A stretch of 60,145 nucleotides of DNA, from NCBI RefSeq assembly GCF_016586355.1, contig NZ_BLYI01000030.1:1-60145 (forward strand). Reading direction: 5' to 3'. The translations under genes were made by a program, and so were the position numbers. Shown piece after piece: positions 1 to 60,145 of the stretch. This DNA is from Anaerostipes butyraticus (GTDB taxonomy: Bacteria; Bacillota; Clostridia; Lachnospirales; Lachnospiraceae). The notes beneath the pieces are model-generated. The model saw only the letters and a list, made by a program, of their open reading frames with translations. It did no database searches and was not told the DNA's origin. Within the stretch, counting starts at the first letter, position 1. Each line of letters starts with the position of its first letter.

Positions 1-81
1 CCTGAAGCCGTGGGTACCATTGAGGTATTCCATAAGAATATGCTCTTTTTCTTCGTAGGAATACTTATGTTTATATGCCAT
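1..81 (-). CDS. Transposase N-terminus, IS3 OrfA-like (partial)
   Basis: The first 27 codons of a gene that runs off the left edge on the minus strand; it begins MAYKHKYSYEEKEHILMEYL. The basic, aromatic start with a YSYEEKE-ILMEYLNG stretch resembles the first helix of IS3-family OrfA helix-turn-helix proteins, which bind the IS ends. A ribosome site (GGGAG) lies 8-9 bases upstream of the ATG and is part of the inverted repeat at 91-139. Only the N-terminus is visible, so the IS family is tentative. Confidence 0.6.
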   Translation of the reverse strand, partial: MAYKHKYSYEEKEHILMEYLNGTHGFR

Positions 82-90
82 AATAATACT

Positions 91-139
91 CCCTTCTAAG
101 TGACAAGTTTTTATTATTTCACTTGTCTACCTAGAAGGG
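91..139. repeat. IS-end inverted repeat that can mask the transposase RBS
   Basis: Arm 91-108 (CCCTTCTAAGTGACAAGT) pairs with arm 121-139 (ACTTGTC-TACC-TAGAAGGG) around a 12-base AT loop. In the minus-strand transcript the arm holding AGAAGGGAG is the transposase ribosome site, so readthrough RNA entering from outside the element would fold it into a stem. RBS sequestration of this kind is known for several IS families. The other arm places an identical AGAAGGGAG ahead of the plus-strand ATG at 150. Confidence 0.6.
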
Positions 140-149
140 AGCATATCAG

Positions 150-548
150 ATGGTATTGTCCATGGTATTTTTATTCACTGCCTGCAGCGGGGGAGGCAGT
201 TCATCCGGAACGCAGAGCGAAAACACAACGGAAGCGTCCGGCGCATCTGACGCTTCAACAGATACCGCGGCAGATGATACTGTAAAAGCCGATGGAAATA
301 TTTTAGTTGCTTATTATTCCCATACCGGCAATACAGAAGCAGCAGTTAAACAAATTGCGGATCTGACGGATGGAGATCTTGCCCAGATTCAGCGAAAGGA
401 AGACTATCAGGATCTTCAGACGGAAGCGAAAGAAGAGATCGATCAGGGCGTCCGGCCGGAAATTACAGTGGATGTGGAAAATGTGGAAGATTATGATACG
501 ATTTTTGTGGGATATCCTAAACTGGAGCAGGGTTTTGCCCGTGTATAG
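150..548 (+). pseudogene. Flavodoxin-like lipoprotein, N-terminal fragment
   Basis: The fragment opens with a clipped lipoprotein signal (VLSMVFLFTAC, lipobox FTAC), an STE-rich linker, then a flavodoxin start with the phosphate-loop motif SHTGNTE and strands down to YDTIFVGYP. Full-length relatives, including the intact copy at 660, continue from VGYP into IWW. Here codons after 518 read KLEQGFARV and stop. The missing half is found at 7235-7459. The basic n-region of the signal peptide is also lost to the IS end on the left, although an ATG and ribosome site remain. The product, if made, could not complete the FMN fold. Confidence 0.8.
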
Positions 549-549
549 A

Positions 550-620
550 GTGTATAGCGTTTGAAAAATGAGATAGAAAACTACGCTATACACAAATAGA
601 AAGACATACTGTGTATAGCG
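550..620. repeat. Three copies of GTGTATAGCG near the left element end
   Basis: The exact 10-mer GTGTATAGCG occurs at 550-559 and 611-620 on the plus strand and as CGCTATACAC at 584-593. A related CGCTATA lies at 7191-7197, about 40 bases from the right junction. Inverted and direct copies at an element end resemble recombinase arm or core sites. They could also be an operator for the flavodoxin gene at 660. Confidence 0.55.
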
Positions 621-659
621 ATGATATAGATCAAGAAAGAGTGAAAGGAGACTCTAAGC

Positions 660-1331
660 ATGAAAAAGAGATTATTATCATTACTTATTGCAGGTGTTAT
701 GACAGCAGGTTTGCTGAGTGGATGTGGTGCTTCAGAAGATACTCAGGATCAGAGTGACAGTACGGCACAGTCAGATCAGTCTGCAGATGAAACAAGTTCA
801 GATACAGAAGCGAATACGGAGGATACGTCAGACGGCGGTACATCAGATGGAAAAATGCTGGTGGTATACTATTCCGCAACAGGAAATACAGAAGCAGTGG
901 CAAACTATATTGCGGATGCTACAGGAGGAGATTTATTTGAACTAGAGCCGGTAGAACCTTATACAGACGACGATTTGAATTATAATGATGAGAACAGTCG
1001 CGTGTCTCAGGAATATGCGGATGAAAGTCTGAGAGATGTGGAACTGGTTTCTGCGACGGTAGAAGGATTTGATGAGTACGAAAATATTTTTGTGGGTTAT
1101 CCTATCTGGTGGCAAGTAGCTGCATGGCCGGTAAATCAGTTTATTGAGAATAATGATTTTACTGGAAAAACGGTGATTCCATTCTGCACATCGGCGTCTT
1201 CTGGAATCGGTGACAGTGGCACATTATTAGAGGAAATGGCAGGATCAGGTAACTGGTTAGAAGGGGAGAGATTCCGGTCAAGTGCTTCGGAAGAGGATGT
1301 TGTAGCTTGGGTGGGCAGCCTGGGATTGTAA
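660..1331 (+). CDS. Flavodoxin-domain lipoprotein
   Basis: 223 residues. A lipoprotein signal peptide (KKRLLSLLIAGVMTAG, lipobox LSGC, Cys22) leads into an acidic Ser/Thr/Asp linker of about 40 residues. The flavodoxin domain (about 66-223) has the FMN phosphate loop SATGNTEAVA and the flavin-loop motif VGYPIWW. It is therefore predicted to be tethered outside the membrane and to bind FMN for electron transfer; its partner is unknown. The ribosome site AAAGGAG precedes the ATG. It is a paralogue of the broken gene on either side of the insertion and may be cargo or a surviving tandem copy. Confidence 0.85.
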   Translation: MKKRLLSLLIAGVMTAGLLSGCGASEDTQDQSDSTAQSDQSADETSSDTEANTEDTSDGGTSDGKMLVVYYSATGNTEAVANYIADATGGDLFELEPVEPYTDDDLNYNDENSRVSQEYADESLRDVELVSATVEGFDEYENIFVGYPIWWQVAAWPVNQFIENNDFTGKTVIPFCTSASSGIGDSGTLLEEMAGSGNWLEGERFRSSASEEDVVAWVGSLGL

Positions 1332-1345
1332 TTGAATAGGTGATT

Positions 1346-1381
1346 AAAAAAGCATGATTCGGGAACGGGTCATGCTTTTTT
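1346..1381 (+). terminator. Rho-independent terminator after the flavodoxin gene
   Basis: Stem AAAAAGCATGA (1346-1356) pairs with TCATGCTTTTT (1370-1380), closing a 13-base loop and ending in a T run. It separates the flavodoxin gene from the defence operon. Confidence 0.8.
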
Positions 1382-1471
1382 AGAAACGACAAATAAGAAG
1401 AAGTCTTGTAGATATGGTCAGATGCTTGTAGCTTTGCAGGCTTTGGAGTATAATGACATTGTATGGAAAAT

Positions 1472-1499
1472 TTGACCTTTTTAGCAATTAGTATAACAT
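1472..1499 (+). promoter_or_regulatory. Candidate promoter of the ABC-3C operon
   Basis: TTGACC (1472-1477) is followed after 16 bases by TAACAT (1494-1499); an alternative TATAAC at 1492 gives a poor 14-base gap. It lies just ahead of the first defence gene and after a terminator, so some promoter is expected here. Confidence 0.4.
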
Positions 1500-1523
1500 G
1501 GATTTAAAAGGTGAATGACGAAT

Positions 1524-2615
1524 ATGAAAACAAGACCAATTTTGACTCCCAAAAAACCGAAAGATGCATCCCGTATATTTGATACTACAGAGCCTTTGTT
1601 AAGACTTAGAAATATGGGGGATGATGAATTTGAGCGTGTAGTTGGAGAGTGGGCCTATTCTTGTTTAAGAAGTTCAAAAAAGTATAGTAATGTAGCTTTG
1701 CTGGGAGGATCTGGGGATTCTGGAAGAGATTTGGTTGCTTACATTGATTCGGATATGAAAAAATTTGATATTTATCAATGCAAGCGGTATAATAAGCCAT
1801 TGTCACCATCAGTTTATATGATTGAATTCGGGAAGTTGTGTTATTATACGTTTATAGGGGAATATAGTGTACCGCGGAAATATTATATAGTGGCAAGTAA
1901 TGGAATTGGTAATTTGCTAAGAAGTTTAATAGAGAATCCTTCAGAAATAAACCTAAAATTGATTGAGGAATGGGATGAAAAATGCGGAAAGAAAGGACAG
2001 ATTATTTCAAAAGGGATACAATTAACAGATGAACTAAAAAAGTATATTGAAGAATTCGATTTTTCGATTGTTTCAGATATATCCCCCATAACGTTGATAG
2101 AGGATTTTAGTAGCTCGGTGTGGTATAAATATCATTTTGGGGGAGGCTTAAAAAGACGTCCGAAATTTGAAAAGCCATCAGAAACATTACAGGCAGAAGA
2201 GAAGAAATTACCTTATGTTAGACAATTGCTACAGGTATATTCTAAGGAAGCAAAACAGGAATTTAAAACGCAAGAGGAACTAAAGCAGGAGCAAGGGTTC
2301 TATAGACATTTTTTACGACAGAGAGAAGGTTTTTTCTCGGCACAATCATTAAAAAGATTTGTAAGAGACGAATTAGTTGATGAAGAAAGCTATGAACAAT
2401 TAAAAGAACAGGTAGAATATGGTGTAATGGATATATATGAGCGTGAATATGATAGCGAGTTAGAACGAGTGAAAAACACTACACAACAGGCAAATACATT
2501 ATCTATTAGTACTGATGAAATAAAAAATGTTACTATACAAGATAAGACGGGAATGTGTCACGAACTTGTAAACGAGGATCGATTAACATGGAGTGAAATA
2601 AGTGAAAATATATAA
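1524..2615 (+). CDS. ABC-3C system effector with PD-(D/E)XK nuclease domain
   Basis: 363 residues. An N-terminal restriction-endonuclease-like domain carries the Mrr-type signature GGSGDSGRDLVAY followed by DIYQCKRY, giving putative catalytic Asp69 and the QxK pair at about 85-87, with an upstream acidic EFERVV helix. The C-terminal half is helical and charged and has no recognised enzyme motif; in ABC-3C (ABC three-component) conflict systems this region couples the effector to the ATPase. The ATG at 1524 is preferred over 1515 because AAAAGGTGA ends at 1513, right against the earlier ATG. The stop overlaps the next gene by 14 bases, so the genes are probably coupled. Cleavage of invader DNA is inferred. 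Confidence 0.7.
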   Translation: MKTRPILTPKKPKDASRIFDTTEPLLRLRNMGDDEFERVVGEWAYSCLRSSKKYSNVALLGGSGDSGRDLVAYIDSDMKKFDIYQCKRYNKPLSPSVYMIEFGKLCYYTFIGEYSVPRKYYIVASNGIGNLLRSLIENPSEINLKLIEEWDEKCGKKGQIISKGIQLTDELKKYIEEFDFSIVSDISPITLIEDFSSSVWYKYHFGGGLKRRPKFEKPSETLQAEEKKLPYVRQLLQVYSKEAKQEFKTQEELKQEQGFYRHFLRQREGFFSAQSLKRFVRDELVDEESYEQLKEQVEYGVMDIYEREYDSELERVKNTTQQANTLSISTDEIKNVTIQDKTGMCHELVNEDRLTWSEISENI

Positions 2616-3060
2616 TACTAATGCAGAAATAGGGTGCAGAATATTACTATTGTTGGGAAGCGTAAAGGGACCATGTTCAGTTGAAAGGTTGAGCTATTAT
2701 GACTACTTTTCTTTACATCTTAATGATTTAATAGATGGGTGTGAGGGCCTACATCCATCAAATCCTAATCATTCGTCTGAAATCATCATAAAAAGAAAAA
2801 CTATTAAAAATGCGATAACATATTTGATAAGCAAAGGTTTGCTTACAGTTGTTTACAGTGCTTCTGGATTTAAGTACAAAAATACGAACTTGGCAGATCG
2901 TCTGATAGAATTGCTAGATAATACCTATTCATTGAAGTATAAGAAATGTGTTATAGAAGTTGACAAATTTTTCCGAGATATGCAAGATGACGATATAACA
3001 AAATATGTAAGAAACAATATCGGAAAATGGGTCGGACAATTTGAAAGTGAAAGGGACTAA
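2602..3060 (+). CDS. ABC-3C middle component-like protein
   Basis: 152 residues with a GTG start and GGAG at about 2590. The protein is small and largely helical, with a likely winged-helix-type segment (KNAITYLISKGLLTVVYSAS, about 73-92). I recognise it mainly by position and size: three-component ABC conflict systems carry a small middle component between effector and ATPase. It overlaps the effector gene and ends one base before the ATPase start. No catalytic motif is seen. Confidence 0.6.
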   Translation: MKIYNTNAEIGCRILLLLGSVKGPCSVERLSYYDYFSLHLNDLIDGCEGLHPSNPNHSSEIIIKRKTIKNAITYLISKGLLTVVYSASGFKYKNTNLADRLIELLDNTYSLKYKKCVIEVDKFFRDMQDDDITKYVRNNIGKWVGQFESERD

Positions 3061-3061
3061 A

Positions 3062-4918
3062 ATGCATAGCAGATTGATATTAAAGAAGCTAATATTGACA
3101 GGAGATGGAAAACAGGATGCTGTTATCGATTTTCATGAAGGATTAAATGTTATTGCAGGAGCCTCGGATACTGGAAAGTCATTTGCATTTGAGTGTATAA
3201 ATTTTATTTTGGGCTCAAGTGAAGTTCCATCATGTCCACCAGAAGCAAAAGGTTATCAGACTGTATTTATAGAAATTAAAGATTCATGTCAACAGGAAGT
3301 TTTTACTTTAAAACGCGATTTTTCAAAAGATAATTATAAATCAATTTTTATTTGCTATTCTGCGTACAAAGATATTAGACAGGGCACTTTTGAAAAGTTG
3401 TCAGTATCACATAAAGCAAAAAAAAGTCTATCCAAAAAGCTATTAGATATGTGTGATTGCCCATATGAAACGGTGATAGCTAAAAAGGCAAAAGGAACTA
3501 CTCAGAGTTTTACATTTAGATCGTTTATTCCTATGATAATGATGGGAGAATTGCGGGTAACAGAAAAGCATTCAGCTATTTATAGAATAAATCCAAAAGG
3601 AAGTAATTCTTCTACGGCAGAATTGACATCATTTCAAACGGTTATTTCTGGTAGAGATTATGAAAAGAAAGAGAAAGAAGTCAGTCCTGAAATTATAAAA
3701 GCAAAACTTAGAGGGCAAATTGAAGAACTAAGTTACATGATAGATGAGTTGAGAACTGAAAATGCAGGTTTAGAAGTTCAGGATAAAATAAGAGATGGAC
3801 AGGACATTGTAGAAAAAATAAAGGAAATCAACGAATTTATCGATTGTAAAAAGGAAGAAGTTAAAAAATATGAAACTGAGTATGAGCAACTTCAAAGTAA
3901 AAGCGGCGAAATAAGAAGAAAAATATTTAGATTAAATGACAATATAGATAAATTCCATTTATTGAAGAAAAATTATTTGTCTGATTTGGAAAGATTGGAA
4001 TTTATTTTTGATGCACATGATTTAACACAACAGTTGATTGATGTTGAATGTCCGATATGCCATTCCCCTATGCGGGTAGAAGACGCGGAAAGTTCGAATG
4101 ATTATTTTATTGCATTATCTAGTGAAAGGACAAAAATTCAAATCCAGATTTCAGAGTTAGATGATACGATTTTAGATCTGCAAAATGAAGTAAAGGAAAA
4201 GGAAAGGTCTCTTGAAGACATAACATTAAAGAGCGAGTTAATATCTCAGGAACTTAATGCTATATTGTTGCCGATTATTTCAGAGAAAGTTGCAGAAGTT
4301 CAAGCATTACTTGATATTCAAGAGCAGGTAAATATTGTTTTGAGAAATAGTGAAAAAGTTAAAAAATATAATGATAGAATATCTGAGTTGACAAATAAGA
4401 TAGATAATACAAAAGCAGATAAAGGAAATGAAATAGAGCCTGTTGCAGAATCGTATTTAACGGGATTGTGCAATGAGATTTCTGCTTTATTAAAAGAATG
4501 TAATTTTATTGGTAAAGAAGAAAAAGTGGAGTTTAATAATAGAACCCATGATCTTGAAATAGATGGTAAACCAAAGGCTTCTTATGGAAAAGGAGCTAGA
4601 GCGATTATTAATTCTGTTTTTTTGTTGGGGATAATGAATTATTGCTTAGAACGAGATTTGTGTCATCCAGGGGTAGTAGTTTTAGATTCACCGTTGACAA
4701 CATATAAGGAAAAGGATAAGAAAAATGGAGAAAATGACGAGAGTGTAGGACGAGGTATAAAAGAAAAATTCTATAAAATGCTTGCAGATGAAGGGACTTC
4801 AAAGCAGATAATAATTTTTGATAATGAAGAGCCGGATGAAGAAGTGAAAGGAAAGATAAATTATTTGCATTTTTCTGGGGAAGCAAAGATTGGAAGGAAA
4901 GGATTTATACCTGAATGA
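3062..4918 (+). CDS. ABC-3C ATPase, RecN/Rad50-like (DUF3732-type)
   Basis: 618 residues. Walker A is GASDTGKS (33-40). Two long coiled-coil arms (about 220-310 and 350-470) flank a zinc-hook-like ECPICHSPM at about 328-336. The C-terminal lobe holds an ABC-signature-like SYGKGARA (about 505) and Walker B VVVLDSPLTTY (about 536-546). This is the SMC/Rad50 layout and is expected to sense DNA and drive the linked nuclease. The start is the ATG at 3062, after AAAGGGA; upstream in-frame TTG codons lie inside the preceding gene. Low GC and A-rich codons set the three genes apart from the chromosome and suggest transfer. Confidence 0.75.
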   Translation: MHSRLILKKLILTGDGKQDAVIDFHEGLNVIAGASDTGKSFAFECINFILGSSEVPSCPPEAKGYQTVFIEIKDSCQQEVFTLKRDFSKDNYKSIFICYSAYKDIRQGTFEKLSVSHKAKKSLSKKLLDMCDCPYETVIAKKAKGTTQSFTFRSFIPMIMMGELRVTEKHSAIYRINPKGSNSSTAELTSFQTVISGRDYEKKEKEVSPEIIKAKLRGQIEELSYMIDELRTENAGLEVQDKIRDGQDIVEKIKEINEFIDCKKEEVKKYETEYEQLQSKSGEIRRKIFRLNDNIDKFHLLKKNYLSDLERLEFIFDAHDLTQQLIDVECPICHSPMRVEDAESSNDYFIALSSERTKIQIQISELDDTILDLQNEVKEKERSLEDITLKSELISQELNAILLPIISEKVAEVQALLDIQEQVNIVLRNSEKVKKYNDRISELTNKIDNTKADKGNEIEPVAESYLTGLCNEISALLKECNFIGKEEKVEFNNRTHDLEIDGKPKASYGKGARAIINSVFLLGIMNYCLERDLCHPGVVVLDSPLTTYKEKDKKNGENDESVGRGIKEKFYKMLADEGTSKQIIIFDNEEPDEEVKGKINYLHFSGEAKIGRKGFIPE

Positions 4919-5352
4919 ATCAAATAGATTAATAAGTATATATGGGGACAAGTGTATAAGTCCACAAAACTTGTAGAAGATGGTCTAAGTCTTATACTAT
5001 CGAGTTAGTTTGTGTTACGTGAAAAAATGCTTTCTGATAGCATAGTTGACACAGGGTGTCTGGCTGCAATTTCAAAAGCAAAAATGTCTTAATCACATCA
5101 TTTTATATGGTCATTTGTGCAAAACTTATTCGACACGGAAATTATTTCATAAAAGTGTTTGTGGATACTATGAATGATATGGTATCACATTTTGGAGCAT
5201 TAGGACATTTTAAATGATCAAAATGTCCTAATAAACAACTAATTAAATGTCCTATAAGATGATTCTTTGGAGAAAAAGGGCTTGTCGAGCGTATTGGCAG
5301 CCGCAAATCAGGACAATGGATTATAAAATAGGATTTTACTCAGAGAAAAGAT
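4919..5352. other. Non-coding stretch with AAATGTCCTA repeats and a possible gene remnant
   Basis: No intact gene. AAATGTCCTA occurs at 5221-5230 and 5245-5254 (24-base step) and inverted at 5201-5210, giving a perfect 11-bp stem TAGGACATTTT/AAAATGTCCTA around 8 bases. Downstream, codons ending at the TAG near 5331 read GEKGLVERIGSRKSGQWIIK. That looks like the C-terminal winged helix of AlbA/RecG-like ATP-binding proteins, so a decayed gene may have stood here. Confidence 0.4.
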
Positions 5353-7134
5353 ATGAAGAAAAAACTTCCGCTTAATCAGGAAATCTATCTGCCGGAATAT
5401 CTCAGCGGTACTGTTGCCAGATCTTTTGAGAAAGAATCAGACCAGAGAATACTGTACTGGGATTTCAGCAAAGCTCTTGATGAAAAGCTTAAAATGCAGA
5501 TAGAATTACTTCTGAACGAGATTGCAAAATCAATAAAAAATCGAGAAGAGAGACGAAACAGGTACTTGCTTCCACTCAAGTGCCTGTTTTGCTATGCTGA
5601 AAAAAGTGGATTGAAAGATATTATGAAAATGGAGAAAGCTCAGGAACAGGAATACTCTCTCATGCTTAAGCGGGAATATGGCAATCTCTGTTTGAGTCCA
5701 AAGAAATTCATCCTATTTTGCCGCAAGTTGTTGTTTCTGGAATCTAAGAATATAGACTGGGAGGCTAACGTCTGGTTTACGGAAAGACTGAATATTTCAT
5801 CAGAGAGATATAGCCGTAGTAATGCCGTGGAGAGTTTTTCCTTTTTAGACATTCATTTTCATGAGAATCGTCAGGGCCTGCAAAGATACCTGAAATATCT
5901 TTTGACAGTTACGTCTTTAAATTTAGGAACCATTCGTATTCATCATACCTATATTAAAGAATTTTTAAGATTTCTAGAAGATGGTGGAAAGGTCATAACA
6001 GATATTGATCGTAATTCTATGGAAGAATATTTAAAAAGCCTGTCCATGAGTCGTATTACAGCTTAGAGTTATAATAATAAGCTGAAGATCATTTCAACAT
6101 TTTTACATTATCTGCATGTGACAGATTATATTGGAAAGTTTTCAAATCCGATTCCACTGTATTATAAGAAGAGTTATCCGGGGGTAAATGAAATTGATAA
6201 CCTGGATCAAAAATTGAATCTGCTGATAGCTCATCTTGGAGAATTTCTGGAGAATCTGCGGATTATGAGCCTCATTCTGCTTACTACAGGTATAAAAAAG
6301 GGCCAACTGTTTCTTTTGAGAAATGCAGATTTTTACTATAAAGATGAGAATAGTTGGATGAAGGTACCGGATACCGCCAGAAGTATACCAATTCCGGATA
6401 TTTTGCATTGGCTTGTTCTGAGATATTCGGATAGAAATCACATATCTGTGGAAAACCTGCTTTTCCTGAATAACGGCAAAAGGTTTACTGCTGAAAGATT
6501 TCAAAATGCGATTATGAAACAATGCAGAAAGTCCGGTATTTTGACGGATGTGTATGTGTTTAAAGGTAATGGCTATCAAAAAGAAGTGCGTAAAGCATTT
6601 TATAGAAGTGGCACTTCGATTCAGGTAATCCGTGATTATATGGGTTATCAAACAGATGAAATTGTAAAGAAAAATATCGGATTGCTGGATGAAGAACTGG
6701 TGAAAAAGTCGATGGAGTATTATGCAAAAATGGAAAGCAGCCTGGGAGGAAATTTACTGATGGCAAAATACGATAAGATGAATGAGGCTAATCGGCAGGA
6801 AAGCAGAAGAAAAATTGAACTTGCTGTAGAAGAAATACGTAGAGCTGCTTCAGCGGGGAAAGATCTATCAGTGTCTGAAGTTTCAGAAAATACAGGACTG
6901 TCCAGAGGCTTTTTTTACAAGAACGAAGAAGTAAAGTCTGTGCTAGAGGAAGAGCGCGAAAAGATAGATCAAGGTAAATTGGCGCAGATTAAGCGGGAAG
7001 TTCGTGAGAAAAGCATGGAGAAACAGGTGGAAATCTATCAGAATGAGATAAAAAAGTTGTTGGAAGAAAATGAACGATTGAAAAAAGAGAATATAATGCT
7101 GACAAGAAAACTGGAAAGGTTGACAATGAAATAG
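5353..7134 (+). pseudogene. Tn554-like tyrosine recombinase fused to a TnpC-like domain, interrupted by a TAG
   Basis: One reading frame of 593 codons, broken by TAG at 6064-6066 (ITA-stop-SYNNKLK). Before the stop lies a core-binding region; after it, a tyrosine-recombinase catalytic-like domain followed by a C-terminal piece of about 130 residues with the helix-turn-helix LSVSEVSENTGLSRGFFYKN and a coiled coil, as in Tn554 TnpC/DUF6262 proteins. The usual R, HxxR, H and Y positions read TGIKKGQL, KEVRKAF, MGYQT and KKNIG, so only one Arg clearly remains. Both the stop and the missing residues argue against activity unless a partner recombinase acts in trans. Confidence 0.65.
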
Positions 7135-7234
7135 GGGATCAGATTATCAGAAAGCATGAGAATGCTGAAAAAGTGTGTATTGTGTTAAAACGCTATAAAA
7201 CAAGTGTTTTTAATAAATTATCCGATTTTATACC

Positions 7235-7459
7235 CCAATCTGGTGGAATGAAGTGCCGGCAATGATCGGAACATTTCTGGATTCCTATGATTTTTCAGGG
7301 AAAACTCTTGTTCCATTCTGCACCAGCGCCAGTGACAGGATTGACAACAGTTTGCACATCTTCAGCGAACTGTGTCCAGATGCCAATATTGCAGAAGGAC
7401 TGACAGCAAATGATGACGCGGACATTGAGCCGTGGCTGCAAAAAACAGGGGCCGTTTAA
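7235..7459 (+). pseudogene. Flavodoxin C-terminal fragment (other half of the split gene)
   Basis: In-frame codons from about 7235 read IWWNEVPAMIGTFL, then FSGKTLVPFCTSASD, matching the second half of flavodoxin lipoproteins (compare GKTVIPFCTSASSGIG in the intact copy at 660). It has no start of its own, and no signal peptide or phosphate loop. It complements the fragment ending at 518. A short GC-rich hairpin (GGGGCC 7448-7453, GGCCCC 7462-7467) overlaps the stop and may end transcription. Confidence 0.8.
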
Positions 7460-7485
7460 GGGGCCCCGTTTGTATGTATATGAAA

Positions 7486-8196
7486 TTAGGATTCAGATAC
7501 CATTCCGGTTCTGCGGTAAGCAATGTATAGGTGTCCAAGGAAATGTTTCAGAGCCACCCAGTTGGATTCTGCCCAGACAAGAAAAGATCCGGTCAGGATC
7601 GGAAGGAAGCAGATCCATGCGCCGATCAGTCCAAACTGACGGCATGAAAGATAGGAAATCACAACGCCAATATGGAAGAAAGCCAGCACTTTGCCGAAAA
7701 ATTCTCCCTTGTGGAGAGCTTTCGGATCTTTGCTGCATAGATATTCCGTCAGAGATGTAATGAACTGACGGAGATTGTTTGTTGAAAAAATACTGGATGC
7801 AGTATAGCCGTCAGCCCCGGAAAAAGAACACCACTGAATCGCCATGGCAAAAAACAGCGGATACAGGGCAATGAAGTCATTCAGATCAGATGGCAGCAGG
7901 CCGGTGATCAGCACGGCAGCGGCATCGACTCCCAGGCTGAAAGGCTTCATAGGCAGCCTGGTGTATTTGGGGAGAATGACGGTCAGGGACAGGGCAGCCG
8001 CATAGACTGCAAGTCCGATGATCCGGATCAGCCAGTCGGAATCCGGGTGTCCGGCAGTATCCATGGCAATAGAGATCAGATTGGAGGTCTGGGCGGAACC
8101 AAAAAGATCATGGTGGTTCAGAATCGCGAACCCGCCGAGAAATCCTCCGATTACAGCCATATTAAGATGAATCCAGCGTTGTAAATTTGATTTCAT
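7486..8196 (-). CDS. DUF1275 (YoaK-like) membrane protein
   Basis: 236 residues with about six hydrophobic segments. The N-terminal motif GGFLGGFAILNHHDLFGSAQTSN matches the DUF1275 pattern in which a small-residue helix is followed by an aromatic-rich turn and the QTxN signature. A second family block, CSFSGADGYTASS with TNNLRQF, lies near 125-145. The family's substrate is unknown. The gene is divergent from the LysR gene at 8321 across about 124 bases, a layout in which the LysR protein often controls the neighbour. Confidence 0.75.
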   Translation of the reverse strand: MKSNLQRWIHLNMAVIGGFLGGFAILNHHDLFGSAQTSNLISIAMDTAGHPDSDWLIRIIGLAVYAAALSLTVILPKYTRLPMKPFSLGVDAAAVLITGLLPSDLNDFIALYPLFFAMAIQWCSFSGADGYTASSIFSTNNLRQFITSLTEYLCSKDPKALHKGEFFGKVLAFFHIGVVISYLSCRQFGLIGAWICFLPILTGSFLVWAESNWVALKHFLGHLYIAYRRTGMVSES

Positions 8197-8278
8197 ATTT
8201 TATCCTGCTTTCAAATTTTCTTTCTTTGCTATTATAGTTCGCAGAAGGAATGTTGTAAAATTGATATTTTGCTTATAT

Positions 8279-8299
8279 AATATAAAAATAATTTATATT
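8279..8299. promoter_or_regulatory. Palindromic LysR-type operator candidate
   Basis: A perfect inverted repeat AATATAAA-N5-TTTATATT lies in the gap between the divergent DUF1275 and lysR genes, about 20 bases ahead of the lysR start. It contains the T-N11-A geometry typical of LysR sites. AT-rich promoters can give such symmetry by chance. Confidence 0.45.
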
Positions 8300-8320
8300 T
8301 TGTGAGAGAAGGTGAGAAAT

Positions 8321-9238
8321 TTGGATTATATGGATGTTCATACGTTTCTTACGATCGTGTCCTGTGAGTCTTTATCAAAAGCGGCAGACCTTTTGTTTGT
8401 ATCACAGCCGGCATTAAGCCACAGACTGACCAAACTGGAAAAAGAACTGGGCGTAAAATTAATGGTAAGGGGAAAAGGAGTCAGAAATATCCGATTGACG
8501 GAAGAGGGGAAGCATTTTATACCGATAGCAGAGAAATGGGAGAATCTTTATTTTGAGACACAAAAGATCCGGCAGTCGGACGCGAAAGAGCTGCTCCGGG
8601 TTTCCAATGTAGACAGTCTGAATGAGAGTCTGATGACAAGTGTATGTACAGATTTTCTGTCCAGGAATCGTCAGTGCAGACTGCATCTGACGACTCTTCG
8701 ATCAGATGCCGCATATGAGGCTGCGGAGAATCATGAGATCGATCTGGGGCTGATCATGAATCCGAGATTTTCAAGAACGATACGTACAGTGCCATTATTT
8801 GAGGAAAATCTATCGTTTGTCTGCTCCGTGTCATCGGATTATAAAGGGCCTTTGGTTTCTGCCAGCCTGGATGCATCGGATGAAGTGTATATCCCCTGGG
8901 GAAATACTTTTTTAAGATGGCATGATTACTGGTTCGGTCCTGCGGCAGAAACAAGAATCACCATGGATCATATGGCTCTTCTGGAAAGGATGCTGAGTCT
9001 CGATCATACATGGGCTATTGTTCCTGCGACCATAGCAGCGAAACTGGTGAAGACAGGGAAGATCAGAAGAGTGCCTTTGGAAGACGGTCCTGCGCCAAGA
9101 ACCTGTTACGGGATTCTGAAGCAGAATGAGAAAGAACGGTCATGGATTGCCGATTTCATAAAAGAATTCATACGGCAGGCAGAAAAAACGCCGGAAATCC
9201 GGGTGCTGGAAACATCACGCCAGCCGTCCTATGAATAA
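8321..9238 (+). CDS. LysR-family transcriptional regulator
   Basis: About 305 residues. The N-terminal winged helix is clear: FLTIVSCESLSKAADLLFVS, then QPALSHRLTKLEKELG, the standard LysR recognition helix and linker. A periplasmic-binding-like effector domain follows (about 90-290), containing the typical hydrophobic strand FEENLSFVCS. The TTG at 8321 is preferred because AAGGTGAG ends 5 bases ahead of it; a GTG at 8312 lies inside that ribosome site. Its ligand is unknown. The divergent DUF1275 gene is the obvious target. Confidence 0.85.
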   Translation: MDYMDVHTFLTIVSCESLSKAADLLFVSQPALSHRLTKLEKELGVKLMVRGKGVRNIRLTEEGKHFIPIAEKWENLYFETQKIRQSDAKELLRVSNVDSLNESLMTSVCTDFLSRNRQCRLHLTTLRSDAAYEAAENHEIDLGLIMNPRFSRTIRTVPLFEENLSFVCSVSSDYKGPLVSASLDASDEVYIPWGNTFLRWHDYWFGPAAETRITMDHMALLERMLSLDHTWAIVPATIAAKLVKTGKIRRVPLEDGPAPRTCYGILKQNEKERSWIADFIKEFIRQAEKTPEIRVLETSRQPSYE

Positions 9239-9240
9239 AA

Positions 9241-9275
9241 AATCCCGAAAGACTGTTTATGGATCTTTCGGGATT
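9241..9275. terminator. Bidirectional terminator between lysR and htpG
   Basis: AATCCCGAAAGA (9241-9252) pairs with TCTTTCGGGATT (9264-9275). The two genes converge here, and A/T tracts flank the stem on each side. Confidence 0.75.
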
Positions 9276-9296
9276 CGTTCTATATAGAAGTATTTA

Positions 9297-11294
9297 TTAT
9301 TTTGTCAGCATTTCCATGATCTTGTTGCTGCGGGCGATGAATTTTGTCATAGCTTCCGGCTCCAGCGGTTTATGGCTTAACATTGCCAGGTCATAGAGCT
9401 GCTCACAGATGATCTTGGCATTATCAGCATCTCCGTGTTCAAACAAATACTGAACCAAAGAGTTATTGGCATTTAATGTCAGAGATTCCTGAGCGCCTCC
9501 GAACATGTTCGGATCCATGCCAGGCATGCCGTACATCTTCATCATGTCCTGCATACGTCTGCTTTCCTCGGACAGCGTAATAATAGAAGAAATTTTCTCA
9601 TCCTTTAATTTTTCCACATGAACATCCAGGTTTTCTTTTCCAAGAGTTTTGCGGAATAAGTCAGTCAGAGCTTTTGTAATATCTTCCAGTTCTTTTTCGT
9701 CGGTCTTTTCTTTCAGAGCCTCTTCCACATCGGCGTCAATTCGTTTGAATTTGATATGCTGGTTCTGCTGTTCAATCTGCGTAATAAACGCGGAATCAAT
9801 GTTCTGATTTAAAATTACTGCGTCCATGCCCTGTTCTTTGAACATATTGATGTACTGGCTCTGCTGTACTTCATCTGTAATATAGTAGAGGGTTGTCACA
9901 TCGTCATCGCTGGCAGGCGCAGGCACCAGATCGCTTAAAGTAACGTATTTGTGTTCCATATTCTTGAACAGAAGATAATCTTTGATCTTTTCTGCGAATT
10001 TCTGATCACGGATAAAGCCGAACTTGATGAACGGGCTGATATCGTCCCAGTATTTTTCATAAGACTCACGGTCGTTTTTGCACATACCGGTCAGTTTATC
10101 TGCTACTTTCTTTGTGATGTAGCTGGAGATCTTCTGTACGAATCCATCGTTCTGCAGTGCGCTTCTGGATACATTCAGCGGAAGATCCGGGCAGTCGATA
10201 ACGCCTTTTAACAGCATCAGGAATTCCGGAATGACTTCTTTGATGTTGTCCGCGATAAATACCTGGTTGTTATATAATTTGATCGTTCCTTCAATGGAAT
10301 CATATTCTGTATTGATCTGCGGGAAGTAAAGGATTCCCTTTAAGTTAAACGGATAGTCCATATTCAGATGAATCCAGAACAGAGGCTCCTTAAAGTCATG
10401 GAAGACTTTGTGATAGAATGCCTTGTATTCCTCATCGGTACAGTCGTTTGGACGTTTCATCCACAACGGATGAGTGTCACTTAAAGAAACCGGCCGTTTG
10501 TTGATCTTGACCATTTCTCTTGCCGGAGAAATTTCTACGGTTTCTTTTGTACCGTCCTCTTTTTCACGTTCTTCTGTCTTAGCATCCTCATGGATGTGTT
10601 CCACAACAACGTCATCTTCCTTCAGATCTTCTTCCGGGATGGTCTCATATTCCTGTTCTTTGCCTTCTACAGACAGGAAAATTTCCGTTGGCATAAAAGA
10701 ACAGTATTTTTCGATGATTTCTCTGGCGCGGTATTCGTTGGTGAATTCCGTGCTTTCTTCATTCAGGAACAATGTAATCTCTGTTCCAACTTCAGATTTT
10801 GTACCTGTTTTCATAGTATATTCGGTACCGCCGTCACATTCCCAGTGAACCGGTTCAGCTCCTTCTTTATAAGAAAGAGTATCAATATGAACTTCATCGG
10901 CAACCATGAAGGCAGAATAGAAACCGAGACCAAAATGTCCAATGATCTGATCTCCCTCTGTCTTATCTTTATATTTTTCCAGAAATTCTGTTGCGCCGGA
11001 AAAAGCAATCTGGGTAATGTATTCTTCCACTTCATCGGCAGTCATACCAAGACCGGTATCTGTAAATTTCAGAGTTTTCTTTTCCGGATCCAGGATAACT
11101 TCTACTTTATTTTTATGACCTTCCGGATAGTTGTATTCTCCCATCATGTCCAGTTTGTTTAATTTGGTGATCGCGTCACATCCGTTGGAGATGAGCTCAC
11201 GGAAGAAGATATCATGATCGGAATACAGCCATTTTTTTATGATCGGAAAGATATTATCGCTGTTAATAGAAAGATTTCCTCGTTTTTCAGCCAT
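9297..11294 (-). CDS. htpG: Molecular chaperone HtpG (Hsp90)
   Basis: 665 residues, slightly longer than the usual 610-630. The GHKL ATPase domain shows FFRELISNGCDAITKL, TDTGLGMT and GHFGLGFYSAFMVA, the nucleotide-pocket and lid motifs of Hsp90. A charged stretch (about 240-270) leads to the middle domain with LPLNVSRSALQ (catalytic Arg loop), then a C-terminal dimerisation domain. It is a cytosolic chaperone that remodels stressed proteins. It is transcribed alone from a strong promoter with a CIRCE operator just upstream, so HrcA heat-shock control is expected. Confidence 0.96.
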   Translation of the reverse strand: MAEKRGNLSINSDNIFPIIKKWLYSDHDIFFRELISNGCDAITKLNKLDMMGEYNYPEGHKNKVEVILDPEKKTLKFTDTGLGMTADEVEEYITQIAFSGATEFLEKYKDKTEGDQIIGHFGLGFYSAFMVADEVHIDTLSYKEGAEPVHWECDGGTEYTMKTGTKSEVGTEITLFLNEESTEFTNEYRAREIIEKYCSFMPTEIFLSVEGKEQEYETIPEEDLKEDDVVVEHIHEDAKTEEREKEDGTKETVEISPAREMVKINKRPVSLSDTHPLWMKRPNDCTDEEYKAFYHKVFHDFKEPLFWIHLNMDYPFNLKGILYFPQINTEYDSIEGTIKLYNNQVFIADNIKEVIPEFLMLLKGVIDCPDLPLNVSRSALQNDGFVQKISSYITKKVADKLTGMCKNDRESYEKYWDDISPFIKFGFIRDQKFAEKIKDYLLFKNMEHKYVTLSDLVPAPASDDDVTTLYYITDEVQQSQYINMFKEQGMDAVILNQNIDSAFITQIEQQNQHIKFKRIDADVEEALKEKTDEKELEDITKALTDLFRKTLGKENLDVHVEKLKDEKISSIITLSEESRRMQDMMKMYGMPGMDPNMFGGAQESLTLNANNSLVQYLFEHGDADNAKIICEQLYDLAMLSHKPLEPEAMTKFIARSNKIMEMLTK

Positions 11295-11368
11295 TTGATT
11301 ACACTCCTTTATATGAATTTTTTCTTTTTTTGTTCTACATGATCTAGGACAATGTTCCTATAAAAGGT

Positions 11369-11397
11369 ATTGTAGAACCATTTTTCCATAAAGTCAA
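11369..11397 (-). promoter_or_regulatory. htpG promoter
   Basis: Read on the minus strand, TTGACT (11392-11397) is followed after exactly 17 bases by TACAAT (11369-11374), about 75 bases ahead of the htpG start. Near-consensus sigma-A type. Confidence 0.8.
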
Positions 11398-11404
11398 GAG
11401 AAAA

Positions 11405-11431
11405 TTAGCACTCATCCAAAAAGAGTGCTAA
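11405..11431. promoter_or_regulatory. CIRCE operator (HrcA binding site)
   Basis: A perfect match to the consensus TTAGCACTC-N9-GAGTGCTAA. It lies 7 bases upstream of the htpG -35 box, in the gap shared with the divergent operon that starts at 11552. HrcA represses heat-shock genes through this element. Confidence 0.95.
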
Positions 11432-11551
11432 CAAAATCGAATTTTACAAATATTAGAAATGTTTTACCTCTATTTAACCTGAATATGATATGTGATTGAC
11501 CTATCTTTTTTATAATAAAGAAATCACAGGAAAAAAGGAGAAGGAGAAGAA

Positions 11552-12868
11552 GTGGAATTTACAGCAGAATGGCAGCCGGAAGCAAAACTTTGGGAAACAA
11601 AGAATTACGGCAGATATGATGAAGTGGATTATATCAGGACATTTCTGGGACGGGATCAGGCATACATACCGGTAAAAGATGTTTTGATTTTTGAAACCGC
11701 CAAAGGACATTACCGGGCAAATCCTTTTATGAAACAGGCGGCAGATTCCCTTCATTATAATCAGATTGAGATTATTGCATTTGACCAGGGCGGTTATGGC
11801 AGAGAAGGGGATTATAAGAAAATCCTGCGGCAGTGCGGATATCCGTATATTGAGAAAATTGCTCTTCCAGCGGCTTTTGGAAAAAAGAAGTGTGGCTTTG
11901 GATTTTTTAAGGAGATGACTGCATCTTTTGGAAAAGGTAAAAAATATGGAATCATTTCCAATAAAGCCGAGCTGTTTGCTGTGGCGAAACACGTAGACTT
12001 TCTGTTGTATACATCTCCGTCACAGTATCCGGGACGGTATTATCTGGGGAAGAAAAACGGAGAAGAAGAACAGTTTTTTGAAAATTTCATTAACGAACAG
12101 CTGCTGAATGGAACGGTGAAGGAATCCAGAGGATATCATTTCGGATATGCTTTTGAGGGAATCCTGATCTACGCATTCTGCAGCTTTTTGAAGAAAAGGA
12201 TAGAAGCAGAAGGGACAGGGCGAATCTATTTTACGGCTCCATCGAGCACTGCCTTTCAGGCATATGCGGCGCTGCATCCGGAAGAAGAAATGGAAACTCT
12301 TTATGTATGGAAGCAGACCAGGAGGGACAAAGAACTGAAAAGTTATCTGGAGAAAAGGGTAGAAGACAAGGCGGTGATCGTGGATTTTTCTCTGGATCCG
12401 GAATGGAAAGACGAGCTGGAGGCATTGTGCCGGAGGGGATGCAGGGTGTTAACCCTGTGTGATCTGTTCGGACAGGATAATATCAGAAAGTATGGAAAAA
12501 CAGTAAAAAAAGCAGTCGGTATGGCAAAAGAAAATAATTTCTCTGTAACATATTACAAAAATGGTCTTCCAGTATGGGAACAGGAGGAAGTAAGTATTCG
12601 GAAACTGCGCAACGGACAGGAAATCCAGAGAGGCATCATGGAATTTGTGATGCAGTTTGAAGAGTACCGCAGGCAGGAAAATCTTCCTGAGTTTGACTGC
12701 GGGGCAAAAGATATGCAGCTGATTGAGAAGGTCTTAAAGTATGCTTTTAACGAGGAAGAAAGAAAACGCCGGCATATGGAACCGTTCCAGGCATTGATTC
12801 AGTCCAGGACGGCGAAATGGGGCGTGCGGCTGCTAAAAAGCATGTATCGGAGGATAAGGAAAAAATGA
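11552..12868 (+). CDS. Divergent COG5610-like protein of a surface-glycan operon
   Basis: 438 residues. Nothing recognisable by simple motif, but internal comparison is informative. Residues about 196-240 (FGYAFEGILIYAFCSFLKKR, then IYFTAPSST about 30 residues later) line up with the second module of the HAD/COG5610 protein at 16777 (YGYINGGILILGYVQWI, then LFIARDG). The next strand METLYVWKQTRR matches SEYVYLSRNAA, and AVIVDFS matches AAVDTGW. The RDG of the other protein is lost. I infer a degenerate relative of that module, perhaps structural or for substrate recognition. It is the first gene of the operon and shares ATGA with the next. Confidence 0.5.
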   Translation: MEFTAEWQPEAKLWETKNYGRYDEVDYIRTFLGRDQAYIPVKDVLIFETAKGHYRANPFMKQAADSLHYNQIEIIAFDQGGYGREGDYKKILRQCGYPYIEKIALPAAFGKKKCGFGFFKEMTASFGKGKKYGIISNKAELFAVAKHVDFLLYTSPSQYPGRYYLGKKNGEEEQFFENFINEQLLNGTVKESRGYHFGYAFEGILIYAFCSFLKKRIEAEGTGRIYFTAPSSTAFQAYAALHPEEEMETLYVWKQTRRDKELKSYLEKRVEDKAVIVDFSLDPEWKDELEALCRRGCRVLTLCDLFGQDNIRKYGKTVKKAVGMAKENNFSVTYYKNGLPVWEQEEVSIRKLRNGQEIQRGIMEFVMQFEEYRRQENLPEFDCGAKDMQLIEKVLKYAFNEEERKRRHMEPFQALIQSRTAKWGVRLLKSMYRRIRKK

Positions 12869-14556
12869 TTTTATATATAGGAGCTTCGATTTATCATATT
12901 TTATGCTTCAGTCTGCACAAACTGATCTATCATCCTGAGGAAGAAGCGGTGCTGATAATCTGCGATAATATTTTTTCTAAAAGCGGGATGGAAGAGCTGA
13001 AAGCAGATATTGATAAGTCGGAAATTTTTTCCCGCACCCTGATTCTTCATTATATTGAAGGGGCTTACAGCAATCCATATGTGCTGAAAGAAACATCCCC
13101 GGCAGAAGAAATCGATCGTTATATCGCATGGAATGAACAGTGGATCGAAGAGTGGATGGAACAGAACCAGCTGGATATCAGCGAGGCTGCAGAATTTAAT
13201 ACAGCGATCGATCACAGACATTTTGGTCTGTATCTGCTGTCAAAGAAAATTCCGTATCAGTATTTTGAGGATGGAAACGGACTGCTGTCCAGAGAACGGG
13301 TGCAGATGGAATTTCATAAAAAATCCCAGTATGCTTCCTACGCAGTGACAAAACGTCTCCATGCCCTGGGAAACAGCCGTTATGTGACGAAACGGTATGC
13401 TAACTCCAGCGCGCAGGTGCCAGGATTTTACGATGAAAAAATGGAAGATTTTAATGTGATCACTTTGTTCGCCGGATTGAAAGAAGAAGATAAAAAAAGA
13501 CTTCTGAAGATGTTTCATGCCAAAAAGCTGGAACTGCCCCGGACAAAGAAGGGGCCGGTGCTTTATCTGACCCGGTATGTGAGATATCTTCAAAAACCCA
13601 CCATACAAAATCATCATTATCTTTCCGCCATGATACTGGATTTATTTGCAGAAGACCATCTGGTGGTCATTAAGCCGCATCCAAGAGATTTTTCCGGAAG
13701 ATACCGGGATCTGTTTCCGGATGCGGTTGTTCTGGACAAACATTTTCCGTCAGAGCTTCTGCCTTTCCTGTATGATGGAAAATTCCGCAAGATCATTACG
13801 ATTGGCTCTACGGCAATTGATGCTCTGGAAAAAAATACGGAGGAGATCATAAAACTGGAAGAAGGATTTGAAAACAAGCTGGATTCGGTCTTTGGATATG
13901 TGGTGGCAGTCCAGGCGGTAAAATCATTGTTTCCGGAATTGAAAAAAGAAGAAATTACAGCAGCAGGATGCTTAAGAGAACTGCTGGATCCTCTGTGCCG
14001 GGATATACTGGGATTTACGGTGCCGGAGGCAGGAAAACAAGGACATTACAAAGTGGTGGTAGCAGACGAGATACCGGACAGGATACCAGAGGCGGATTTG
14101 ATTTTGTATCTGAATACCGCCTGGGATTTCAAATTCGCAGACACAGATCCCGGTGTTTTTCAGAGACTTGCCTTTTTGGGGGTATCCGTAAAAACTGTTT
14201 CCCGAAAAAGTCTAGGGAAAGCCAGCGAGGCAGTTATCCTGGCAGAGGCCGGGGATCCGGAAATCAGAAAAGCGGCGGAGAACTTTCGGTTTCGGAAAGA
14301 GTTTCCAAGAACGGGTCTTGTGATGACTGCGGGAAATGAAACAAGACAAGAAAAAGAATATGGAAAAGTTATGGCAGAGATTTTGTGGATGAGTCATAAA
14401 ACAGGGAAAGAAAACGGAATGCTGCTTCTGCCGAAGCGCAGAAGGAAGGTATCCATGGGAGATGTGGAAGCAGTCCGTCAGCTTTGCTCTGTGTTAAAGA
14501 AGGAGGAAGAAACTGATGAAAACCATCGCATTTGTACCAATGAAATTGAAGAATGA
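12865..14556 (+). CDS. GT-B glycosyltransferase with sialyltransferase-type motifs
   Basis: 563 residues. The start is the ATG of the ATGA overlap (12865), 6-8 bases after GGAGGATAAGG, which gives the same N-terminus (MILYIGASIYHILCFSLHKL) as the paralogue at 18736. It carries the three signatures of bacterial sialyl/polysialyltransferases (GT38/GT52/GT80 style): acidic-acidic-Gly FEDGNG (about 134-139), KPHPRD (about 269-274, HP motif) and GSTAID (about 314, Ser-Thr). In those enzymes the motifs act as base and bind the CMP donor. The C-terminal 180 residues hold an extra Rossmann-like repeat of unknown role. It overlaps the cytidylyltransferase gene by 41 bases. Confidence 0.65.
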   Translation: MILYIGASIYHILCFSLHKLIYHPEEEAVLIICDNIFSKSGMEELKADIDKSEIFSRTLILHYIEGAYSNPYVLKETSPAEEIDRYIAWNEQWIEEWMEQNQLDISEAAEFNTAIDHRHFGLYLLSKKIPYQYFEDGNGLLSRERVQMEFHKKSQYASYAVTKRLHALGNSRYVTKRYANSSAQVPGFYDEKMEDFNVITLFAGLKEEDKKRLLKMFHAKKLELPRTKKGPVLYLTRYVRYLQKPTIQNHHYLSAMILDLFAEDHLVVIKPHPRDFSGRYRDLFPDAVVLDKHFPSELLPFLYDGKFRKIITIGSTAIDALEKNTEEIIKLEEGFENKLDSVFGYVVAVQAVKSLFPELKKEEITAAGCLRELLDPLCRDILGFTVPEAGKQGHYKVVVADEIPDRIPEADLILYLNTAWDFKFADTDPGVFQRLAFLGVSVKTVSRKSLGKASEAVILAEAGDPEIRKAAENFRFRKEFPRTGLVMTAGNETRQEKEYGKVMAEILWMSHKTGKENGMLLLPKRRRKVSMGDVEAVRQLCSVLKKEEETDENHRICTNEIEE

Positions 14557-15187
14557 GAGACTGCCGGGTAAAAATACGAAACCATTTACTCATGGAAAGC
14601 CTCTTTGCAAATATATCCTGGAGACACTGAAAAAGGTAAAAGAGATCGATGAAATTTATGTATATTGTTCGGATCCTGCCATCCTTCTCTATCTTCCGAA
14701 AGGAATAAAGTTTTTAAAAAGAGATCCTGCCCTGGATGGAAGTCAGGTAAAGATCAATGAGGTACTGCGGGCATTTGCAGAAGATGTGCCGGCTGATCTC
14801 TATGTCCTTGCTCATGCCACGGCGCCTTTTGTCAAGGCGGAAACGATTTCCAGAGGCGTGCAGGCGGTACAATCTGGTGAGTACGACTCCGCTCTCACTG
14901 TATTTCGTCAGCAGGATTTCTTCTGGATGGATGGAAAACCATGGAATTATGATACGAAAGAAATTCCAAGAACCCAGGATCTTAAGCCTTTGTACCGGGA
15001 AACTACCGGACTTTATATTTATGAGAGCCGGCTGATCCTGGAAGAAAACCGCAGGATCGGAGAGAAGCCGATGCTTCTTGAGGCAGACTGGAAGGAAGCG
15101 GTAGACATCAATAATCCGGAAGATTTTGTGATCGCAGATGCCATTTACAATTACTGTATGAGAAAAGGAGAAAAGGTTTATGAATAG
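14516..15187 (+). CDS. CMP-sugar (acylneuraminate-type) cytidylyltransferase
   Basis: 223 residues. The N-terminal nucleotide loop VPMKLKNERLPGKNTKPF corresponds to the CMP-NeuAc/CMP-Kdo synthetase signature (RxGSKRLPGKN), with the LPGKN part intact and the front altered. YVLAHATAPFV matches the conserved LQPTSPL strand, and a late EADWKEAVDINNPEDF carries the metal-binding DIN/D block seen in NeuA. It is predicted to couple CTP to a 2-keto acid sugar and release pyrophosphate. GGAGGAAGAAACTG precedes the ATG, and the stop overlaps the aldolase start by 8 bases. The exact sugar cannot be told from sequence. Confidence 0.8.
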   Translation: MKTIAFVPMKLKNERLPGKNTKPFTHGKPLCKYILETLKKVKEIDEIYVYCSDPAILLYLPKGIKFLKRDPALDGSQVKINEVLRAFAEDVPADLYVLAHATAPFVKAETISRGVQAVQSGEYDSALTVFRQQDFFWMDGKPWNYDTKEIPRTQDLKPLYRETTGLYIYESRLILEENRRIGEKPMLLEADWKEAVDINNPEDFVIADAIYNYCMRKGEKVYE

Positions 15188-16799
15188 AGTTTCTGTATTG
15201 GACTGTACACTGCGGGACGGCGGATATGTCAATGATTTTAATTTTTCCAGCCGGACGATCAAGACGATGATTTCCAAATTAGGAAAAGCGCATATTGACA
15301 TTATCGAATGCGGATTTATACGAGATACAGAATACGACAGGGAACGCTCTGTGTTCAGCCGGATCGAGCAGATAACGCCGTTTATTACCCCAAAGAAAAA
15401 GCATTCCATGTATGTAGGCATGATCGTTACAGGTACCATTTCCGCATCTAAAATTTCGCCAAGGACCAAAGATTCCATTGATGGAATCCGGATCACTTTC
15501 CATAAGAAAGAAATGGATGAGGCGTTTTCCCTCGGATATGCGCTGATGGATAAAGGATATGAAGTGTTTATGCAGCCAGTGGGGACAACGACTTATACGG
15601 ATGCGGAGATTCTGGCTCTGGTAGAACGAATCAATGAAATGAAGCCGTTTGCCTTTTACCTGGTGGATACATTAGGGAAATTATACGCAAAACAGCTGTT
15701 AAAGTTATTCTATCTGGTGGATGATAATCTGGATGAGGAGATTGCCATAGGATATCATTCCCATAATAATCTTCAGCTGGCTTTTTCCAATGCACAGGAA
15801 CTGATCGCAAGCTGCGGAAAAAGAAAGCTTTTTATTGACGCTTCCATCCTTGGGATGGGAAGAGGAGCAGGAAATCTCTGTACAGAGATTCTGACGCAGT
15901 ATATCAATGAAAATATAGAATACCGCTATCATACGGAACTGCTGATCGAACTGGTAGATGAGTACATCAGTCCGATTTCATACATCCATCCATGGGGATA
16001 TAATGCCGGATATTTTCTGGCGGCAACCAATAACTGCCATCCGAATTATGTGGGATTTCTGATGAATAAGCAGACCCTGAACATCAAGCGGATCTATCAG
16101 GTGCTGAAAGAGATTCCGGAGGAAGAGAGGGCTTTATACAATGAAAAGCTGATTAATTCCCTGTATCAGAAATTTCAGGAAAATGAAATTGATGATACAG
16201 AAACGATAAAAGCACTGAGAAAGATGATGGATGGAAAAGAAATCCTGATCACTGCTCCGGGAAAAAGCATACTGGATGAAAAAGAAGAGATCCAGGAGTA
16301 TATCCGGCAGGAAAACCCCTTTATTATTTGTGTCAACAGCATGCCGGATTATATTGTGCCGGATCTGCTGTTTATCAGCAATCAAAAGCGGTTTCATCAG
16401 ATAAAAAAAGAGTATGGAATGAAAAATCTTCCGTCTCCGGCAGTGGTTACTTCCAACATTGACGCAGGAAAATCCATAAAATACATTGTCAATTATTCAG
16501 AACTTACCATGTCAGATACGATGATTTCTGATAATGCCTGTCTGATGCTGTTTAATCTTTTGCAGAAGATGGGAATCGATGAGATCCATGTGGCAGGTTT
16601 TGATGGATACCATACTAATGTAGAGAGAAACTATTATGCCCGGAACCTGATCAATAACACAGACCGGGAGAAATTAAGACAGATCAACAAACATATACAA
16701 AAATATATGGAAAGGATCGAATCCCATATGCAGGTCCATTACCTGACAGAATCCATGTATGATAGGAGCAGAAACGATGTACAGTCAATTCAAGAGTAA
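15180..16799 (+). CDS. DRE-TIM aldolase (HMGL-like) with extra C-terminal domain
   Basis: 539 residues. The first 280 form a DRE-TIM metallolyase barrel: DCTLRDGGYVN (catalytic Arg-Asp), the metal ligands GYHSHNN (about 195-201) and GMGRGAGN (about 224-231). This is closest in style to 4-hydroxy-2-oxovalerate aldolases, which make or break a C-C bond to pyruvate. Residues about 345-539 (EILITAPGKSILDEKEEI onward) resemble a DUF115/MptE-like Rossmann domain. Placed between a cytidylyltransferase and a HAD protein, the enzyme may condense pyruvate with an aldehyde to build a 2-keto acid sugar. That role is inference. GGAG/AAGG lies just ahead of the ATG. Confidence 0.7.
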   Translation: MNRVSVLDCTLRDGGYVNDFNFSSRTIKTMISKLGKAHIDIIECGFIRDTEYDRERSVFSRIEQITPFITPKKKHSMYVGMIVTGTISASKISPRTKDSIDGIRITFHKKEMDEAFSLGYALMDKGYEVFMQPVGTTTYTDAEILALVERINEMKPFAFYLVDTLGKLYAKQLLKLFYLVDDNLDEEIAIGYHSHNNLQLAFSNAQELIASCGKRKLFIDASILGMGRGAGNLCTEILTQYINENIEYRYHTELLIELVDEYISPISYIHPWGYNAGYFLAATNNCHPNYVGFLMNKQTLNIKRIYQVLKEIPEEERALYNEKLINSLYQKFQENEIDDTETIKALRKMMDGKEILITAPGKSILDEKEEIQEYIRQENPFIICVNSMPDYIVPDLLFISNQKRFHQIKKEYGMKNLPSPAVVTSNIDAGKSIKYIVNYSELTMSDTMISDNACLMLFNLLQKMGIDEIHVAGFDGYHTNVERNYYARNLINNTDREKLRQINKHIQKYMERIESHMQVHYLTESMYDRSRNDVQSIQE

Positions 16800-18735
16800 A
16801 GTAAAAAATAAAATAAAGACCATAGGCAGGAAGATTCTCGGTATGGAACAAAAAAAAGAAATTGTATCTGCGGAACGATCCGGCAGAGTGAAGCCAACGG
16901 TTCTGGCCAGAAGACTTCTGGAATACGATGTGATTTCTTTTGACATTTTTGATACGCTGATCCTTCGGACCCTGTCCAAGCCTACCGATGTATTTATGTC
17001 TGTGGGACAGGAGCTGGGCATGCTGAATTACACGACTATGCGGCGTGAAATGGAACTGAGGTTAAGGGACGGGAAAGAGGCAGAGACCGGGAGCAGGGAA
17101 GTTACGTTTGAGGAAATTTATGAAGCCATGGAAAAGTACTGCGGCGTCAACGCCAAAGAAGGAATTGAAGCGGAATTCAGGGCGGAATTGAAATACTGCA
17201 TTCCAAATCCGTATATGAAAGAAGTCTTTGATCTCCTGAAAAACTATGGGAAAACGATCATTATCGTTTCGGATATGTATTTTTCAAAACAATGGATGAA
17301 AAAACTCCTGTCAGCCTGTGGATACGAAGGATATGACCGTCTGTTTGTGTCCTGTGATTATGGGTTTGGCAAGAGATCCGGAAAACTGTATCAGAAAATT
17401 TCTGAGGAATATTTAAACGGCAGGAGTGTGATCCATGTGGGAGACAATCCGACGGTAGATGTGGAAATGGCTGAAAAACAGGGATGGGTTTCTGAATTTT
17501 ATGAAGATATCCACACAAGAGGGAAAAAATACCGTCCGTCTCTGATGTCTTCCTGTATTGGAAGCGCATATCGGGCAGTGGTCAATATTAAGATGCATTC
17601 CGGGGCTTTTGAATCAGAAAAAGAAAGAGATCTTGCTTATCAGTATGGGTACATCAATGGAGGGATCCTGATCCTTGGCTATGTTCAGTGGATCCACCGT
17701 CAGGCAAAGGAAGAGCATATGGATAAAGTCCTTTTCATTGCCAGAGATGGATGGATCATGAAACAGGTTTACGATGATCTGTACGATGATATTCCATCAG
17801 AGTATGTTTATCTGTCCAGAAACGCGGCATTGAAGATGACCTGTGACTATAACCGGTATGAATTATTCCGGCAGTTCGTGGAGCGAAGAGTGGATTCAGA
17901 GAAACCATATACGATCCGGGATATCCTGGTTTCCATGGAACTTGAGAGCATTCTGCCAATGCTGGAAAAAGACGGAATTCATACAGGGGATATTGTTGAT
18001 ACAAAGGAAAAGGCAGAACAGGTGAAAGAAATGCTCCTGGACAGATGGGAACATGTCTGCGGAGTATATGAATCTTCCGCTCAGGCATTCCATCAGTATA
18101 TGAAACCGATTCTTGCAGGCTGTCATCGTGTGGCGGCAGTTGATACCGGATGGAGAGGAACCTGTCCGGCCGCCATAAAATATATGATAGAGAAAAAATG
18201 GGAGGAAGACTGCGAAGTGACCGGTATGATGATGGGATCATGCAAATATAAGTTCAACAATACGATTCCTCTGATCAAAGATGGATCGATCAGAACGTAT
18301 CTGTTTTCACCGCAGCATAATGATCATCTGGCGCGATTCCATTACAATAAAAATCTGATTCATAATACCTGTATAGAGTTCATCACATCAGCTCCGCATC
18401 CGTCTGTCACCAGTTTCCAAAAAGGAGATGATGAAAGCTATAAAATCCGGTTTGAATATCCGGAACAGGAAAATTATGAAATTACGGAAAATGTCCACCA
18501 GGGAGTACTGGATTTCGTAAAGGATTATAAAAAGTATCATGGAGACAGCCCGCTGTTTTGGGAAATTCCGGCGCTGGACGCATATTGGCCGATCCGCTTC
18601 GCGATGGAGCGGCGGTTTGAATCTGTGATCAAGAAAGCTTTCGGGGGCTATGTATATAATAAGTATGTCGGCGGACTGGAAGGCAAACGGGATATGGATA
18701 CATTCCTGGACATGTGCAGAAAGGAGGGAGTATAG
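16777..18735 (+). CDS. HAD-superfamily hydrolase, COG5610 type
   Basis: 652 residues. The start at 16777 (MYSQFKSK) has TAGGAG 9 bases ahead; the ATG at 16759 lacks one. HAD motifs are complete: FDIFDTL (about 54-60, nucleophile Asp), IVSDMY (about 164) and HVGDNPTVD (about 220-228), with a helical cap between. A second module (about 288-600) begins YGYINGGILILGYVQWI, then FIARDGW, typical of COG5610 proteins of surface-polysaccharide loci. A phosphatase role on a sugar phosphate would fit the pathway. The start overlaps the aldolase gene by 23 bases; its stop abuts the next ATG. Confidence 0.75.
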   Translation: MYSQFKSKVKNKIKTIGRKILGMEQKKEIVSAERSGRVKPTVLARRLLEYDVISFDIFDTLILRTLSKPTDVFMSVGQELGMLNYTTMRREMELRLRDGKEAETGSREVTFEEIYEAMEKYCGVNAKEGIEAEFRAELKYCIPNPYMKEVFDLLKNYGKTIIIVSDMYFSKQWMKKLLSACGYEGYDRLFVSCDYGFGKRSGKLYQKISEEYLNGRSVIHVGDNPTVDVEMAEKQGWVSEFYEDIHTRGKKYRPSLMSSCIGSAYRAVVNIKMHSGAFESEKERDLAYQYGYINGGILILGYVQWIHRQAKEEHMDKVLFIARDGWIMKQVYDDLYDDIPSEYVYLSRNAALKMTCDYNRYELFRQFVERRVDSEKPYTIRDILVSMELESILPMLEKDGIHTGDIVDTKEKAEQVKEMLLDRWEHVCGVYESSAQAFHQYMKPILAGCHRVAAVDTGWRGTCPAAIKYMIEKKWEEDCEVTGMMMGSCKYKFNNTIPLIKDGSIRTYLFSPQHNDHLARFHYNKNLIHNTCIEFITSAPHPSVTSFQKGDDESYKIRFEYPEQENYEITENVHQGVLDFVKDYKKYHGDSPLFWEIPALDAYWPIRFAMERRFESVIKKAFGGYVYNKYVGGLEGKRDMDTFLDMCRKEGV

Positions 18736-20262
18736 ATGATCTTATATTACGGAGTCACCAGCTATCATATGCTGTGCTGCATCCTTCACAAGATGACCTG
18801 TCACCCGAAAGAAGAAGCGCAGCTGTTCCTTTCCGACACCCATCCGGAGTGCGGAAAACTGACAGCCTCTATTCGAAAAAGCGGGATTTTTCAGAAAGCG
18901 GAACTTTTTCCGGATAAAGGAAGGATGCTTCCTTATAAAAAGGAATACCAGAGAAACAAGACAGAAGAAAAGCTGGATTATTTCATAGAGGATCTCTGCA
19001 AAAAGACAGAAAAAGACTTTCCATTTAATCCGGAAGAAATCACGGAGTATAATATCTGCGGAGACCAGTATGCCCTGGGAATCTGGCTGATCCGCCGCAA
19101 AAAGAATTATAATTTTTTTGAGGAGGGATGCGGCGTTTATACGAGAAAGTATCTTTTGCTGGAAAATCTGGCCAGACTCAACCCGTTTCAGTATGATATG
19201 GCGGCAAAATGTCATTGTATGGGAGATTATGAAGGAATCACAAAAAAATATATTGAATTTTCTTCTCAGGAAGGAGAATTTGACCGGGAAAATTGTGAAG
19301 ATTTTTCTGTGAAACATATACTGGCGGGAATGGAAGAACAAGAACTTGGTCTGGTAAAAGATATCTTTCAGGTGCCTGAAGTTTCTTCCATGGAAGGTTC
19401 CGATTCTGTACTTTTGCTGACGCAGCAGTTTGTAAATATGGGATTTTTAACGGTGCGGCAGGAAAAAGAACTGTATGATCTGATGCTGGATTATTTTGCG
19501 CTGGAGAGCATGCTGTATGTGAAGCCACATCCCAGTGACTGGCAGGGGCTGTATGGGGACTGGTATCCGGATGCAGTGACTCTTCCGCGTTTTATGCCAT
19601 CGGAACTGCTGCCTTACACCAGCAATGGAAAATTCAAAACAGGGATCACAGTATCTTCCACTTCGATTTTCGGACTGGAACCTTACATGGAAAATATCAT
19701 CTGTCTGGATTCTTCTCTGGAAGATCATTATGAAAATATAAACTGGTATTATGCCGTAGGGCAGATTCTGGATCAGGGGATCAGAGAAGCTGAAAGTATC
19801 CGCTATGAAGGGAAATGTCCAAGGCTTTTTAAGGCAGTGATGCCGGATATTGCGGAAGGCGGTAATCTGAAGGTTCTTGTAACCAGCCAGAGAGGAGAAA
19901 AACCAGCGGAAGATCTTGTGATCTATCTGAACGAAGAAGGAAAGAATCAGATTCCGGAATGGATGTTTGAGGAGACCGATCATCTGTGGCCTGCCGCAGT
20001 TTGTATAACCGATATGGAAAGCGGCTGGAAAGGATTTCACTACATATATATTTATTCCAGACAGCTGCAGGTCCTGGAAGCATTAAAGAAAACCGAGGTG
20101 AAAAAACAATTGAATTATTCAAAGAAAGAAGTATCAATGACTCCGGAAAAATATCAGGCTCAGTGCCGTGCTCTGGAAGGAATGCTGAATGCAGCCAATC
20201 AGAGGATCGAAGAACTGCTGAAGGAAAAAAAGGAGCTGGAACGGAAGTTAAATCAGAAATGA
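18736..20262 (+). CDS. Second GT-B glycosyltransferase with sialyltransferase-type motifs
   Basis: 508 residues; paralogue of the protein at 12865 (MILYYGVTSYHMLCCILHKM against MILYIGASIYHILCFSLHKL). Motifs recur in order: FEEGCG (about 128-133), VKPHPSDW (about 263-270) and VSSTS (about 305). The C-terminus adds a coiled coil (YQAQCRALEGMLNAANQRIE onward) that may mediate assembly or membrane association. GGAGGGAGTATAG precedes the ATG, which abuts the previous stop. Two diverged transferases suggest either two linkages or a priming and a chain-extending step. It is the last gene before the terminator. Confidence 0.65.
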   Translation: MILYYGVTSYHMLCCILHKMTCHPKEEAQLFLSDTHPECGKLTASIRKSGIFQKAELFPDKGRMLPYKKEYQRNKTEEKLDYFIEDLCKKTEKDFPFNPEEITEYNICGDQYALGIWLIRRKKNYNFFEEGCGVYTRKYLLLENLARLNPFQYDMAAKCHCMGDYEGITKKYIEFSSQEGEFDRENCEDFSVKHILAGMEEQELGLVKDIFQVPEVSSMEGSDSVLLLTQQFVNMGFLTVRQEKELYDLMLDYFALESMLYVKPHPSDWQGLYGDWYPDAVTLPRFMPSELLPYTSNGKFKTGITVSSTSIFGLEPYMENIICLDSSLEDHYENINWYYAVGQILDQGIREAESIRYEGKCPRLFKAVMPDIAEGGNLKVLVTSQRGEKPAEDLVIYLNEEGKNQIPEWMFEETDHLWPAAVCITDMESGWKGFHYIYIYSRQLQVLEALKKTEVKKQLNYSKKEVSMTPEKYQAQCRALEGMLNAANQRIEELLKEKKELERKLNQK

Positions 20263-20273
20263 AATAAAAAATT

Positions 20274-20299
20274 GAAGCGGCGGGACCGCTTCTTTTTTT
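20274..20299 (+). terminator. Terminator of the glycan operon
   Basis: GAAGCGG (20274-20280), a 5-base loop, then CCGCTTC (20286-20292) and a run of seven T. Confidence 0.9.
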
Positions 20300-20305
20300 G
20301 AAAGA

Positions 20306-20659
20306 TCAAAGAATTAAAGTTTTGGGGTAGGAGGAAGAAAGATATTCCCACAAGATTCCAAAAAACTGACTGACCGTAGGTTTATGGTTCATCGGATATC
20401 CTGCAATGTATTGAAGCAGGATGGGATTCCTCTTCCATATGACTCCGATCAGAGTTCTTATATCACGTTCTACAGTTTTCCATTCGGTTTGATAATGTTT
20501 TGCAATGTCTGGATACAGCCATTTTGTGACGAGCTGGAGTCTCATTTCATTGTTTTCTGACAGCAGCTTGAGGCCGTAAATTACGTATCGGAAACCAGCG
20601 TAGTTAGGGGTTCCGCCCAGCATGAAAAGTAGTCGCCGGGTACTGGCAATGCAAGGCAT
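20306..20659 (-). CDS. Short Spo0A C-terminal-domain-like protein
   Basis: 117 residues. The core LYPDIAKHYQTEWKTVERDI with the following RTLIGVIWKRN is the DNA-recognition part of the Spo0A effector domain (LYPxIAKxxxTTxSRVERAIR). No receiver domain is present, so any activity is not phosphorylation-gated in the Spo0A way. The ATG at 20659 is chosen because GAAGGGAG lies about 8 bases upstream. It overlaps the XRE gene ahead of it by 56 bases in another frame, so the two are co-transcribed. Function unknown; a role in sporulation or surface-glycan switching is only a guess. Confidence 0.7.
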   Translation of the reverse strand: MPCIASTRRLLFMLGGTPNYAGFRYVIYGLKLLSENNEMRLQLVTKWLYPDIAKHYQTEWKTVERDIRTLIGVIWKRNPILLQYIAGYPMNHKPTVSQFFGILWEYLSSSYPKTLIL

Positions 20660-20912
20660 TAGGCTCACTCCCTTCTAAAACAAATCTTAAATCTTTAAAA
20701 AATTCCAACAGATCTTCCTCTGAAAGAAGAAGGATAAAGAATACCAGAGACATAGCGGAAAAACCGTACCGTCCGTGTTCCTGATCAAAATAAGATCTTG
20801 GCGATACGTGGAGGGCTTCTGCCATATTCTCTTGTGTCAGATGATTCTGGTGACGATAATCCTGGATCTGATGCCTAAGAAAATCCTGAAGCAAATGTTT
20901 ATAATCATCCAT
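20604..20912 (-). CDS. XRE-family helix-turn-helix protein
   Basis: 102 residues. The helix-turn-helix is at about 22-55: HLTQENMAEALHVSPRSYFD, then EHGRYGFSAMSLV, the usual Q-x3-A-x3-S-x2-Y layout of XRE/Cro repressors. The C-terminal tail is unremarkable. A strong AAAGGAGG lies 7 bases before the ATG. It is the first gene of a two-gene minus-strand unit with the Spo0A-C-like gene, converging on the glycan operon. Confidence 0.75.
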   Translation of the reverse strand: MDDYKHLLQDFLRHQIQDYRHQNHLTQENMAEALHVSPRSYFDQEHGRYGFSAMSLVFFILLLSEEDLLEFFKDLRFVLEGSEPNALHCQYPATTFHAGRNP

Positions 20913-21175
20913 TCATAATCCTCCTTTATTCGACGAGTACAGGGAAATTTTACCTTTAAATAACAAAAGTTACCATGAGGTGCACTTCAGGATGCAGGAG
21001 GGTTTTCCTTTCTATTTTGAAAAGCCGGAAAGAGGGCAATGAGGGAAGAAAAATAAGGGAAGTTTTGTAAAAAGATCTGGGAAATGAGAAACCATAAAAA
21101 GAAAATAAAAAAGGCAAAGAAGCTGTAAAAAACTTCTCCGCCGGTTGAGAAACCACGCAAAACCGCCATTTCACG
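20913..21175. other. Intergenic region upstream of the XRE gene
   Basis: No supported gene. It is rich in purine tracts on the plus strand. Short hydrophobic minus-strand frames here lack ribosome sites and abut the tRNA terminator. A TAAAAT box read on the minus strand near 20950 may belong to the XRE promoter, but no convincing -35 is seen. Confidence 0.4.
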
Positions 21176-21211
21176 CAAAAAATAAGGACACCAGCATAAT
21201 TGCTGATGTCC
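21176..21211 (-). terminator. Terminator after tRNA-Pro
   Basis: On the minus strand GGACATCAGCA pairs with TGCTGGTGTCC around a 4-base loop, followed by TTATTTTTT. Confidence 0.85.
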
Positions 21212-21220
21212 TGTTATAAA

Positions 21221-21294
21221 TCGGGGCGACAGGATTTGAACCTGCGACCTCGTAGTCCCGAACCACGCGCTCTACCAAGCTGAGCCACGCCCCG
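21221..21294 (-). tRNA. tRNA-Pro (anticodon CGG)
   Basis: The minus strand folds as a full cloverleaf. The acceptor arm CGGGGCG/CGCCCCG is followed by discriminator A. The D arm contains GCTCAGCTTGGTAGAGC. The anticodon arm CGTGG-TTCGGGA-CTACG gives CGG. The T arm contains GTTCAAATC. The 3' CCA is not encoded. Nearby proteins carry no sign of integration at this tRNA. Confidence 0.95.
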
Positions 21295-21389
21295 TGCATT
21301 TGCTATTATAGCTCCTTTTCCACTCATTTGTAAAGAGGAAATTTAAAAAAATTTGAAATAGTGTTACAATAAGGAAAAGGAGGACGGTA

Positions 21390-21719
21390 ATGAAACAAGT
21401 TTACAGCATGTATTTCAGCGGAACCGATACGACAAAAAAGGTAACGGAGTTTCTGGCTGGCCGCCTTGCCGAGAATCTGAACAGAAAAAAGATTGTATAT
21501 GATTTTACGCTGCCGGATGCAAGAAAAGGGTATCCGGAATTTACAGAAGATGATATAGTAATCTTTGGAACTCTTATGAGGATGAAGGCTGTCTTTATCA
21601 TAAGAAGGAACTGGAAGAAATGTATGAAAGGCGGGCAGAACCGGAACTTTTTCTTTGATGAAAAGTCAGAGACAAGAATCTGCCGGAATCTGCCGCAGCA
21701 GGAACAAGGAAATGAATAA
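21390..21719 (+). pseudogene. Flavodoxin remnant with frame break
   Basis: The first 62 codons read as the start of an EFR1-style flavodoxin (MKQVYSMYFSGTDTTKKVTE, later DDIVIFGT), where relatives go on with PVYAGR. Here the frame moves into unrelated codons (LMRMKAVFIIRRNWKK). In the +2 frame a coding-like tail from 21575 to the TGA at 21656-21658 reads EDEGCLYHKKELEEMYERR. This looks like a deletion that joined the head of a flavodoxin to the tail of another gene. A promoter (TTTAAA-N17-TACAAT) and AAGGAGG are still present upstream. Confidence 0.65.
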
Positions 21720-22380
21720 AATAAATTATCAAAAAAAACTGGATCAGATCATTGAGCAGGAGGCAGACCGAAGGCCAAGGCTTCTGCTGCACAGCTGCTG
21801 TGCGCCGTGCAGCAGCTATGTGCTGGAATATTTATCCCGGTATTTCCGGATCACGGTCTTTTACTACAATCCTAATATAGATTCCGCAAAGGAATACGAA
21901 AAAAGGGTAGAAGAGCAGAAAAGGCTGATCCGGGAGATGAAACTCGGAGAGATCAGCGTAATCGACGGCAGATATAATCCGCAGGTTTTTTATCAGGCTG
22001 TCCGCGGCTTTGAGAAAGAACCGGAAGGCGGAAAGCGATGCTATCTGTGTTATCAGCTGAGACTCAGGGAAACGGCGAAGTTAGCGTCGGCAGAGAAATT
22101 TGACTATTTTACAACGACTCTGACGATCAGTCCGCTGAAAAATGCTCAGTGGTTAAATGAAATCGGCGAGAAAGCAGGGCAGGAGTACGGAGTGGCATTT
22201 CTGCCGTCGGACTTTAAGAAAAAGGGTGGTTATCAGAGATCCATCCAGCTTTCGAAGGAATATTCTCTGTACCGTCAGAATTTCTGCGGCTGTGTTTTTT
22301 CAAAAAATGAAAGCCGGGAGCGGCAGAAGAAAAATACACAAGAGAGCCAGACGGAAAAACAAATTGAAAAAAATAAATGA
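21712..22380 (+). CDS. queH: Epoxyqueuosine reductase QueH
   Basis: 222 residues. Cysteine motifs of the QueH (DUF208) family are present: LHSCCAPCSSY (about 25-35), RCYLCYQLRL (about 109-118) and FCGCVFS (about 190-196). They hold an Fe-S cluster and the second metal site used to reduce epoxyqueuosine to queuosine in tRNA, the non-orthologous replacement for QueG. The core spans 1-200 and a Lys/Glu-rich tail follows. The start is set at 21712 after AGGAACAAGGAA; upstream in-frame codons belong to the preceding pseudogene. Confidence 0.9.
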   Translation: MNKINYQKKLDQIIEQEADRRPRLLLHSCCAPCSSYVLEYLSRYFRITVFYYNPNIDSAKEYEKRVEEQKRLIREMKLGEISVIDGRYNPQVFYQAVRGFEKEPEGGKRCYLCYQLRLRETAKLASAEKFDYFTTTLTISPLKNAQWLNEIGEKAGQEYGVAFLPSDFKKKGGYQRSIQLSKEYSLYRQNFCGCVFSKNESRERQKKNTQESQTEKQIEKNK

Positions 22381-22409
22381 GCAGGTGCGAAAAAAATCGG
22401 AAAAAGTAC

Positions 22410-22438
22410 TTGCGTAAATGTTTAGAATGTGGTAAAAT
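22410..22438 (+). promoter_or_regulatory. Promoter of the car operon
   Basis: TTGCGT (22410-22415) and TAAAAT (22433-22438) are separated by 17 bases, giving a leader of about 190 bases before carA. Confidence 0.6.
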
Positions 22439-22483
22439 TTTTACAATTTGTAGAGAAATATTTCTAGGATAATAGCACAGGTT

Positions 22484-22515
22484 AGTATTGGGAAATGATC
22501 GGTTTTTCTAATACT
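22484..22515 (+). promoter_or_regulatory. Hairpin in the carA leader, possible attenuator
   Basis: AGTATT-g-GGAAA pairs with TTTTC-t-AATACT around a short loop, with T-rich sequence downstream. It sits in an unusually long leader of a pyrimidine/arginine gene, where PyrR or other attenuation is common. The PyrR loop consensus is not visible, so the mechanism is open. Confidence 0.4.
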
Positions 22516-22633
22516 TGGGTTTGTGATTTTTATTTTAGTTTTATTTCTCTTTTTTGCTAAAATTGGAACTTTTTTCAAAAACAGCAAAATGAAGAAAACA
22601 ATTTCTACGAATTTTATTTAGGAGGAAATTTTC

Positions 22634-23713
22634 ATGAATGCATTTTTGATACTGGAAGATGGACATGTCTTTAAAGGAAAGAGCTTCGGGGCACAAAAAG
22701 AAGTCATTTGTGAAGTAGTATTCAATACTTCAATGACAGGCTACCTGGAAGTGCTGACAGATCCATCTTATCAAGGACAGGGAGTGGTAATGACCTACCC
22801 GTTGATTGGAAATTATGGAGTCTGCCTGGAAGACGCAGAATCAGATAGGCCTTGGCACTCTGCCTTTATCGTAAGGGAGATTTCAAGGATGTCCAGCAAT
22901 TTTCGCAGAGAGGAGGAGCTGGAAGCATATCTGAAGGAACATGATATCCCTGGAATCTGCGGTGTTGACACCCGCGCGATCACAAAGATTTTAAGAGAAG
23001 ACGGATGCATGGGCGGAATGGTCACAACGAATCCAGATTATAATTTAGATGAAATTCTTCCAAAATTAAAAGCATATAGAGTCACAAACGCAGTTAAGAC
23101 AGTCACAAGAAAAGAAAAGACTCATGTGGCAGGAGACGGACCAAAAGTCGCGCTGCTGGATCTTGGAACAAAGAAAAATATCATAAGATCTCTGAGCAAG
23201 AGAGGATGTGATGTAACGGTATATCCGGCCTTTACTTCCGCAGAAGAGATCCTTGGAGATCAGCCGGACGGAATCATGCTGTCCAACGGCCCTGGAGATC
23301 CGAAAGAATGTACAGAGATCATCAAAGAGATCAAAAAACTCTATGACAGTGATGTGCCGATCTTTGCCATCTGTCTTGGACATCAGCTGATGGCGCTTGC
23401 GACAGGAGCGGATACAGAGAAGATGCGCTGGGGACACCGGGGCGGAAATCATCCGGTGAAAGATCTTGCTACCGGAAGAGTTTATATTTCTTCCCAGAAC
23501 CATGGATATGTGATCAAGAATGAATCCATTCCAAAGGATGTCGCAGAAGTTTCCTTTATCAATGTAAATGACAGGACAATCGAAGGATTAAACTATAAAA
23601 ACAAGAAAATCCGTACTGTACAGTTCCATCCGGAAGCATGTCCGGGACCACAGGATACGGCTTACTTATTTGATGAATTTTTGGATGTGATGAAAGGAGC
23701 AAAAAATGCCTAA
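22634..23713 (+). CDS. carA: Carbamoyl-phosphate synthase small subunit
   Basis: 359 residues. The N-terminal CarA domain (DGHVFKGKSFG, FNTSMTGYLEVLTDPSY) is followed by a class I glutamine amidotransferase domain: nucleophile Cys in FAICLGHQLMA (about 247) and the His/Glu pair in VQFHPEACPGP (about 331-333). It strips ammonia from glutamine and passes it to CarB for carbamoyl phosphate, which feeds pyrimidines and arginine. AGGAGG precedes the ATG. It overlaps carB by 8 bases, giving coupled translation. Confidence 0.97.
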   Translation: MNAFLILEDGHVFKGKSFGAQKEVICEVVFNTSMTGYLEVLTDPSYQGQGVVMTYPLIGNYGVCLEDAESDRPWHSAFIVREISRMSSNFRREEELEAYLKEHDIPGICGVDTRAITKILREDGCMGGMVTTNPDYNLDEILPKLKAYRVTNAVKTVTRKEKTHVAGDGPKVALLDLGTKKNIIRSLSKRGCDVTVYPAFTSAEEILGDQPDGIMLSNGPGDPKECTEIIKEIKKLYDSDVPIFAICLGHQLMALATGADTEKMRWGHRGGNHPVKDLATGRVYISSQNHGYVIKNESIPKDVAEVSFINVNDRTIEGLNYKNKKIRTVQFHPEACPGPQDTAYLFDEFLDVMKGAKNA

Positions 23714-26700
23714 GAGAGAAGATATAAAGAAAGTACTTGTCATCGGATCAGGACCGATCGTCATCGGACAGGCAGCGGAATTTGACTACGCGGGAACTCA
23801 GGCCTGCCGTGCGCTGCAGGAAGAGGGCGTTGAAGTTGTACTTGTCAACTCCAATCCTGCTACGATCATGACAGATAAAGATATTGCAGATAAGGTATAT
23901 ATTGAGCCTCTGACTGCCCCTGTGATCGAAAAGATCATCGAAAAAGAAAAACCGGACAGCATTCTTCCGACTCTGGGAGGACAGGCAGCCTTAAACCTTG
24001 CTATGGAATTATGCGAGAGCGGATATCTGGAGAAAGCAGGCGTTGAGCTGATCGGAACATCTCCGGATACGATCAAAAAGGCTGAAGACCGTCTGGAGTT
24101 CCAGAAAACCATGGAAAAGATCGGAGAACCGATCGCAGCCGGACAGGTTGTAACAACCATCGAAGACGGTGTGAAATTTGCGAAAGAGATCGGCTATCCG
24201 GCAGTTCTTCGTCCGGCATATACGCTGGGAGGAAGCGGCGGCGGAATTGCCCATAACCAGGAAGAGCTGGAGGCCATTCTTGAGAATGGACTGCGCCTGA
24301 GCCGTGTTGGAGAAGTACTGGTAGAGCGTTACATCGGCGGATGGAAAGAAATCGAATATGAAGTAATGCGTGATGAAAACGGAACCTGCATCACAATCTG
24401 TAACATGGAAAATATCGATCCGGTCGGTGTGCATACAGGAGACAGTATCGTTGTGGCTCCTTCTCAGACACTGGGAGATAAAGAATATCAGATGCTGCGT
24501 ACATCCGCTCTGAATATTATCACAGAGCTGAATGTGCATGGAGGATGTAATGTTCAGTACGCGCTGAATCCGGACAGTTTTGAGTATTGCGTAATCGAGG
24601 TAAATCCTCGTGTCAGCCGTTCTTCCGCGCTGGCTTCCAAGGCGACAGGATATCCGATCGCCAAGGTAACTGCCAAGATCGCGATCGGCTATACGCTGGA
24701 CGAGATTGAAAACGCAGTCACAAAGAAAACATACGCAAGTTTCGAGCCGATGCTTGACTATTGTGTAGTCAAGATGCCTCGTCTTCCATTTGATAAATTC
24801 ATTCATGCAAAACGAACGTTAACGACACAGATGAAAGCGACCGGAGAAGTTATGAGTATCGGAACCAACTTTGAGGGAGCTTTGATGAAGGCAATTCGTT
24901 CTCTGGAACAGCATGTGGACAGCCTGATCTTTGGTGATTACGATAAGCTGACAGATGAAGAACTGTTAAAAGAACTGGAAAAGATCGATGATTTAAGAAT
25001 CTATGTGATCGCAGAAGCAATCCGAAGAGGATTCGACTATGATACGATCTTTAATATTACGAAGATTGACCGGTGGTTCCTGGACAAGATTGCCGTTCTC
25101 GTAGAGATGGAAAAGAAACTGAAAGAAGCAGATGCGCTGGATTATGACCTGCTCCTGGAAGCGAAACGTCTGGAATTCCCGGATAAAGTGATCGGCCAGC
25201 TGGTTGGAAAAACAGAACGTGAGATCAAAGAACTGAGAAATGAAATGAACATCCACGCTTCTTATAAGATTGTAGATACCTGCGCAGCAGAGTTTGATGC
25301 GGAGACACCGTATTTCTATTCCTGCTACGATGGGGAAAATGAAGTGGAAGAAACGTCTGGAAAGAAAAAAGTTATGGTACTTGGATCTGGTCCGATCCGT
25401 ATCGGACAGGGAATCGAGTTTGACTACTGTTCTGTTCACAGTGTATGGGCGCTGAGCAAAGAAGGATATGAGACAATCATCGTCAACAACAATCCGGAAA
25501 CGGTTTCTACAGACTTTGACGTAGCGGATAAACTGTATTTTGAGCCGTTAACAGCAGAAGATGTGGAAAGCATCGTAGAGCTGGAAAAACCGGATGGAGC
25601 AGTCGTACAGTTCGGCGGACAGACAGCGATCAAATTAACAGAGGCCCTGATGAAGATGGGAGTTCCAATCCTTGGAACAAGTGCGGAAAATGTAGATGCG
25701 GCAGAAGACAGAGAACTGTTTGATGAGATCCTGGAAGAATGCTGCATTCCAAGACCGAAAGGAACTACGGTATTTACCTGTGAGGAAGCTCTGGAAGCCG
25801 CTCACAGACTCGGTTATCCGGTTCTGGTACGTCCATCCTATGTTCTTGGAGGACAGGGAATGCAGATTGCGGTTTCAGATGAAGATATCACTGCCTTTAT
25901 GGAAATCATCAATCGTTATGAGCAGGAACATCCGATCCTGATCGATAAATACCTGGTAGGAAAAGAAGTGGAAGTTGACGCCGTATGTGACGGAAATGAT
26001 ATCCTGATCCCGGGAATCATGGAACATATAGAACGTGCCGGAATCCATTCCGGAGACAGTATTTCCGTATATCCGTCCATTAACCTGAGTGACAAAGTAA
26101 AACGTGTCATTGCAGAATATACGAGAAAACTGGCAAAATCCCTTCATGTTGTGGGACTGATCAATATTCAGTTTATCGTTGCCAATGAAGAAGTGTATGT
26201 GATCGAGGTAAACCCACGTTCCAGCCGTACGGTTCCTTATATCAGCAAGGTAACCGGAATTCCGATCGTGGCACTGGCAGCCAAAGTGATCACAGGAGCG
26301 AAGATCAGAGATCTTGGATATGAACCGGGACTGCAGCCGGAATCAGAATATTATGCTGTGAAAAAGCCGGTCTTCTCATTTGAGAAACTTCGCGGAGCAG
26401 AGGTAAGCCTCGGACCTGAGATGAAATCAACAGGAGAGTGTCTTGGAATTTCCAAGAACTATCATGAGGCTCTTTACAAGGCGTTCTTAGGTGCAGGCGT
26501 TGACCTTCCAAAATACAAGAAGATGATCCTGACAGTAAAAGACTCTGACAAAATCGACGCGGTAGATATCGGAAGAAGATTTATCAATCTCGGATATGAA
26601 ATCTTCTCAACAAAAAGTACCTGCAGAGTCCTGAACGAGGCAGGTGTTCCGGCGAAACCGATCAATAAGCTGGAAGAGCCGTCTCCGAACTTGCTGGATT

Positions 26701-26906
26701 TGATTTTAGATGATAAAATTGACTTAGTCATCGATACGCCATCCCAGGGTGTCGGACGAAGCAAAGATGGATTCCTGATCCGCCGTTACGCGATCGAGAC
26801 AGGAGTGACATGTCTTACAAGTCTTGACACAGCGGATGCTCTGCTGACTAGTTTGGAAACAGGAAATAGAGATCAATTGACTGTTGTAGACATAGCGACA
26901 ATTTAG
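23706..26906 (+). CDS. carB: Carbamoyl-phosphate synthase large subunit
   Basis: 1066 residues, the normal size. Two homologous synthetase halves each hold an ATP-grasp domain: VLVIGSGPIVIGQAAEFDYA (start) and VMVLGSGPIRIGQGIEFDY (about 556), with matching RPAYTLGGSGGG and RPSYVLGGQGMQ loops. The C-terminal MGS-like allosteric domain (about 930-1066) includes LVIDTPSQGV. It makes carbamoyl phosphate with CarA. Only 20 bases separate it from glnA, so both probably share a transcript. Confidence 0.97.
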   Translation: MPKREDIKKVLVIGSGPIVIGQAAEFDYAGTQACRALQEEGVEVVLVNSNPATIMTDKDIADKVYIEPLTAPVIEKIIEKEKPDSILPTLGGQAALNLAMELCESGYLEKAGVELIGTSPDTIKKAEDRLEFQKTMEKIGEPIAAGQVVTTIEDGVKFAKEIGYPAVLRPAYTLGGSGGGIAHNQEELEAILENGLRLSRVGEVLVERYIGGWKEIEYEVMRDENGTCITICNMENIDPVGVHTGDSIVVAPSQTLGDKEYQMLRTSALNIITELNVHGGCNVQYALNPDSFEYCVIEVNPRVSRSSALASKATGYPIAKVTAKIAIGYTLDEIENAVTKKTYASFEPMLDYCVVKMPRLPFDKFIHAKRTLTTQMKATGEVMSIGTNFEGALMKAIRSLEQHVDSLIFGDYDKLTDEELLKELEKIDDLRIYVIAEAIRRGFDYDTIFNITKIDRWFLDKIAVLVEMEKKLKEADALDYDLLLEAKRLEFPDKVIGQLVGKTEREIKELRNEMNIHASYKIVDTCAAEFDAETPYFYSCYDGENEVEETSGKKKVMVLGSGPIRIGQGIEFDYCSVHSVWALSKEGYETIIVNNNPETVSTDFDVADKLYFEPLTAEDVESIVELEKPDGAVVQFGGQTAIKLTEALMKMGVPILGTSAENVDAAEDRELFDEILEECCIPRPKGTTVFTCEEALEAAHRLGYPVLVRPSYVLGGQGMQIAVSDEDITAFMEIINRYEQEHPILIDKYLVGKEVEVDAVCDGNDILIPGIMEHIERAGIHSGDSISVYPSINLSDKVKRVIAEYTRKLAKSLHVVGLINIQFIVANEEVYVIEVNPRSSRTVPYISKVTGIPIVALAAKVITGAKIRDLGYEPGLQPESEYYAVKKPVFSFEKLRGAEVSLGPEMKSTGECLGISKNYHEALYKAFLGAGVDLPKYKKMILTVKDSDKIDAVDIGRRFINLGYEIFSTKSTCRVLNEAGVPAKPINKLEEPSPNLLDLILDDKIDLVIDTPSQGVGRSKDGFLIRRYAIETGVTCLTSLDTADALLTSLETGNRDQLTVVDIATI

Positions 26907-26926
26907 CGAAAAAGAGGAGTGATGTT

Positions 26927-28255
26927 ATGGGTCGATATACCAAGCAGGATATCATAGATCTGGTGAGGGAAAATGATGTCCAGTTTATAAGACTGCAGTT
27001 TTCTGATTTGTTTGGCGCGATGAAAAATGTAGCGATTACAGCGCGCCAGCTGGAAAAGGCACTGGATAATAAATGCACATTTGATGGTTCTTCTGTAGAT
27101 GGATTTGTAAGGATCGAGGAATCAGATATGTATCTGTATCCGGATCTGGACAGTTTTCTGATCTTTCCGTGGAGTTCCGGAGGACGGGTTGCAAGGCTGA
27201 TCTGTGATGTTTACGGACAGGACGGCATGCCGTTTGAGGGAGATCCAAGGAATATTCTCAAGAGAGTGATGCGCGAATGCAAGAAGATGGGATATAAGTT
27301 CAATGTAGGTCCGGAATGCGAATTCTTCTTATTCCATACGGATGAAGAAGGACAGCCAACGACATTGAGTCATGAAAAAGCGGGATACTTTGATGTGGCG
27401 CCTCTGGATCTGGGAGAAAGCGCAAGAAGAGATATGATCCTGAATCTGGAGGAAATGGGATTTGAGATTGAAGCTTCCCATCACGAGGTTGCGCCGGCTC
27501 AGCACGAGATCGATTTTAAATATGATAATGCGCTTCGGACGGCCGATAACATCCTGACATTTAAATTCGTAGTAAAATATATTGCAAAAAGGCATGGACT
27601 GTATGCAAGTTTTATGCCGAAACCAATTACCGGTGTGGATGGATCCGGAATGCATCTGAATATGTCTTTATGGAAAGACGGAAAGAATATTTTTGCGGAT
27701 TCCAAAAACCATATCGGAGTCAGTGATGAGGCTTTCTATTTTATGGCAGGAGTTATGAAACATGCCAGGGAAATGAGCCTGATTACCAATCCGCTGGTGA
27801 ACTCTTATAAGCGGATCGTTCCGGGATACGAGGCGCCGGTAGACGTTACCTGGTCTCCGGCAAACCGAAGCCCGCTGATCCGTGTGCCTGCGGCGAGAGG
27901 AAGCGGAACCAGACTGGAATTTCGAAGTCCGGATCCGGCAGCCAATCCATATCTTGCCCTGGCGGTCAGCCTGGCGTCAGGTCTGGAAGGAATCCGCGGC
28001 AAACTGACCCCTGGAAAAGGTACATCCAAGAACCAGTATGAGATGGCGGAAGGAGAGAAAAAAGAGGCAGGAATCATGATGCTGCCAAGAGATTTAAAGG
28101 AGGCTTTGGATATTTTCGAGAACAGTGATTTTATCAGAAAAACACTGGGAAATCATATTTTTACGAAATATTATGAAGCAAAGAAGAAGGAATGGGAGTC
28201 TTACCAGAAATTCGTATCACAGTGGGAAATTGATGAGTATTTATATAAGATTTAG
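26927..28255 (+). CDS. glnA: Glutamine synthetase, type I
   Basis: 442 residues, the size of the GSI-alpha class that lacks the adenylylation insert. Motifs: FDGSSVDGF (Asp50-like latch), VGPECEFFLF (metal Glu), HHEVAPAQHEIDFKYDN, KPITGVDGSGMHLNMS and the NRSPLIRVPA loop. It makes glutamine from glutamate and ammonia. The order carA-carB-glnA places the glutamine maker beside its user. AGAGGAGTG precedes the ATG. The neighbouring ANTAR protein suggests control by antitermination. Confidence 0.96.
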   Translation: MGRYTKQDIIDLVRENDVQFIRLQFSDLFGAMKNVAITARQLEKALDNKCTFDGSSVDGFVRIEESDMYLYPDLDSFLIFPWSSGGRVARLICDVYGQDGMPFEGDPRNILKRVMRECKKMGYKFNVGPECEFFLFHTDEEGQPTTLSHEKAGYFDVAPLDLGESARRDMILNLEEMGFEIEASHHEVAPAQHEIDFKYDNALRTADNILTFKFVVKYIAKRHGLYASFMPKPITGVDGSGMHLNMSLWKDGKNIFADSKNHIGVSDEAFYFMAGVMKHAREMSLITNPLVNSYKRIVPGYEAPVDVTWSPANRSPLIRVPAARGSGTRLEFRSPDPAANPYLALAVSLASGLEGIRGKLTPGKGTSKNQYEMAEGEKKEAGIMMLPRDLKEALDIFENSDFIRKTLGNHIFTKYYEAKKKEWESYQKFVSQWEIDEYLYKI

Positions 28256-28290
28256 TCCCCACGATAAGCAGATGCGAGGAGGTGAGAAGT

Positions 28291-28842
28291 CTGGTTAGCG
28301 TCATCGTTTTGTTCCCAAAACAGGAAATCGCCAGAAATATAAGGAATCTGCTTGTGCGCAGCGGTTTTGAAGTCATCGGAGTCTGTGTGACTGCGGCGCA
28401 GGTAATTCAGCGGATGGAAGGAATGGAAGAAGGTATTGTTGTCTGTGGATATAAATACGCAGATATGGTGTATACTGAACTGAGAGAATATCTCCCTGAT
28501 GGAATTCAGATGGTGCTGATCGCTTCTCGGGCACATTTGGAGGAAGAGTGTGATATGGCCAACGTACACTATCTCTCCATGCCGTTAAAGGCTCACAGTC
28601 TGATCGAAACCATGAGAGAGATCGTCAGCAGTATTTCCAATAATCCGAAAAGGAAGAAACACAGGCCGAAAGAAAGGACCAGGGAAGAATTACAGCTGCT
28701 GGATGAAGTAAAAAGATTACTGATGGAGAATAACAGAATCAGCGAGGAAGAGGCGCACCGTTATATTCAGAAACGGAGTATGGACAGCGGTGTCAGCCTG
28801 ATCGAAATGGCAAAAATGATTAAAGAATCACTTACATACTAG
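28291..28842 (+). CDS. ANTAR-domain response regulator (NasT/AmiR-like)
   Basis: About 183 residues. An N-terminal receiver-like domain (VSVIVLFPKQEIARNI) has no classical DD pocket; a Gly/Cys replaces the phospho-acceptor region (IVVCGYKYAD). The C-terminal ANTAR RNA-binding three-helix domain (LLMENNRISEEEAHRYIQKR, then SMDSGVSLIEMAKMI) is clear. The start is unusual: AGGAGGTGA occupies 28277-28285 and covers the GTG at 28282, which leaves CTG at 28291 at ideal spacing. Clostridial glnA genes are often followed by such a gene. It probably antiterminates nitrogen genes. Confidence 0.85.
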   Translation: MVSVIVLFPKQEIARNIRNLLVRSGFEVIGVCVTAAQVIQRMEGMEEGIVVCGYKYADMVYTELREYLPDGIQMVLIASRAHLEEECDMANVHYLSMPLKAHSLIETMREIVSSISNNPKRKKHRPKERTREELQLLDEVKRLLMENNRISEEEAHRYIQKRSMDSGVSLIEMAKMIKESLTY

Positions 28843-28862
28843 ACTATTTTTAGGAGGAACTT

Positions 28863-30077
28863 ATGTTTAAAATCAATGACAATTATTTAAAACTTCCGGG
28901 AAGCTATTTGTTTTCCACAATCGCTAAGAAAGTAAATGAATATACTGCAGCGAATCCGGATAAGGATATCATCCGTCTTGGAATCGGTGATGTAACTCAG
29001 CCTCTGGCTCCGGCAATCATCGAGGCTCTTCATGGCGCAGTGGATGAGATGGCTCATGCGGAAACATTCCATGGATACGCTCCGGATCTCGGATATGAAT
29101 TCCTGCGCAGCGCGATTGCAAAAAATGATTATGCCGACAGAGGAGCAGACATCGCTGCAGATGAGATTTTCGTAAGCGATGGAGCAAAGTGTGATTCCGG
29201 CAATATTCAGGAAATTTTTGCACAGGATAATAAGATTGCCGTATGTGACCCGGTTTATCCGGTGTATGTTGACACGAACGTTATGGCTGGAAGAACAGGA
29301 ACATATGATCCGAAAACAGAAACATGGAGTGATGTAATCTACATGCCTTGTACGGCAGATAACGATTTCGCTCCGGATTTTCCGGATGAAGTACCGGATA
29401 TTATCTATCTGTGCTTCCCGAACAACCCGACAGGCTCCACGATCACAAAAGATCAGCTTCAGGGATGGGTGGATTATGCTAACAAGAATGGCGCTGTCAT
29501 CATTTACGACGCTGCTTATGAGGCATATATCTCTGAAGACAATGTAGCGCATACAATTTATGAATGTGAAGGCGCAAGAACCTGTGCCATTGAATTAAAG
29601 AGTTTCTCCAAGAACGCAGGATTTACAGGAGTGCGTCTTGGATATGCGGTTGTTCCAAAAGACCTGAAATGCGGAGATGTAAGACTTCATGATCTCTGGG
29701 CAAGACGTCACGGAACAAAATACAACGGAGCTCCTTATATTGTTCAGAGAGCCGGAGAGGCAGTTTACTCTGACGCTGGAAAGGAACAGTTAAAGAAACA
29801 GGTTGGATATTACATGAATAATGCGAAAGTAATCTTCGAAGGATTAAAAGACGCAGGCTATACGGTTTCCGGCGGAGTAAATGCACCATATATCTGGCTG
29901 AAGACTCCGGATCAGATGACATCATGGGAGTTCTTTGATTATCTTCTTGAAAATGCAAATGTAGTAGGTACTCCTGGATCAGGATTCGGACCAAGCGGAG
30001 AAGGATATTTCCGGCTTACAGCGTTTGGAAGCTATGAAAATACAGTAGCAGCAATGGAACGCATTAAGAATATGTAA
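28863..30077 (+). CDS. dapL: LL-diaminopimelate aminotransferase
   Basis: 404 residues, fold type I PLP enzyme. It starts FKINDNYLKLPGSYLF and has the PLP-Lys motif SFSKNAGFTGVRLGY, the NPTG signature FPNNPTGS and the C-terminal GSGFGPSGEGYFRLTAFG. DapL converts tetrahydrodipicolinate straight to LL-diaminopimelate, bypassing the succinyl or acetyl steps. With dapA and dapB at 52402-54055 it completes the aminotransferase route to lysine and peptidoglycan. TAGGAGG precedes the ATG, 20 bases after the ANTAR gene. Confidence 0.95.
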   Translation: MFKINDNYLKLPGSYLFSTIAKKVNEYTAANPDKDIIRLGIGDVTQPLAPAIIEALHGAVDEMAHAETFHGYAPDLGYEFLRSAIAKNDYADRGADIAADEIFVSDGAKCDSGNIQEIFAQDNKIAVCDPVYPVYVDTNVMAGRTGTYDPKTETWSDVIYMPCTADNDFAPDFPDEVPDIIYLCFPNNPTGSTITKDQLQGWVDYANKNGAVIIYDAAYEAYISEDNVAHTIYECEGARTCAIELKSFSKNAGFTGVRLGYAVVPKDLKCGDVRLHDLWARRHGTKYNGAPYIVQRAGEAVYSDAGKEQLKKQVGYYMNNAKVIFEGLKDAGYTVSGGVNAPYIWLKTPDQMTSWEFFDYLLENANVVGTPGSGFGPSGEGYFRLTAFGSYENTVAAMERIKNM

Positions 30078-30082
30078 AAAGA

Positions 30083-30118
30083 AAAAGACGTATCGGAAGA
30101 AAACTGGTACGTCTTTTC
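30083..30118 (+). terminator. Terminator after dapL
   Basis: AAAAGACGTA (30083-30092) pairs with TACGTCTTTT (30108-30117). It likely ends the carA-to-dapL transcript. Confidence 0.8.
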
Positions 30119-30225
30119 GCTTTCGGCAGAAATACAGGGTAGAAAAAATTAGATTTTTTATATACGAAAGCTGTCAGTATATGATAGAATATTAAAAAGT
30201 TTGAGGTGAAAAAGGAGACATATCT

Positions 30226-30939
30226 ATGAAAATGTTAAATCTGGAACAGGAATTACAGGCAAATGCTTATCCGGGAAGAGGAATCGTAATTGGAAAATCT
30301 CCGGATGGTACCAAAGCGGTAACTGCTTACTTCATCATGGGAAGAAGTGAAAACAGCAGAAACAGGATTTTCGCGGAAGAAGGGGAAGGAATCCGCACGC
30401 AGGCGTTTGATGAGTCAAAACTTACAGATCCAAGCCTGATCATTTATGCGCCGGTTCGTGTGCTTGGGAACAAGACCATTGTAACCAACGGAGATCAGAC
30501 AGATACTGTATATGATGGAATCAAGGAAGGACTTACGTTTGAACAGTCTTTAAGAAGCCGTGAGTTTGAACCGGATGGTCCGAATTATACACCGAGGATT
30601 TCCGGTATCATGCAGGTAGAAGACGGAACATTTCATTATGCAATGTCTATCTTAAAGAGCAATAATGGAAATCCGGACAGCTGCAATCGTTATACGTTCA
30701 CTTATGAGAATCCGGTTCCAGGAGAAGGACATTTTATTCATACTTATATGCACGACGGAGATCCTCTTCCAAGTTTTGAGGGAGAGCCAAAGCTGGTAGC
30801 GGTGGAAGATGATATTGATACATTTACAAAGACACTTTGGGAGAGCTTAAACGAAGACAACAAAGTTTCTTTGTTTGTTCGTTATATCGATATCGCAACC
30901 GGAACTTATGAAACAAGAATCGTCAACAAAAATCAGTAA
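30226..30939 (+). CDS. purO: IMP cyclohydrolase, PurO type
   Basis: 237 residues. YPGRGIVIGKSPDGTKAVTA near the start and YFIMGRSENSRNR match the PurO-like IMP cyclohydrolase family, an Ntn-hydrolase-fold enzyme first known in archaea. It closes FAICAR to IMP in the last step of purine synthesis. It lies 25 bases before a stand-alone AICAR formyltransferase, so the two genes replace the usual fused PurH. A strong AAAAAGGAG precedes the ATG. Confidence 0.88.
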   Translation: MKMLNLEQELQANAYPGRGIVIGKSPDGTKAVTAYFIMGRSENSRNRIFAEEGEGIRTQAFDESKLTDPSLIIYAPVRVLGNKTIVTNGDQTDTVYDGIKEGLTFEQSLRSREFEPDGPNYTPRISGIMQVEDGTFHYAMSILKSNNGNPDSCNRYTFTYENPVPGEGHFIHTYMHDGDPLPSFEGEPKLVAVEDDIDTFTKTLWESLNEDNKVSLFVRYIDIATGTYETRIVNKNQ

Positions 30940-30964
30940 TCAAAAGAAAAAGGAGAAAAGCGAA

Positions 30965-32143
30965 ATGAAAGAATTGGAATTAAAGTATGGCTGCAATCCG
31001 AATCAGAAACCTTCTAAGATCTGCATGGCAGACGGAAGCGATCTTCCGATCGAAGTGATCAATGGAAAACCGGGATATATTAACTTCCTGGATGCCTTCA
31101 ATGGATGGCAGCTGGTAAGAGAATTAAAGAAAGCAACAGGACTTCCTGCGGCAACTTCTTTTAAGCATGTTTCTCCTGCCGGAGCATCTGTAGGCAGACC
31201 AATGTCTGATACATTAAAAAAGATTTACTGGGTGGATGATATGGGAGATCTGTCTCCTCTGGCATGTGCTTATGCAAGAGCAAGAGGCGCAGACAGAATG
31301 TCTTCTTTCGGTGATTTTATCGCTCTTTCAGATGAATGTGACGCAGATACAGCAAGACTGATCAAACGAGAAGTTTCTGACGGAGTCATTGCTCCGGGAT
31401 ACAGCGAGGAAGCGCTGGAACTTTTAAAGCAGAAGAAAAAAGGAAATTATAATATCATCAAGATCGATCCGGATTATGAACCGGCTCCGTTAGAGCACAA
31501 AGAAGTATTTGGCGTTATGTTTGAACAGGGACGTCAGGAACTTCCAATTGACGATGCGCTTTTATCCAACATTGTAACGGAGAACAAAGACATTCCGGAA
31601 GAAGCCCTGACAGATATGAAAATTTCACTGATCGTGTTAAAATACACACAGTCTAATTCTGTATGCTTTGTAAAAGATGGCCAGGCAATTGGCATCGGTG
31701 CCGGACAGCAGTCCCGTGTACATTGTACAAGACTGGCAGGACAGAAAGCAGACAACTGGTGGTTAAGACAGTGTCCGAAAGTCATGGAACTTCCATTTAA
31801 AGATAAAATCCGCCGTGCAGACCGTGATAATGCCATTGATCTGTATATTGGAGACGAATATATGGATGTTCTGGCAGACGGAGCATGGGAAAATATTTTC
31901 ACAGAAAAACCGGAAGTATTTACAAAAGAAGAGAAGAGAGCATGGCTTGACAAGCTTACAGATGTAACACTGGGATCTGATGCGTTCTTCCCATTCTCAG
32001 ACAATATTGAGCGCGCTCATAAGAGCGGTGTAAAATACGTAGCACAGCCAGGCGGATCCGTACGAGATGACGCGGTAATTGACTGCTGCAACAAATATGG
32101 AATGGCAATGGCATTTACAGGAATCCGTCTTTTCCATCACTAG
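30965..32143 (+). CDS. AICAR formyltransferase (PurH C-terminal domain only)
   Basis: 392 residues. It corresponds to the transformylase half of PurH: LKYGCNPNQKPS (start), SFKHVSPAGASVG (catalytic Lys-His), LKYTQSNSVCFVKDGQAIG and GAGQQSRVHCTRLA, ending QPGGSVRDDAVIDCCNKYG. The N-terminal IMP cyclohydrolase (MGS-like) domain is absent. It transfers formyl from 10-formyl-THF to AICAR. The ATG at 30965 follows AAAGGAGAAAAGCGAA; an upstream in-frame extension lies inside the preceding gene. Confidence 0.93.
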   Translation: MKELELKYGCNPNQKPSKICMADGSDLPIEVINGKPGYINFLDAFNGWQLVRELKKATGLPAATSFKHVSPAGASVGRPMSDTLKKIYWVDDMGDLSPLACAYARARGADRMSSFGDFIALSDECDADTARLIKREVSDGVIAPGYSEEALELLKQKKKGNYNIIKIDPDYEPAPLEHKEVFGVMFEQGRQELPIDDALLSNIVTENKDIPEEALTDMKISLIVLKYTQSNSVCFVKDGQAIGIGAGQQSRVHCTRLAGQKADNWWLRQCPKVMELPFKDKIRRADRDNAIDLYIGDEYMDVLADGAWENIFTEKPEVFTKEEKRAWLDKLTDVTLGSDAFFPFSDNIERAHKSGVKYVAQPGGSVRDDAVIDCCNKYGMAMAFTGIRLFHH

Positions 32144-32200
32144 AGCCGGGATTTTGGTATAAAACAGGCAGAGATGTCTCTGGATAAAAAAGAAGGATGA

Positions 32201-32260
32201 AAAACAGTTCTCCGTTTAAAAAGATTGTGAATTCAGTCTGCGGAGAACTGTTTTTATTTT
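32201..32260 (+). terminator. Terminator after the purine pair
   Basis: AAAACAGTTCTCCG (32201-32214) pairs with CGGAGAACTGTTTTT (32241-32255), followed by T-rich sequence. Confidence 0.9.
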
Positions 32261-32338
32261 ATGGAGGATTGGGAAGACTATGAAAAGAGTTCTCGGGGAA
32301 CTAAAATTGTTAAATATGAATAAAAAGGAATGAATAAA

Positions 32339-32367
32339 TTGACAATGTTTATGAAATGTGCTAAATT
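32339..32367 (+). promoter_or_regulatory. Promoter of the NlpC/P60 gene
   Basis: TTGACA (32339-32344), 17 bases, TAAATT (32362-32367). The transcript would have an untranslated leader of about 130 bases before the ATG at 32503; no known riboswitch was recognised in it. Confidence 0.65.
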
Positions 32368-32502
32368 AGAAACAACATATTTGTAACAATTTGGTAATTC
32401 TGTCAAGAGACTATCGTTTACAGGCCGGAATTGGATGAAGGGGTTTTAGAAGAAGAGGATATGATAAACGGCAGCCTTAGTTTTTACATAAGGAGGCGTT
32501 TT

Positions 32503-33591
32503 ATGATCCGAAAGAAAATTCAGGCAGCGGCTGGTGCGGGAATGATTGCCTTTGGCATCTGGATGGAGTCCGCGGCAGCCCAGGGAGAGCAGTTTGCTTC
32601 GGCGGGAGTTGGCCGGGCGATTGAGAAGTATGTTGACCGTGTATCCGATTCTTCCAGGAAGAGCCAGCCTGCATATGTATCCTATGAAGGTTATGCGGCG
32701 GCAAGAGTGACCAGCCATCTTAACATCAGAAGTCAGCCGTCATCCGGAAGCAGGATTGTCGGTGAACTGAGAGACGGAGGCATAGGCAGGGTCACAGACA
32801 GGAAAGGCGGATGGACAAAGATCTGGTCGGGAACCGTAGAGGGATATGTGAATGACAAATATCTGATCTATGATGAAGACATCAGCGCATATGCGGAGAA
32901 GAAGAAGTATCCCAGGACAGCGGTTGTCACAGCAGAAGCCCTGAAAGTGAGGAAAGAACCGGATCTGAAGTCAGATGTGCTTGCTGTAGCGGAAAAGGGC
33001 ACCAGTTATGAGATTATGGACAGCAGGGAAGAAGACTGCTGGACAAAAGTAAAACTTCAGGATGGAAAGGGCTATGTATCCAAAGAACATATTAAGGTTG
33101 GATATGATTTCGATGAGGCCAGACCGATAGAAAAAGCGGAAGAGGAGGCATCATCCGGTGAAAAGAAAACCCGGACATCAAAGGCATCCGGGGAACAGAA
33201 GGTAAGTGTATCCGGGAAAACTCTTGGAAGTCAGATTGCAGCTTATGCTGTAAAATATGTAGGCAACCCATACGTATATGGAGGTTCCAGTCTGACCAGG
33301 GGAGCTGATTGTTCCGGCTTTGTAATGAGGGTATATGAACATTTTGGATATCATTTAAGTCACAGTTCTGCCGCGCAGGCGGGAGAAGGACGGGAAGTGG
33401 CGGTAAGTTCCATACAGCCGGGAGATCTGCTGTTTTACCGAAGCGGGGGACGAATCAGTCATGTGACAATGTATATCGGGAATGGAAAAGTTGTCCATGC
33501 CAGCAATTCTGCCCCATATCCAAAGGGCGGAATCAAGATTTCAAATGTCAGCTACCGTACGCCGTGCAGGGCGGTACGGATTATAAAGTAG
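32503..33591 (+). CDS. Secreted peptidoglycan endopeptidase, two SH3 and NlpC/P60
   Basis: 362 residues. A signal peptide (MIRKKIQAAAGAGMIAFG, cut near AAAQG) is followed by two bacterial SH3 domains (about 66-116, LNIRSQPSSGSRIVG; about 143-198, LKVRKEPDLKSDVLA) that bind the wall, a charged linker and a NlpC/P60 domain (about 240-360). The catalytic triad is visible: Cys270 in ADCSGF, His320 in SHVTMYIG and His332 in VVHAS. It should cut stem peptides during growth or separation. ATAAGGAGG before 32503 fixes the start; the frame extends further upstream without a ribosome site. Confidence 0.93.
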   Translation: MIRKKIQAAAGAGMIAFGIWMESAAAQGEQFASAGVGRAIEKYVDRVSDSSRKSQPAYVSYEGYAAARVTSHLNIRSQPSSGSRIVGELRDGGIGRVTDRKGGWTKIWSGTVEGYVNDKYLIYDEDISAYAEKKKYPRTAVVTAEALKVRKEPDLKSDVLAVAEKGTSYEIMDSREEDCWTKVKLQDGKGYVSKEHIKVGYDFDEARPIEKAEEEASSGEKKTRTSKASGEQKVSVSGKTLGSQIAAYAVKYVGNPYVYGGSSLTRGADCSGFVMRVYEHFGYHLSHSSAAQAGEGREVAVSSIQPGDLLFYRSGGRISHVTMYIGNGKVVHASNSAPYPKGGIKISNVSYRTPCRAVRIIK

Positions 33592-33616
33592 AGAGAGAAG
33601 ATTAAATTTATCATAC

Positions 33617-33664
33617 AAAAACAGGAGCGGCGAAATTTTTGATTTTGCCGCTCCTGTTTTTTTG
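33617..33664. terminator. Bidirectional terminator between NlpC/P60 and ychF
   Basis: ACAGGAGCGGC (33621-33631) pairs with GCCGCTCCTGT (33646-33656), flanked by A and T runs on both sides. Confidence 0.9.
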
Positions 33665-33718
33665 ATGCTGTCTTATTCGCTCTAAAGCAAAGGACATAGT
33701 TTTTTTATTTTCAAAAGT

Positions 33719-34816
33719 TTATACATTAAACCGGAATACAATAATATCTCCGTCTTTTACAACGTATTCTTTTCCTTCCTGGCGTACCAGACCTTTTTCT
33801 TTGCATGCGTGCATGCTTCCGTTTTCCATCAGATCATCATAGGATACGACCTCAGCGCAGATAAAACCGCGTTCAAAATCAGAATGGATCTTGCCGGCTG
33901 CCTGAGGAGCCTTGGTTCCTTTCTTGATGGTCCATGCGCGGGTTTCATCTTCTCCGGATGTAAGGAAACTGATCAGACCAAGAAGAGAGTAGCTGGCTGC
34001 GATCAGCTTTTCAAGTCCGGATTCCTTCAATCCGAGATCTTCCAGAAACTCTTTCTTTTCATCATCATCCAGTTCGGCAATCTCCTGCTCGATCTGCGCA
34101 CATACAACGAAAACCTTTGCGTCCACATCTTCTGCATATTTGCGGACAGCAGCGACATAGTCATTCTCCTGGCCGTCCTCTGCCAGTTCATCTTCATTGA
34201 CATTGGCAGCAAAAATGACAGGTTTTACGGTCAGAAGATTACAGGAATTTAAGATGAGCTGATCTTCTTCATCCTCCACGACAAATGTCTTGGCGAGTTT
34301 TCCGTCTTCCAGATGCGCTTTGACTTCCTTGAGAAATTCCACTTCATGGGCAAGGGCTTTGTCATTGCGGGCTCCTCTGGTAGATTTCGCGATCCGTCTG
34401 TCCAGAACTTCAATATCAGAGAAAATCAGTTCAAAGTTGATAGTTTCAATGTCACGCAGCGGGTTAACAGAACCATCTACATGGACAATATTGCTGTCAT
34501 CAAAACAGCGGACCACATGAACGATCGCGTCAACCTCACGAATATTGGCAAGGAACTGGTTGCCTAATCCTTCTCCTTTGGAAGCTCCTTTTACGAGACC
34601 GGCAATGTCAACAAATTCGATGGCAGCCGGAATGACCTTCTTGGAATGATACATCTCGGCAAGATGATCCACCCGGGAATCAGGAACGGCAACGATTCCT
34701 ACATTAGGATCGATGGTACAAAACGGATAGTTAGCTGATTCGGCGCCTGCCTTTGTCAGAGAATTAAATAATGTACTTTTTCCGACGTTTGGCAGCCCGA
34801 CAATACCTAATTTCAT
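33719..34816 (-). CDS. ychF: YchF/Ola1-type ATPase
   Basis: 365 residues. The Obg-family G domain starts [17 protein letters not shown] (P loop) with [20 protein letters not shown] (switch/G3). The specificity motif is [10 protein letters not shown] in place of NKxD, the feature that makes YchF prefer ATP. A coiled-coil insert and the C-terminal TGS domain (ending [14 protein letters not shown]) complete the protein. It binds ribosomes and is linked to stress responses. The ATG at 34816 has AGAAAGGAAATG ahead of it; a longer frame starts 11 codons earlier. Confidence 0.96.
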
Positions 34817-34894
34817 AATCATTTCCTTTCTTATTGTATAATTTTTCATTTAATAGTCTAACACAAGGAACTTGAAAAGGAAAGAGAAATAGGA

Positions 34895-34910
34895 TAAGAT
34901 ATGTATCTTA
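34895..34910. promoter_or_regulatory. Palindrome TAAGATA-TG-TATCTTA between ychF and lgt
   Basis: A perfect 7-bp inverted repeat with a 2-base centre, in the 152-base gap between divergent ychF and lgt. It has the size of a dimeric repressor site, but no regulator is known. Confidence 0.35.
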
Positions 34911-34968
34911 GGAAGTAAGGAGAAACAAAGCAGGGGATTTTGTATGCGCAAAAGAAAGGAAGAGATGT

Positions 34969-35868
34969 ATGGCAAGTGAAATCCGATTCCCTAATCTGGG
35001 GATTGTACTGAAAAATGTAGGGGAAGGATTCCATATTGGAAATTTTGAGATAAGATATTATGGTGTAATGATCGCCTTGGGATTTTTATTTGGACTGACC
35101 CTGTCATATTATGCAGCAAAACGCACAAAGGGATTTGATCCGGAAATGGTTTTTGACTATCTGATCTGTATGGTCATTCCTGCGATCGCAGGTGCAAGAC
35201 TTTATTATGTGATATTTTCCTGGGATTATTATAAGGAGCATCTGGGAGAAATTATAGAAATACGAAACGGCGGTCTGGCAATCTATGGCGGGATTATCGC
35301 TGCTGCGCTGGTGCTGTTTATTTTCTGCAGGGTGCGTAAAGTATCCATGGCTCAGTTTACAGATATCGCGGTCAAGGGACTGCTGGTTGGACAGATCCTG
35401 GGACGATGGGGAAATTTTTTTAACAGGGAAGCCTTTGGAGGATTTACAGATGGTCTGTTTGCAATGCAGATTCCAACAGATTTTTTCCTGGAACATGGAA
35501 GATTATCAGAAATCATAGAATCGGGGCTGTATGACAAAGCTGTATTTTTGGATGCAGGCAGCAGTGCAGCGTCCTATATTCAGGTTCATCCGACTTTTCT
35601 GTATGAAAGTGTTTGGAATCTGATGGTGCTGCTGTTCATTTTATGGTTTACCAAAAGAAAAGCTTTTGACGGAGAACTGACAGCGCTGTATGCCGCAGGA
35701 TATGGAATCGGAAGATTCTGGATCGAGGGTCTGAGAACGGACTCGCTGATGATCGGAAATACCGGGATCAGAGTATCCCAGATGCTGGCAGCGTTTCTTG
35801 CGGCAGGAGGGATCATTGTCATTTGCTGGGGAAGACTACGAAAGAAAAAGAAAAAAACAGCAGAATAG
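34969..35868 (+). CDS. lgt: Prolipoprotein diacylglyceryl transferase
   Basis: 299 residues with seven predicted membrane helices. The Lgt signature GRWGNFFNREAFGG (about 145-158) carries the invariant Arg and Asn, and HPTFLYESVWNL (about 206-217) follows the family pattern. It adds diacylglycerol from phosphatidylglycerol to the lipobox Cys of prolipoproteins, such as the flavodoxin lipoprotein at 660. AAAGGAAGAG lies before the ATG. Confidence 0.96.
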   Translation: MASEIRFPNLGIVLKNVGEGFHIGNFEIRYYGVMIALGFLFGLTLSYYAAKRTKGFDPEMVFDYLICMVIPAIAGARLYYVIFSWDYYKEHLGEIIEIRNGGLAIYGGIIAAALVLFIFCRVRKVSMAQFTDIAVKGLLVGQILGRWGNFFNREAFGGFTDGLFAMQIPTDFFLEHGRLSEIIESGLYDKAVFLDAGSSAASYIQVHPTFLYESVWNLMVLLFILWFTKRKAFDGELTALYAAGYGIGRFWIEGLRTDSLMIGNTGIRVSQMLAAFLAAGGIIVICWGRLRKKKKKTAE

Positions 35869-35871
35869 ATG

Positions 35872-35922
35872 AAAGAGCAGAGAAAAGCCAAAAAACCGGC
35901 AGATAACTCTGCTCTTTTTTGT
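35872..35922 (+). terminator. Terminator after lgt
   Basis: AGAGCAGAG (35874-35882) pairs with CTCTGCTCT (35907-35915), then a T run. Confidence 0.85.
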
Positions 35923-36012
35923 TTTTAGGGCGGGGAGAGAAAAGGAGGGGGAAAATGTCGAAAAAATGTCGAATTTATAAGAAAAAACTAAGATTTGGTT
36001 GTGGATTATTCC

Positions 36013-36041
36013 TTGCTTTTTTAATATGTATCGTATAAAAT
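36013..36041 (+). promoter_or_regulatory. Promoter of the dcw cluster
   Basis: TTGCTT (36013-36018), 17 bases, TAAAAT (36036-36041), directly ahead of the MraZ boxes. Confidence 0.6.
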
Positions 36042-36050
36042 GTTCATATA

Positions 36051-36076
36051 AGTGGTTAAAAGTGGTAGAAGGTGGG
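36051..36076 (+). promoter_or_regulatory. MraZ-box tandem repeats
   Basis: Three repeats on a 10-base step: AGTGGTTAAA (36051), AGTGGTAGAA (36061) and GGTGGGGGAC (36071), with another AGTGG at 36104. MraZ proteins bind tandem GTGG repeats of this spacing ahead of their own gene, so autoregulation of the dcw operon is expected. Confidence 0.8.
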
Positions 36077-36129
36077 GGACAACCTCCCGATACCATAGAC
36101 GAGAGTGGCAGGCACAAAGAGGTGAGTCC

Positions 36130-36561
36130 ATGTTCATGGGGGAACACAAACACACAATTGATGCAAAGGGCAGGCTGATAATTCCTTCCAGATTTCGGGA
36201 AGAACTGGGACAAGAGTTTATCATTACAAGGGGATTAGATGGATGTCTCTTTATTTTCCCTCAAAAAGAATGGAAAGAATTTGAAATGAAACTGAGAGGC
36301 CTTCCGCTCATTGATAAAAATGCAAGAAAATTTTCAAGGTTTTTTCTTTCCGGAGCGGCAGCCTGCGAGCTGGATAAGCAGGGCAGGATTCTGATACCGG
36401 GAGCGCTGAGGGAATTTGCGGGTATGGAAAAAGAAGTCATGCTGGCAGGAATGCTGAACCGCATCGAGGTGTGGAGCAAAGAGCGGTGGGATGCTAATAA
36501 CTCTTATGAAGACATGGATGAGATTGCTGCGGGCATGCAGGATTTAGGACTGAATATTTAG
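36130..36561 (+). CDS. mraZ: Transcriptional regulator MraZ
   Basis: 143 residues, the standard size, with two SpoVT/AbrB-like halves: [17 protein letters not shown] (about 8-24) and [19 protein letters not shown] (about 76-94), each with the DxxGR motif. It forms a ring that binds the repeats just upstream. The ATG at 36130 (MFMGEHKH) follows AGAGGTGAG; the frame extends upstream through the promoter region, which is not coding. Confidence 0.96.
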
Positions 36562-36569
36562 GTGGGCAA

Positions 36570-37508
36570 ATGGAATTTAAGCATATTTCCGTATTACTGG
36601 AAGAGACAATCAGAGAACTTCATATAAAACCTGACGGCATCTATGTCGATGGTACGCTCGGCGGAGGCGGACATGCCTGGGAGATCTGCCGGCGGCTGTC
36701 TGATCAGGGACGTTATATCGGGATCGATCAGGATGCAGACGCAATCGAGGCAGGAAGCCGCCGTCTCAGGGAATTTGGAGACAAGGCAACGATCGTCAGA
36801 GATAATTATGTCAATATGCCCCGGATTCTTAAGGAACTGGGAATCGGAAAAGTTGACGGCATACTGCTGGATCTTGGGGTATCTTCTTTCCAGCTGGATG
36901 AGAAGGAGAGAGGATTTACATACCGGGAAGACGTTCCTCTGGATATGAGGATGGATCAGCGTCAGGAACTGACAGCCAGAGATATTGTCAATGATTACTC
37001 AGAGATGGATCTGTTTCATGTAATCCGGGATTATGGAGAAGAAAAATTTGCAAAAAATATCGCAAAACATATCGTCAGCAGACGACAGGAAAAGCCGATT
37101 GAAACGACAGGGGAATTGATTGAGATTATAAAAAATGCCATCCCGAAAAAGGTAAGGGCGGTTGGCGGACATCCGGCCAAACGGACGTTCCAGGCAATCC
37201 GGATCGAATGCAATCATGAACTGGATGTGTTAAAAGACAGTCTTGATGCAATGATCGATCTGCTGAACCCGGGGGGAAGGCTTTGCATTATTACATTTCA
37301 TTCGCTGGAAGATCGAATTGTGAAACGTGCATTTAAGAAAAACGAAAACCCGTGTACCTGTCCGCCGAATTTTCCGGTGTGCGTATGTGGGAAAGTTTCA
37401 AAAGGAAGACAGGTGACACGCAAGCCGATTGTTCCCGGGGAGGAAGAGTTAGAACATAACAAAAGAGCAAAGAGCTCTAAGCTTAGAGTGTTTGAAAGAG
37501 GTATTTAG
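36570..37508 (+). CDS. rsmH: 16S rRNA m4C1402 methyltransferase RsmH
   Basis: 312 residues. The SAM site is [13 protein letters not shown] (about 29-41), followed by [27 protein letters not shown] and the C-terminal [16 protein letters not shown] are family signatures. It methylates N4 of C1402 in the ribosomal P site. It is standard second gene of the dcw operon, 8 bases after mraZ. Confidence 0.97.
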
Positions 37509-37520
37509 GGGGATCGGTTT

Positions 37521-38009
37521 ATGGATAAGACAAGACAGGAACGTTACAATTTGATTTACGGCAATACGGCCCGCAAGATGGAAGCAGAACCAGTCAGACC
37601 GGAGCCGGAGAGAAGAAAGAAGAAAGTCAGACATAAAGCCAGACCGAAGACATCTGCCAGAACCAGACAGAATCAGCAGAAGGCAATGCAGATTGACTTC
37701 GCTTTTATTCGTGTTCTGATCGCGGCGGTTGTGATAGTTACCGCTGTCAGCCTTTTTTATCTGTCCGAACGTGCAAAGCTGGTGGAACAAAGAGAAGAAT
37801 TGTCTGATAAGAGAGAACAGTTAAACACTCTTCAGGTGGAAAATGAGGACTTGAATCTGGAAATCGAACAGAGTATTGATCTGGATCAGATTGAAAAAAC
37901 TGCAAAGAAATATGGAATGAAGGAGCCAGACTCCAGCCATATCATTCATTATGACAGCACGGACGTGGAATATGTCCGGCAGTATGATGATATTCCGGAT
38001 GCCGACTAA
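37521..38009 (+). CDS. ftsL: FtsL-like septum protein
   Basis: 162 residues. A basic cytoplasmic N-terminus (about 1-60) is followed by one membrane helix (FIRVLIAAVVIVTAVSLFYL, about 64-83) and a short external leucine-rich coiled coil (ERAKLVEQREELSDKREQL, then LQVENEDLNLEIEQ). Sequence is weakly conserved in this family; the assignment rests on topology and on position between rsmH and the first PBP. It would pair with DivIB and DivIC in the divisome. Confidence 0.85.
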   Translation: MDKTRQERYNLIYGNTARKMEAEPVRPEPERRKKKVRHKARPKTSARTRQNQQKAMQIDFAFIRVLIAAVVIVTAVSLFYLSERAKLVEQREELSDKREQLNTLQVENEDLNLEIEQSIDLDQIEKTAKKYGMKEPDSSHIIHYDSTDVEYVRQYDDIPDAD

Positions 38010-38021
38010 GAGGTGATTGCT

Positions 38022-39839
38022 TTGAGAAGACGACGTAGACGAAAGAAAATAAAACGACTTAATCATGCTATGAAGGTGAGGACGATCGGAACGATTACCT
38101 TCATAGCAATTCTTTTTATCATTCTGGCAGGAAGACTTGTTTATTTCAGCGTTTTTAAAAATGGTATTTATGAAAAGCAGGTATTGTCCCAGCAGAATTA
38201 TAACAGTGTCACGATTCCTTATAAAAGAGGGGATATTTTAGACCGGAATGGCAATACTTTAGCTACCAGCAAGAAGCTGTATAATCTTGTCCTTGAGCCG
38301 AAAAATATTTTAAGAACGGCAGATGTGCGGAAAAAGGTAGTGTCAGCACTGACAAAATATATGGGACTTGATAAGGACGCTCTGCTGTCTTATTTAAAAG
38401 AGAATAAAGATTCTTATTATTCTGTATATAAAGAAGACCTGACCTACAGCCAGGTGGCAGATATGAAAGAGTATATGGAAAGCGACGCCGGAGAAGATAT
38501 TTCAGGGGTTGTATTTTCTGAGAAATATCAGAGAGAATACCCTAATAAATCTCTGGCCAGCCAGGTAATAGGATTTGTTTCTGATAACAGCGGAACCGGC
38601 GGAATCGAGCAGTATTACAACAGCACGTTATCCGGTGTGGATGGACGCCGGTATACGTATTTGAATGAGGAACTGGAATCTGATACTTCCATCGTAGATC
38701 CGCAAAATGGAAAGACGGTGGTATCGACCATTGATTCCAATATTCAGAAGCTGGCGGAACAGAGACTGGCCGCTTTTGAAAAAGAATACGGAAGCAAGGG
38801 AAGCAGTATCCTTGTTATGAATCCGAACAACGGAGAAGTTTATGCCATGGCTTCTTCTACATCTTTTAATCTGGAAGATCCGAGAAATGAGAAAAATCTT
38901 CTTACGAAATATAAAAAGAGTGAAATTGATAAAATGAGTGAGAAGGAAAAAGTGGAGGCTTTCAATGAGATCTGGAAGAATCCGATTGTATCCAATACTT
39001 TTGAACCGGGATCAACCTTTAAGCCGTTTACCGTGGCGGCGGGACTGGAAGAGGGAATTTTAAAAGGAGACGAGACTTTTATCTGTAACGGATATGAGCA
39101 GATCGGATCCAATAGAATCCACTGTTCTCACAGATCCGGACACGGCAGGATCACACTGTCAGAATCTATTTCTTTATCCTGTAATGACGCGATCATGCAG
39201 ATTGCAGCGAAAGAAGGAAAAGATGTGTTTACGAAATATCAGAGGGAATTTAATTTTGGAAGTCTGACAGGAATCGATCTTCCGGGAGAAGCCAAAACAG
39301 ACACCCTTCTTCATACTGCTGATAAGATGGAAGATGTGGATCTGGCTACCAGTTCTTTTGGACAGTCTTTTAACTGTTCTATGATCCAGATGGCAAGCGC
39401 ATTTTGCTCTCTTGTTAATGGAGGCAGTTATTATGAGCCTCATGTAGTGCGCCAGCTGCAAAATGATAAAGGCAGTGTGATCAGCAATGTGGAACCGGCA
39501 CTGGTTAAGCAGACAGTATCTAGGGATACATCTGACAAACTGAAAGAATATATGAGGGAAACGGTGGAATCCGGAACCGGAAAAAAAGCTCAGCTGGATG
39601 ATTATACGGTAGGAGGAAAAACCGGTACTGCAGAAAAGATTCCAAGAAGTGCCGGAACCTATGTGGTTTCCTTCTGTGGATTTGCGCCAGTGGAAGATCC
39701 GCAGGTTGTTGTATACGTGGTCATTGATGAGATTCAGAAAGGATCTCAGCAGAATACGGGACTTACTGTTGAGATCGCCAGAGATGTGATCGAAGGTTCC
39801 CTGAAAGAACTGAAGGTGGCAAAAAGCACGAATCAGTAA
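38022..39839 (+). CDS. Class B penicillin-binding protein (PbpB/FtsI type)
   Basis: 605 residues. One N-terminal membrane helix (about 17-40) leads to a dimerisation domain (RGDILDRNGNTLA) and a transpeptidase domain with the three active-site motifs: EPGSTFKPF (Ser about 331), SLSCN (about 384-388) and GGKTGTAEK (about 531). There is no PASTA repeat at the C-terminus. It cross-links septal peptidoglycan with FtsW. The TTG at 38022 is chosen because AAGAGGTGA ends at 38017; the GTG at 38013 lies inside that site. Confidence 0.9.
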   Translation: MRRRRRRKKIKRLNHAMKVRTIGTITFIAILFIILAGRLVYFSVFKNGIYEKQVLSQQNYNSVTIPYKRGDILDRNGNTLATSKKLYNLVLEPKNILRTADVRKKVVSALTKYMGLDKDALLSYLKENKDSYYSVYKEDLTYSQVADMKEYMESDAGEDISGVVFSEKYQREYPNKSLASQVIGFVSDNSGTGGIEQYYNSTLSGVDGRRYTYLNEELESDTSIVDPQNGKTVVSTIDSNIQKLAEQRLAAFEKEYGSKGSSILVMNPNNGEVYAMASSTSFNLEDPRNEKNLLTKYKKSEIDKMSEKEKVEAFNEIWKNPIVSNTFEPGSTFKPFTVAAGLEEGILKGDETFICNGYEQIGSNRIHCSHRSGHGRITLSESISLSCNDAIMQIAAKEGKDVFTKYQREFNFGSLTGIDLPGEAKTDTLLHTADKMEDVDLATSSFGQSFNCSMIQMASAFCSLVNGGSYYEPHVVRQLQNDKGSVISNVEPALVKQTVSRDTSDKLKEYMRETVESGTGKKAQLDDYTVGGKTGTAEKIPRSAGTYVVSFCGFAPVEDPQVVVYVVIDEIQKGSQQNTGLTVEIARDVIEGSLKELKVAKSTNQ

Positions 39840-39895
39840 TATGAGCCGGATTTTTTCATACGTTTATAATAGTATGGAATTATGAGGCGCAGCCG

Positions 39896-41632
39896 GTGAA
39901 AACAGGATATAAAAAGAAGATTCTTGGAATTACAGGACTGATCTGTCTGGGATTTTCAGTTGTAGCGGTCCGCCTTGGATATGTTATGATTGCTCAGTCA
40001 GATAAATATCAGGAGCTGGCCAGGGATCTTCATCAAAGGGAGAGAGAAATCAAAGCCCCCAGAGGGAATATCTATGACCGTAACGGAGTAAAGATTGCTT
40101 CCAATAAAGCGGTTTATTCGATTTCTGTTATTTATTCTCAGATGACAGATAAGAAAAAAGTGGTTCAGGTTCTTTCAGAAGAACTGGGACTGGAAACAGA
40201 AGAAATCAAAGGAAAAGTCTATAAAAATTCTGTCCGGGAAAAGATCAAAAGCAATGTGGAGAAAGAAACCGCAGACCGGATCCGTGAATATAAACTGGAT
40301 GGAGTAAAAGTAGATGAAGATTACAAAAGAGTGTATCCATACGACTCGCTTGCATCAAAGGTTCTGGGATTTACCGGAGGTGACAATCAGGGAATTGTCG
40401 GACTGGAGGTTTTCTATGATAAATATCTGAAAGGAAAATCCGGGAAAATCCTTACATTAACCGATGGAAAAGGAATTGAGATTGAAGGAGCCTATGAAGA
40501 GCGGGATGAGCCTGTGGCGGGAAATGATTTGTATACTTCTCTGGATGTGAATCTGCAGAATTATGTGACACAGGCTTGTGAAAAAGTAAAAAAAGAAAAG
40601 AATGCCAAACAGGTTTCCATGATTTTGATGAATCCGCAGAATGGAGAGATTTACGCCATGGCCAATGTGCCGGAATATAATCTCAATGAACCGTTTAAAC
40701 TGAACAGCAGGCAGCAGCAGGCAGACAGCAAAAAGCAGCAGGAATATCTGAACCAGAAGTGGAGAAATTCCTGCATCAATGACACTTATGAGCCAGGATC
40801 GGTATTTAAGATCGTAACGGCGGCTGCAGGGCTGGAATCAGGGAAGGTAAAAGTGACAGATCATTTCAACTGTCCGGGATTCCGGATTGTAGAGGATCGT
40901 AAGATCCGGTGTCATAAAACTACGGGACATGGAAGCGAAACATTCCGGGAAGGAGTCATGAACTCCTGCAATCCGGTTTTCATGGAAGTAGGGGCCCGGG
41001 TGGGGGTCGATGGAATGTATGATATGTTCCGGAAACTCGGGCTGTTTGAAAAAACCGGAATTGATCTTCCGGGAGAGGCAAATTCTATCATGCATAAGAA
41101 AAAAAATGTGAAAGCGGTGGAACTGGCAACGATGTCATTTGGGCAGTCCATTCAGATTACACCGCTGCAGCTTCTGCGTGCTGCCAGCGCGGCAGTAAAC
41201 GGAGGGAAGCTGATAACTCCTCACTTCGGAGTCCGCACGGTTTCTGCGGACGGGAAGAAGGAGAAGATCTTTGAATATCCGGAGAAAAAAGGAGTGATTC
41301 AAAAAGAAACATCAGAGACCCTGAGGGACCTGTTAAAAGCAGTTGTCTCAGAAGGATCCGGAAGAAACTGTAAAATCGAAGGGTTTTCCATCGGAGGGAA
41401 GACAGCGACCAGTGAAAAACTGCCGAGGGGAAACGGCAAGTATATTTCTTCATTTCTCGGATTTTCAAAAGCAGAAGATCCGACCGTTATGGGGATCGTG
41501 CTGATCGATGAGCCGGAAGGCACGTATTATGGCGGAACTATCGCGGCGCCGGTCATGCGCAGTGTTTTTCAGGTGGCGCTGCCGTATCTGGGAATTTCCA
41601 AAGATTATACAGCTGAGAAAGAAAATGAATAA
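39896..41632 (+). CDS. Second class B penicillin-binding protein (SpoVD-like)
   Basis: 578 residues. Same layout as the gene before it: membrane anchor, RGNIYDRNGVKIAS, then EPGSVFKIV (Ser about 302) and MNSCN (about 356). The third motif reads GGKTATSEK, so the KTG Gly is Ala. No PASTA domain. A tandem pbpB-spoVD arrangement is typical of endospore formers, where SpoVD makes spore cortex. The GTG start has only a weak GAGGCG ahead of it; no closer ATG is in frame. Confidence 0.85.
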   Translation: MKTGYKKKILGITGLICLGFSVVAVRLGYVMIAQSDKYQELARDLHQREREIKAPRGNIYDRNGVKIASNKAVYSISVIYSQMTDKKKVVQVLSEELGLETEEIKGKVYKNSVREKIKSNVEKETADRIREYKLDGVKVDEDYKRVYPYDSLASKVLGFTGGDNQGIVGLEVFYDKYLKGKSGKILTLTDGKGIEIEGAYEERDEPVAGNDLYTSLDVNLQNYVTQACEKVKKEKNAKQVSMILMNPQNGEIYAMANVPEYNLNEPFKLNSRQQQADSKKQQEYLNQKWRNSCINDTYEPGSVFKIVTAAAGLESGKVKVTDHFNCPGFRIVEDRKIRCHKTTGHGSETFREGVMNSCNPVFMEVGARVGVDGMYDMFRKLGLFEKTGIDLPGEANSIMHKKKNVKAVELATMSFGQSIQITPLQLLRAASAAVNGGKLITPHFGVRTVSADGKKEKIFEYPEKKGVIQKETSETLRDLLKAVVSEGSGRNCKIEGFSIGGKTATSEKLPRGNGKYISSFLGFSKAEDPTVMGIVLIDEPEGTYYGGTIAAPVMRSVFQVALPYLGISKDYTAEKENE

Positions 41633-41694
41633 GAGAACAGGATGGGAGATAACTCTTATCCTCACAAGCGGCGAGTAACAAATGAGGTGGCGAT

Positions 41695-42666
41695 ATGAAT
41701 TATGGAATTGTAAAGCCGGTTTTGGCTGCCTTTTTCATCAGTGTGGCTTTAAGCCCTCTGATGATCCGATATCTTCATAAGCTGAAATTCGGCCAGTTCA
41801 TCCGGGGAGAGGGCCCGGAATCACACCTGAAGAAGTCTGGCACTCCAACCATGGGAGGCCTGATCATTTTACTTGGCATCGTGATAGCTTCACTGTTTTA
41901 TGTGAAAGATTATCCGGCCGTGATACCGATTTTGTTTGTAACTCTTGGATTTGGCTTTATTGGCTTTATCGATGATTATATTAAGGTAGTCATGAAAAGA
42001 AATCTTGGCCTGAAAGCATGGCAGAAAATGCTGGGTCAGATTTGCGTTACAGGCATATTTGCATATTATCTGATCAACTATACGGACACAGGAACGCTGA
42101 TGCTGATTCCATTTACCCATGGGAAATATCTGGATCTGGGAATCTTTTTTGTCCCGGGAATTTTCCTTATTCTGCTTGGCACGGTAAATGGGGCAAACTT
42201 CACAGACGGTCTGGATGGTCTGGCGTCCAGTGTAACAGTGCTGATCGCTACCTTTTTTACAGTAGCAGCCATTGGTATGGGAGCATCTGGAAACGACCCG
42301 GGGATTTGGCCGATTTCCTGTGCGACAGTCGGCTCGCTTCTGGGATTTCTGGTGTTTAACGTATATCCGGCGCGGGTGTTTATGGGAGACACAGGATCGC
42401 TTGCCCTGGGCGGGTTTGTGGCAGCTACAGCGGTTATGCTGAAACTGCCGCTGTTCATACCGATCGTCGCGTTTATTTATATGATTGAAGTGATTTCTGT
42501 TATGCTGCAGGTATGTTACTTCAAAGTTACAGGAGGAAAAAGATTATTTAAAATGGCGCCGATCCATCACCATTTTGAACTTTCCGGATGGCCGGAAACG
42601 AAGGTTGTGGCGATTTTTGCGATCGTTACAGCAGTAAGCTGTCTGATCGGATTGGTAGCAATTTAG
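41695..42666 (+). CDS. mraY: Phospho-MurNAc-pentapeptide transferase MraY
   Basis: 323 residues with about ten membrane helices. Catalytic and substrate motifs are seen: GFIDDYIKVV (Asp pair, about 85-94), NFTDGLDGLAS (about 169-179) and the metal/phosphate loop MAPIHHHFELSGW (about 285-297). It makes lipid I at the membrane. ATGAGGTGG before the ATG. Confidence 0.97.
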   Translation: MNYGIVKPVLAAFFISVALSPLMIRYLHKLKFGQFIRGEGPESHLKKSGTPTMGGLIILLGIVIASLFYVKDYPAVIPILFVTLGFGFIGFIDDYIKVVMKRNLGLKAWQKMLGQICVTGIFAYYLINYTDTGTLMLIPFTHGKYLDLGIFFVPGIFLILLGTVNGANFTDGLDGLASSVTVLIATFFTVAAIGMGASGNDPGIWPISCATVGSLLGFLVFNVYPARVFMGDTGSLALGGFVAATAVMLKLPLFIPIVAFIYMIEVISVMLQVCYFKVTGGKRLFKMAPIHHHFELSGWPETKVVAIFAIVTAVSCLIGLVAI

Positions 42667-42679
42667 TAAGGAGAAGAAC

Positions 42680-44044
42680 ATGGCATTGAAAGATAAGAAA
42701 GTTTTAGTTGCGGGAGCAGGAAAAAGCGGGATTGGATCTGTAAATCTTTTGCTGAAAGCCGGCGCTGACGTTGTGCTGACAGATGGAAATAAAGATCTGG
42801 ATCCAGAAGCCTTGTATCAGAAAATATATCAGGAAACAAAGATTCCTTTGATTTTAGGAGAAGTAAACGAAGAACAGGTTAAAGAGTTTGATCTTCTCGT
42901 TCTGAGTCCTGGAATTTCCGTAAACGCGCCGATCGCCTGTCTGTTTGCAGATCAGGGGAAACCGGTCTGGAGTGAGATTGAACTGGCTTATCAGGCGGGA
43001 AAAGGCAAAATCGCGGCGATTACAGGAACCAATGGAAAAACGACGACAACGGCTCTGACCGGAGAAATCATGAAAGGATATTATGACAGCACTTTTGTGG
43101 TGGGAAATATCGGAACTCCGTACACCAGTGTGGCTCTGGATACGAAAGAGGACAGCAGGATCGTTGCGGAAATCAGCAGCTTTCAGCTGGAAACGATCGT
43201 TGATTTCTGTCCGGATGTCTGCGCGGTATTAAATATCACGCCGGATCATCTGGATCGTCACGGCACGGTGGAAGTCTACGCAAAAACCAAGGAATCCATC
43301 GGGAAAAATCAGAGACCGGATCAGGTCATGGTTCTGAACTATGAAGATAAGACAACGAGAGAGATGGCAGACCGTGCAAAAGGCAGGGTGGTATTTTTCA
43401 GCCTTCATCATAAAGCAGAAGAAGGAGTTTATATGGAGGGAGACCGGTTTATCATCGAAGACGATGGAACAAAGACGGAAGTCTGTACTCTGGAAGACAC
43501 CTGTCTGCTGGGAGACCATAATTATGAAAATATCCTGGCTGCCATTGCGGTATCTTATTATATGGGGGTTCCTGCCGAATATATCAGGGAAGGAATCAGG
43601 AAGTTTAAAGGAGTGGCGCACAGGATTGAATACGTAGATACGGTAAACGGAGTGGCTTATTATAATGATTCCAAAGGAACAAATCCAGACGCGGCCATCA
43701 AAGGAATCCAGGCGATGAACCGCCCGACTTATCTGATCGGCGGCGGATATGATAAAAAGGCAGCTTATGATGAATGGATAGAGGCCTTTGACGGAAAAGT
43801 AAAAGAGCTGATCCTTATGGGGGCTACGGCTTCGAAAATTGCCGAGACCGCAAAGGCGCACGGTTTTGAAGCTGTTGTATTTGTGGATTCCATGGAGGAA
43901 GCCATTCAGTACGCGGCAGACAAAGCAGAGGATGGAGATGCGGTACTGCTGTCTCCGGCGTGCGCAAGCTGGGGAATGTTCCCGAATTATGAAGTACGAG
44001 GGGATATCTTTAAAGAATGTGTAAAAAAATTAAAGGAGCTGTAG
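42680..44044 (+). CDS. murD: UDP-MurNAc-L-Ala:D-Glu ligase MurD
   Basis: 454 residues. An N-terminal Rossmann UDP-binding domain (VLVAGAGKSGIGSV) is followed by the ATP loop AAITGTNGKTTTTAL (about 112-126), the metal/carbamate region LNITPDHLDRHG, and the C-terminal Mur ligase domain (PTYLIGGGYDKKA, SPACASWGMF). It adds D-Glu to the cytoplasmic precursor. AAGGAG precedes the ATG. Confidence 0.97.
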   Translation: MALKDKKVLVAGAGKSGIGSVNLLLKAGADVVLTDGNKDLDPEALYQKIYQETKIPLILGEVNEEQVKEFDLLVLSPGISVNAPIACLFADQGKPVWSEIELAYQAGKGKIAAITGTNGKTTTTALTGEIMKGYYDSTFVVGNIGTPYTSVALDTKEDSRIVAEISSFQLETIVDFCPDVCAVLNITPDHLDRHGTVEVYAKTKESIGKNQRPDQVMVLNYEDKTTREMADRAKGRVVFFSLHHKAEEGVYMEGDRFIIEDDGTKTEVCTLEDTCLLGDHNYENILAAIAVSYYMGVPAEYIREGIRKFKGVAHRIEYVDTVNGVAYYNDSKGTNPDAAIKGIQAMNRPTYLIGGGYDKKAAYDEWIEAFDGKVKELILMGATASKIAETAKAHGFEAVVFVDSMEEAIQYAADKAEDGDAVLLSPACASWGMFPNYEVRGDIFKECVKKLKEL

Positions 44045-44047
44045 GCT

Positions 44048-45163
44048 GTGGCAAACCGGATTAAAGAGAAGTATTTGGCCAGAAAGAAATATTTTGATTA
44101 TCCCATGCTGTTTCTGGTGATATTTTTGATATTATTTGGAATGGTTATGATTTTCAGCACAAGTTCATATAAGAGTACGATCACATATGGAAATCCGTAT
44201 CACTGGCTGATACGTCAGGCGGCGGCAGTGGTAATTGGCGCGGTGTTTATGATCGCCTTTTGCAAGATCGACTACCGGGTATTTAAACATTTATTTTTTG
44301 CCAGAGGATGCTATGGACTCAGCATTGCGCTGCTGGTTATCGTGCTGGCGATTGGCGCGGCAAAAAAGGGATCCGTCCGCTGGATTTCTATTGGAGGATT
44401 TCAGTTCCAGCCGTCAGAGTTTGCCAAAATCCTTTTGGTCATGTATCTGGCGTACACGTTATCAAGAAATGCCGGTAAAATGAGGAGTTTCTGGGATACG
44501 CTGAAAGTGCTGCTCAAATGTGTGCCGGTCATCGGGCTGGTAGCATATCAGAATCTGAGTACGGCTCTGGTTATTTGTGCGATTACAGGTGTTATGGTCT
44601 TTGTGGTAAGTCCGAAAACAAAGGAACTGATCGGAGTTGCCCTCGGAATGGTGGGCGTTCTTGTGGCATATCTGGCATTTTCCAGCAGCTACCGAAACGA
44701 AAGGCTTCAGATCTGGCTTCATCCGGAATCTCATGAAAAGGGGCTTCAGACCATGCAGGCCTTGTATGCGATCGGTTCTGGAGGAATCTTCGGAAAAGGA
44801 CTGGGACAGAGCATGCAGAAAATGGGATTTGTGCCGGAGTCTCATAATGATATGATTTTTTCGATCATTTGTGAGGAGCTGGGGCTGTTTGGAGCTATTT
44901 GTCTGATTCTTGTATTTATGGCACTGATCTGGAGGATGCTTCTGATTGCCATGAATGCGGAAGATCTGTTTGGATCTCTGATTGCGATTGGCTTTATGAC
45001 GCATATTGCCGTGCAGGTGTTTATCAATATTGCGGTTGTTACCAACACGATACCGCCGACAGGAATCCCGCTTCCGTTTATCAGTTACGGAGGAAGCTCG
45101 ATTCTGGCTATTATGGCGGAAATGGGAATTGTGCTTTCCATCTCCAAGAGAATACGGTTATAA
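44048..45163 (+). CDS. ftsW: Peptidoglycan polymerase FtsW
   Basis: 371 residues, SEDS family with about ten membrane helices. Family signatures are WISIGGFQFQPSEFAKI (about 116-132), the external-loop Asp region KGLGQSMQKMGFVPESHNDM (about 256-275) and TGIPLPFISYGGSS near the C-terminus. It polymerises septal glycan together with the class B PBPs upstream. The GTG start lies 3 bases after murD, with AAAGGAG inside the murD end. Confidence 0.93.
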   Translation: MANRIKEKYLARKKYFDYPMLFLVIFLILFGMVMIFSTSSYKSTITYGNPYHWLIRQAAAVVIGAVFMIAFCKIDYRVFKHLFFARGCYGLSIALLVIVLAIGAAKKGSVRWISIGGFQFQPSEFAKILLVMYLAYTLSRNAGKMRSFWDTLKVLLKCVPVIGLVAYQNLSTALVICAITGVMVFVVSPKTKELIGVALGMVGVLVAYLAFSSSYRNERLQIWLHPESHEKGLQTMQALYAIGSGGIFGKGLGQSMQKMGFVPESHNDMIFSIICEELGLFGAICLILVFMALIWRMLLIAMNAEDLFGSLIAIGFMTHIAVQVFINIAVVTNTIPPTGIPLPFISYGGSSILAIMAEMGIVLSISKRIRL

Positions 45164-45177
45164 AAGGATGAGTGCTT

Positions 45178-45960
45178 ATGAAGGAAAAAGACGAGAAAAA
45201 AGTAATCCGGATGAGCGAACGCAAAGAACCGGAGAAGAGGAAGATCCATATTCCGGTGAAAAGAATACTGATCGGCCTGATTTTATGCCTGATTCTTGCG
45301 ATTGGAGGAATCGCGGCATTTTGTCCGATCAAGACGATCAGGATCGCCGATGTGGAGGATTATACAAAGGCAGAAGTAAAGCAGGCTGTGAAGAAAAAAG
45401 GATATGTAAACAATACGGTCGCCTATTTTCTTTTAAGCAAAATCAAACAGCCGGAGCTGCTGCCATTTATTGAATCTTATGATGTGGAAATCAACGGACC
45501 AAATACGGTTACGATACATATCAACGAAAAGAAACGGGCCGGATGTCTTTTGTATAATGGAAAATATGTTTATTTTGACAAAAACGGGTATGCGCTGGAG
45601 AGCAGTCAGAAAAAATTTGATGATGTGCCTCTGGTTACAGGTTTGAAATTTGAAAAGCTGGTCATGCAGGAGAAAATACCGGTAAAGAAAAAGAATGTAT
45701 TTTCTTTTATTCTGGAACTTGCCACGACTATTGGCAAATATAACATTCCGATTGACCAGATTTATATGGAAGATGACGGGACAGCGCTGCTGATCAGCGG
45801 TGATATTACTGTAGATTTATGTGACAATGAAAATATAGATATTAAAATTCCGGAATTGGCTGGAATTTTGAAAAAACTAAAAGGAAAAAGCGGAACTGTA
45901 GACATGAGATACTTTGATGAATACCAGAAAATAACGATTTTTCAGCCAAAAAATAGTTGA
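45178..45960 (+). CDS. divIB: Divisome protein FtsQ/DivIB
   Basis: 260 residues. A basic N-terminus and one membrane helix (IPVKRILIGLILCLILAIGG, about 27-48) are followed by a POTRA-like region (IKTIRIADVEDYTKAEVKQA) and a beta-rich FtsQ domain ending with a tyrosine-rich tail (DMRYFDEYQKITI). Weak conservation is normal; topology and position just before ftsZ support it. The ATG at 45178 is preferred over the upstream GTG at 45172. murG, often found before it, is absent. Confidence 0.88.
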   Translation: MKEKDEKKVIRMSERKEPEKRKIHIPVKRILIGLILCLILAIGGIAAFCPIKTIRIADVEDYTKAEVKQAVKKKGYVNNTVAYFLLSKIKQPELLPFIESYDVEINGPNTVTIHINEKKRAGCLLYNGKYVYFDKNGYALESSQKKFDDVPLVTGLKFEKLVMQEKIPVKKKNVFSFILELATTIGKYNIPIDQIYMEDDGTALLISGDITVDLCDNENIDIKIPELAGILKKLKGKSGTVDMRYFDEYQKITIFQPKNS

Positions 45961-45985
45961 AAAAACATAGCAAAAACGGTATCAT
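45957..45985 (+). promoter_or_regulatory. ftsZ promoter
   Basis: TTGAAA (45957-45962), 17 bases, TATCAT (45980-45985). The -35 box overlaps the divIB stop, so ftsZ can be expressed apart from the operon. Confidence 0.6.
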
Positions 45986-46042
45986 TAGATTAATGTATAG
46001 AATTATAGTGGGTTGTCGTTAGTGACATGAAGGAGGAGCAAC

Positions 46043-47188
46043 GTGGTTGAGATTATGCCTAGTGTAGAGAATACACAAGCCAGGATTTTAGTGATAGGTG
46101 TTGGGGGAGCAGGAAATAACGCCGTCAATCGAATGGTAGATGAGAATGTCCAGGGCGTAGAGCTCGTAGGAGTCAATACAGATAGACAGGCTTTATCTTT
46201 ATGTAAAGCTTCAACAAAGATACAGATTGGTGAGAAACTGACAAAAGGACTTGGAGCAGGAGCAAAACCTGAGATTGGGGAAGCTGCTGTGGAAGAGAAC
46301 AGAGAAGAGATCACAGAACTTGTAACAGGCGCGGATATGGTATTTGTTACATGCGGTATGGGAGGAGGAACCGGAACAGGCGCGGCTCCGATCATTGCGG
46401 AGATTGCGAAAGGACTGGGCATCCTGACGGTCGGAGTTGTGACAAAACCTTTCTCATTTGAGGGAAAACCCAGGATGAACAACGCCATGTCAGGAATTGC
46501 GAGACTGCAGGATCAGGTGGATACGATGATCGTAATTCCGAATGACAAGCTTCTGCAGATTTGTGACAAGAGAACAACGATCCCGGACGCGCTGAAGAAG
46601 GCAGATGAAGTTCTCCAGCAGGGCGTACAGGGAATTACAGATATGATTTATAATCCGGGACTGATCAATGTGGACTTTGCAGACATTCAGACGGTTATGA
46701 GAGACAAAGGAATTGCTCATATCGGTATGGGAGTCGCAGACGAAGAGCTGGAAGCAATCAAGACAGCGATGGAGAGTCCGCTGCTTGAGACAACCGTTGC
46801 AGGTGCTACAGATGTTATTGTTAACTTCGCAGGCGCTGTCGGCATGCTGGAAGCTCAGCAGGCTGTGGAATACTTGAAAGACGAAGCCGGAGCGGAAGTC
46901 AACGTGATCTTCGGTACGGTCAATGCAGATTTTGGAGATCAGATCAGCGCAACGATCATTGCCACAGGCATCAAGAATACGGATGGAAGAAGCGCTGCGC
47001 GGACTGGATACAAGCCGCACACAGCATCAGGTCCGGCATTTTCCGGACAGCCGATCCATAATGGCAGAGTTGAGACGGAAGACAATACAGCAGCTGCATA
47101 TGAACCAGACAATCAGACTGCAACTGTGGAGGACAAGGATTCCAAGATTGTGATTCCTGAATTTTTGTTAAAGAGCAGAAGAAAATAA
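46043..47188 (+). CDS. ftsZ: Cell division GTPase FtsZ
   Basis: 381 residues. The tubulin signature [12 protein letters not shown] (about 106-117), [14 protein letters not shown] near the start and the synergy loop [15 protein letters not shown] (Asp about 213) are intact. A short variable linker leads to the C-terminal peptide [14 protein letters not shown] that docks FtsA/SepF. AAGGAGGAG sits 6 bases before a GTG start, and an in-frame ATG follows four codons later. Confidence 0.97.
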
Positions 47189-47197
47189 GAAATACAT

Positions 47198-47258
47198 ATG
47201 CCGTTCAAGGACGTTTCTGATGGAAAGATCAGAAGAATGCCTTGGACGGCATTTTTGT
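47198..47258 (+). terminator. Terminator after ftsZ
   Basis: ATGCCGTTCAAGG (47198-47210) pairs with CCTTGGACGGCAT (47240-47252), then TTTTTG. Confidence 0.9.
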
Positions 47259-47326
47259 TTTCAATGGATACAGAGAAAATTTCTTTGGAATTGGAATAAG
47301 AGAGTGTGAGAAACACTGCCGCCCGA

Positions 47327-48370
47327 TCAAGGACGGTAGTTTCCCTGGGAAAATTCCAGCTGATAGCCAATGCTTTCAACTCTCTGGCTCAGACATCCGA
47401 TGCATTCCGCGGCTTCCTCCCCTGTGCAGATTTTGTTGTCATAGAGCGCATAATCTTTTCGGACATCCGTAGGAGAGAGATTCGGCATTACGACATTGGC
47501 CCCGGCAAGAATTCCTTTTTCACGGCCGCTGGGATCGATAGTTCCCAGAGCTGTGGTGGACGGAAGGAGCAGATGGTGATCCATCAGCCGGAGAATACTG
47601 ATCAGAAAGATGGTGAGTTCGGCAGTTCCGGCGGCAAAGTCACGGAACCGGGTGTCATGATGAGGGACAAAAGGACCGATCCCTGTCATTTGCGGATGAA
47701 GTTTCTGAATAAATAAAAGATCGTCCGCAAGATTTTCAAGAGTCTGAAAAGGAGCGCCGACCATAAATCCGGTACCTACCTGAAAACCGGCCGTACGCAG
47801 GTCATAGAGACATTGGATCCGATGCCGGAGAGACATTTTTTCAGGGTGAAGTTTTCCATAAAGCCGTGGTGAAATGGCTTCGTGGCGCAGAAGATATCTG
47901 CGGCCTCCTGCGGCGTGAAGCTTCTGATAGCTTTCCAGGGAACGTTCTCCAAGGGACAGGGTAATAGCGCAGTCAGGGAATGATTCATGGATGGCTTCCA
48001 CAACCGGTACCATCCGTTCATCAGAAAAATAAGGATCTTCTCCTCCCTGCAGGACAAAACTGCGGTATCCCAGATCATATCCGTTCTGGCAGGCGCTTAA
48101 AATCTGTTCCTGAGACAGACGGTAACGGCTGATATTCCGATTAGAAGCCTGAATGCCGCAGTAATAGCAGTTATTTTTACAGTAGTTGGTAAATTCGATC
48201 AGTCCTCTTGGAAATACCTTGTTTCCGTAGATTTTCTGAGCTTCTTTTCTGGCCAGTTCTCCGAGACAGGAAGCAGTTTCCTCATCACGGTGTTCCAGAA
48301 GAAATACAAGTTCTTCTTTCTCCAGAGTCTGATCTTTATATAAAGTTTCAATTAAATTCCATACGTTCAT
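47327..48370 (-). CDS. hydE: [FeFe]-hydrogenase H-cluster radical SAM maturase HydE
   Basis: 347 residues. The radical-SAM motif CKNNCYYC (about 63-70) follows [11 protein letters not shown]. Other HydE traits are [11 protein letters not shown], the [14 protein letters not shown] stretch and [20 protein letters not shown]. It builds the dithiomethylamine-bearing part of the H cluster. It stands alone on the minus strand between ftsZ and upp with no hydF/hydG here. Its presence implies an [FeFe] hydrogenase and an anaerobic host. Confidence 0.92.
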
Positions 48371-48470
48371 ATTTCATACTCCTTTACTCGGGTATTATAA
48401 CATACAGGTAGTAAAAAGGGAAAGAAATATGATAGAATTAGAAAAAAGAAATAAAAGGAAGGGGAAATTG

Positions 48471-49103
48471 ATGAGAGATAATGTAATCATTTTTGATCAC
48501 CCGCTGATCCAGCATAAAATATCGCTGATCCGCAGTAAGGACTGCGGCACACGGGAGTTTCGTACAGTTGCAGGGGAAATTTCCATGCTGATGGGATATG
48601 AGGTTATGCGGGATCTGGAGACAGAACTGGTAGAAATTGAGACTCCGCTGGAAAAAATGAAAGGACCGATGCTGAAAGGCAAGAAGCTTGCGATCGTACC
48701 AATCCTGCGGGCGGGTCTTGGGATGGTAGATGGGATGCTGTCGCTGGTTCCAAGCGCGAAAGTAGGACATGTGGGCATGTACCGGGATGAAGAAACGCTG
48801 GAGCCGAAAGAGTATTACTGCAAACTGCCGGAGGATATCAGCCAGAGACTGGTGATTATTGTTGATCCGATGCTTGCTACCGGGGGATCTGCGGATGCGG
48901 CAGTAGATTTTGTAAAAAAACAGGGAGCAGAGCAGATTAAATTTGTGTCGATCCTTGCGGCTCCGGAAGGTGTGGAACGCCTGGCACAGGCACATCCGGA
49001 TATCAGTATTTACTGCGGCGCGGTAGACCGGGAATTAAATGAACATGGTTATATTCTGCCGGGACTTGGTGATGCAGGAGACCGGATTTTCGGAACAAAA
49101 TAA
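48471..49103 (+). CDS. upp: Uracil phosphoribosyltransferase
   Basis: 210 residues, the family size. [16 protein letters not shown] (start) and the PRPP loop [18 protein letters not shown] (about 124-141) are characteristic, with the uracil-binding tail [16 protein letters not shown]. It salvages uracil to UMP. The ATG at 48471 follows AAAGGAAGGGG; a frame extension upstream lacks a ribosome site. Confidence 0.97.
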
Positions 49104-49221
49104 AAGAGAGGGTGCATACGGATGCTTTACTCCCGCACAGCTTTATGATAGAATAACAAAGTTATTGATTTATTTGAAGTAAGCATAATTTTGATTCAGA
49201 ACATAAAGAAAGAAGGATACG

Positions 49222-51042
49222 ATGAAGAGAGAAGACATAAGGAATATTGCAATCATCGCCCATGTCGATCATGGAAAAACAACATTGGTGGATGAGCTGC
49301 TGAAGCAAAGCGGAGCATTCCGGGAAAATCAGGAAGTTGCTGAGAGAGTTATGGATTCCAACGATATTGAAAAAGAGAGAGGAATTACGATCCTTTCAAA
49401 AAATACAGGCGTTGTGTATGACGGTGTCCGGATCAATATCGTAGATACGCCAGGACATGCGGATTTCGGAGGAGAAGTAGAGCGTGTTCTTAAGATGGTA
49501 AATGGGGTAATTCTCGTGGTAGATGCGTTTGAAGGACCGATGCCTCAGACAAAATTTGTGCTGAGAAAGGCATTGGAGCTGGATCTTTCCCTGATCGTAT
49601 GTATCAATAAAGTAGACCGCCCGGAAGCCAGGCCGGCAGAAGTTGTAGATGAGACACTGGAACTTCTGATGGAACTGGAAGCCGGTGACAAACAGCTGGA
49701 CTGCCCGTTTGTATTTGCTTCAGCAAAAGAAGGGTTTGCGGTTCTTGATATGGAGGATGAAAAGAAAGATATGAAGCCTCTGTTTGAGACGATCATTGAT
49801 CATATCGAAGCGCCGGAAGGAGATCCTGAAAAACCGCTGCAGATTCTGATCAGTACGATTGATTATAATGAATATGTAGGACGAATCGGAATCGGAAAAG
49901 TTGACAACGGGTCCATTGCGGTTAATAAAGAATGTATGGTTGTAAACGAGCATGATCCGGAGAGAAGAGAAAAAGTCAGGATCACGAAACTGTACGGATT
50001 TGAAGGACTGGAGAAGGTAGATGTCAAGAAGGCGGAAATCGGTTCCATCGTGGCAATTTCAGGAATTGCGGATCTGACCATTGGAGATACGATCTGTGAC
50101 CTGGAAGATCCACAGCCGATTCCGTTCCAGAAAATTTCAGAACCGACTATTTCCATGCAGTTTATGGTAAATGACAGTCCGCTGGCCGGACAGGAAGGAA
50201 AATATGTAACATCCAGACATTTAAGAGATCGTCTGTTCCGGGAATTAAATACGGATGTCAGCCTCCGGGTAGAGGAAAGTGACAGCACAGACAGTTTTAA
50301 GGTGTCAGGAAGAGGAGAACTGCATCTGTCCGTCCTGATTGAAAACATGAGAAGAGAAGGATATGAATTTGCAGTCAGCAAAGCGGAAGTCCTGTATCAT
50401 ACCGATGAAAATGGGAAGAAACTGGAACCGATGGAAATTGCTGTGATCGATGTGCCGGAGGAATTTTCCGGTGCGGTCATCGAAAAACTAAGCCAGAGAA
50501 AAGGAGAGCTTAGGAATATGTCCATGGCAACAGGAGGATATACCCGATTAGAATTTTCCATTCCATCCAGAGGACTGATCGGATACCGGGGAGAATTTAT
50601 GACAGATACCAAGGGAAATGGTATTTTAAATACATTATTCGACGGATACGGCCCTTACAAAGGAGATATCCAGTACAGGAAACAGGGATCACTGATCGCT
50701 TATGAGGCAGGGGAGACCATCACATATGGACTCTTTAACGCTCAGGAGAGAGGAACGCTGTTCATAGGACCGGGAGAAAAAGTATATGCAGGAATGGTTA
50801 TCGGACAGACAGGAAAGACAGAAGATATCGAGATCAATGTCTGCCGTGCCAAAAAGCTTACAAACACAAGGGCTTCCGGTTCAGATGACGCGCTGAAATT
50901 ATCACCTCCGAAACGATTAAGTCTGGAACAGGCACTGGAATTTATCGATACGGATGAGCTCCTTGAGATCACACCAAAGAATATCAGAATCCGCAAGAAG
51001 ATCCTGGACCCTACAATGAGGAAGCGGGCAAAATTTTCATAA
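49222..51042 (+). CDS. typA: Ribosome-associated GTPase TypA/BipA
   Basis: 606 residues. G motifs: [10 protein letters not shown] (G1), RGITI (G2), [10 protein letters not shown] (G3) and NKVD (G4), then EF-G-like domains and the BipA-specific C-terminal domain ([28 protein letters not shown]). It acts on ribosomes in assembly and stress adaptation. AGAAAGAAGG precedes the ATG. Monocistronic, as no tight neighbour is seen. Confidence 0.97.
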
Positions 51043-51162
51043 AGTGTCGGAAAGGATCGGAATAAGCCGGGGAACTTTGTCGAAGGATTTTTCTTCTATT
51101 TGAGTCAATTTTGGAATAGTCTTTAAAGTATGACAATTGACACAAGAAGGGAGAAAAAGAGT

Positions 51163-51795
51163 ATGACAGAGCAAGGAATCAATCATAATCAAGTGGAGGT
51201 GGCAGGACGGATTCAGTCCGAATTCCAATTCAGCCACGAGATTTTTGGAGAAGGATTTTATACAGTCAAACTTTTAGTAAACAGACTAAGCGAAGCGACC
51301 GATGAGATACCTCTGCTGATATCAGAACGATTAATGGATGTAACGAAAGATTACAGAGGCCGGCTGGTAAGAGCATGCGGGCAGTTCCGTTCCTATAACA
51401 AGCATGAGGAGAACAGGAATCATCTGGTGCTGTCTGTCTTTGTCCGGGACATTGAGTTCCTGGAATCCCTGGATGATGTAAAGCCGAATCACATCGTCCT
51501 GGACGGATTCATCTGCAAACAGCCGGTGTACCGCATGACGCCTCTTGGAAGAGAAATATGTGATATCCTGCTGGCAGTCAACCGGTCTTATGGGAAATCA
51601 GATTACATACCGTGCATCTGCTGGGGGCGGAATGCCAGATTTGCCGGAAACCTTGAGATCGGCTCCAGGATTGAACTGATCGGAAGGATCCAGAGCAGGG
51701 AATACCAGAAGCGGATCAGCGAAAATGAGATAGTAAAACGTACAGCCTATGAAGTTTCTGTAAATAAATTAGAAATCCACGAAAAGGATGCATAA
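51163..51795 (+). CDS. SSB-like protein with two OB folds
   Basis: 210 residues. Two single-strand-binding OB-like halves are apparent. The first (about 8-100) includes NQVEVAGRIQSEFQFSHEIF and FVRDIEFL; the second (about 100-205) includes NHIVLDGFICKQPVYRMTPL, GREICDILLAVNRSYGKSDY and IPCICWGRNARFAGNL, which is a standard SSB core. The acidic C-terminal tip of replicative SSB is replaced by HEKDA. It is therefore likely an accessory DNA-binding protein. The ATG at 51163 follows GAAGGGAGAAA; another ATG lies 11 codons earlier. Confidence 0.75.
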   Translation: MTEQGINHNQVEVAGRIQSEFQFSHEIFGEGFYTVKLLVNRLSEATDEIPLLISERLMDVTKDYRGRLVRACGQFRSYNKHEENRNHLVLSVFVRDIEFLESLDDVKPNHIVLDGFICKQPVYRMTPLGREICDILLAVNRSYGKSDYIPCICWGRNARFAGNLEIGSRIELIGRIQSREYQKRISENEIVKRTAYEVSVNKLEIHEKDA

Positions 51796-51870
51796 ATAAA
51801 TTGGATTTCTTGTATTAAAAATGATATAATAAACCAATATTACAAAAGGAAGATTCTTTGAGGTGATGAG

Positions 51871-52359
51871 ATGGAAGGACGAGTGGAAGTTTACTGTGGC
51901 CAGGGGAAGGGAAAAACATCCTGCGCCATCGGACACTGCATCAAAGCTGCAGGCCAGGCAAAGCAAGTCATTATTGTTCAGTTCCTGAAAGGAAAAGACA
52001 CGGAAGAGATTGATTTTATCAGGCGGCTGGAGCCGGAAGTGCAGTTATTCCGGTTTGAGAAGTATGAAAAGCAGTATAAGGATCTCAGTGAAGAAGAAAA
52101 GAAGGAACAGGATCACTATATTTTTAACGGGCTGAAATATGCGAAAAAAGTCATTGATACCCGTCAGTGTGATGTTCTGATCCTGGATGAGGTTCTGGGG
52201 CTGCTGGATCTGAAGATCATTGAACCGTCAAATCTGATCGATCTGCTGAAAGAACGCAGTGAGGAATTGGATGTCATCATGACGGGGAGAAGTCTTCCGG
52301 AAGAATTGATGGACTACGTAGATGCCGTTTACTGCATCGAAACAATGAAAGAATCTTAA
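51871..52359 (+). CDS. Corrinoid adenosyltransferase homologue (CobO/BtuR family)
   Basis: 162 residues, shorter than the usual 180-200. The P loop GQGKGKTSCAIG (about 10-21) starts a RecA-like fold, VIIVQFLKG follows, and the late block VLILDEVLGLLDLKII, then VIMTGRSLPEELMDYVD, matches CobO (LDE and TGR motifs). The family moves adenosyl from ATP to cob(I)alamin. The shortened N-terminus removes a region that in CobA covers the active site, so a divergent role is possible. AGGTGATGAG precedes the ATG; it lies 42 bases before dapA. Confidence 0.8.
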   Translation: MEGRVEVYCGQGKGKTSCAIGHCIKAAGQAKQVIIVQFLKGKDTEEIDFIRRLEPEVQLFRFEKYEKQYKDLSEEEKKEQDHYIFNGLKYAKKVIDTRQCDVLILDEVLGLLDLKIIEPSNLIDLLKERSEELDVIMTGRSLPEELMDYVDAVYCIETMKES

Positions 52360-52401
52360 GATCAGACAGCATTTACATAAGATGATAGGAGGATGAATAG
52401 C

Positions 52402-53286
52402 ATGTCAATATTTACAGGCGCAGGTGTTGCGATGATCACACCATTCAAAGAGGATTTATCCGTTGATTATGATCAGCTGGAAAAATTTATTGATTTTCAG
52501 ATCGATAACGGAACCGACAGCATCATTATCTGCGGAACCACAGGAGAAGCATCCACGATGAGTCATGACGAACAGATTGAAGTCATCGGGGCATGTGTAT
52601 CTCATGTAAATAAGAGAGTGCCGGTTATTGCCGGAGCCGGAGCCAATTGTACAGATGAAGCGCTGTCTCTTGGTAAAAGAGCGCAGGGAGTCGGAGCGGA
52701 CGGACTTCTGGTTGTTACTCCGTATTATAACAAAGCGACTCAGGGCGGATTAAAAGAATATTACACAACGATCGCTGCGGCAGTGGATATTCCGATTATT
52801 ATGTACAATGTTCCGGGACGTACAGGAACCAATATCCAGCCAAAGACAGCGGCAGAGATTGCAAGAACAGCGGAGAATGTCGTTGCCATCAAAGAAGCAA
52901 GCGGAGATCTTTCTCAGGTTGCCAATGTAGCTTATGAAAGCCAGGGAGATCTGGATATTTATTCCGGAAATGATGATCAGGTGCTTCCGGTCCTGTCACT
53001 GGGAGGAAAAGGAGTGATCTCTGTGCTGTCTAACGTAGCGCCAAGAGAAACTCATGATATGGTGGCAAAATTCATGGAAGGCGACACAAAAGGCGCGCTG
53101 GATATCCAGATGAAATACCTGGAAGTAATCCATAAATTATTCTGTGAAGTCAATCCGATTCCGGTAAAACGCGCCGTTTCCGAGATGGGATACTGCAGAG
53201 ATCTTCTGAGAAGACCTTTGACAGAGATGGAAGAAGCAAATGCGCAGCAGTTAATAAAAGCAATGAAAGAAACAGGAATTCTCTAA
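52402..53286 (+). CDS. dapA: 4-hydroxy-tetrahydrodipicolinate synthase
   Basis: 294 residues, TIM barrel. GTTGEASTM (pyruvate-binding threonines, about 43-51), YNVPGRTGTN (Tyr, about 133) and AIKEASGDLSQ (Schiff-base Lys, about 162) are complete. It condenses pyruvate with aspartate semialdehyde. AGGAGG ends immediately before an ATG at 52393, so the next ATG (52402) is the likely start. dapB follows after 13 bases. Confidence 0.97.
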   Translation: MSIFTGAGVAMITPFKEDLSVDYDQLEKFIDFQIDNGTDSIIICGTTGEASTMSHDEQIEVIGACVSHVNKRVPVIAGAGANCTDEALSLGKRAQGVGADGLLVVTPYYNKATQGGLKEYYTTIAAAVDIPIIMYNVPGRTGTNIQPKTAAEIARTAENVVAIKEASGDLSQVANVAYESQGDLDIYSGNDDQVLPVLSLGGKGVISVLSNVAPRETHDMVAKFMEGDTKGALDIQMKYLEVIHKLFCEVNPIPVKRAVSEMGYCRDLLRRPLTEMEEANAQQLIKAMKETGIL

Positions 53287-53299
53287 GGAGTTGCAAAAG

Positions 53300-54055
53300 A
53301 TGACAAAGATTATGATGCATGGCTGCAATGGAGTCATGGGACAGGTAATAACAAAAATAGTGGAAGAGACAGATGATGCGGTAATGGCAGCAGGAGTGGA
53401 TCGCAGGGATGATGGACACAATGATTATCCGGTTTATACAAATCTGTCTGACTGCAAAGAAGATGTGGATGTAATCATAGATTTTTCAGCAGCGCCGGCA
53501 GTGGATGGCCTGCTGGATTATGCGGCAGAAAAGAAAATTCCGGTCGTGCTTTGTACGACAGGATTAACGGATGAGCAGCTTAAGAAAGTGGAAGAGGCAA
53601 GTAAAAAAACCGCCATTCTTCGTTCTGCTAATATGTCACTTGGAATCAACACATTATTTAAACTCTTAAAATCCATGACAAAACTTCTGGCAGACGCAGG
53701 CTTTGATATTGAGATCGTGGAAAAACACCACAGAAGAAAGCTGGATGCTCCGTCAGGAACTGCTCTGGCTTTAGCGGAAGCGGTCAATGAACCACTGGAC
53801 AATGAATATGAATTTGTATTTGACCGCAGTCAGAGAAGAGAACAGCGTCCAAAGAAAGAGATTGGAATCTCTGCCGTAAGAGGAGGAACCATCGTGGGAG
53901 AGCACGAGGTGATCTTTGCGGGACAGGACGAAGTGATCGAGCTCAAACATACAGCTTATTCAAGGGCTGTTTTTGCGAAAGGAGCTGTAAGTGCAGCGCT
54001 TTATCTGGCAGGAAAGCCGGCAGGAATGTATGATATGAGCGATGTGATCGGATAA
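53300..54055 (+). CDS. dapB: 4-hydroxy-tetrahydrodipicolinate reductase
   Basis: 251 residues. The NAD(P) loop is HGCNGVMGQVI near the start. The substrate/catalytic block is EKHHRRKLDAPSGTALALA (about 135-153) and the late GEHEVIFAGQDEVIEL is typical. Together with dapA here and dapL at 28863 it gives the direct aminotransferase route to diaminopimelate. AAGGAG at 53285-53290 favours the ATG at 53300 over the TTG at 53291. Confidence 0.97.
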   Translation: MTKIMMHGCNGVMGQVITKIVEETDDAVMAAGVDRRDDGHNDYPVYTNLSDCKEDVDVIIDFSAAPAVDGLLDYAAEKKIPVVLCTTGLTDEQLKKVEEASKKTAILRSANMSLGINTLFKLLKSMTKLLADAGFDIEIVEKHHRRKLDAPSGTALALAEAVNEPLDNEYEFVFDRSQRREQRPKKEIGISAVRGGTIVGEHEVIFAGQDEVIELKHTAYSRAVFAKGAVSAALYLAGKPAGMYDMSDVIG

Positions 54056-54078
54056 TAAAAACAGAATGTCGTTTAAGC

Positions 54079-54122
54079 AGAATCTCAGGACAGCAGGTGA
54101 GCTGTTTCTGGGATTCTTTTTC
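54079..54122 (+). terminator. Terminator after dapB
   Basis: AGAATCTCAG (54079-54088) pairs with CTGGGATTCT (54108-54117), then TTTT. Confidence 0.75.
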
Positions 54123-54123
54123 A

Positions 54124-54250
54124 TTTCATAGGGAACTGCGTTCCTATGAAATAAAAAACGCTCCGCGAGGATCGCACTGCGGCGGAACGGAAACTGCCGC
54201 TCATGCGCCCGCCGCAGGCGGAGAATCCTGCAAAGCAGGATTCTTTCTTA
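54124..54250. repeat. Structured GC-rich intergenic element (REP/MITE-like)
   Basis: Successive hairpins: TTTCATAG-GGAAC with GTTC-CTATGAAA (54124-54151), CCGCC-GCA-GGCGG (54209-54221) and GAATCCTGC-AAA-GCAGGATTC (54223-54243) followed by T-rich sequence. The middle (54159-54205) is much richer in GC than flanking DNA. The dense symmetry without a gene resembles dispersed palindromic repeats; no second copy is present in this window. Confidence 0.5.
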
Positions 54251-54374
54251 ATTTGCTTCAAAATATAGAAATCAGTACAAAATTATCTGTTAATTTATTC
54301 ACAAAATTTCTGAGAAAATGTAATTGTATACATTTAAAAACAATTCACTTCGACAAATGTTCAGCGAATTTGCG

Positions 54375-54402
54375 TTGATATCCCTGACAGATTTGATAGA
54401 AT
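54375..54402 (+). promoter_or_regulatory. Promoter of the first SorC-family gene
   Basis: TTGATA (54375-54380), 16 bases, TAGAAT (54397-54402). It is preceded by an AT-rich region of about 100 bases with no gene. Confidence 0.45.
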
Positions 54403-54453
54403 AAATGCATAGAAATTCATAAGAGGATTCGGTTTGAGAGAAAGGAGCATCAC

Positions 54454-55422
54454 ATGAAGAAGATCGTAGACGATTGGCGCCTGATTTATAAAGTATGCAG
54501 TCTGTATTATGAAGATGGAATGAAACAGCAGGAAATCAGCGATTATCTTGGAATTTCCAGAGCAACGGTATCCAGAATGCTTCAGAAGGGGAAAGAGGGC
54601 GGAATTGTCAAAGTGGAAGTAATCAATCCGGTGCAATTTTCTTATGGAAAGCTGGAGAAAGCCCTGGAAAGGAAATACGGTCTGAAGGATGTGATTGTAG
54701 TGGAGAGCAGTTCTCTGGATACAAAGACCGAGTCCATATCCAAACTGTATGAACGGGCAGCGCTGTACTTGTCTCAGTTTTTTAAAGACGGCGATAATAT
54801 CGGCGTTTCCATGGGTATGACGCTGCATAATGTAGCGAAAACGAAACGGGCATTTCCAAAAGACAACCACTATATGTTTGTTCCGATCATCGGAGGAATC
54901 AGTCCGACCACAGTGAATAATGTGGATGTGCAGAGCAATCAGATTGCCCGGGAATATGCCGAGAAATTTGGAGGAACATATACCCAGTTTCTGGCTCCTG
55001 CACTGTTTTCGGAGAAGCGAGTAAAAGAATATTTCCTGAAAGAGAAGACGGTAAATTTTATCTTTGACGATTTTCAGAAGTTAGATGTCCTCGTAATGGG
55101 AATTGGCGCCACATCTACATGTACAGATTCTACCATGATCCAGGGAGGATATATTACCAGTGAGGAGACAAAAGCGCTGGTTGAAAATGGAGTAGCAGGA
55201 AATGTGGCACTGCAGTTTTTTGATGAAGATGGGAATACAGAAAAATTTCAGGCTTTCAATGAAAGGGTAGCCGGAATGTCCCAGGATATGATAAAAAGAG
55301 TAAGAAGCAGAATAGGAATCGGAGGAGGAGAAGACCGGGCAAAGGCGATTAAAGGCGCGATCAAAGGAGGATTCATTAATATTTTGATAACAAATAATGC
55401 CTGCGCAGAGCAACTTTTGTAG
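54454..55422 (+). CDS. SorC-family transcriptional regulator
   Basis: 322 residues. The N-terminal helix-turn-helix is QQEISDYLGISRATVSRML (about 25-43), as in SorC/DeoR sugar regulators. A large sugar-phosphate-binding domain follows (about 60-320), with VSMGMTLHNVAKTK (phosphate loop), VPIIGG and the conserved VLVMGIGATSTCTDSTM. Its effector is unknown. It converges with a second SorC gene and is separated from the sorbitol operon by it, so its target may lie elsewhere. Confidence 0.88.
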   Translation: MKKIVDDWRLIYKVCSLYYEDGMKQQEISDYLGISRATVSRMLQKGKEGGIVKVEVINPVQFSYGKLEKALERKYGLKDVIVVESSSLDTKTESISKLYERAALYLSQFFKDGDNIGVSMGMTLHNVAKTKRAFPKDNHYMFVPIIGGISPTTVNNVDVQSNQIAREYAEKFGGTYTQFLAPALFSEKRVKEYFLKEKTVNFIFDDFQKLDVLVMGIGATSTCTDSTMIQGGYITSEETKALVENGVAGNVALQFFDEDGNTEKFQAFNERVAGMSQDMIKRVRSRIGIGGGEDRAKAIKGAIKGGFINILITNNACAEQLL

Positions 55423-55433
55423 TCATTGGAAAA

Positions 55434-55480
55434 GAAAACTAATTGAAAAAAGTACAGTTTCGATTAGTTTTCCTTTTTTG
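55434..55480 (+). terminator. Terminator after the first SorC gene
   Basis: GAAAACTAAT (55434-55443) pairs with ATTAGTTTTC (55463-55472), then CTTTTTT. Confidence 0.85.
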
Positions 55481-55530
55481 GACAATTTTTCTGTAAAAAA
55501 TTTCTAAAAATAGAAATATAAGGGAATATA

Positions 55531-55566
55531 AAGATGAATAAAAAGAACCCTGTACCAGGATTCTTT
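55531..55566 (-). terminator. Terminator after the second SorC gene
   Basis: On the minus strand AAAGAATCCTG pairs with CAGGGTTCTTT around a 3-base loop and runs into TTTATTC. Confidence 0.7.
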
Positions 55567-55579
55567 CTTTGCACGGCTG

Positions 55580-56536
55580 TTATGAAAGTTCAGATTTCTC
55601 ATCCAGAAGAGACAGAGCCGTTTCTTTCGTTGTAAAAAATGCGTTGATCAGATGAAGGGATAAAACGGCATGGATGATTTCTGTCTTGTAGATCCCTTCG
55701 GCAATGCCGATGGACAGGCGTGAGTTACGGGCGGTTTTAAAAATATCTGCCTTAATCATTCGGCGGGTAATATCCGTATCCACAGGCTTTCCGGTTTTGC
55801 TAAGAAACTGGAGAGCGATATCACCAATTGCATCGGCGTCTTTAAGGGTCTGGATTTCTTCTTTGGACATGATTTCATAACGGGTGAGGAAAGAAGTTTC
55901 AAAAGTTCCAATGCCGGTAACTACAATATCCGCATGTTCCGCCAGAGTAAGCAGATGACTGGTCCGCTCATTGGTAATCAGAGTCTGATATTCTTCCTGC
56001 GAAGAACAAAATGCCGGGATATGCAGTAAATGAACGGTTCCGCCGGTAAGATCAGCCAGCCGGATCGCATTGTAATTTGGGAGGATTTCAAAAGTAGCGC
56101 CGAAACTTCCGGCCAGAGGGATGATCTGTGTGTCAGGGAATTTCATCGGATGCAGATTTTTGATGAACCTGGATACTGCATTTCCCCATCCTATGCCGAT
56201 GATATCATTAGGTTTGATCTGGGAAATGAAGTAATTGACTGCGGACATAGCCACATAATCTCTGGAAGAATCATGGCTGTCAATTACGCTTGCGTAAGTC
56301 AGATTATATTTTTGACACAATTGTTCCTCCAGCTGAGAATTACCGGAAATAGGAGACTCAATTTCAATCTTAACAATGCCAAGTTCTTCTGCTCTGGAGA
56401 GAAGTTTGGAAACCCAGGGCCTTGAAATATGTAATTTTTTTGCAATTTCCTGCTGGGAAAGCTTGTCTTTGTAATACAAAGTAGCGATTAATGTCATTTT
56501 GTCCAGCATGGAGTCATTATTTTCATTGTTCTTCAT
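55580..56536 (-). CDS. SorC-family regulator of the adjacent sorbitol PTS operon
   Basis: 318 residues. Helix-turn-helix LSQQEIAKKLHISRPWVSKL (about 28-47) with a sugar-binding domain containing GIGWGNAVSRFI, IIPLAGS and DIVVTGIGTFETSF. The start at 56536 (MKNNEN) has AAAGGAAC upstream; a longer frame reaching 56731 crosses the divergent promoter and is not used. It is divergent from gutM, and a 15-base repeat lies before both genes, so it is the likely sorbitol (or related polyol) phosphate sensor. Confidence 0.88.
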   Translation of the reverse strand: MKNNENNDSMLDKMTLIATLYYKDKLSQQEIAKKLHISRPWVSKLLSRAEELGIVKIEIESPISGNSQLEEQLCQKYNLTYASVIDSHDSSRDYVAMSAVNYFISQIKPNDIIGIGWGNAVSRFIKNLHPMKFPDTQIIPLAGSFGATFEILPNYNAIRLADLTGGTVHLLHIPAFCSSQEEYQTLITNERTSHLLTLAEHADIVVTGIGTFETSFLTRYEIMSKEEIQTLKDADAIGDIALQFLSKTGKPVDTDITRRMIKADIFKTARNSRLSIGIAEGIYKTEIIHAVLSLHLINAFFTTKETALSLLDEKSELS

Positions 56537-56562
56537 AAACTTAGTTCCTTTTGATAAAAATG

Positions 56563-56713
56563 TAAAAGCACAAATGTAACCATTGTATAAGGAGATTATA
56601 TTGTAAAAATGCCCAAAATTCAAGAAAAATGGAGAAAAAAATAAAGGATATTGACGAACATAATTTAATTGTTTATAATACAAATAACAAAAGTGAGTTA
56701 AAAGCACAAATGT
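56563..56713. promoter_or_regulatory. Repeated operator TAAAAGCACAAATGT
   Basis: The exact 15-mer occurs at 56563-56577 (next to the SorC start) and at 56699-56713 (just ahead of gutM). The second copy begins a phased array: CACAA at 56705, TTGTG at 56717 and CACAA at 56729, alternately inverted on a 12-base step. This suits a multimeric SorC protein binding both promoters. Confidence 0.6.
56651..56679 (+). promoter_or_regulatory. Promoter of the sorbitol PTS operon
   Basis: TTGACG (56651-56656), 17 bases, TATAAT (56674-56679). The phased operator array begins about 20 bases downstream of the -10 box, where a bound repressor would block transcription. Confidence 0.8.
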
Positions 56714-56760
56714 GACTTGTGAAAGTTGCACAAAAGGATGTTAGAAAGGAAGTTGAAAAA

Positions 56761-57222
56761 ATGAGTGGAATTTCTATAATGCTGTTGATTGTTTTTGCGC
56801 TGTTTGTGCTTCAGGCGATAGGAGGAGTTTTTCAGATACTGAATTATAAAAAAGCGATTCGAAGGGTACATAAATTTGGAAATGTAGGTTTCGGACAAAA
56901 AAGAGGGGGATTATCTGCGGGGTATATTGTTATGATAGCCTGTGACCAGAATGGGACGATTACGGGCGGTGAGATCATGAAGGGATTCAGTTTCCTGGCC
57001 AGATTCAGGCCATGGAAAAGTTTTCTTGGGAGAGATGTGATGGGAGAAAGCATCTACAGTTATCTGGATGAACTTCATCAAATGGATAAGAAAAAGAGGA
57101 AACGATATAAAGGATATATCAATGCTCTGGAGGCTCTGGATCAGAGGCTGAACCGAAAGGAAGAAGAGCAGGATACAGGAGAAGAAACAAAACTGCTTGG
57201 AACAACGGGCAGAGCAGTCTAA
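56761..57222 (+). CDS. gutM: Glucitol operon activator GutM
   Basis: 153 residues. An N-terminal membrane helix (MLLIVFALFVLQAIGG) is followed by the GutM core QILNYKKAIRRVHKFGNVGFG and LSAGYIVMIACDQNGTITGG. In enterobacteria GutM acts with GutR on sorbitol genes; the helix suggests a membrane-bound role. The ATG at 56761 follows AGAAAGGAAG. It is the first gene of the PTS operon. Confidence 0.88.
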   Translation: MSGISIMLLIVFALFVLQAIGGVFQILNYKKAIRRVHKFGNVGFGQKRGGLSAGYIVMIACDQNGTITGGEIMKGFSFLARFRPWKSFLGRDVMGESIYSYLDELHQMDKKKRKRYKGYINALEALDQRLNRKEEEQDTGEETKLLGTTGRAV

Positions 57223-57354
57223 AAATTCAGATATATATGGAGCGAAGTACAGATGGGAAGGGACGCGTCAAGGGCCCGGAAGTGTTTCTTTCTCTGTCTG
57301 TTCTGCGGGACATTTATATAAACTTAGTGAAACTTACAAAAAGGAGGATCAATT

Positions 57355-57864
57355 ATGGAAGTTATTTCTAATGTGGCGAATGCGTTTATCGGCCTGTTTA
57401 ACGCAGGCGGTGAACAGTTTGTGAGCTGGGTAACAGGAATCATCCCTTTGGTTGTATGTCTGATGACGGCTGTCAATGCAGTCATCGGATTTATCGGAAC
57501 AGACAGGGTGGAGAGATTTTGTCAGAAAATTACGAAGTATACCATTCTGCGTTATACACTGCTTCCTATTTTAGCGGATATATTCCTGACAAACCCGGCA
57601 CAGTATACATTTGGAAGATTCGTAAAAGAAGAACACAAAGCAGCATTCTATGATGCAAGTGTTTCCTTCTGTCATCCAATTACTGGTTTGTTCCCACATG
57701 CCAATGCAGGTGAGCTGTTCGTGTATACCGGAATTGCATCCGGTCTTCAGGAGTTGGGATTATCCGTGGGAGGACTTGCGGTTCGTTATTTTATCGTAGG
57801 TGTCATTGTTATTTTAATCCGCGGTATCTTGTGTGAAAAGATTTTTGCAGCATTGAGCAAATAA
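57355..57864 (+). CDS. srlA: PTS glucitol/sorbitol EIIC subunit (SrlA)
   Basis: 169 residues, strongly hydrophobic, with about four membrane helices. FNAGGEQFVSWVTGIIPLVV and NPAQYTFGRFVKEEHKAAFY, then SVSFCHPITGLFPHANAGEL, match the SrlA family. It forms the membrane channel with SrlE. AAAGGAGG precedes the ATG; 18 bases separate it from srlE. Confidence 0.93.
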   Translation: MEVISNVANAFIGLFNAGGEQFVSWVTGIIPLVVCLMTAVNAVIGFIGTDRVERFCQKITKYTILRYTLLPILADIFLTNPAQYTFGRFVKEEHKAAFYDASVSFCHPITGLFPHANAGELFVYTGIASGLQELGLSVGGLAVRYFIVGVIVILIRGILCEKIFAALSK

Positions 57865-57882
57865 TGGAAGGAGGAAACCAGT

Positions 57883-58902
57883 ATGTATAAAACAATTACA
57901 ATTAAAGCCGGCAGCGGCGGATGGGGAGGTCCTCTTACGATTACGCCGACGGAAAAATGCAACAAAGTCCTGAGTGTTACAGGCGGAGGAATCCATCCGG
58001 TGGCACAGAAGATTGCGGATATGACAGGCGCAGAAGTTTTGGACGGATTTAAGACAACGGCTCCGGACGATGAAATCCTGATCGCCGTAGTAGACTGCGG
58101 CGGTACAGCGCGCTGCGGTGTTTATCCGAAAAAAGGCATTTATACGGTAAATCTGGAACCGGTAGGAAAAGCAGGACCTCTTGCAAAATATATTACACCG
58201 GAAATCTATGTATCAGCCGTTAAGGAATCTGATATTTATGAATCAGATTATACAGGACAGGCAGTAGGAAATCCTGCATCTCAGTCTGCTCAGGAAGAAA
58301 CGGCAAAAGCAGGCTCAGAGCCTAAGTCAAAAGCGCAGGCAAAAGAAGAAGTGGCAAAGGCAAGCGAAGGAAAGAAAGAAAACATTGTCACCCGTATTGG
58401 TAAAGTAGTCGGCAGGGTTGTAAATATTTGTTTCCAGGCCGGCCGTGATACGATCGAAATGGTAATCGGAACAATCCTTCCGTTTATGGCATTTACAGCC
58501 ACTTTGCTGGGAATCATTTCTGCCAGCGGATTAGGTAATGTCATTGCAAAGACTATTTCACCAATTTGTTCCACACTTCCGGGAATGGTAATCATCGCGT
58601 TTGTCTGCGGTATTCCGATTCTGTCACCAGTACTTGGACCTGGAGCTGTAATTGCTCAGGTTGTAGGAACATTGCTCGGATCACAGTTTGCGTTAGGCAA
58701 TATTCCTCCGCAGTATGCTCTTCCTGCATTGTTCGCAATTGACGCTCAGGTAGGATGTGACTTCGTTCCGGTAGGACTGAGCCTTGGAGAAGCAGAGCCT
58801 GAAACGATCGAATATGGTGTTCCGGCTGTTCTGTTTGAGCGTATTGTTACAGGACCTTTAGCAGTTTTGATCGCTTTTGCATTTAGTATTGGAATGTATT
58901 AA
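57883..58902 (+). CDS. srlE: PTS glucitol/sorbitol EIIBC subunit (SrlE)
   Basis: 339 residues. The EIIB domain (about 1-125) starts TIKAGSGGWGGPLTITPTEK and holds the phosphocysteine motif VDCGGTARCGVYPKKG (about 69-84). An Ala/Glu/Lys-rich linker (about 128-165) leads to the membrane EIIC part (about 170-339) with CGIPILSPVLGPGAVIAQVV. It passes phosphate from SrlB to the sugar during uptake. Confidence 0.95.
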   Translation: MYKTITIKAGSGGWGGPLTITPTEKCNKVLSVTGGGIHPVAQKIADMTGAEVLDGFKTTAPDDEILIAVVDCGGTARCGVYPKKGIYTVNLEPVGKAGPLAKYITPEIYVSAVKESDIYESDYTGQAVGNPASQSAQEETAKAGSEPKSKAQAKEEVAKASEGKKENIVTRIGKVVGRVVNICFQAGRDTIEMVIGTILPFMAFTATLLGIISASGLGNVIAKTISPICSTLPGMVIIAFVCGIPILSPVLGPGAVIAQVVGTLLGSQFALGNIPPQYALPALFAIDAQVGCDFVPVGLSLGEAEPETIEYGVPAVLFERIVTGPLAVLIAFAFSIGMY

Positions 58903-58932
58903 AAATGCAGTAAGGCGAAGGAAAGGAGTTTT

Positions 58933-59304
58933 ATGAAGTATCAGGCAAAAATCGTAGGACTTGGACCAGATGCGCTGGCATTTCTGGAAGATGAAGATAT
59001 GAATTTTATCATTATTTTTAATGAGGATGCGCCGCCGGAGCTGGCGGAATTATCCGTTCTTCATACAAAAGCGGAATTAAAAGAAGCGCCGGCCGTAGGA
59101 GATACAATCAAAATTTGTAAAAAAGAATTCAAAGTAAGTGCAGTTGGAAGCGAAGCGCCGAAGACATGGGCGGAACTTGGACACTGTACGCTGGATTTCA
59201 AGGGAGGTCCGGAGGCAGAACGCCCTGGATGTATTATGCTGGAAGGAAATCAGCTTCTGCCGGAGGATATTGAGATCGGCGGAACCATAGAAGTTTATTC
59301 ATAA
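58933..59304 (+). CDS. srlB: PTS glucitol/sorbitol EIIA subunit (SrlB)
   Basis: 123 residues, the size of EIIA-Gut. VGLGPDALAFLEDEDMNFII leads to the phosphohistidine region LSVLHTKAEL (His about 46). ELGHCTLDFKGGPEAERPG is the family C-terminal block. It receives phosphate from HPr. AAAGGAG precedes the ATG. Confidence 0.94.
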   Translation: MKYQAKIVGLGPDALAFLEDEDMNFIIIFNEDAPPELAELSVLHTKAELKEAPAVGDTIKICKKEFKVSAVGSEAPKTWAELGHCTLDFKGGPEAERPGCIMLEGNQLLPEDIEIGGTIEVYS

Positions 59305-59416
59305 AAACAAATAGCCTTATAAAATCGATGCGCACGAAAGGCATATTTGAAAAAGGAGTACTCCAAAACTATAAATTGTTATTTACATTGTGTAGTTAAG
59401 ATAGGAGAATGAAATT

Positions 59417-60145
59417 ATGTTAAATATGGACAAAAAGCTGCTGAAGAGACAGGAAGAAGGAAAAATCATCAAGGCAGGTATTGTCGGTGCAGGGCAGATG
59501 GGAAGAGGAATGGTAACCCAGATGGTGCTGATGAACGGAATCATGCCGGCGATCGTATCTGATATTAAAATAGAGAATGCGGTACACGCATTCAAATACG
59601 CAGGCGTTACGGATGATGATATCGTGATCGCAAAGACGCTTGCGGACGCAAACGCAGCCATGGAAGCAGGAAAATACGTAGCATGCGAGGATGCGGATTT
59701 TGTTTCCCGGGCAAATCTGGTAGAATGCGCCATCGACGCTACAGGAGTTCCGGATGTAGGAGCCAAAGTAGCGACAGACGCCATGAAGAATAAAAAACAT
59801 GTAGTCATGCTGAACGTAGAAACGGATGTTGTAATCGGACCTTACCTGAAGAAGATGGCAGAAAAAGAAGGAGTCATCTATACAGGATCCGCAGGAGATG
59901 AGCCGGGAGCTGTTATGGAACTGTACAGCTTTGCCAAAGCCATGGGAATGAACGTGGAAGTCATGGGAAAAGGAAAGAACAATAAGATCGACTATGACTG
60001 CAATCCGGATACAGTGCTGGAAGAAGCAACAAGAAGAAAGATGAGCCCGAAGATGCTCTGCGCGTTCAAAGATGGAACAAAGACCATGGTAGAGATGACA
60101 GCGATGTCCAACTATACGGGACTGGTGCCGGATGTGATCGGAGGA
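59417..60145 (+). CDS. Homoserine-dehydrogenase-like oxidoreductase (COG4091 type), partial
   Basis: The first 243 codons are open to the window edge. KAGIVGAGQMGRGMVTQMV (about 20-38) is a Rossmann NAD(P) loop. EDADFVSRANLVECAIDATG, then MLNVETDVVIGPYLKK and GSAGDEPGAVMELYSFAKAM, fit the COG4091 predicted homoserine-dehydrogenase family, which usually ends in a SAF-like domain. In a sorbitol-type PTS operon it more likely oxidises a sugar-acid or polyol phosphate. It is not the SDR-type SrlD. The ATG follows AGGAGAATGAAATT. Confidence 0.8.
   Translation, partial: MLNMDKKLLKRQEEGKIIKAGIVGAGQMGRGMVTQMVLMNGIMPAIVSDIKIENAVHAFKYAGVTDDDIVIAKTLADANAAMEAGKYVACEDADFVSRANLVECAIDATGVPDVGAKVATDAMKNKKHVVMLNVETDVVIGPYLKKMAEKEGVIYTGSAGDEPGAVMELYSFAKAMGMNVEVMGKGKNNKIDYDCNPDTVLEEATRRKMSPKMLCAFKDGTKTMVEMTAMSNYTGLVPDVIGG

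Follow-up and report, generated by a model that had tools for sequence, protein, structure and literature searches.

The window, the whole 60,145-nucleotide stretch of Anaerostipes butyraticus contig NZ_BLYI01000030.1 that was analysed, carries a run of six ORFs. The first-pass annotation had described six overlapping genes at 11552..20299; the six ORFs are real and all lie on the + strand, and the start stands as given, while the last stop lies 37 bases before 20299. The intergenic gaps, taken in order from ORF 1 to ORF 6, are -52, -41, -8, -41 and 0 bases, and it is therefore likely that the genes form a single operon. Gene order is kept in relatives, with all six genes present in loci L077 and L078 and ORFs 2 to 6 at loci L099 and L142. 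The ORFs are as follows:

ORF 1, 11552..12868, + strand, 438 aa: diverged relative of the ORF 5 phosphatase/ribosyltransferase protein
ORF 2, 12817..14556, + strand, 579 aa: GT52-type glycosyltransferase, putative transferase of a CMP-activated sugar
ORF 3, 14516..15187, + strand, 223 aa: NeuA/KdsB-type CMP-sugar synthetase
ORF 4, 15180..16799, + strand, 539 aa: two-domain aldolase
ORF 5, 16759..18735, + strand, 658 aa: HAD phosphatase plus predicted PRPP-dependent ribofuranosyltransferase, CrpP-CriT type
ORF 6, 18736..20262, + strand, 508 aa: polysialyltransferase/GT52-type glycosyltransferase, paralogue of ORF 2

Nine plasmid records were matched in a plasmid search, none reaching 80% query coverage; a phage search returned no match, and the RNA family search found one tRNA.

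Residues 1 to about 320 of ORF 4 match the DRE-TIM metal-dependent pyruvate aldolase domain, and an added C-terminal domain follows, as had first been read from the sequence. The protein matches PF00682 (HMGL-like; E 3.1e-20) and, in the PDB, the putative aldolase 3dxi (E 2e-26), and its profile finds 3dxi (E 7.3e-48) and 1nvm (E 8.4e-27). Residues R12, D13, H193 and H195, whose metal-ligand roles we take over from DmpG, are kept in 117 of 117 aligned aldolases. ORF 4 is thus a member of the DRE-TIM metallolyases, sharing its sequence family and metal ligands with DmpG/BphI and 3dxi; it differs from them in its extra domain and in scoring below the curated 4-hydroxy-2-oxovalerate aldolase (DmpG/BphI) models (77.8 against a cut-off of 229, and 67 against 286). 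Furthermore, the position aligned with the catalytic His21 of DmpG is occupied by Tyr in ORF 4, as in 109 of the 117 aligned sequences (His in one), and the mechanism of ORF 4 is therefore not identical to that of DmpG. The C-terminal domain (residues about 332-539; 16173-16796) comprises some 200 aa, belongs to no Pfam family in ORF 4 itself and bears a weak resemblance to MptE. No named enzyme was assigned to it: among 20 members, MptE-like matches occurred in five (best E 0.015, Pfam) and DUF4154 matches in three (best E 0.0004), and PDB matches were none better than 0.029.

ORF 3, previously called a NeuA-type cytidylyltransferase, retains that assignment, since it matches PF02348 (CTP_transf_3) at E 5.6e-16 (59.4 bits; cut-off 22.6) and, in the PDB, PpNeuA (9t4z; E 2.7e-16). 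It scores below the equivalog cut-offs of PseF (53.7 against 205.7) and of the KdsB models. Its gene adjoins that of the aldolase, and the genome has no other PF02348 match. The first-pass annotation had noted no NeuB/KdsA-type PEP synthase and had named a NeuB homologue elsewhere as a refutation; neither gene was found genome-wide. PF03102 (NeuB) gave a single weak match and PF00793 (KdsA) two, and both genes concerned are DAHP synthases over cut-off according to NCBIfam, so that a hidden NeuB or KdsA was rejected and a PEP-dependent ulosonate synthase pathway was not recovered in this genome. No amino-sugar precursor family appeared among the Pfam and NCBIfam matches of the six operon proteins.

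The two transferases are related to each other (phmmer, 175 bits). ORF 2 matches PF07922 (GT52) over cut-off (E 2.6e-11), while ORF 6 is narrowly over the cut-off of PF07388 (A-2_8-polyST; E 1.1e-5, 25.6 against 23.3) and under that of PF07922 (E 7.3e-5); in PDB searches ORF 2 had no match and ORF 6 none of note. Of the motifs proposed earlier, the acidic-acidic pair, H288-P289 and S331-T332 are invariant in an alignment of ORF 2, ORF 6 and eight relatives (10/10 rows), but the following Gly holds in only eight rows, Ala standing in two. Family matches over cut-off and these motifs place both proteins among the GT52/polysialyltransferase-type enzymes, in agreement with the sialyltransferase-like pair first suggested. 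The family also accompanies the aldolase-synthetase pair: it occurs at 25 of 73 synthetase-type aldolase loci and at none of 40 TPP-enzyme-type loci, in a count of loci of unequal length with profiles that draw in part on those very loci, and at 19/67 against 0/40 without the loci that supplied the profile (p 5e-5).

ORF 5 matches the Pfam HAD hydrolase family (E 1.1e-10), Bcs3 over ORF 5 residues 58-403 (PDB 9h50/8a0c; E 1.2e-13) and the ribofuranosyl transferase 7shg (E 1.4e-4). The match runs across the HAD domain into CriT with the catalytic Asp present, as in CrpP-CriT proteins, and the HAD and RDG residues do not vary in any of the 10 aligned rows. Compared with the H. influenzae b Bcs3 CrpP-CriT protein, as far as the available part of its description goes (PMC10299916), ORF 5 resembles the HAD region and the beginning of the ribosyltransferase region; it differs in that the match is limited to Bcs3 residues 383-762, with nothing matching the CDP-ribitol transferase or SH3b parts. 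This resemblance to a phosphatase/PRPP-ribosyltransferase indicates that ORF 5 is probably a ribofuranosyltransferase rather than an ulosonate phosphatase. Leaving out the loci that built the profile, its relatives stand beside the aldolase at 12 of 64 synthetase loci and 2 of 40 TPP loci (p 0.07), which is not a clear enrichment. ORF 1, which has no match in Pfam or NCBIfam and none of note in the PDB, is related to ORF 5 (hhalign probability 98.8, E 8.5e-17, ORF 5 residues 138-352). The matched stretch begins past the HAD nucleophile region of ORF 5, and ORF 1 is probably non-catalytic or re-purposed.

The partners of the synthetase were then compared across 200 genomes of the same family, in which at least 150 synthetases were found among the matches listed (to about 41 bits). 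Within 8 kb of 150 listed synthetase genes, NeuB was the partner in 92 cases, KdsA in four and a two-domain aldolase in 26; none stood near both an aldolase and NeuB or KdsA. The remaining 28, with none of the three nearby, were counted against the explanation we favour below. Among the 114 genomes free of NeuB (E 1e-20) and KdsA (over cut-off), a listed synthetase was present in 12 of 19 with a two-domain aldolase compared with 4 of 95 without one (p 1.3e-8), and in those 12 the aldolase-linked gene was the sole listed synthetase. A general habit of aldolases to adjoin synthetases was rejected, as N-terminal-only aldolase matches had a listed synthetase nearby in 0 of 61 cases against 26 of 46 for the two-domain form (p 1e-12), and in 2/61 within 25 kb. 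The pair does coexist with NeuB or KdsA elsewhere in a genome, in 14 of 26 cases in the family set and in 17 of 40 among named loci (40 of 48 synthetase loci checked, genomes of unstated completeness); one locus, L122, holds aldolase, synthetase, TPP enzyme and NeuB together.

The suggestion that the aldolase replaces a PEP synthase thus gains support from the comparison, in that it occupies the KdsA/NeuB slot beside the synthetase; the chemistry and the identity of the sugar are what we infer from this. In our judgement it is probable that a pyruvate aldolase yields a 3-deoxy-2-ulosonic acid which, after activation with CMP, becomes part of a glycan that also contains ribofuranose, no PEP-condensing synthase being involved. 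Also in favour of this reading, a TPP enzyme, of a class whose usual donors are 2-oxo acids, accompanies 19 of the 20 two-domain aldolases that have no synthetase nearby in the 200 genomes. The place of KdsA partners in the synthetase tree and the free-standing three-gene operons, both described below, speak for it as well. The families, metal-site residues, gene order and the pairing and replacement statistics would be explained by the following steps. ORF 4 would add pyruvate enolate, in a metal-dependent aldol reaction, to an aldehyde acceptor that is most likely one of the sugar phosphates of central metabolism, giving a 4-hydroxy-2-oxo acid, i.e., a 3-deoxy-2-ulosonate, probably phosphorylated. 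The phosphate would be removed by a KdsC-like or PGP-like HAD phosphatase encoded away from the operon, the keto acid activated with CTP by ORF 3, and the CMP-activated sugar transferred by ORFs 2 and 6. ORF 5 would add ribofuranose from PRPP and then remove the 5-phosphate of that sugar, and the end product may be a ribofuranose and ulosonate glycan like that of E. coli K13.

It is also conceivable, though unlikely, that the enzyme is new and the sugar is not. The aldolase would then combine pyruvate with arabinose 5-phosphate, or with some other aldehyde already described, into plain Kdo or into a nonulosonate already described. Synthetase lineages are indeed common to both kinds of locus: at two places in the synthetase tree, KdsA partners fall inside groups of aldolase partners (support 100/98 and 100/100; L138 and L218, with long branches, left out), and the aldolase-linked synthetase of L117 exceeds the kdsB equivalog cut-off. 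(In a quick tree L138, which has an aldolase partner, grouped with the larger NeuB group.) However, the arabinose-5-phosphate isomerase KdsD is present at four of five KdsA loci against 1 of 73 aldolase-synthetase loci, and weakly there, in a count over loci of unequal length whose query came from two of the five KdsA loci; over cut-off it was found in none of the 14 genomes searched, that of A. butyraticus included. Because KdsD accompanies KdsA and rarely the aldolase, the sugar may be other than Kdo.

Another reading, which we regard as highly unlikely, places the aldolase in a different step (e.g., a branched-chain sugar) and has the synthetase act on a scavenged ulosonate, the two being adjacent through shared residence in polysaccharide loci. 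In its favour, TPP enzymes stand at 40 of 122 two-domain aldolase loci (a few apparently duplicates, e.g., L034 and L095), 25 of these 40 with RfbF/RfbH-type CDP-hexose genes. CDP-hexose genes also occur at 10 of 73 synthetase loci, and partner type switches repeatedly in the aldolase tree (117 sequences). Against this, the synthetase lies immediately upstream of the aldolase in 42 of 76 named loci (80 less L101, L118, L130 and L148, where the ORF caller kept no aldolase ORF), and free-standing three-gene operons exist, namely synthetase-aldolase-HAD phosphatase in L117 and L132 and aldolase-HAD-synthetase in L098; the N-terminal-only control and the scarcity of listed synthetases where NeuB, KdsA and two-domain aldolase are all missing point the same way. 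Least probable of all is the ulosonate phosphatase role first given to the HAD domain of ORF 5: its residues are intact and the operon has no other phosphatase, but the solved structures closest to ORF 5 are those of Bcs3 and the ribofuranosyl transferase, and ORF 5-type proteins occur alongside a KdsC-like gene in L052 and L057 and a separate HAD phosphatase in L142.

A KdsC-like or other HAD phosphatase adjoins the aldolase in many other loci, as in the KdsD-KdsA-KdsC-KdsB pathway of Kdo; no dedicated ulosonate phosphatase was seen near ORF 4 in the neighbourhood covered by the window. Genome-wide, one KdsC-like query matched two short stretches, within ORFs of 880 and 692 aa, and neither is a KdsC. 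The Kdo pathway likewise sets a KdsB/NeuA-type synthetase beside a carbon-carbon bond-forming enzyme, and KdsA fills the aldolase's slot in L190 and L191; here, in contrast, a DRE-TIM pyruvate aldolase replaces the PEP-dependent KdsA, and 72 of 73 such loci lack KdsD. With the NeuB/PseI/LegI nonulosonic acid pathways the operon shares a NeuA-type synthetase and GT52/polysialyltransferase-type transferases, but it has no amino-sugar precursor family match and its genome no detectable NeuB. N-acetylneuraminate lyase (NanA) is a pyruvate aldolase able to form an ulosonate; it is a class I Schiff-base enzyme of another family than ORF 4 and mainly degradative. According to the part of the report available, KrkA of E. 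coli K13 joins a Bcs3-type ribosyltransferase to an ulosonate transferase and forms a ribofuranose-Kdo polymer (PMC12887879), a combination predicted here from sequence. KrkA differs in that its Kdo transferase is a retaining GT140 enzyme, in place of separate GT52/polyST-type proteins, and the K13 assays used Kdo and KdsB (PMC12887879).

The recurrence of the synthetase-aldolase pair in many other bacteria points to a so far unrecorded route to surface sugars; among the literature matches listed, no title or abstract start describes the pairing, and the available part of a paper on the Mediterraneibacter gnavus capsule holds an unrelated passage. Tentatively, and with rather less assurance than for the operon itself, the two-domain DRE-TIM aldolases could constitute a third class of ulosonate synthase, one that is independent of PEP and occurs across many phyla. 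They would form a non-Kdo 3-deoxy-2-ulosonate from an aldehyde whose supply does not require arabinose-5-phosphate isomerase, and the product would be CMP-activated for glycans or passed to a TPP enzyme for the assembly of branched CDP-sugars. To our knowledge, it is PEP-condensing synthases of the KdsA or NeuB class that make sialic acids, Kdo and related sugars, and genes of that class are used for predicting acidic sugars. If true, the finding would offer a pyruvate-based biocatalyst for ulosonic acids and, in L117 and L132, an assayable three-gene module. If the aldolase does replace KdsA or NeuB, the acidic surface sugars of many gut Bacillota and other bacteria would escape such prediction rules, as in the 12 same-family genomes that have the pair but neither NeuB nor KdsA, where no CMP-sugar synthetase is listed besides the gene linked to the aldolase.

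The ORF map of the window places the candidate operon beside an Hsp90 gene on one side:

11552-20262, + strand, six overlapping ORFs (ORFs 1-6)
9297-11294, opposite strand to the operon, Hsp90 gene

Beyond the other side, further on, lie QueH and carbamoyl-phosphate synthase genes. Among the matches listed in our genome scan, the closest relatives of the aldolase are from Anaerostipes (loci L077 and L078, at 88% and 67% identity), on which basis we assume an Anaerostipes-like Lachnospiraceae source for the window. The whole six-gene set was found again in both loci; two other loci, L099 and L142, hold only its last five genes. At 1515-4918 of the window, a gene with an Mrr-type nuclease and the CTD6 domain of ABC-three-component systems, with an AAA_23 ATPase gene further on, looks like part of a defence-type system. 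The phage-integrase-like proteins at 5353-7134, one of them ending in a DUF6262 domain, suggest that a transposon or other mobile element adjoins these genes.

Judged by sequence, ORF 3 is a predicted CMP-sugar synthetase of the NeuA/KdsB type, and ORFs 2 and 6 are predicted GT52/polysialyltransferase-type enzymes. The N-terminal domain of ORF 4 is a DRE-TIM aldolase, whose best PDB match is 3dxi (which we take to be a Bacteroides protein), followed by 4-hydroxy-2-oxovalerate aldolases. Its residues R12, D13, H193 and H195 align with R17, D18, H200 and H202 of 1nvm, the last three being presumably the metal ligands of DmpG, and are conserved in all 117 aligned aldolase sequences; the position matching His21 of DmpG is a Tyr in 109 of these. 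The C-terminal 200 aa bear a weak likeness to MptE. ORF 5 matches Bcs3 of H. influenzae across the HAD phosphatase and the beginning of the ribosyltransferase (E 1.2e-13). ORF 1 is related to ORF 5, though diverged, and its match to it starts downstream of the HAD nucleophile region. The Bcs3 phosphatase/ribosyltransferase pair has been shown to move ribofuranose 5-phosphate from PRPP and to dephosphorylate it (PMC10299916).

The first-pass annotation had noted no NeuB/KdsA-type PEP synthase in the operon, and the genome searches found none either. The genome that holds the window is rated 100% complete. Only two of its genes match the NeuB or DAHP/KdsA models, both of them DAHP synthases by NCBIfam, over cut-off; TIGR01362 gave no match over cut-off, and ORF 3 is the only PF02348 match. 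These searches thus reveal no NeuB elsewhere in the genome; the first-pass annotation had named such a gene, supplying the sugar, as grounds against its pathway.

Within 200 genomes of the same family, the partners of 150 synthetase genes among the matches listed were NeuB (92), KdsA (4), a two-domain aldolase (26) or none of these (28, which counts against replacement), using a distance of 8 kb. None of the 150 lies near both an aldolase and NeuB/KdsA at this distance; at 15 kb, one does. Neither NeuB (threshold E 1e-20) nor KdsA (over cut-off) was found in 114 genomes; among these, 12 of the 19 that have the two-domain aldolase carry a listed synthetase versus 4 of the 95 that lack it (Fisher p 1.3e-8). 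As a control, N-terminal-only aldolase matches from the same 200 genomes have a listed synthetase within 8 kb in 0 of 61 cases versus 26 of 46 for two-domain aldolases (p 1e-12). These tests assume independent genomes, which is not fully so, though every genome has a different genus code. In those 12 genomes the aldolase-linked synthetase is the only one among the matches listed, although some have weaker PF02348 matches. Against replacement, NeuB or KdsA is present elsewhere in 14 of the 26 same-family genomes with the pair.

KdsA is over cut-off in 5 of the 200 genomes, and two genomes of the family carry Kdo-type cassettes (L190:8182-10589 and L191:8425-11379). Here the synthetase is followed by KdsA and then KdsD (with KdsC as well in L191), whereas the window-type operon has the aldolase where these have KdsA. 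Since L190 also encodes one ORF 5-like and one polysialyltransferase-type protein, a locus of ribose-Kdo type with KdsA in the slot seems to exist. When 82 synthetases were placed in a careful, unrooted tree, KdsA partners nested within aldolase partners twice (support 100/98 and 100/100), so synthetases of the same lineages seem to accept the product of either enzyme. NeuB partners form two separate groups, the larger of which was joined in a quick tree by the long-branched aldolase partner L138, omitted from the careful one.

Scanning 84,980 species genomes yielded at least 591 pattern matches, and 580 of the 591 listed were confirmed. The best 80 loci, many from metagenome bins in which contigs may be misplaced, span Bacillota, Bacteroidota, Gastranaerophilales, Akkermansia, Treponema, Fusobacterium and archaea. 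The aldolase ORF was kept in 76, of which 48 have a synthetase at most six genes away on the same strand (immediately upstream in 42), 22 a TPP enzyme and 7 neither. Only L122, from an uncultured bacterium, has both beside the aldolase; NeuB is present too, which counts against replacement. A HAD or KdsC-like phosphatase lies at most two genes downstream in 26 of the 48 synthetase loci. Stand-alone synthetase-aldolase-phosphatase operons occur in a Clostridia bin (L117) and in a Paenibacillus isolate (L132), and L098, a short contig from a Thermoplasmata bin, has the order aldolase-phosphatase-synthetase. The L117 synthetase scores over the kdsB equivalog cut-off, and KdsA/NeuB had no match in that genome. 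Neither enzyme was found in 23 of 40 named pair-bearing genomes searched, whose completeness is not stated. Novelty was judged against the open-access literature, and subscription papers may have been missed.

A second context emerged from the 46 two-domain aldolases of the same-family genomes: 26 have a listed synthetase within 8 kb, and 19 of the other 20 have a TPP enzyme nearby. Across 122 aldolase loci, 73 have a synthetase, 40 an acetolactate synthase-like TPP enzyme, one both and eight neither. RfbF/RfbH-type CDP-hexose genes accompany 25 of 40 TPP loci versus 10 of 73 synthetase loci, and HAD or KdsC-like phosphatases 14 of 40 versus 44 of 73. In L042, L048, L069, L136 and other loci, the two-domain aldolase occurs with a TPP enzyme and often with a HAD phosphatase and the CDP-hexose genes; these loci are possibly branched-chain sugar clusters. 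Because the usual donors of TPP enzymes are 2-oxo acids, both contexts fit a 2-oxo acid as the aldolase product. The partner type changed at least nine times on the aldolase tree (a quick tree, SH-aLRT only).

As regards the sugar, KdsD is found in four of five KdsA loci (two of which gave the query) versus one of 73 aldolase-synthetase loci (a weak match), and all 14 genomes searched lack a KdsD over cut-off. An aldehyde other than arabinose 5-phosphate from a dedicated isomerase is therefore probable. That some of the operons stand alone suggests that this aldehyde is a central metabolite, and our guess is ribose 5-phosphate. Members of the ORF 2/6 transferase family are present in 25 of the 73 synthetase loci versus 0 of 40 TPP loci (19 of 67 versus 0 of 40 with the profile-building loci removed; p 5e-5). 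For ORF 5 relatives the counts are 21 of 73 versus 2 of 40, falling to 12 of 64 versus 2 of 40 (p 0.07) once the loci behind the profile are removed; ribose is therefore likely in this operon, and not a general rule of the aldolase-synthetase pairing. A paper on the K13 capsule describes KrkA, in which a ribosyltransferase is joined to a Kdo transferase (PMC12887879). The operon may make a glycan of ribofuranose and an ulosonate resembling that capsule.
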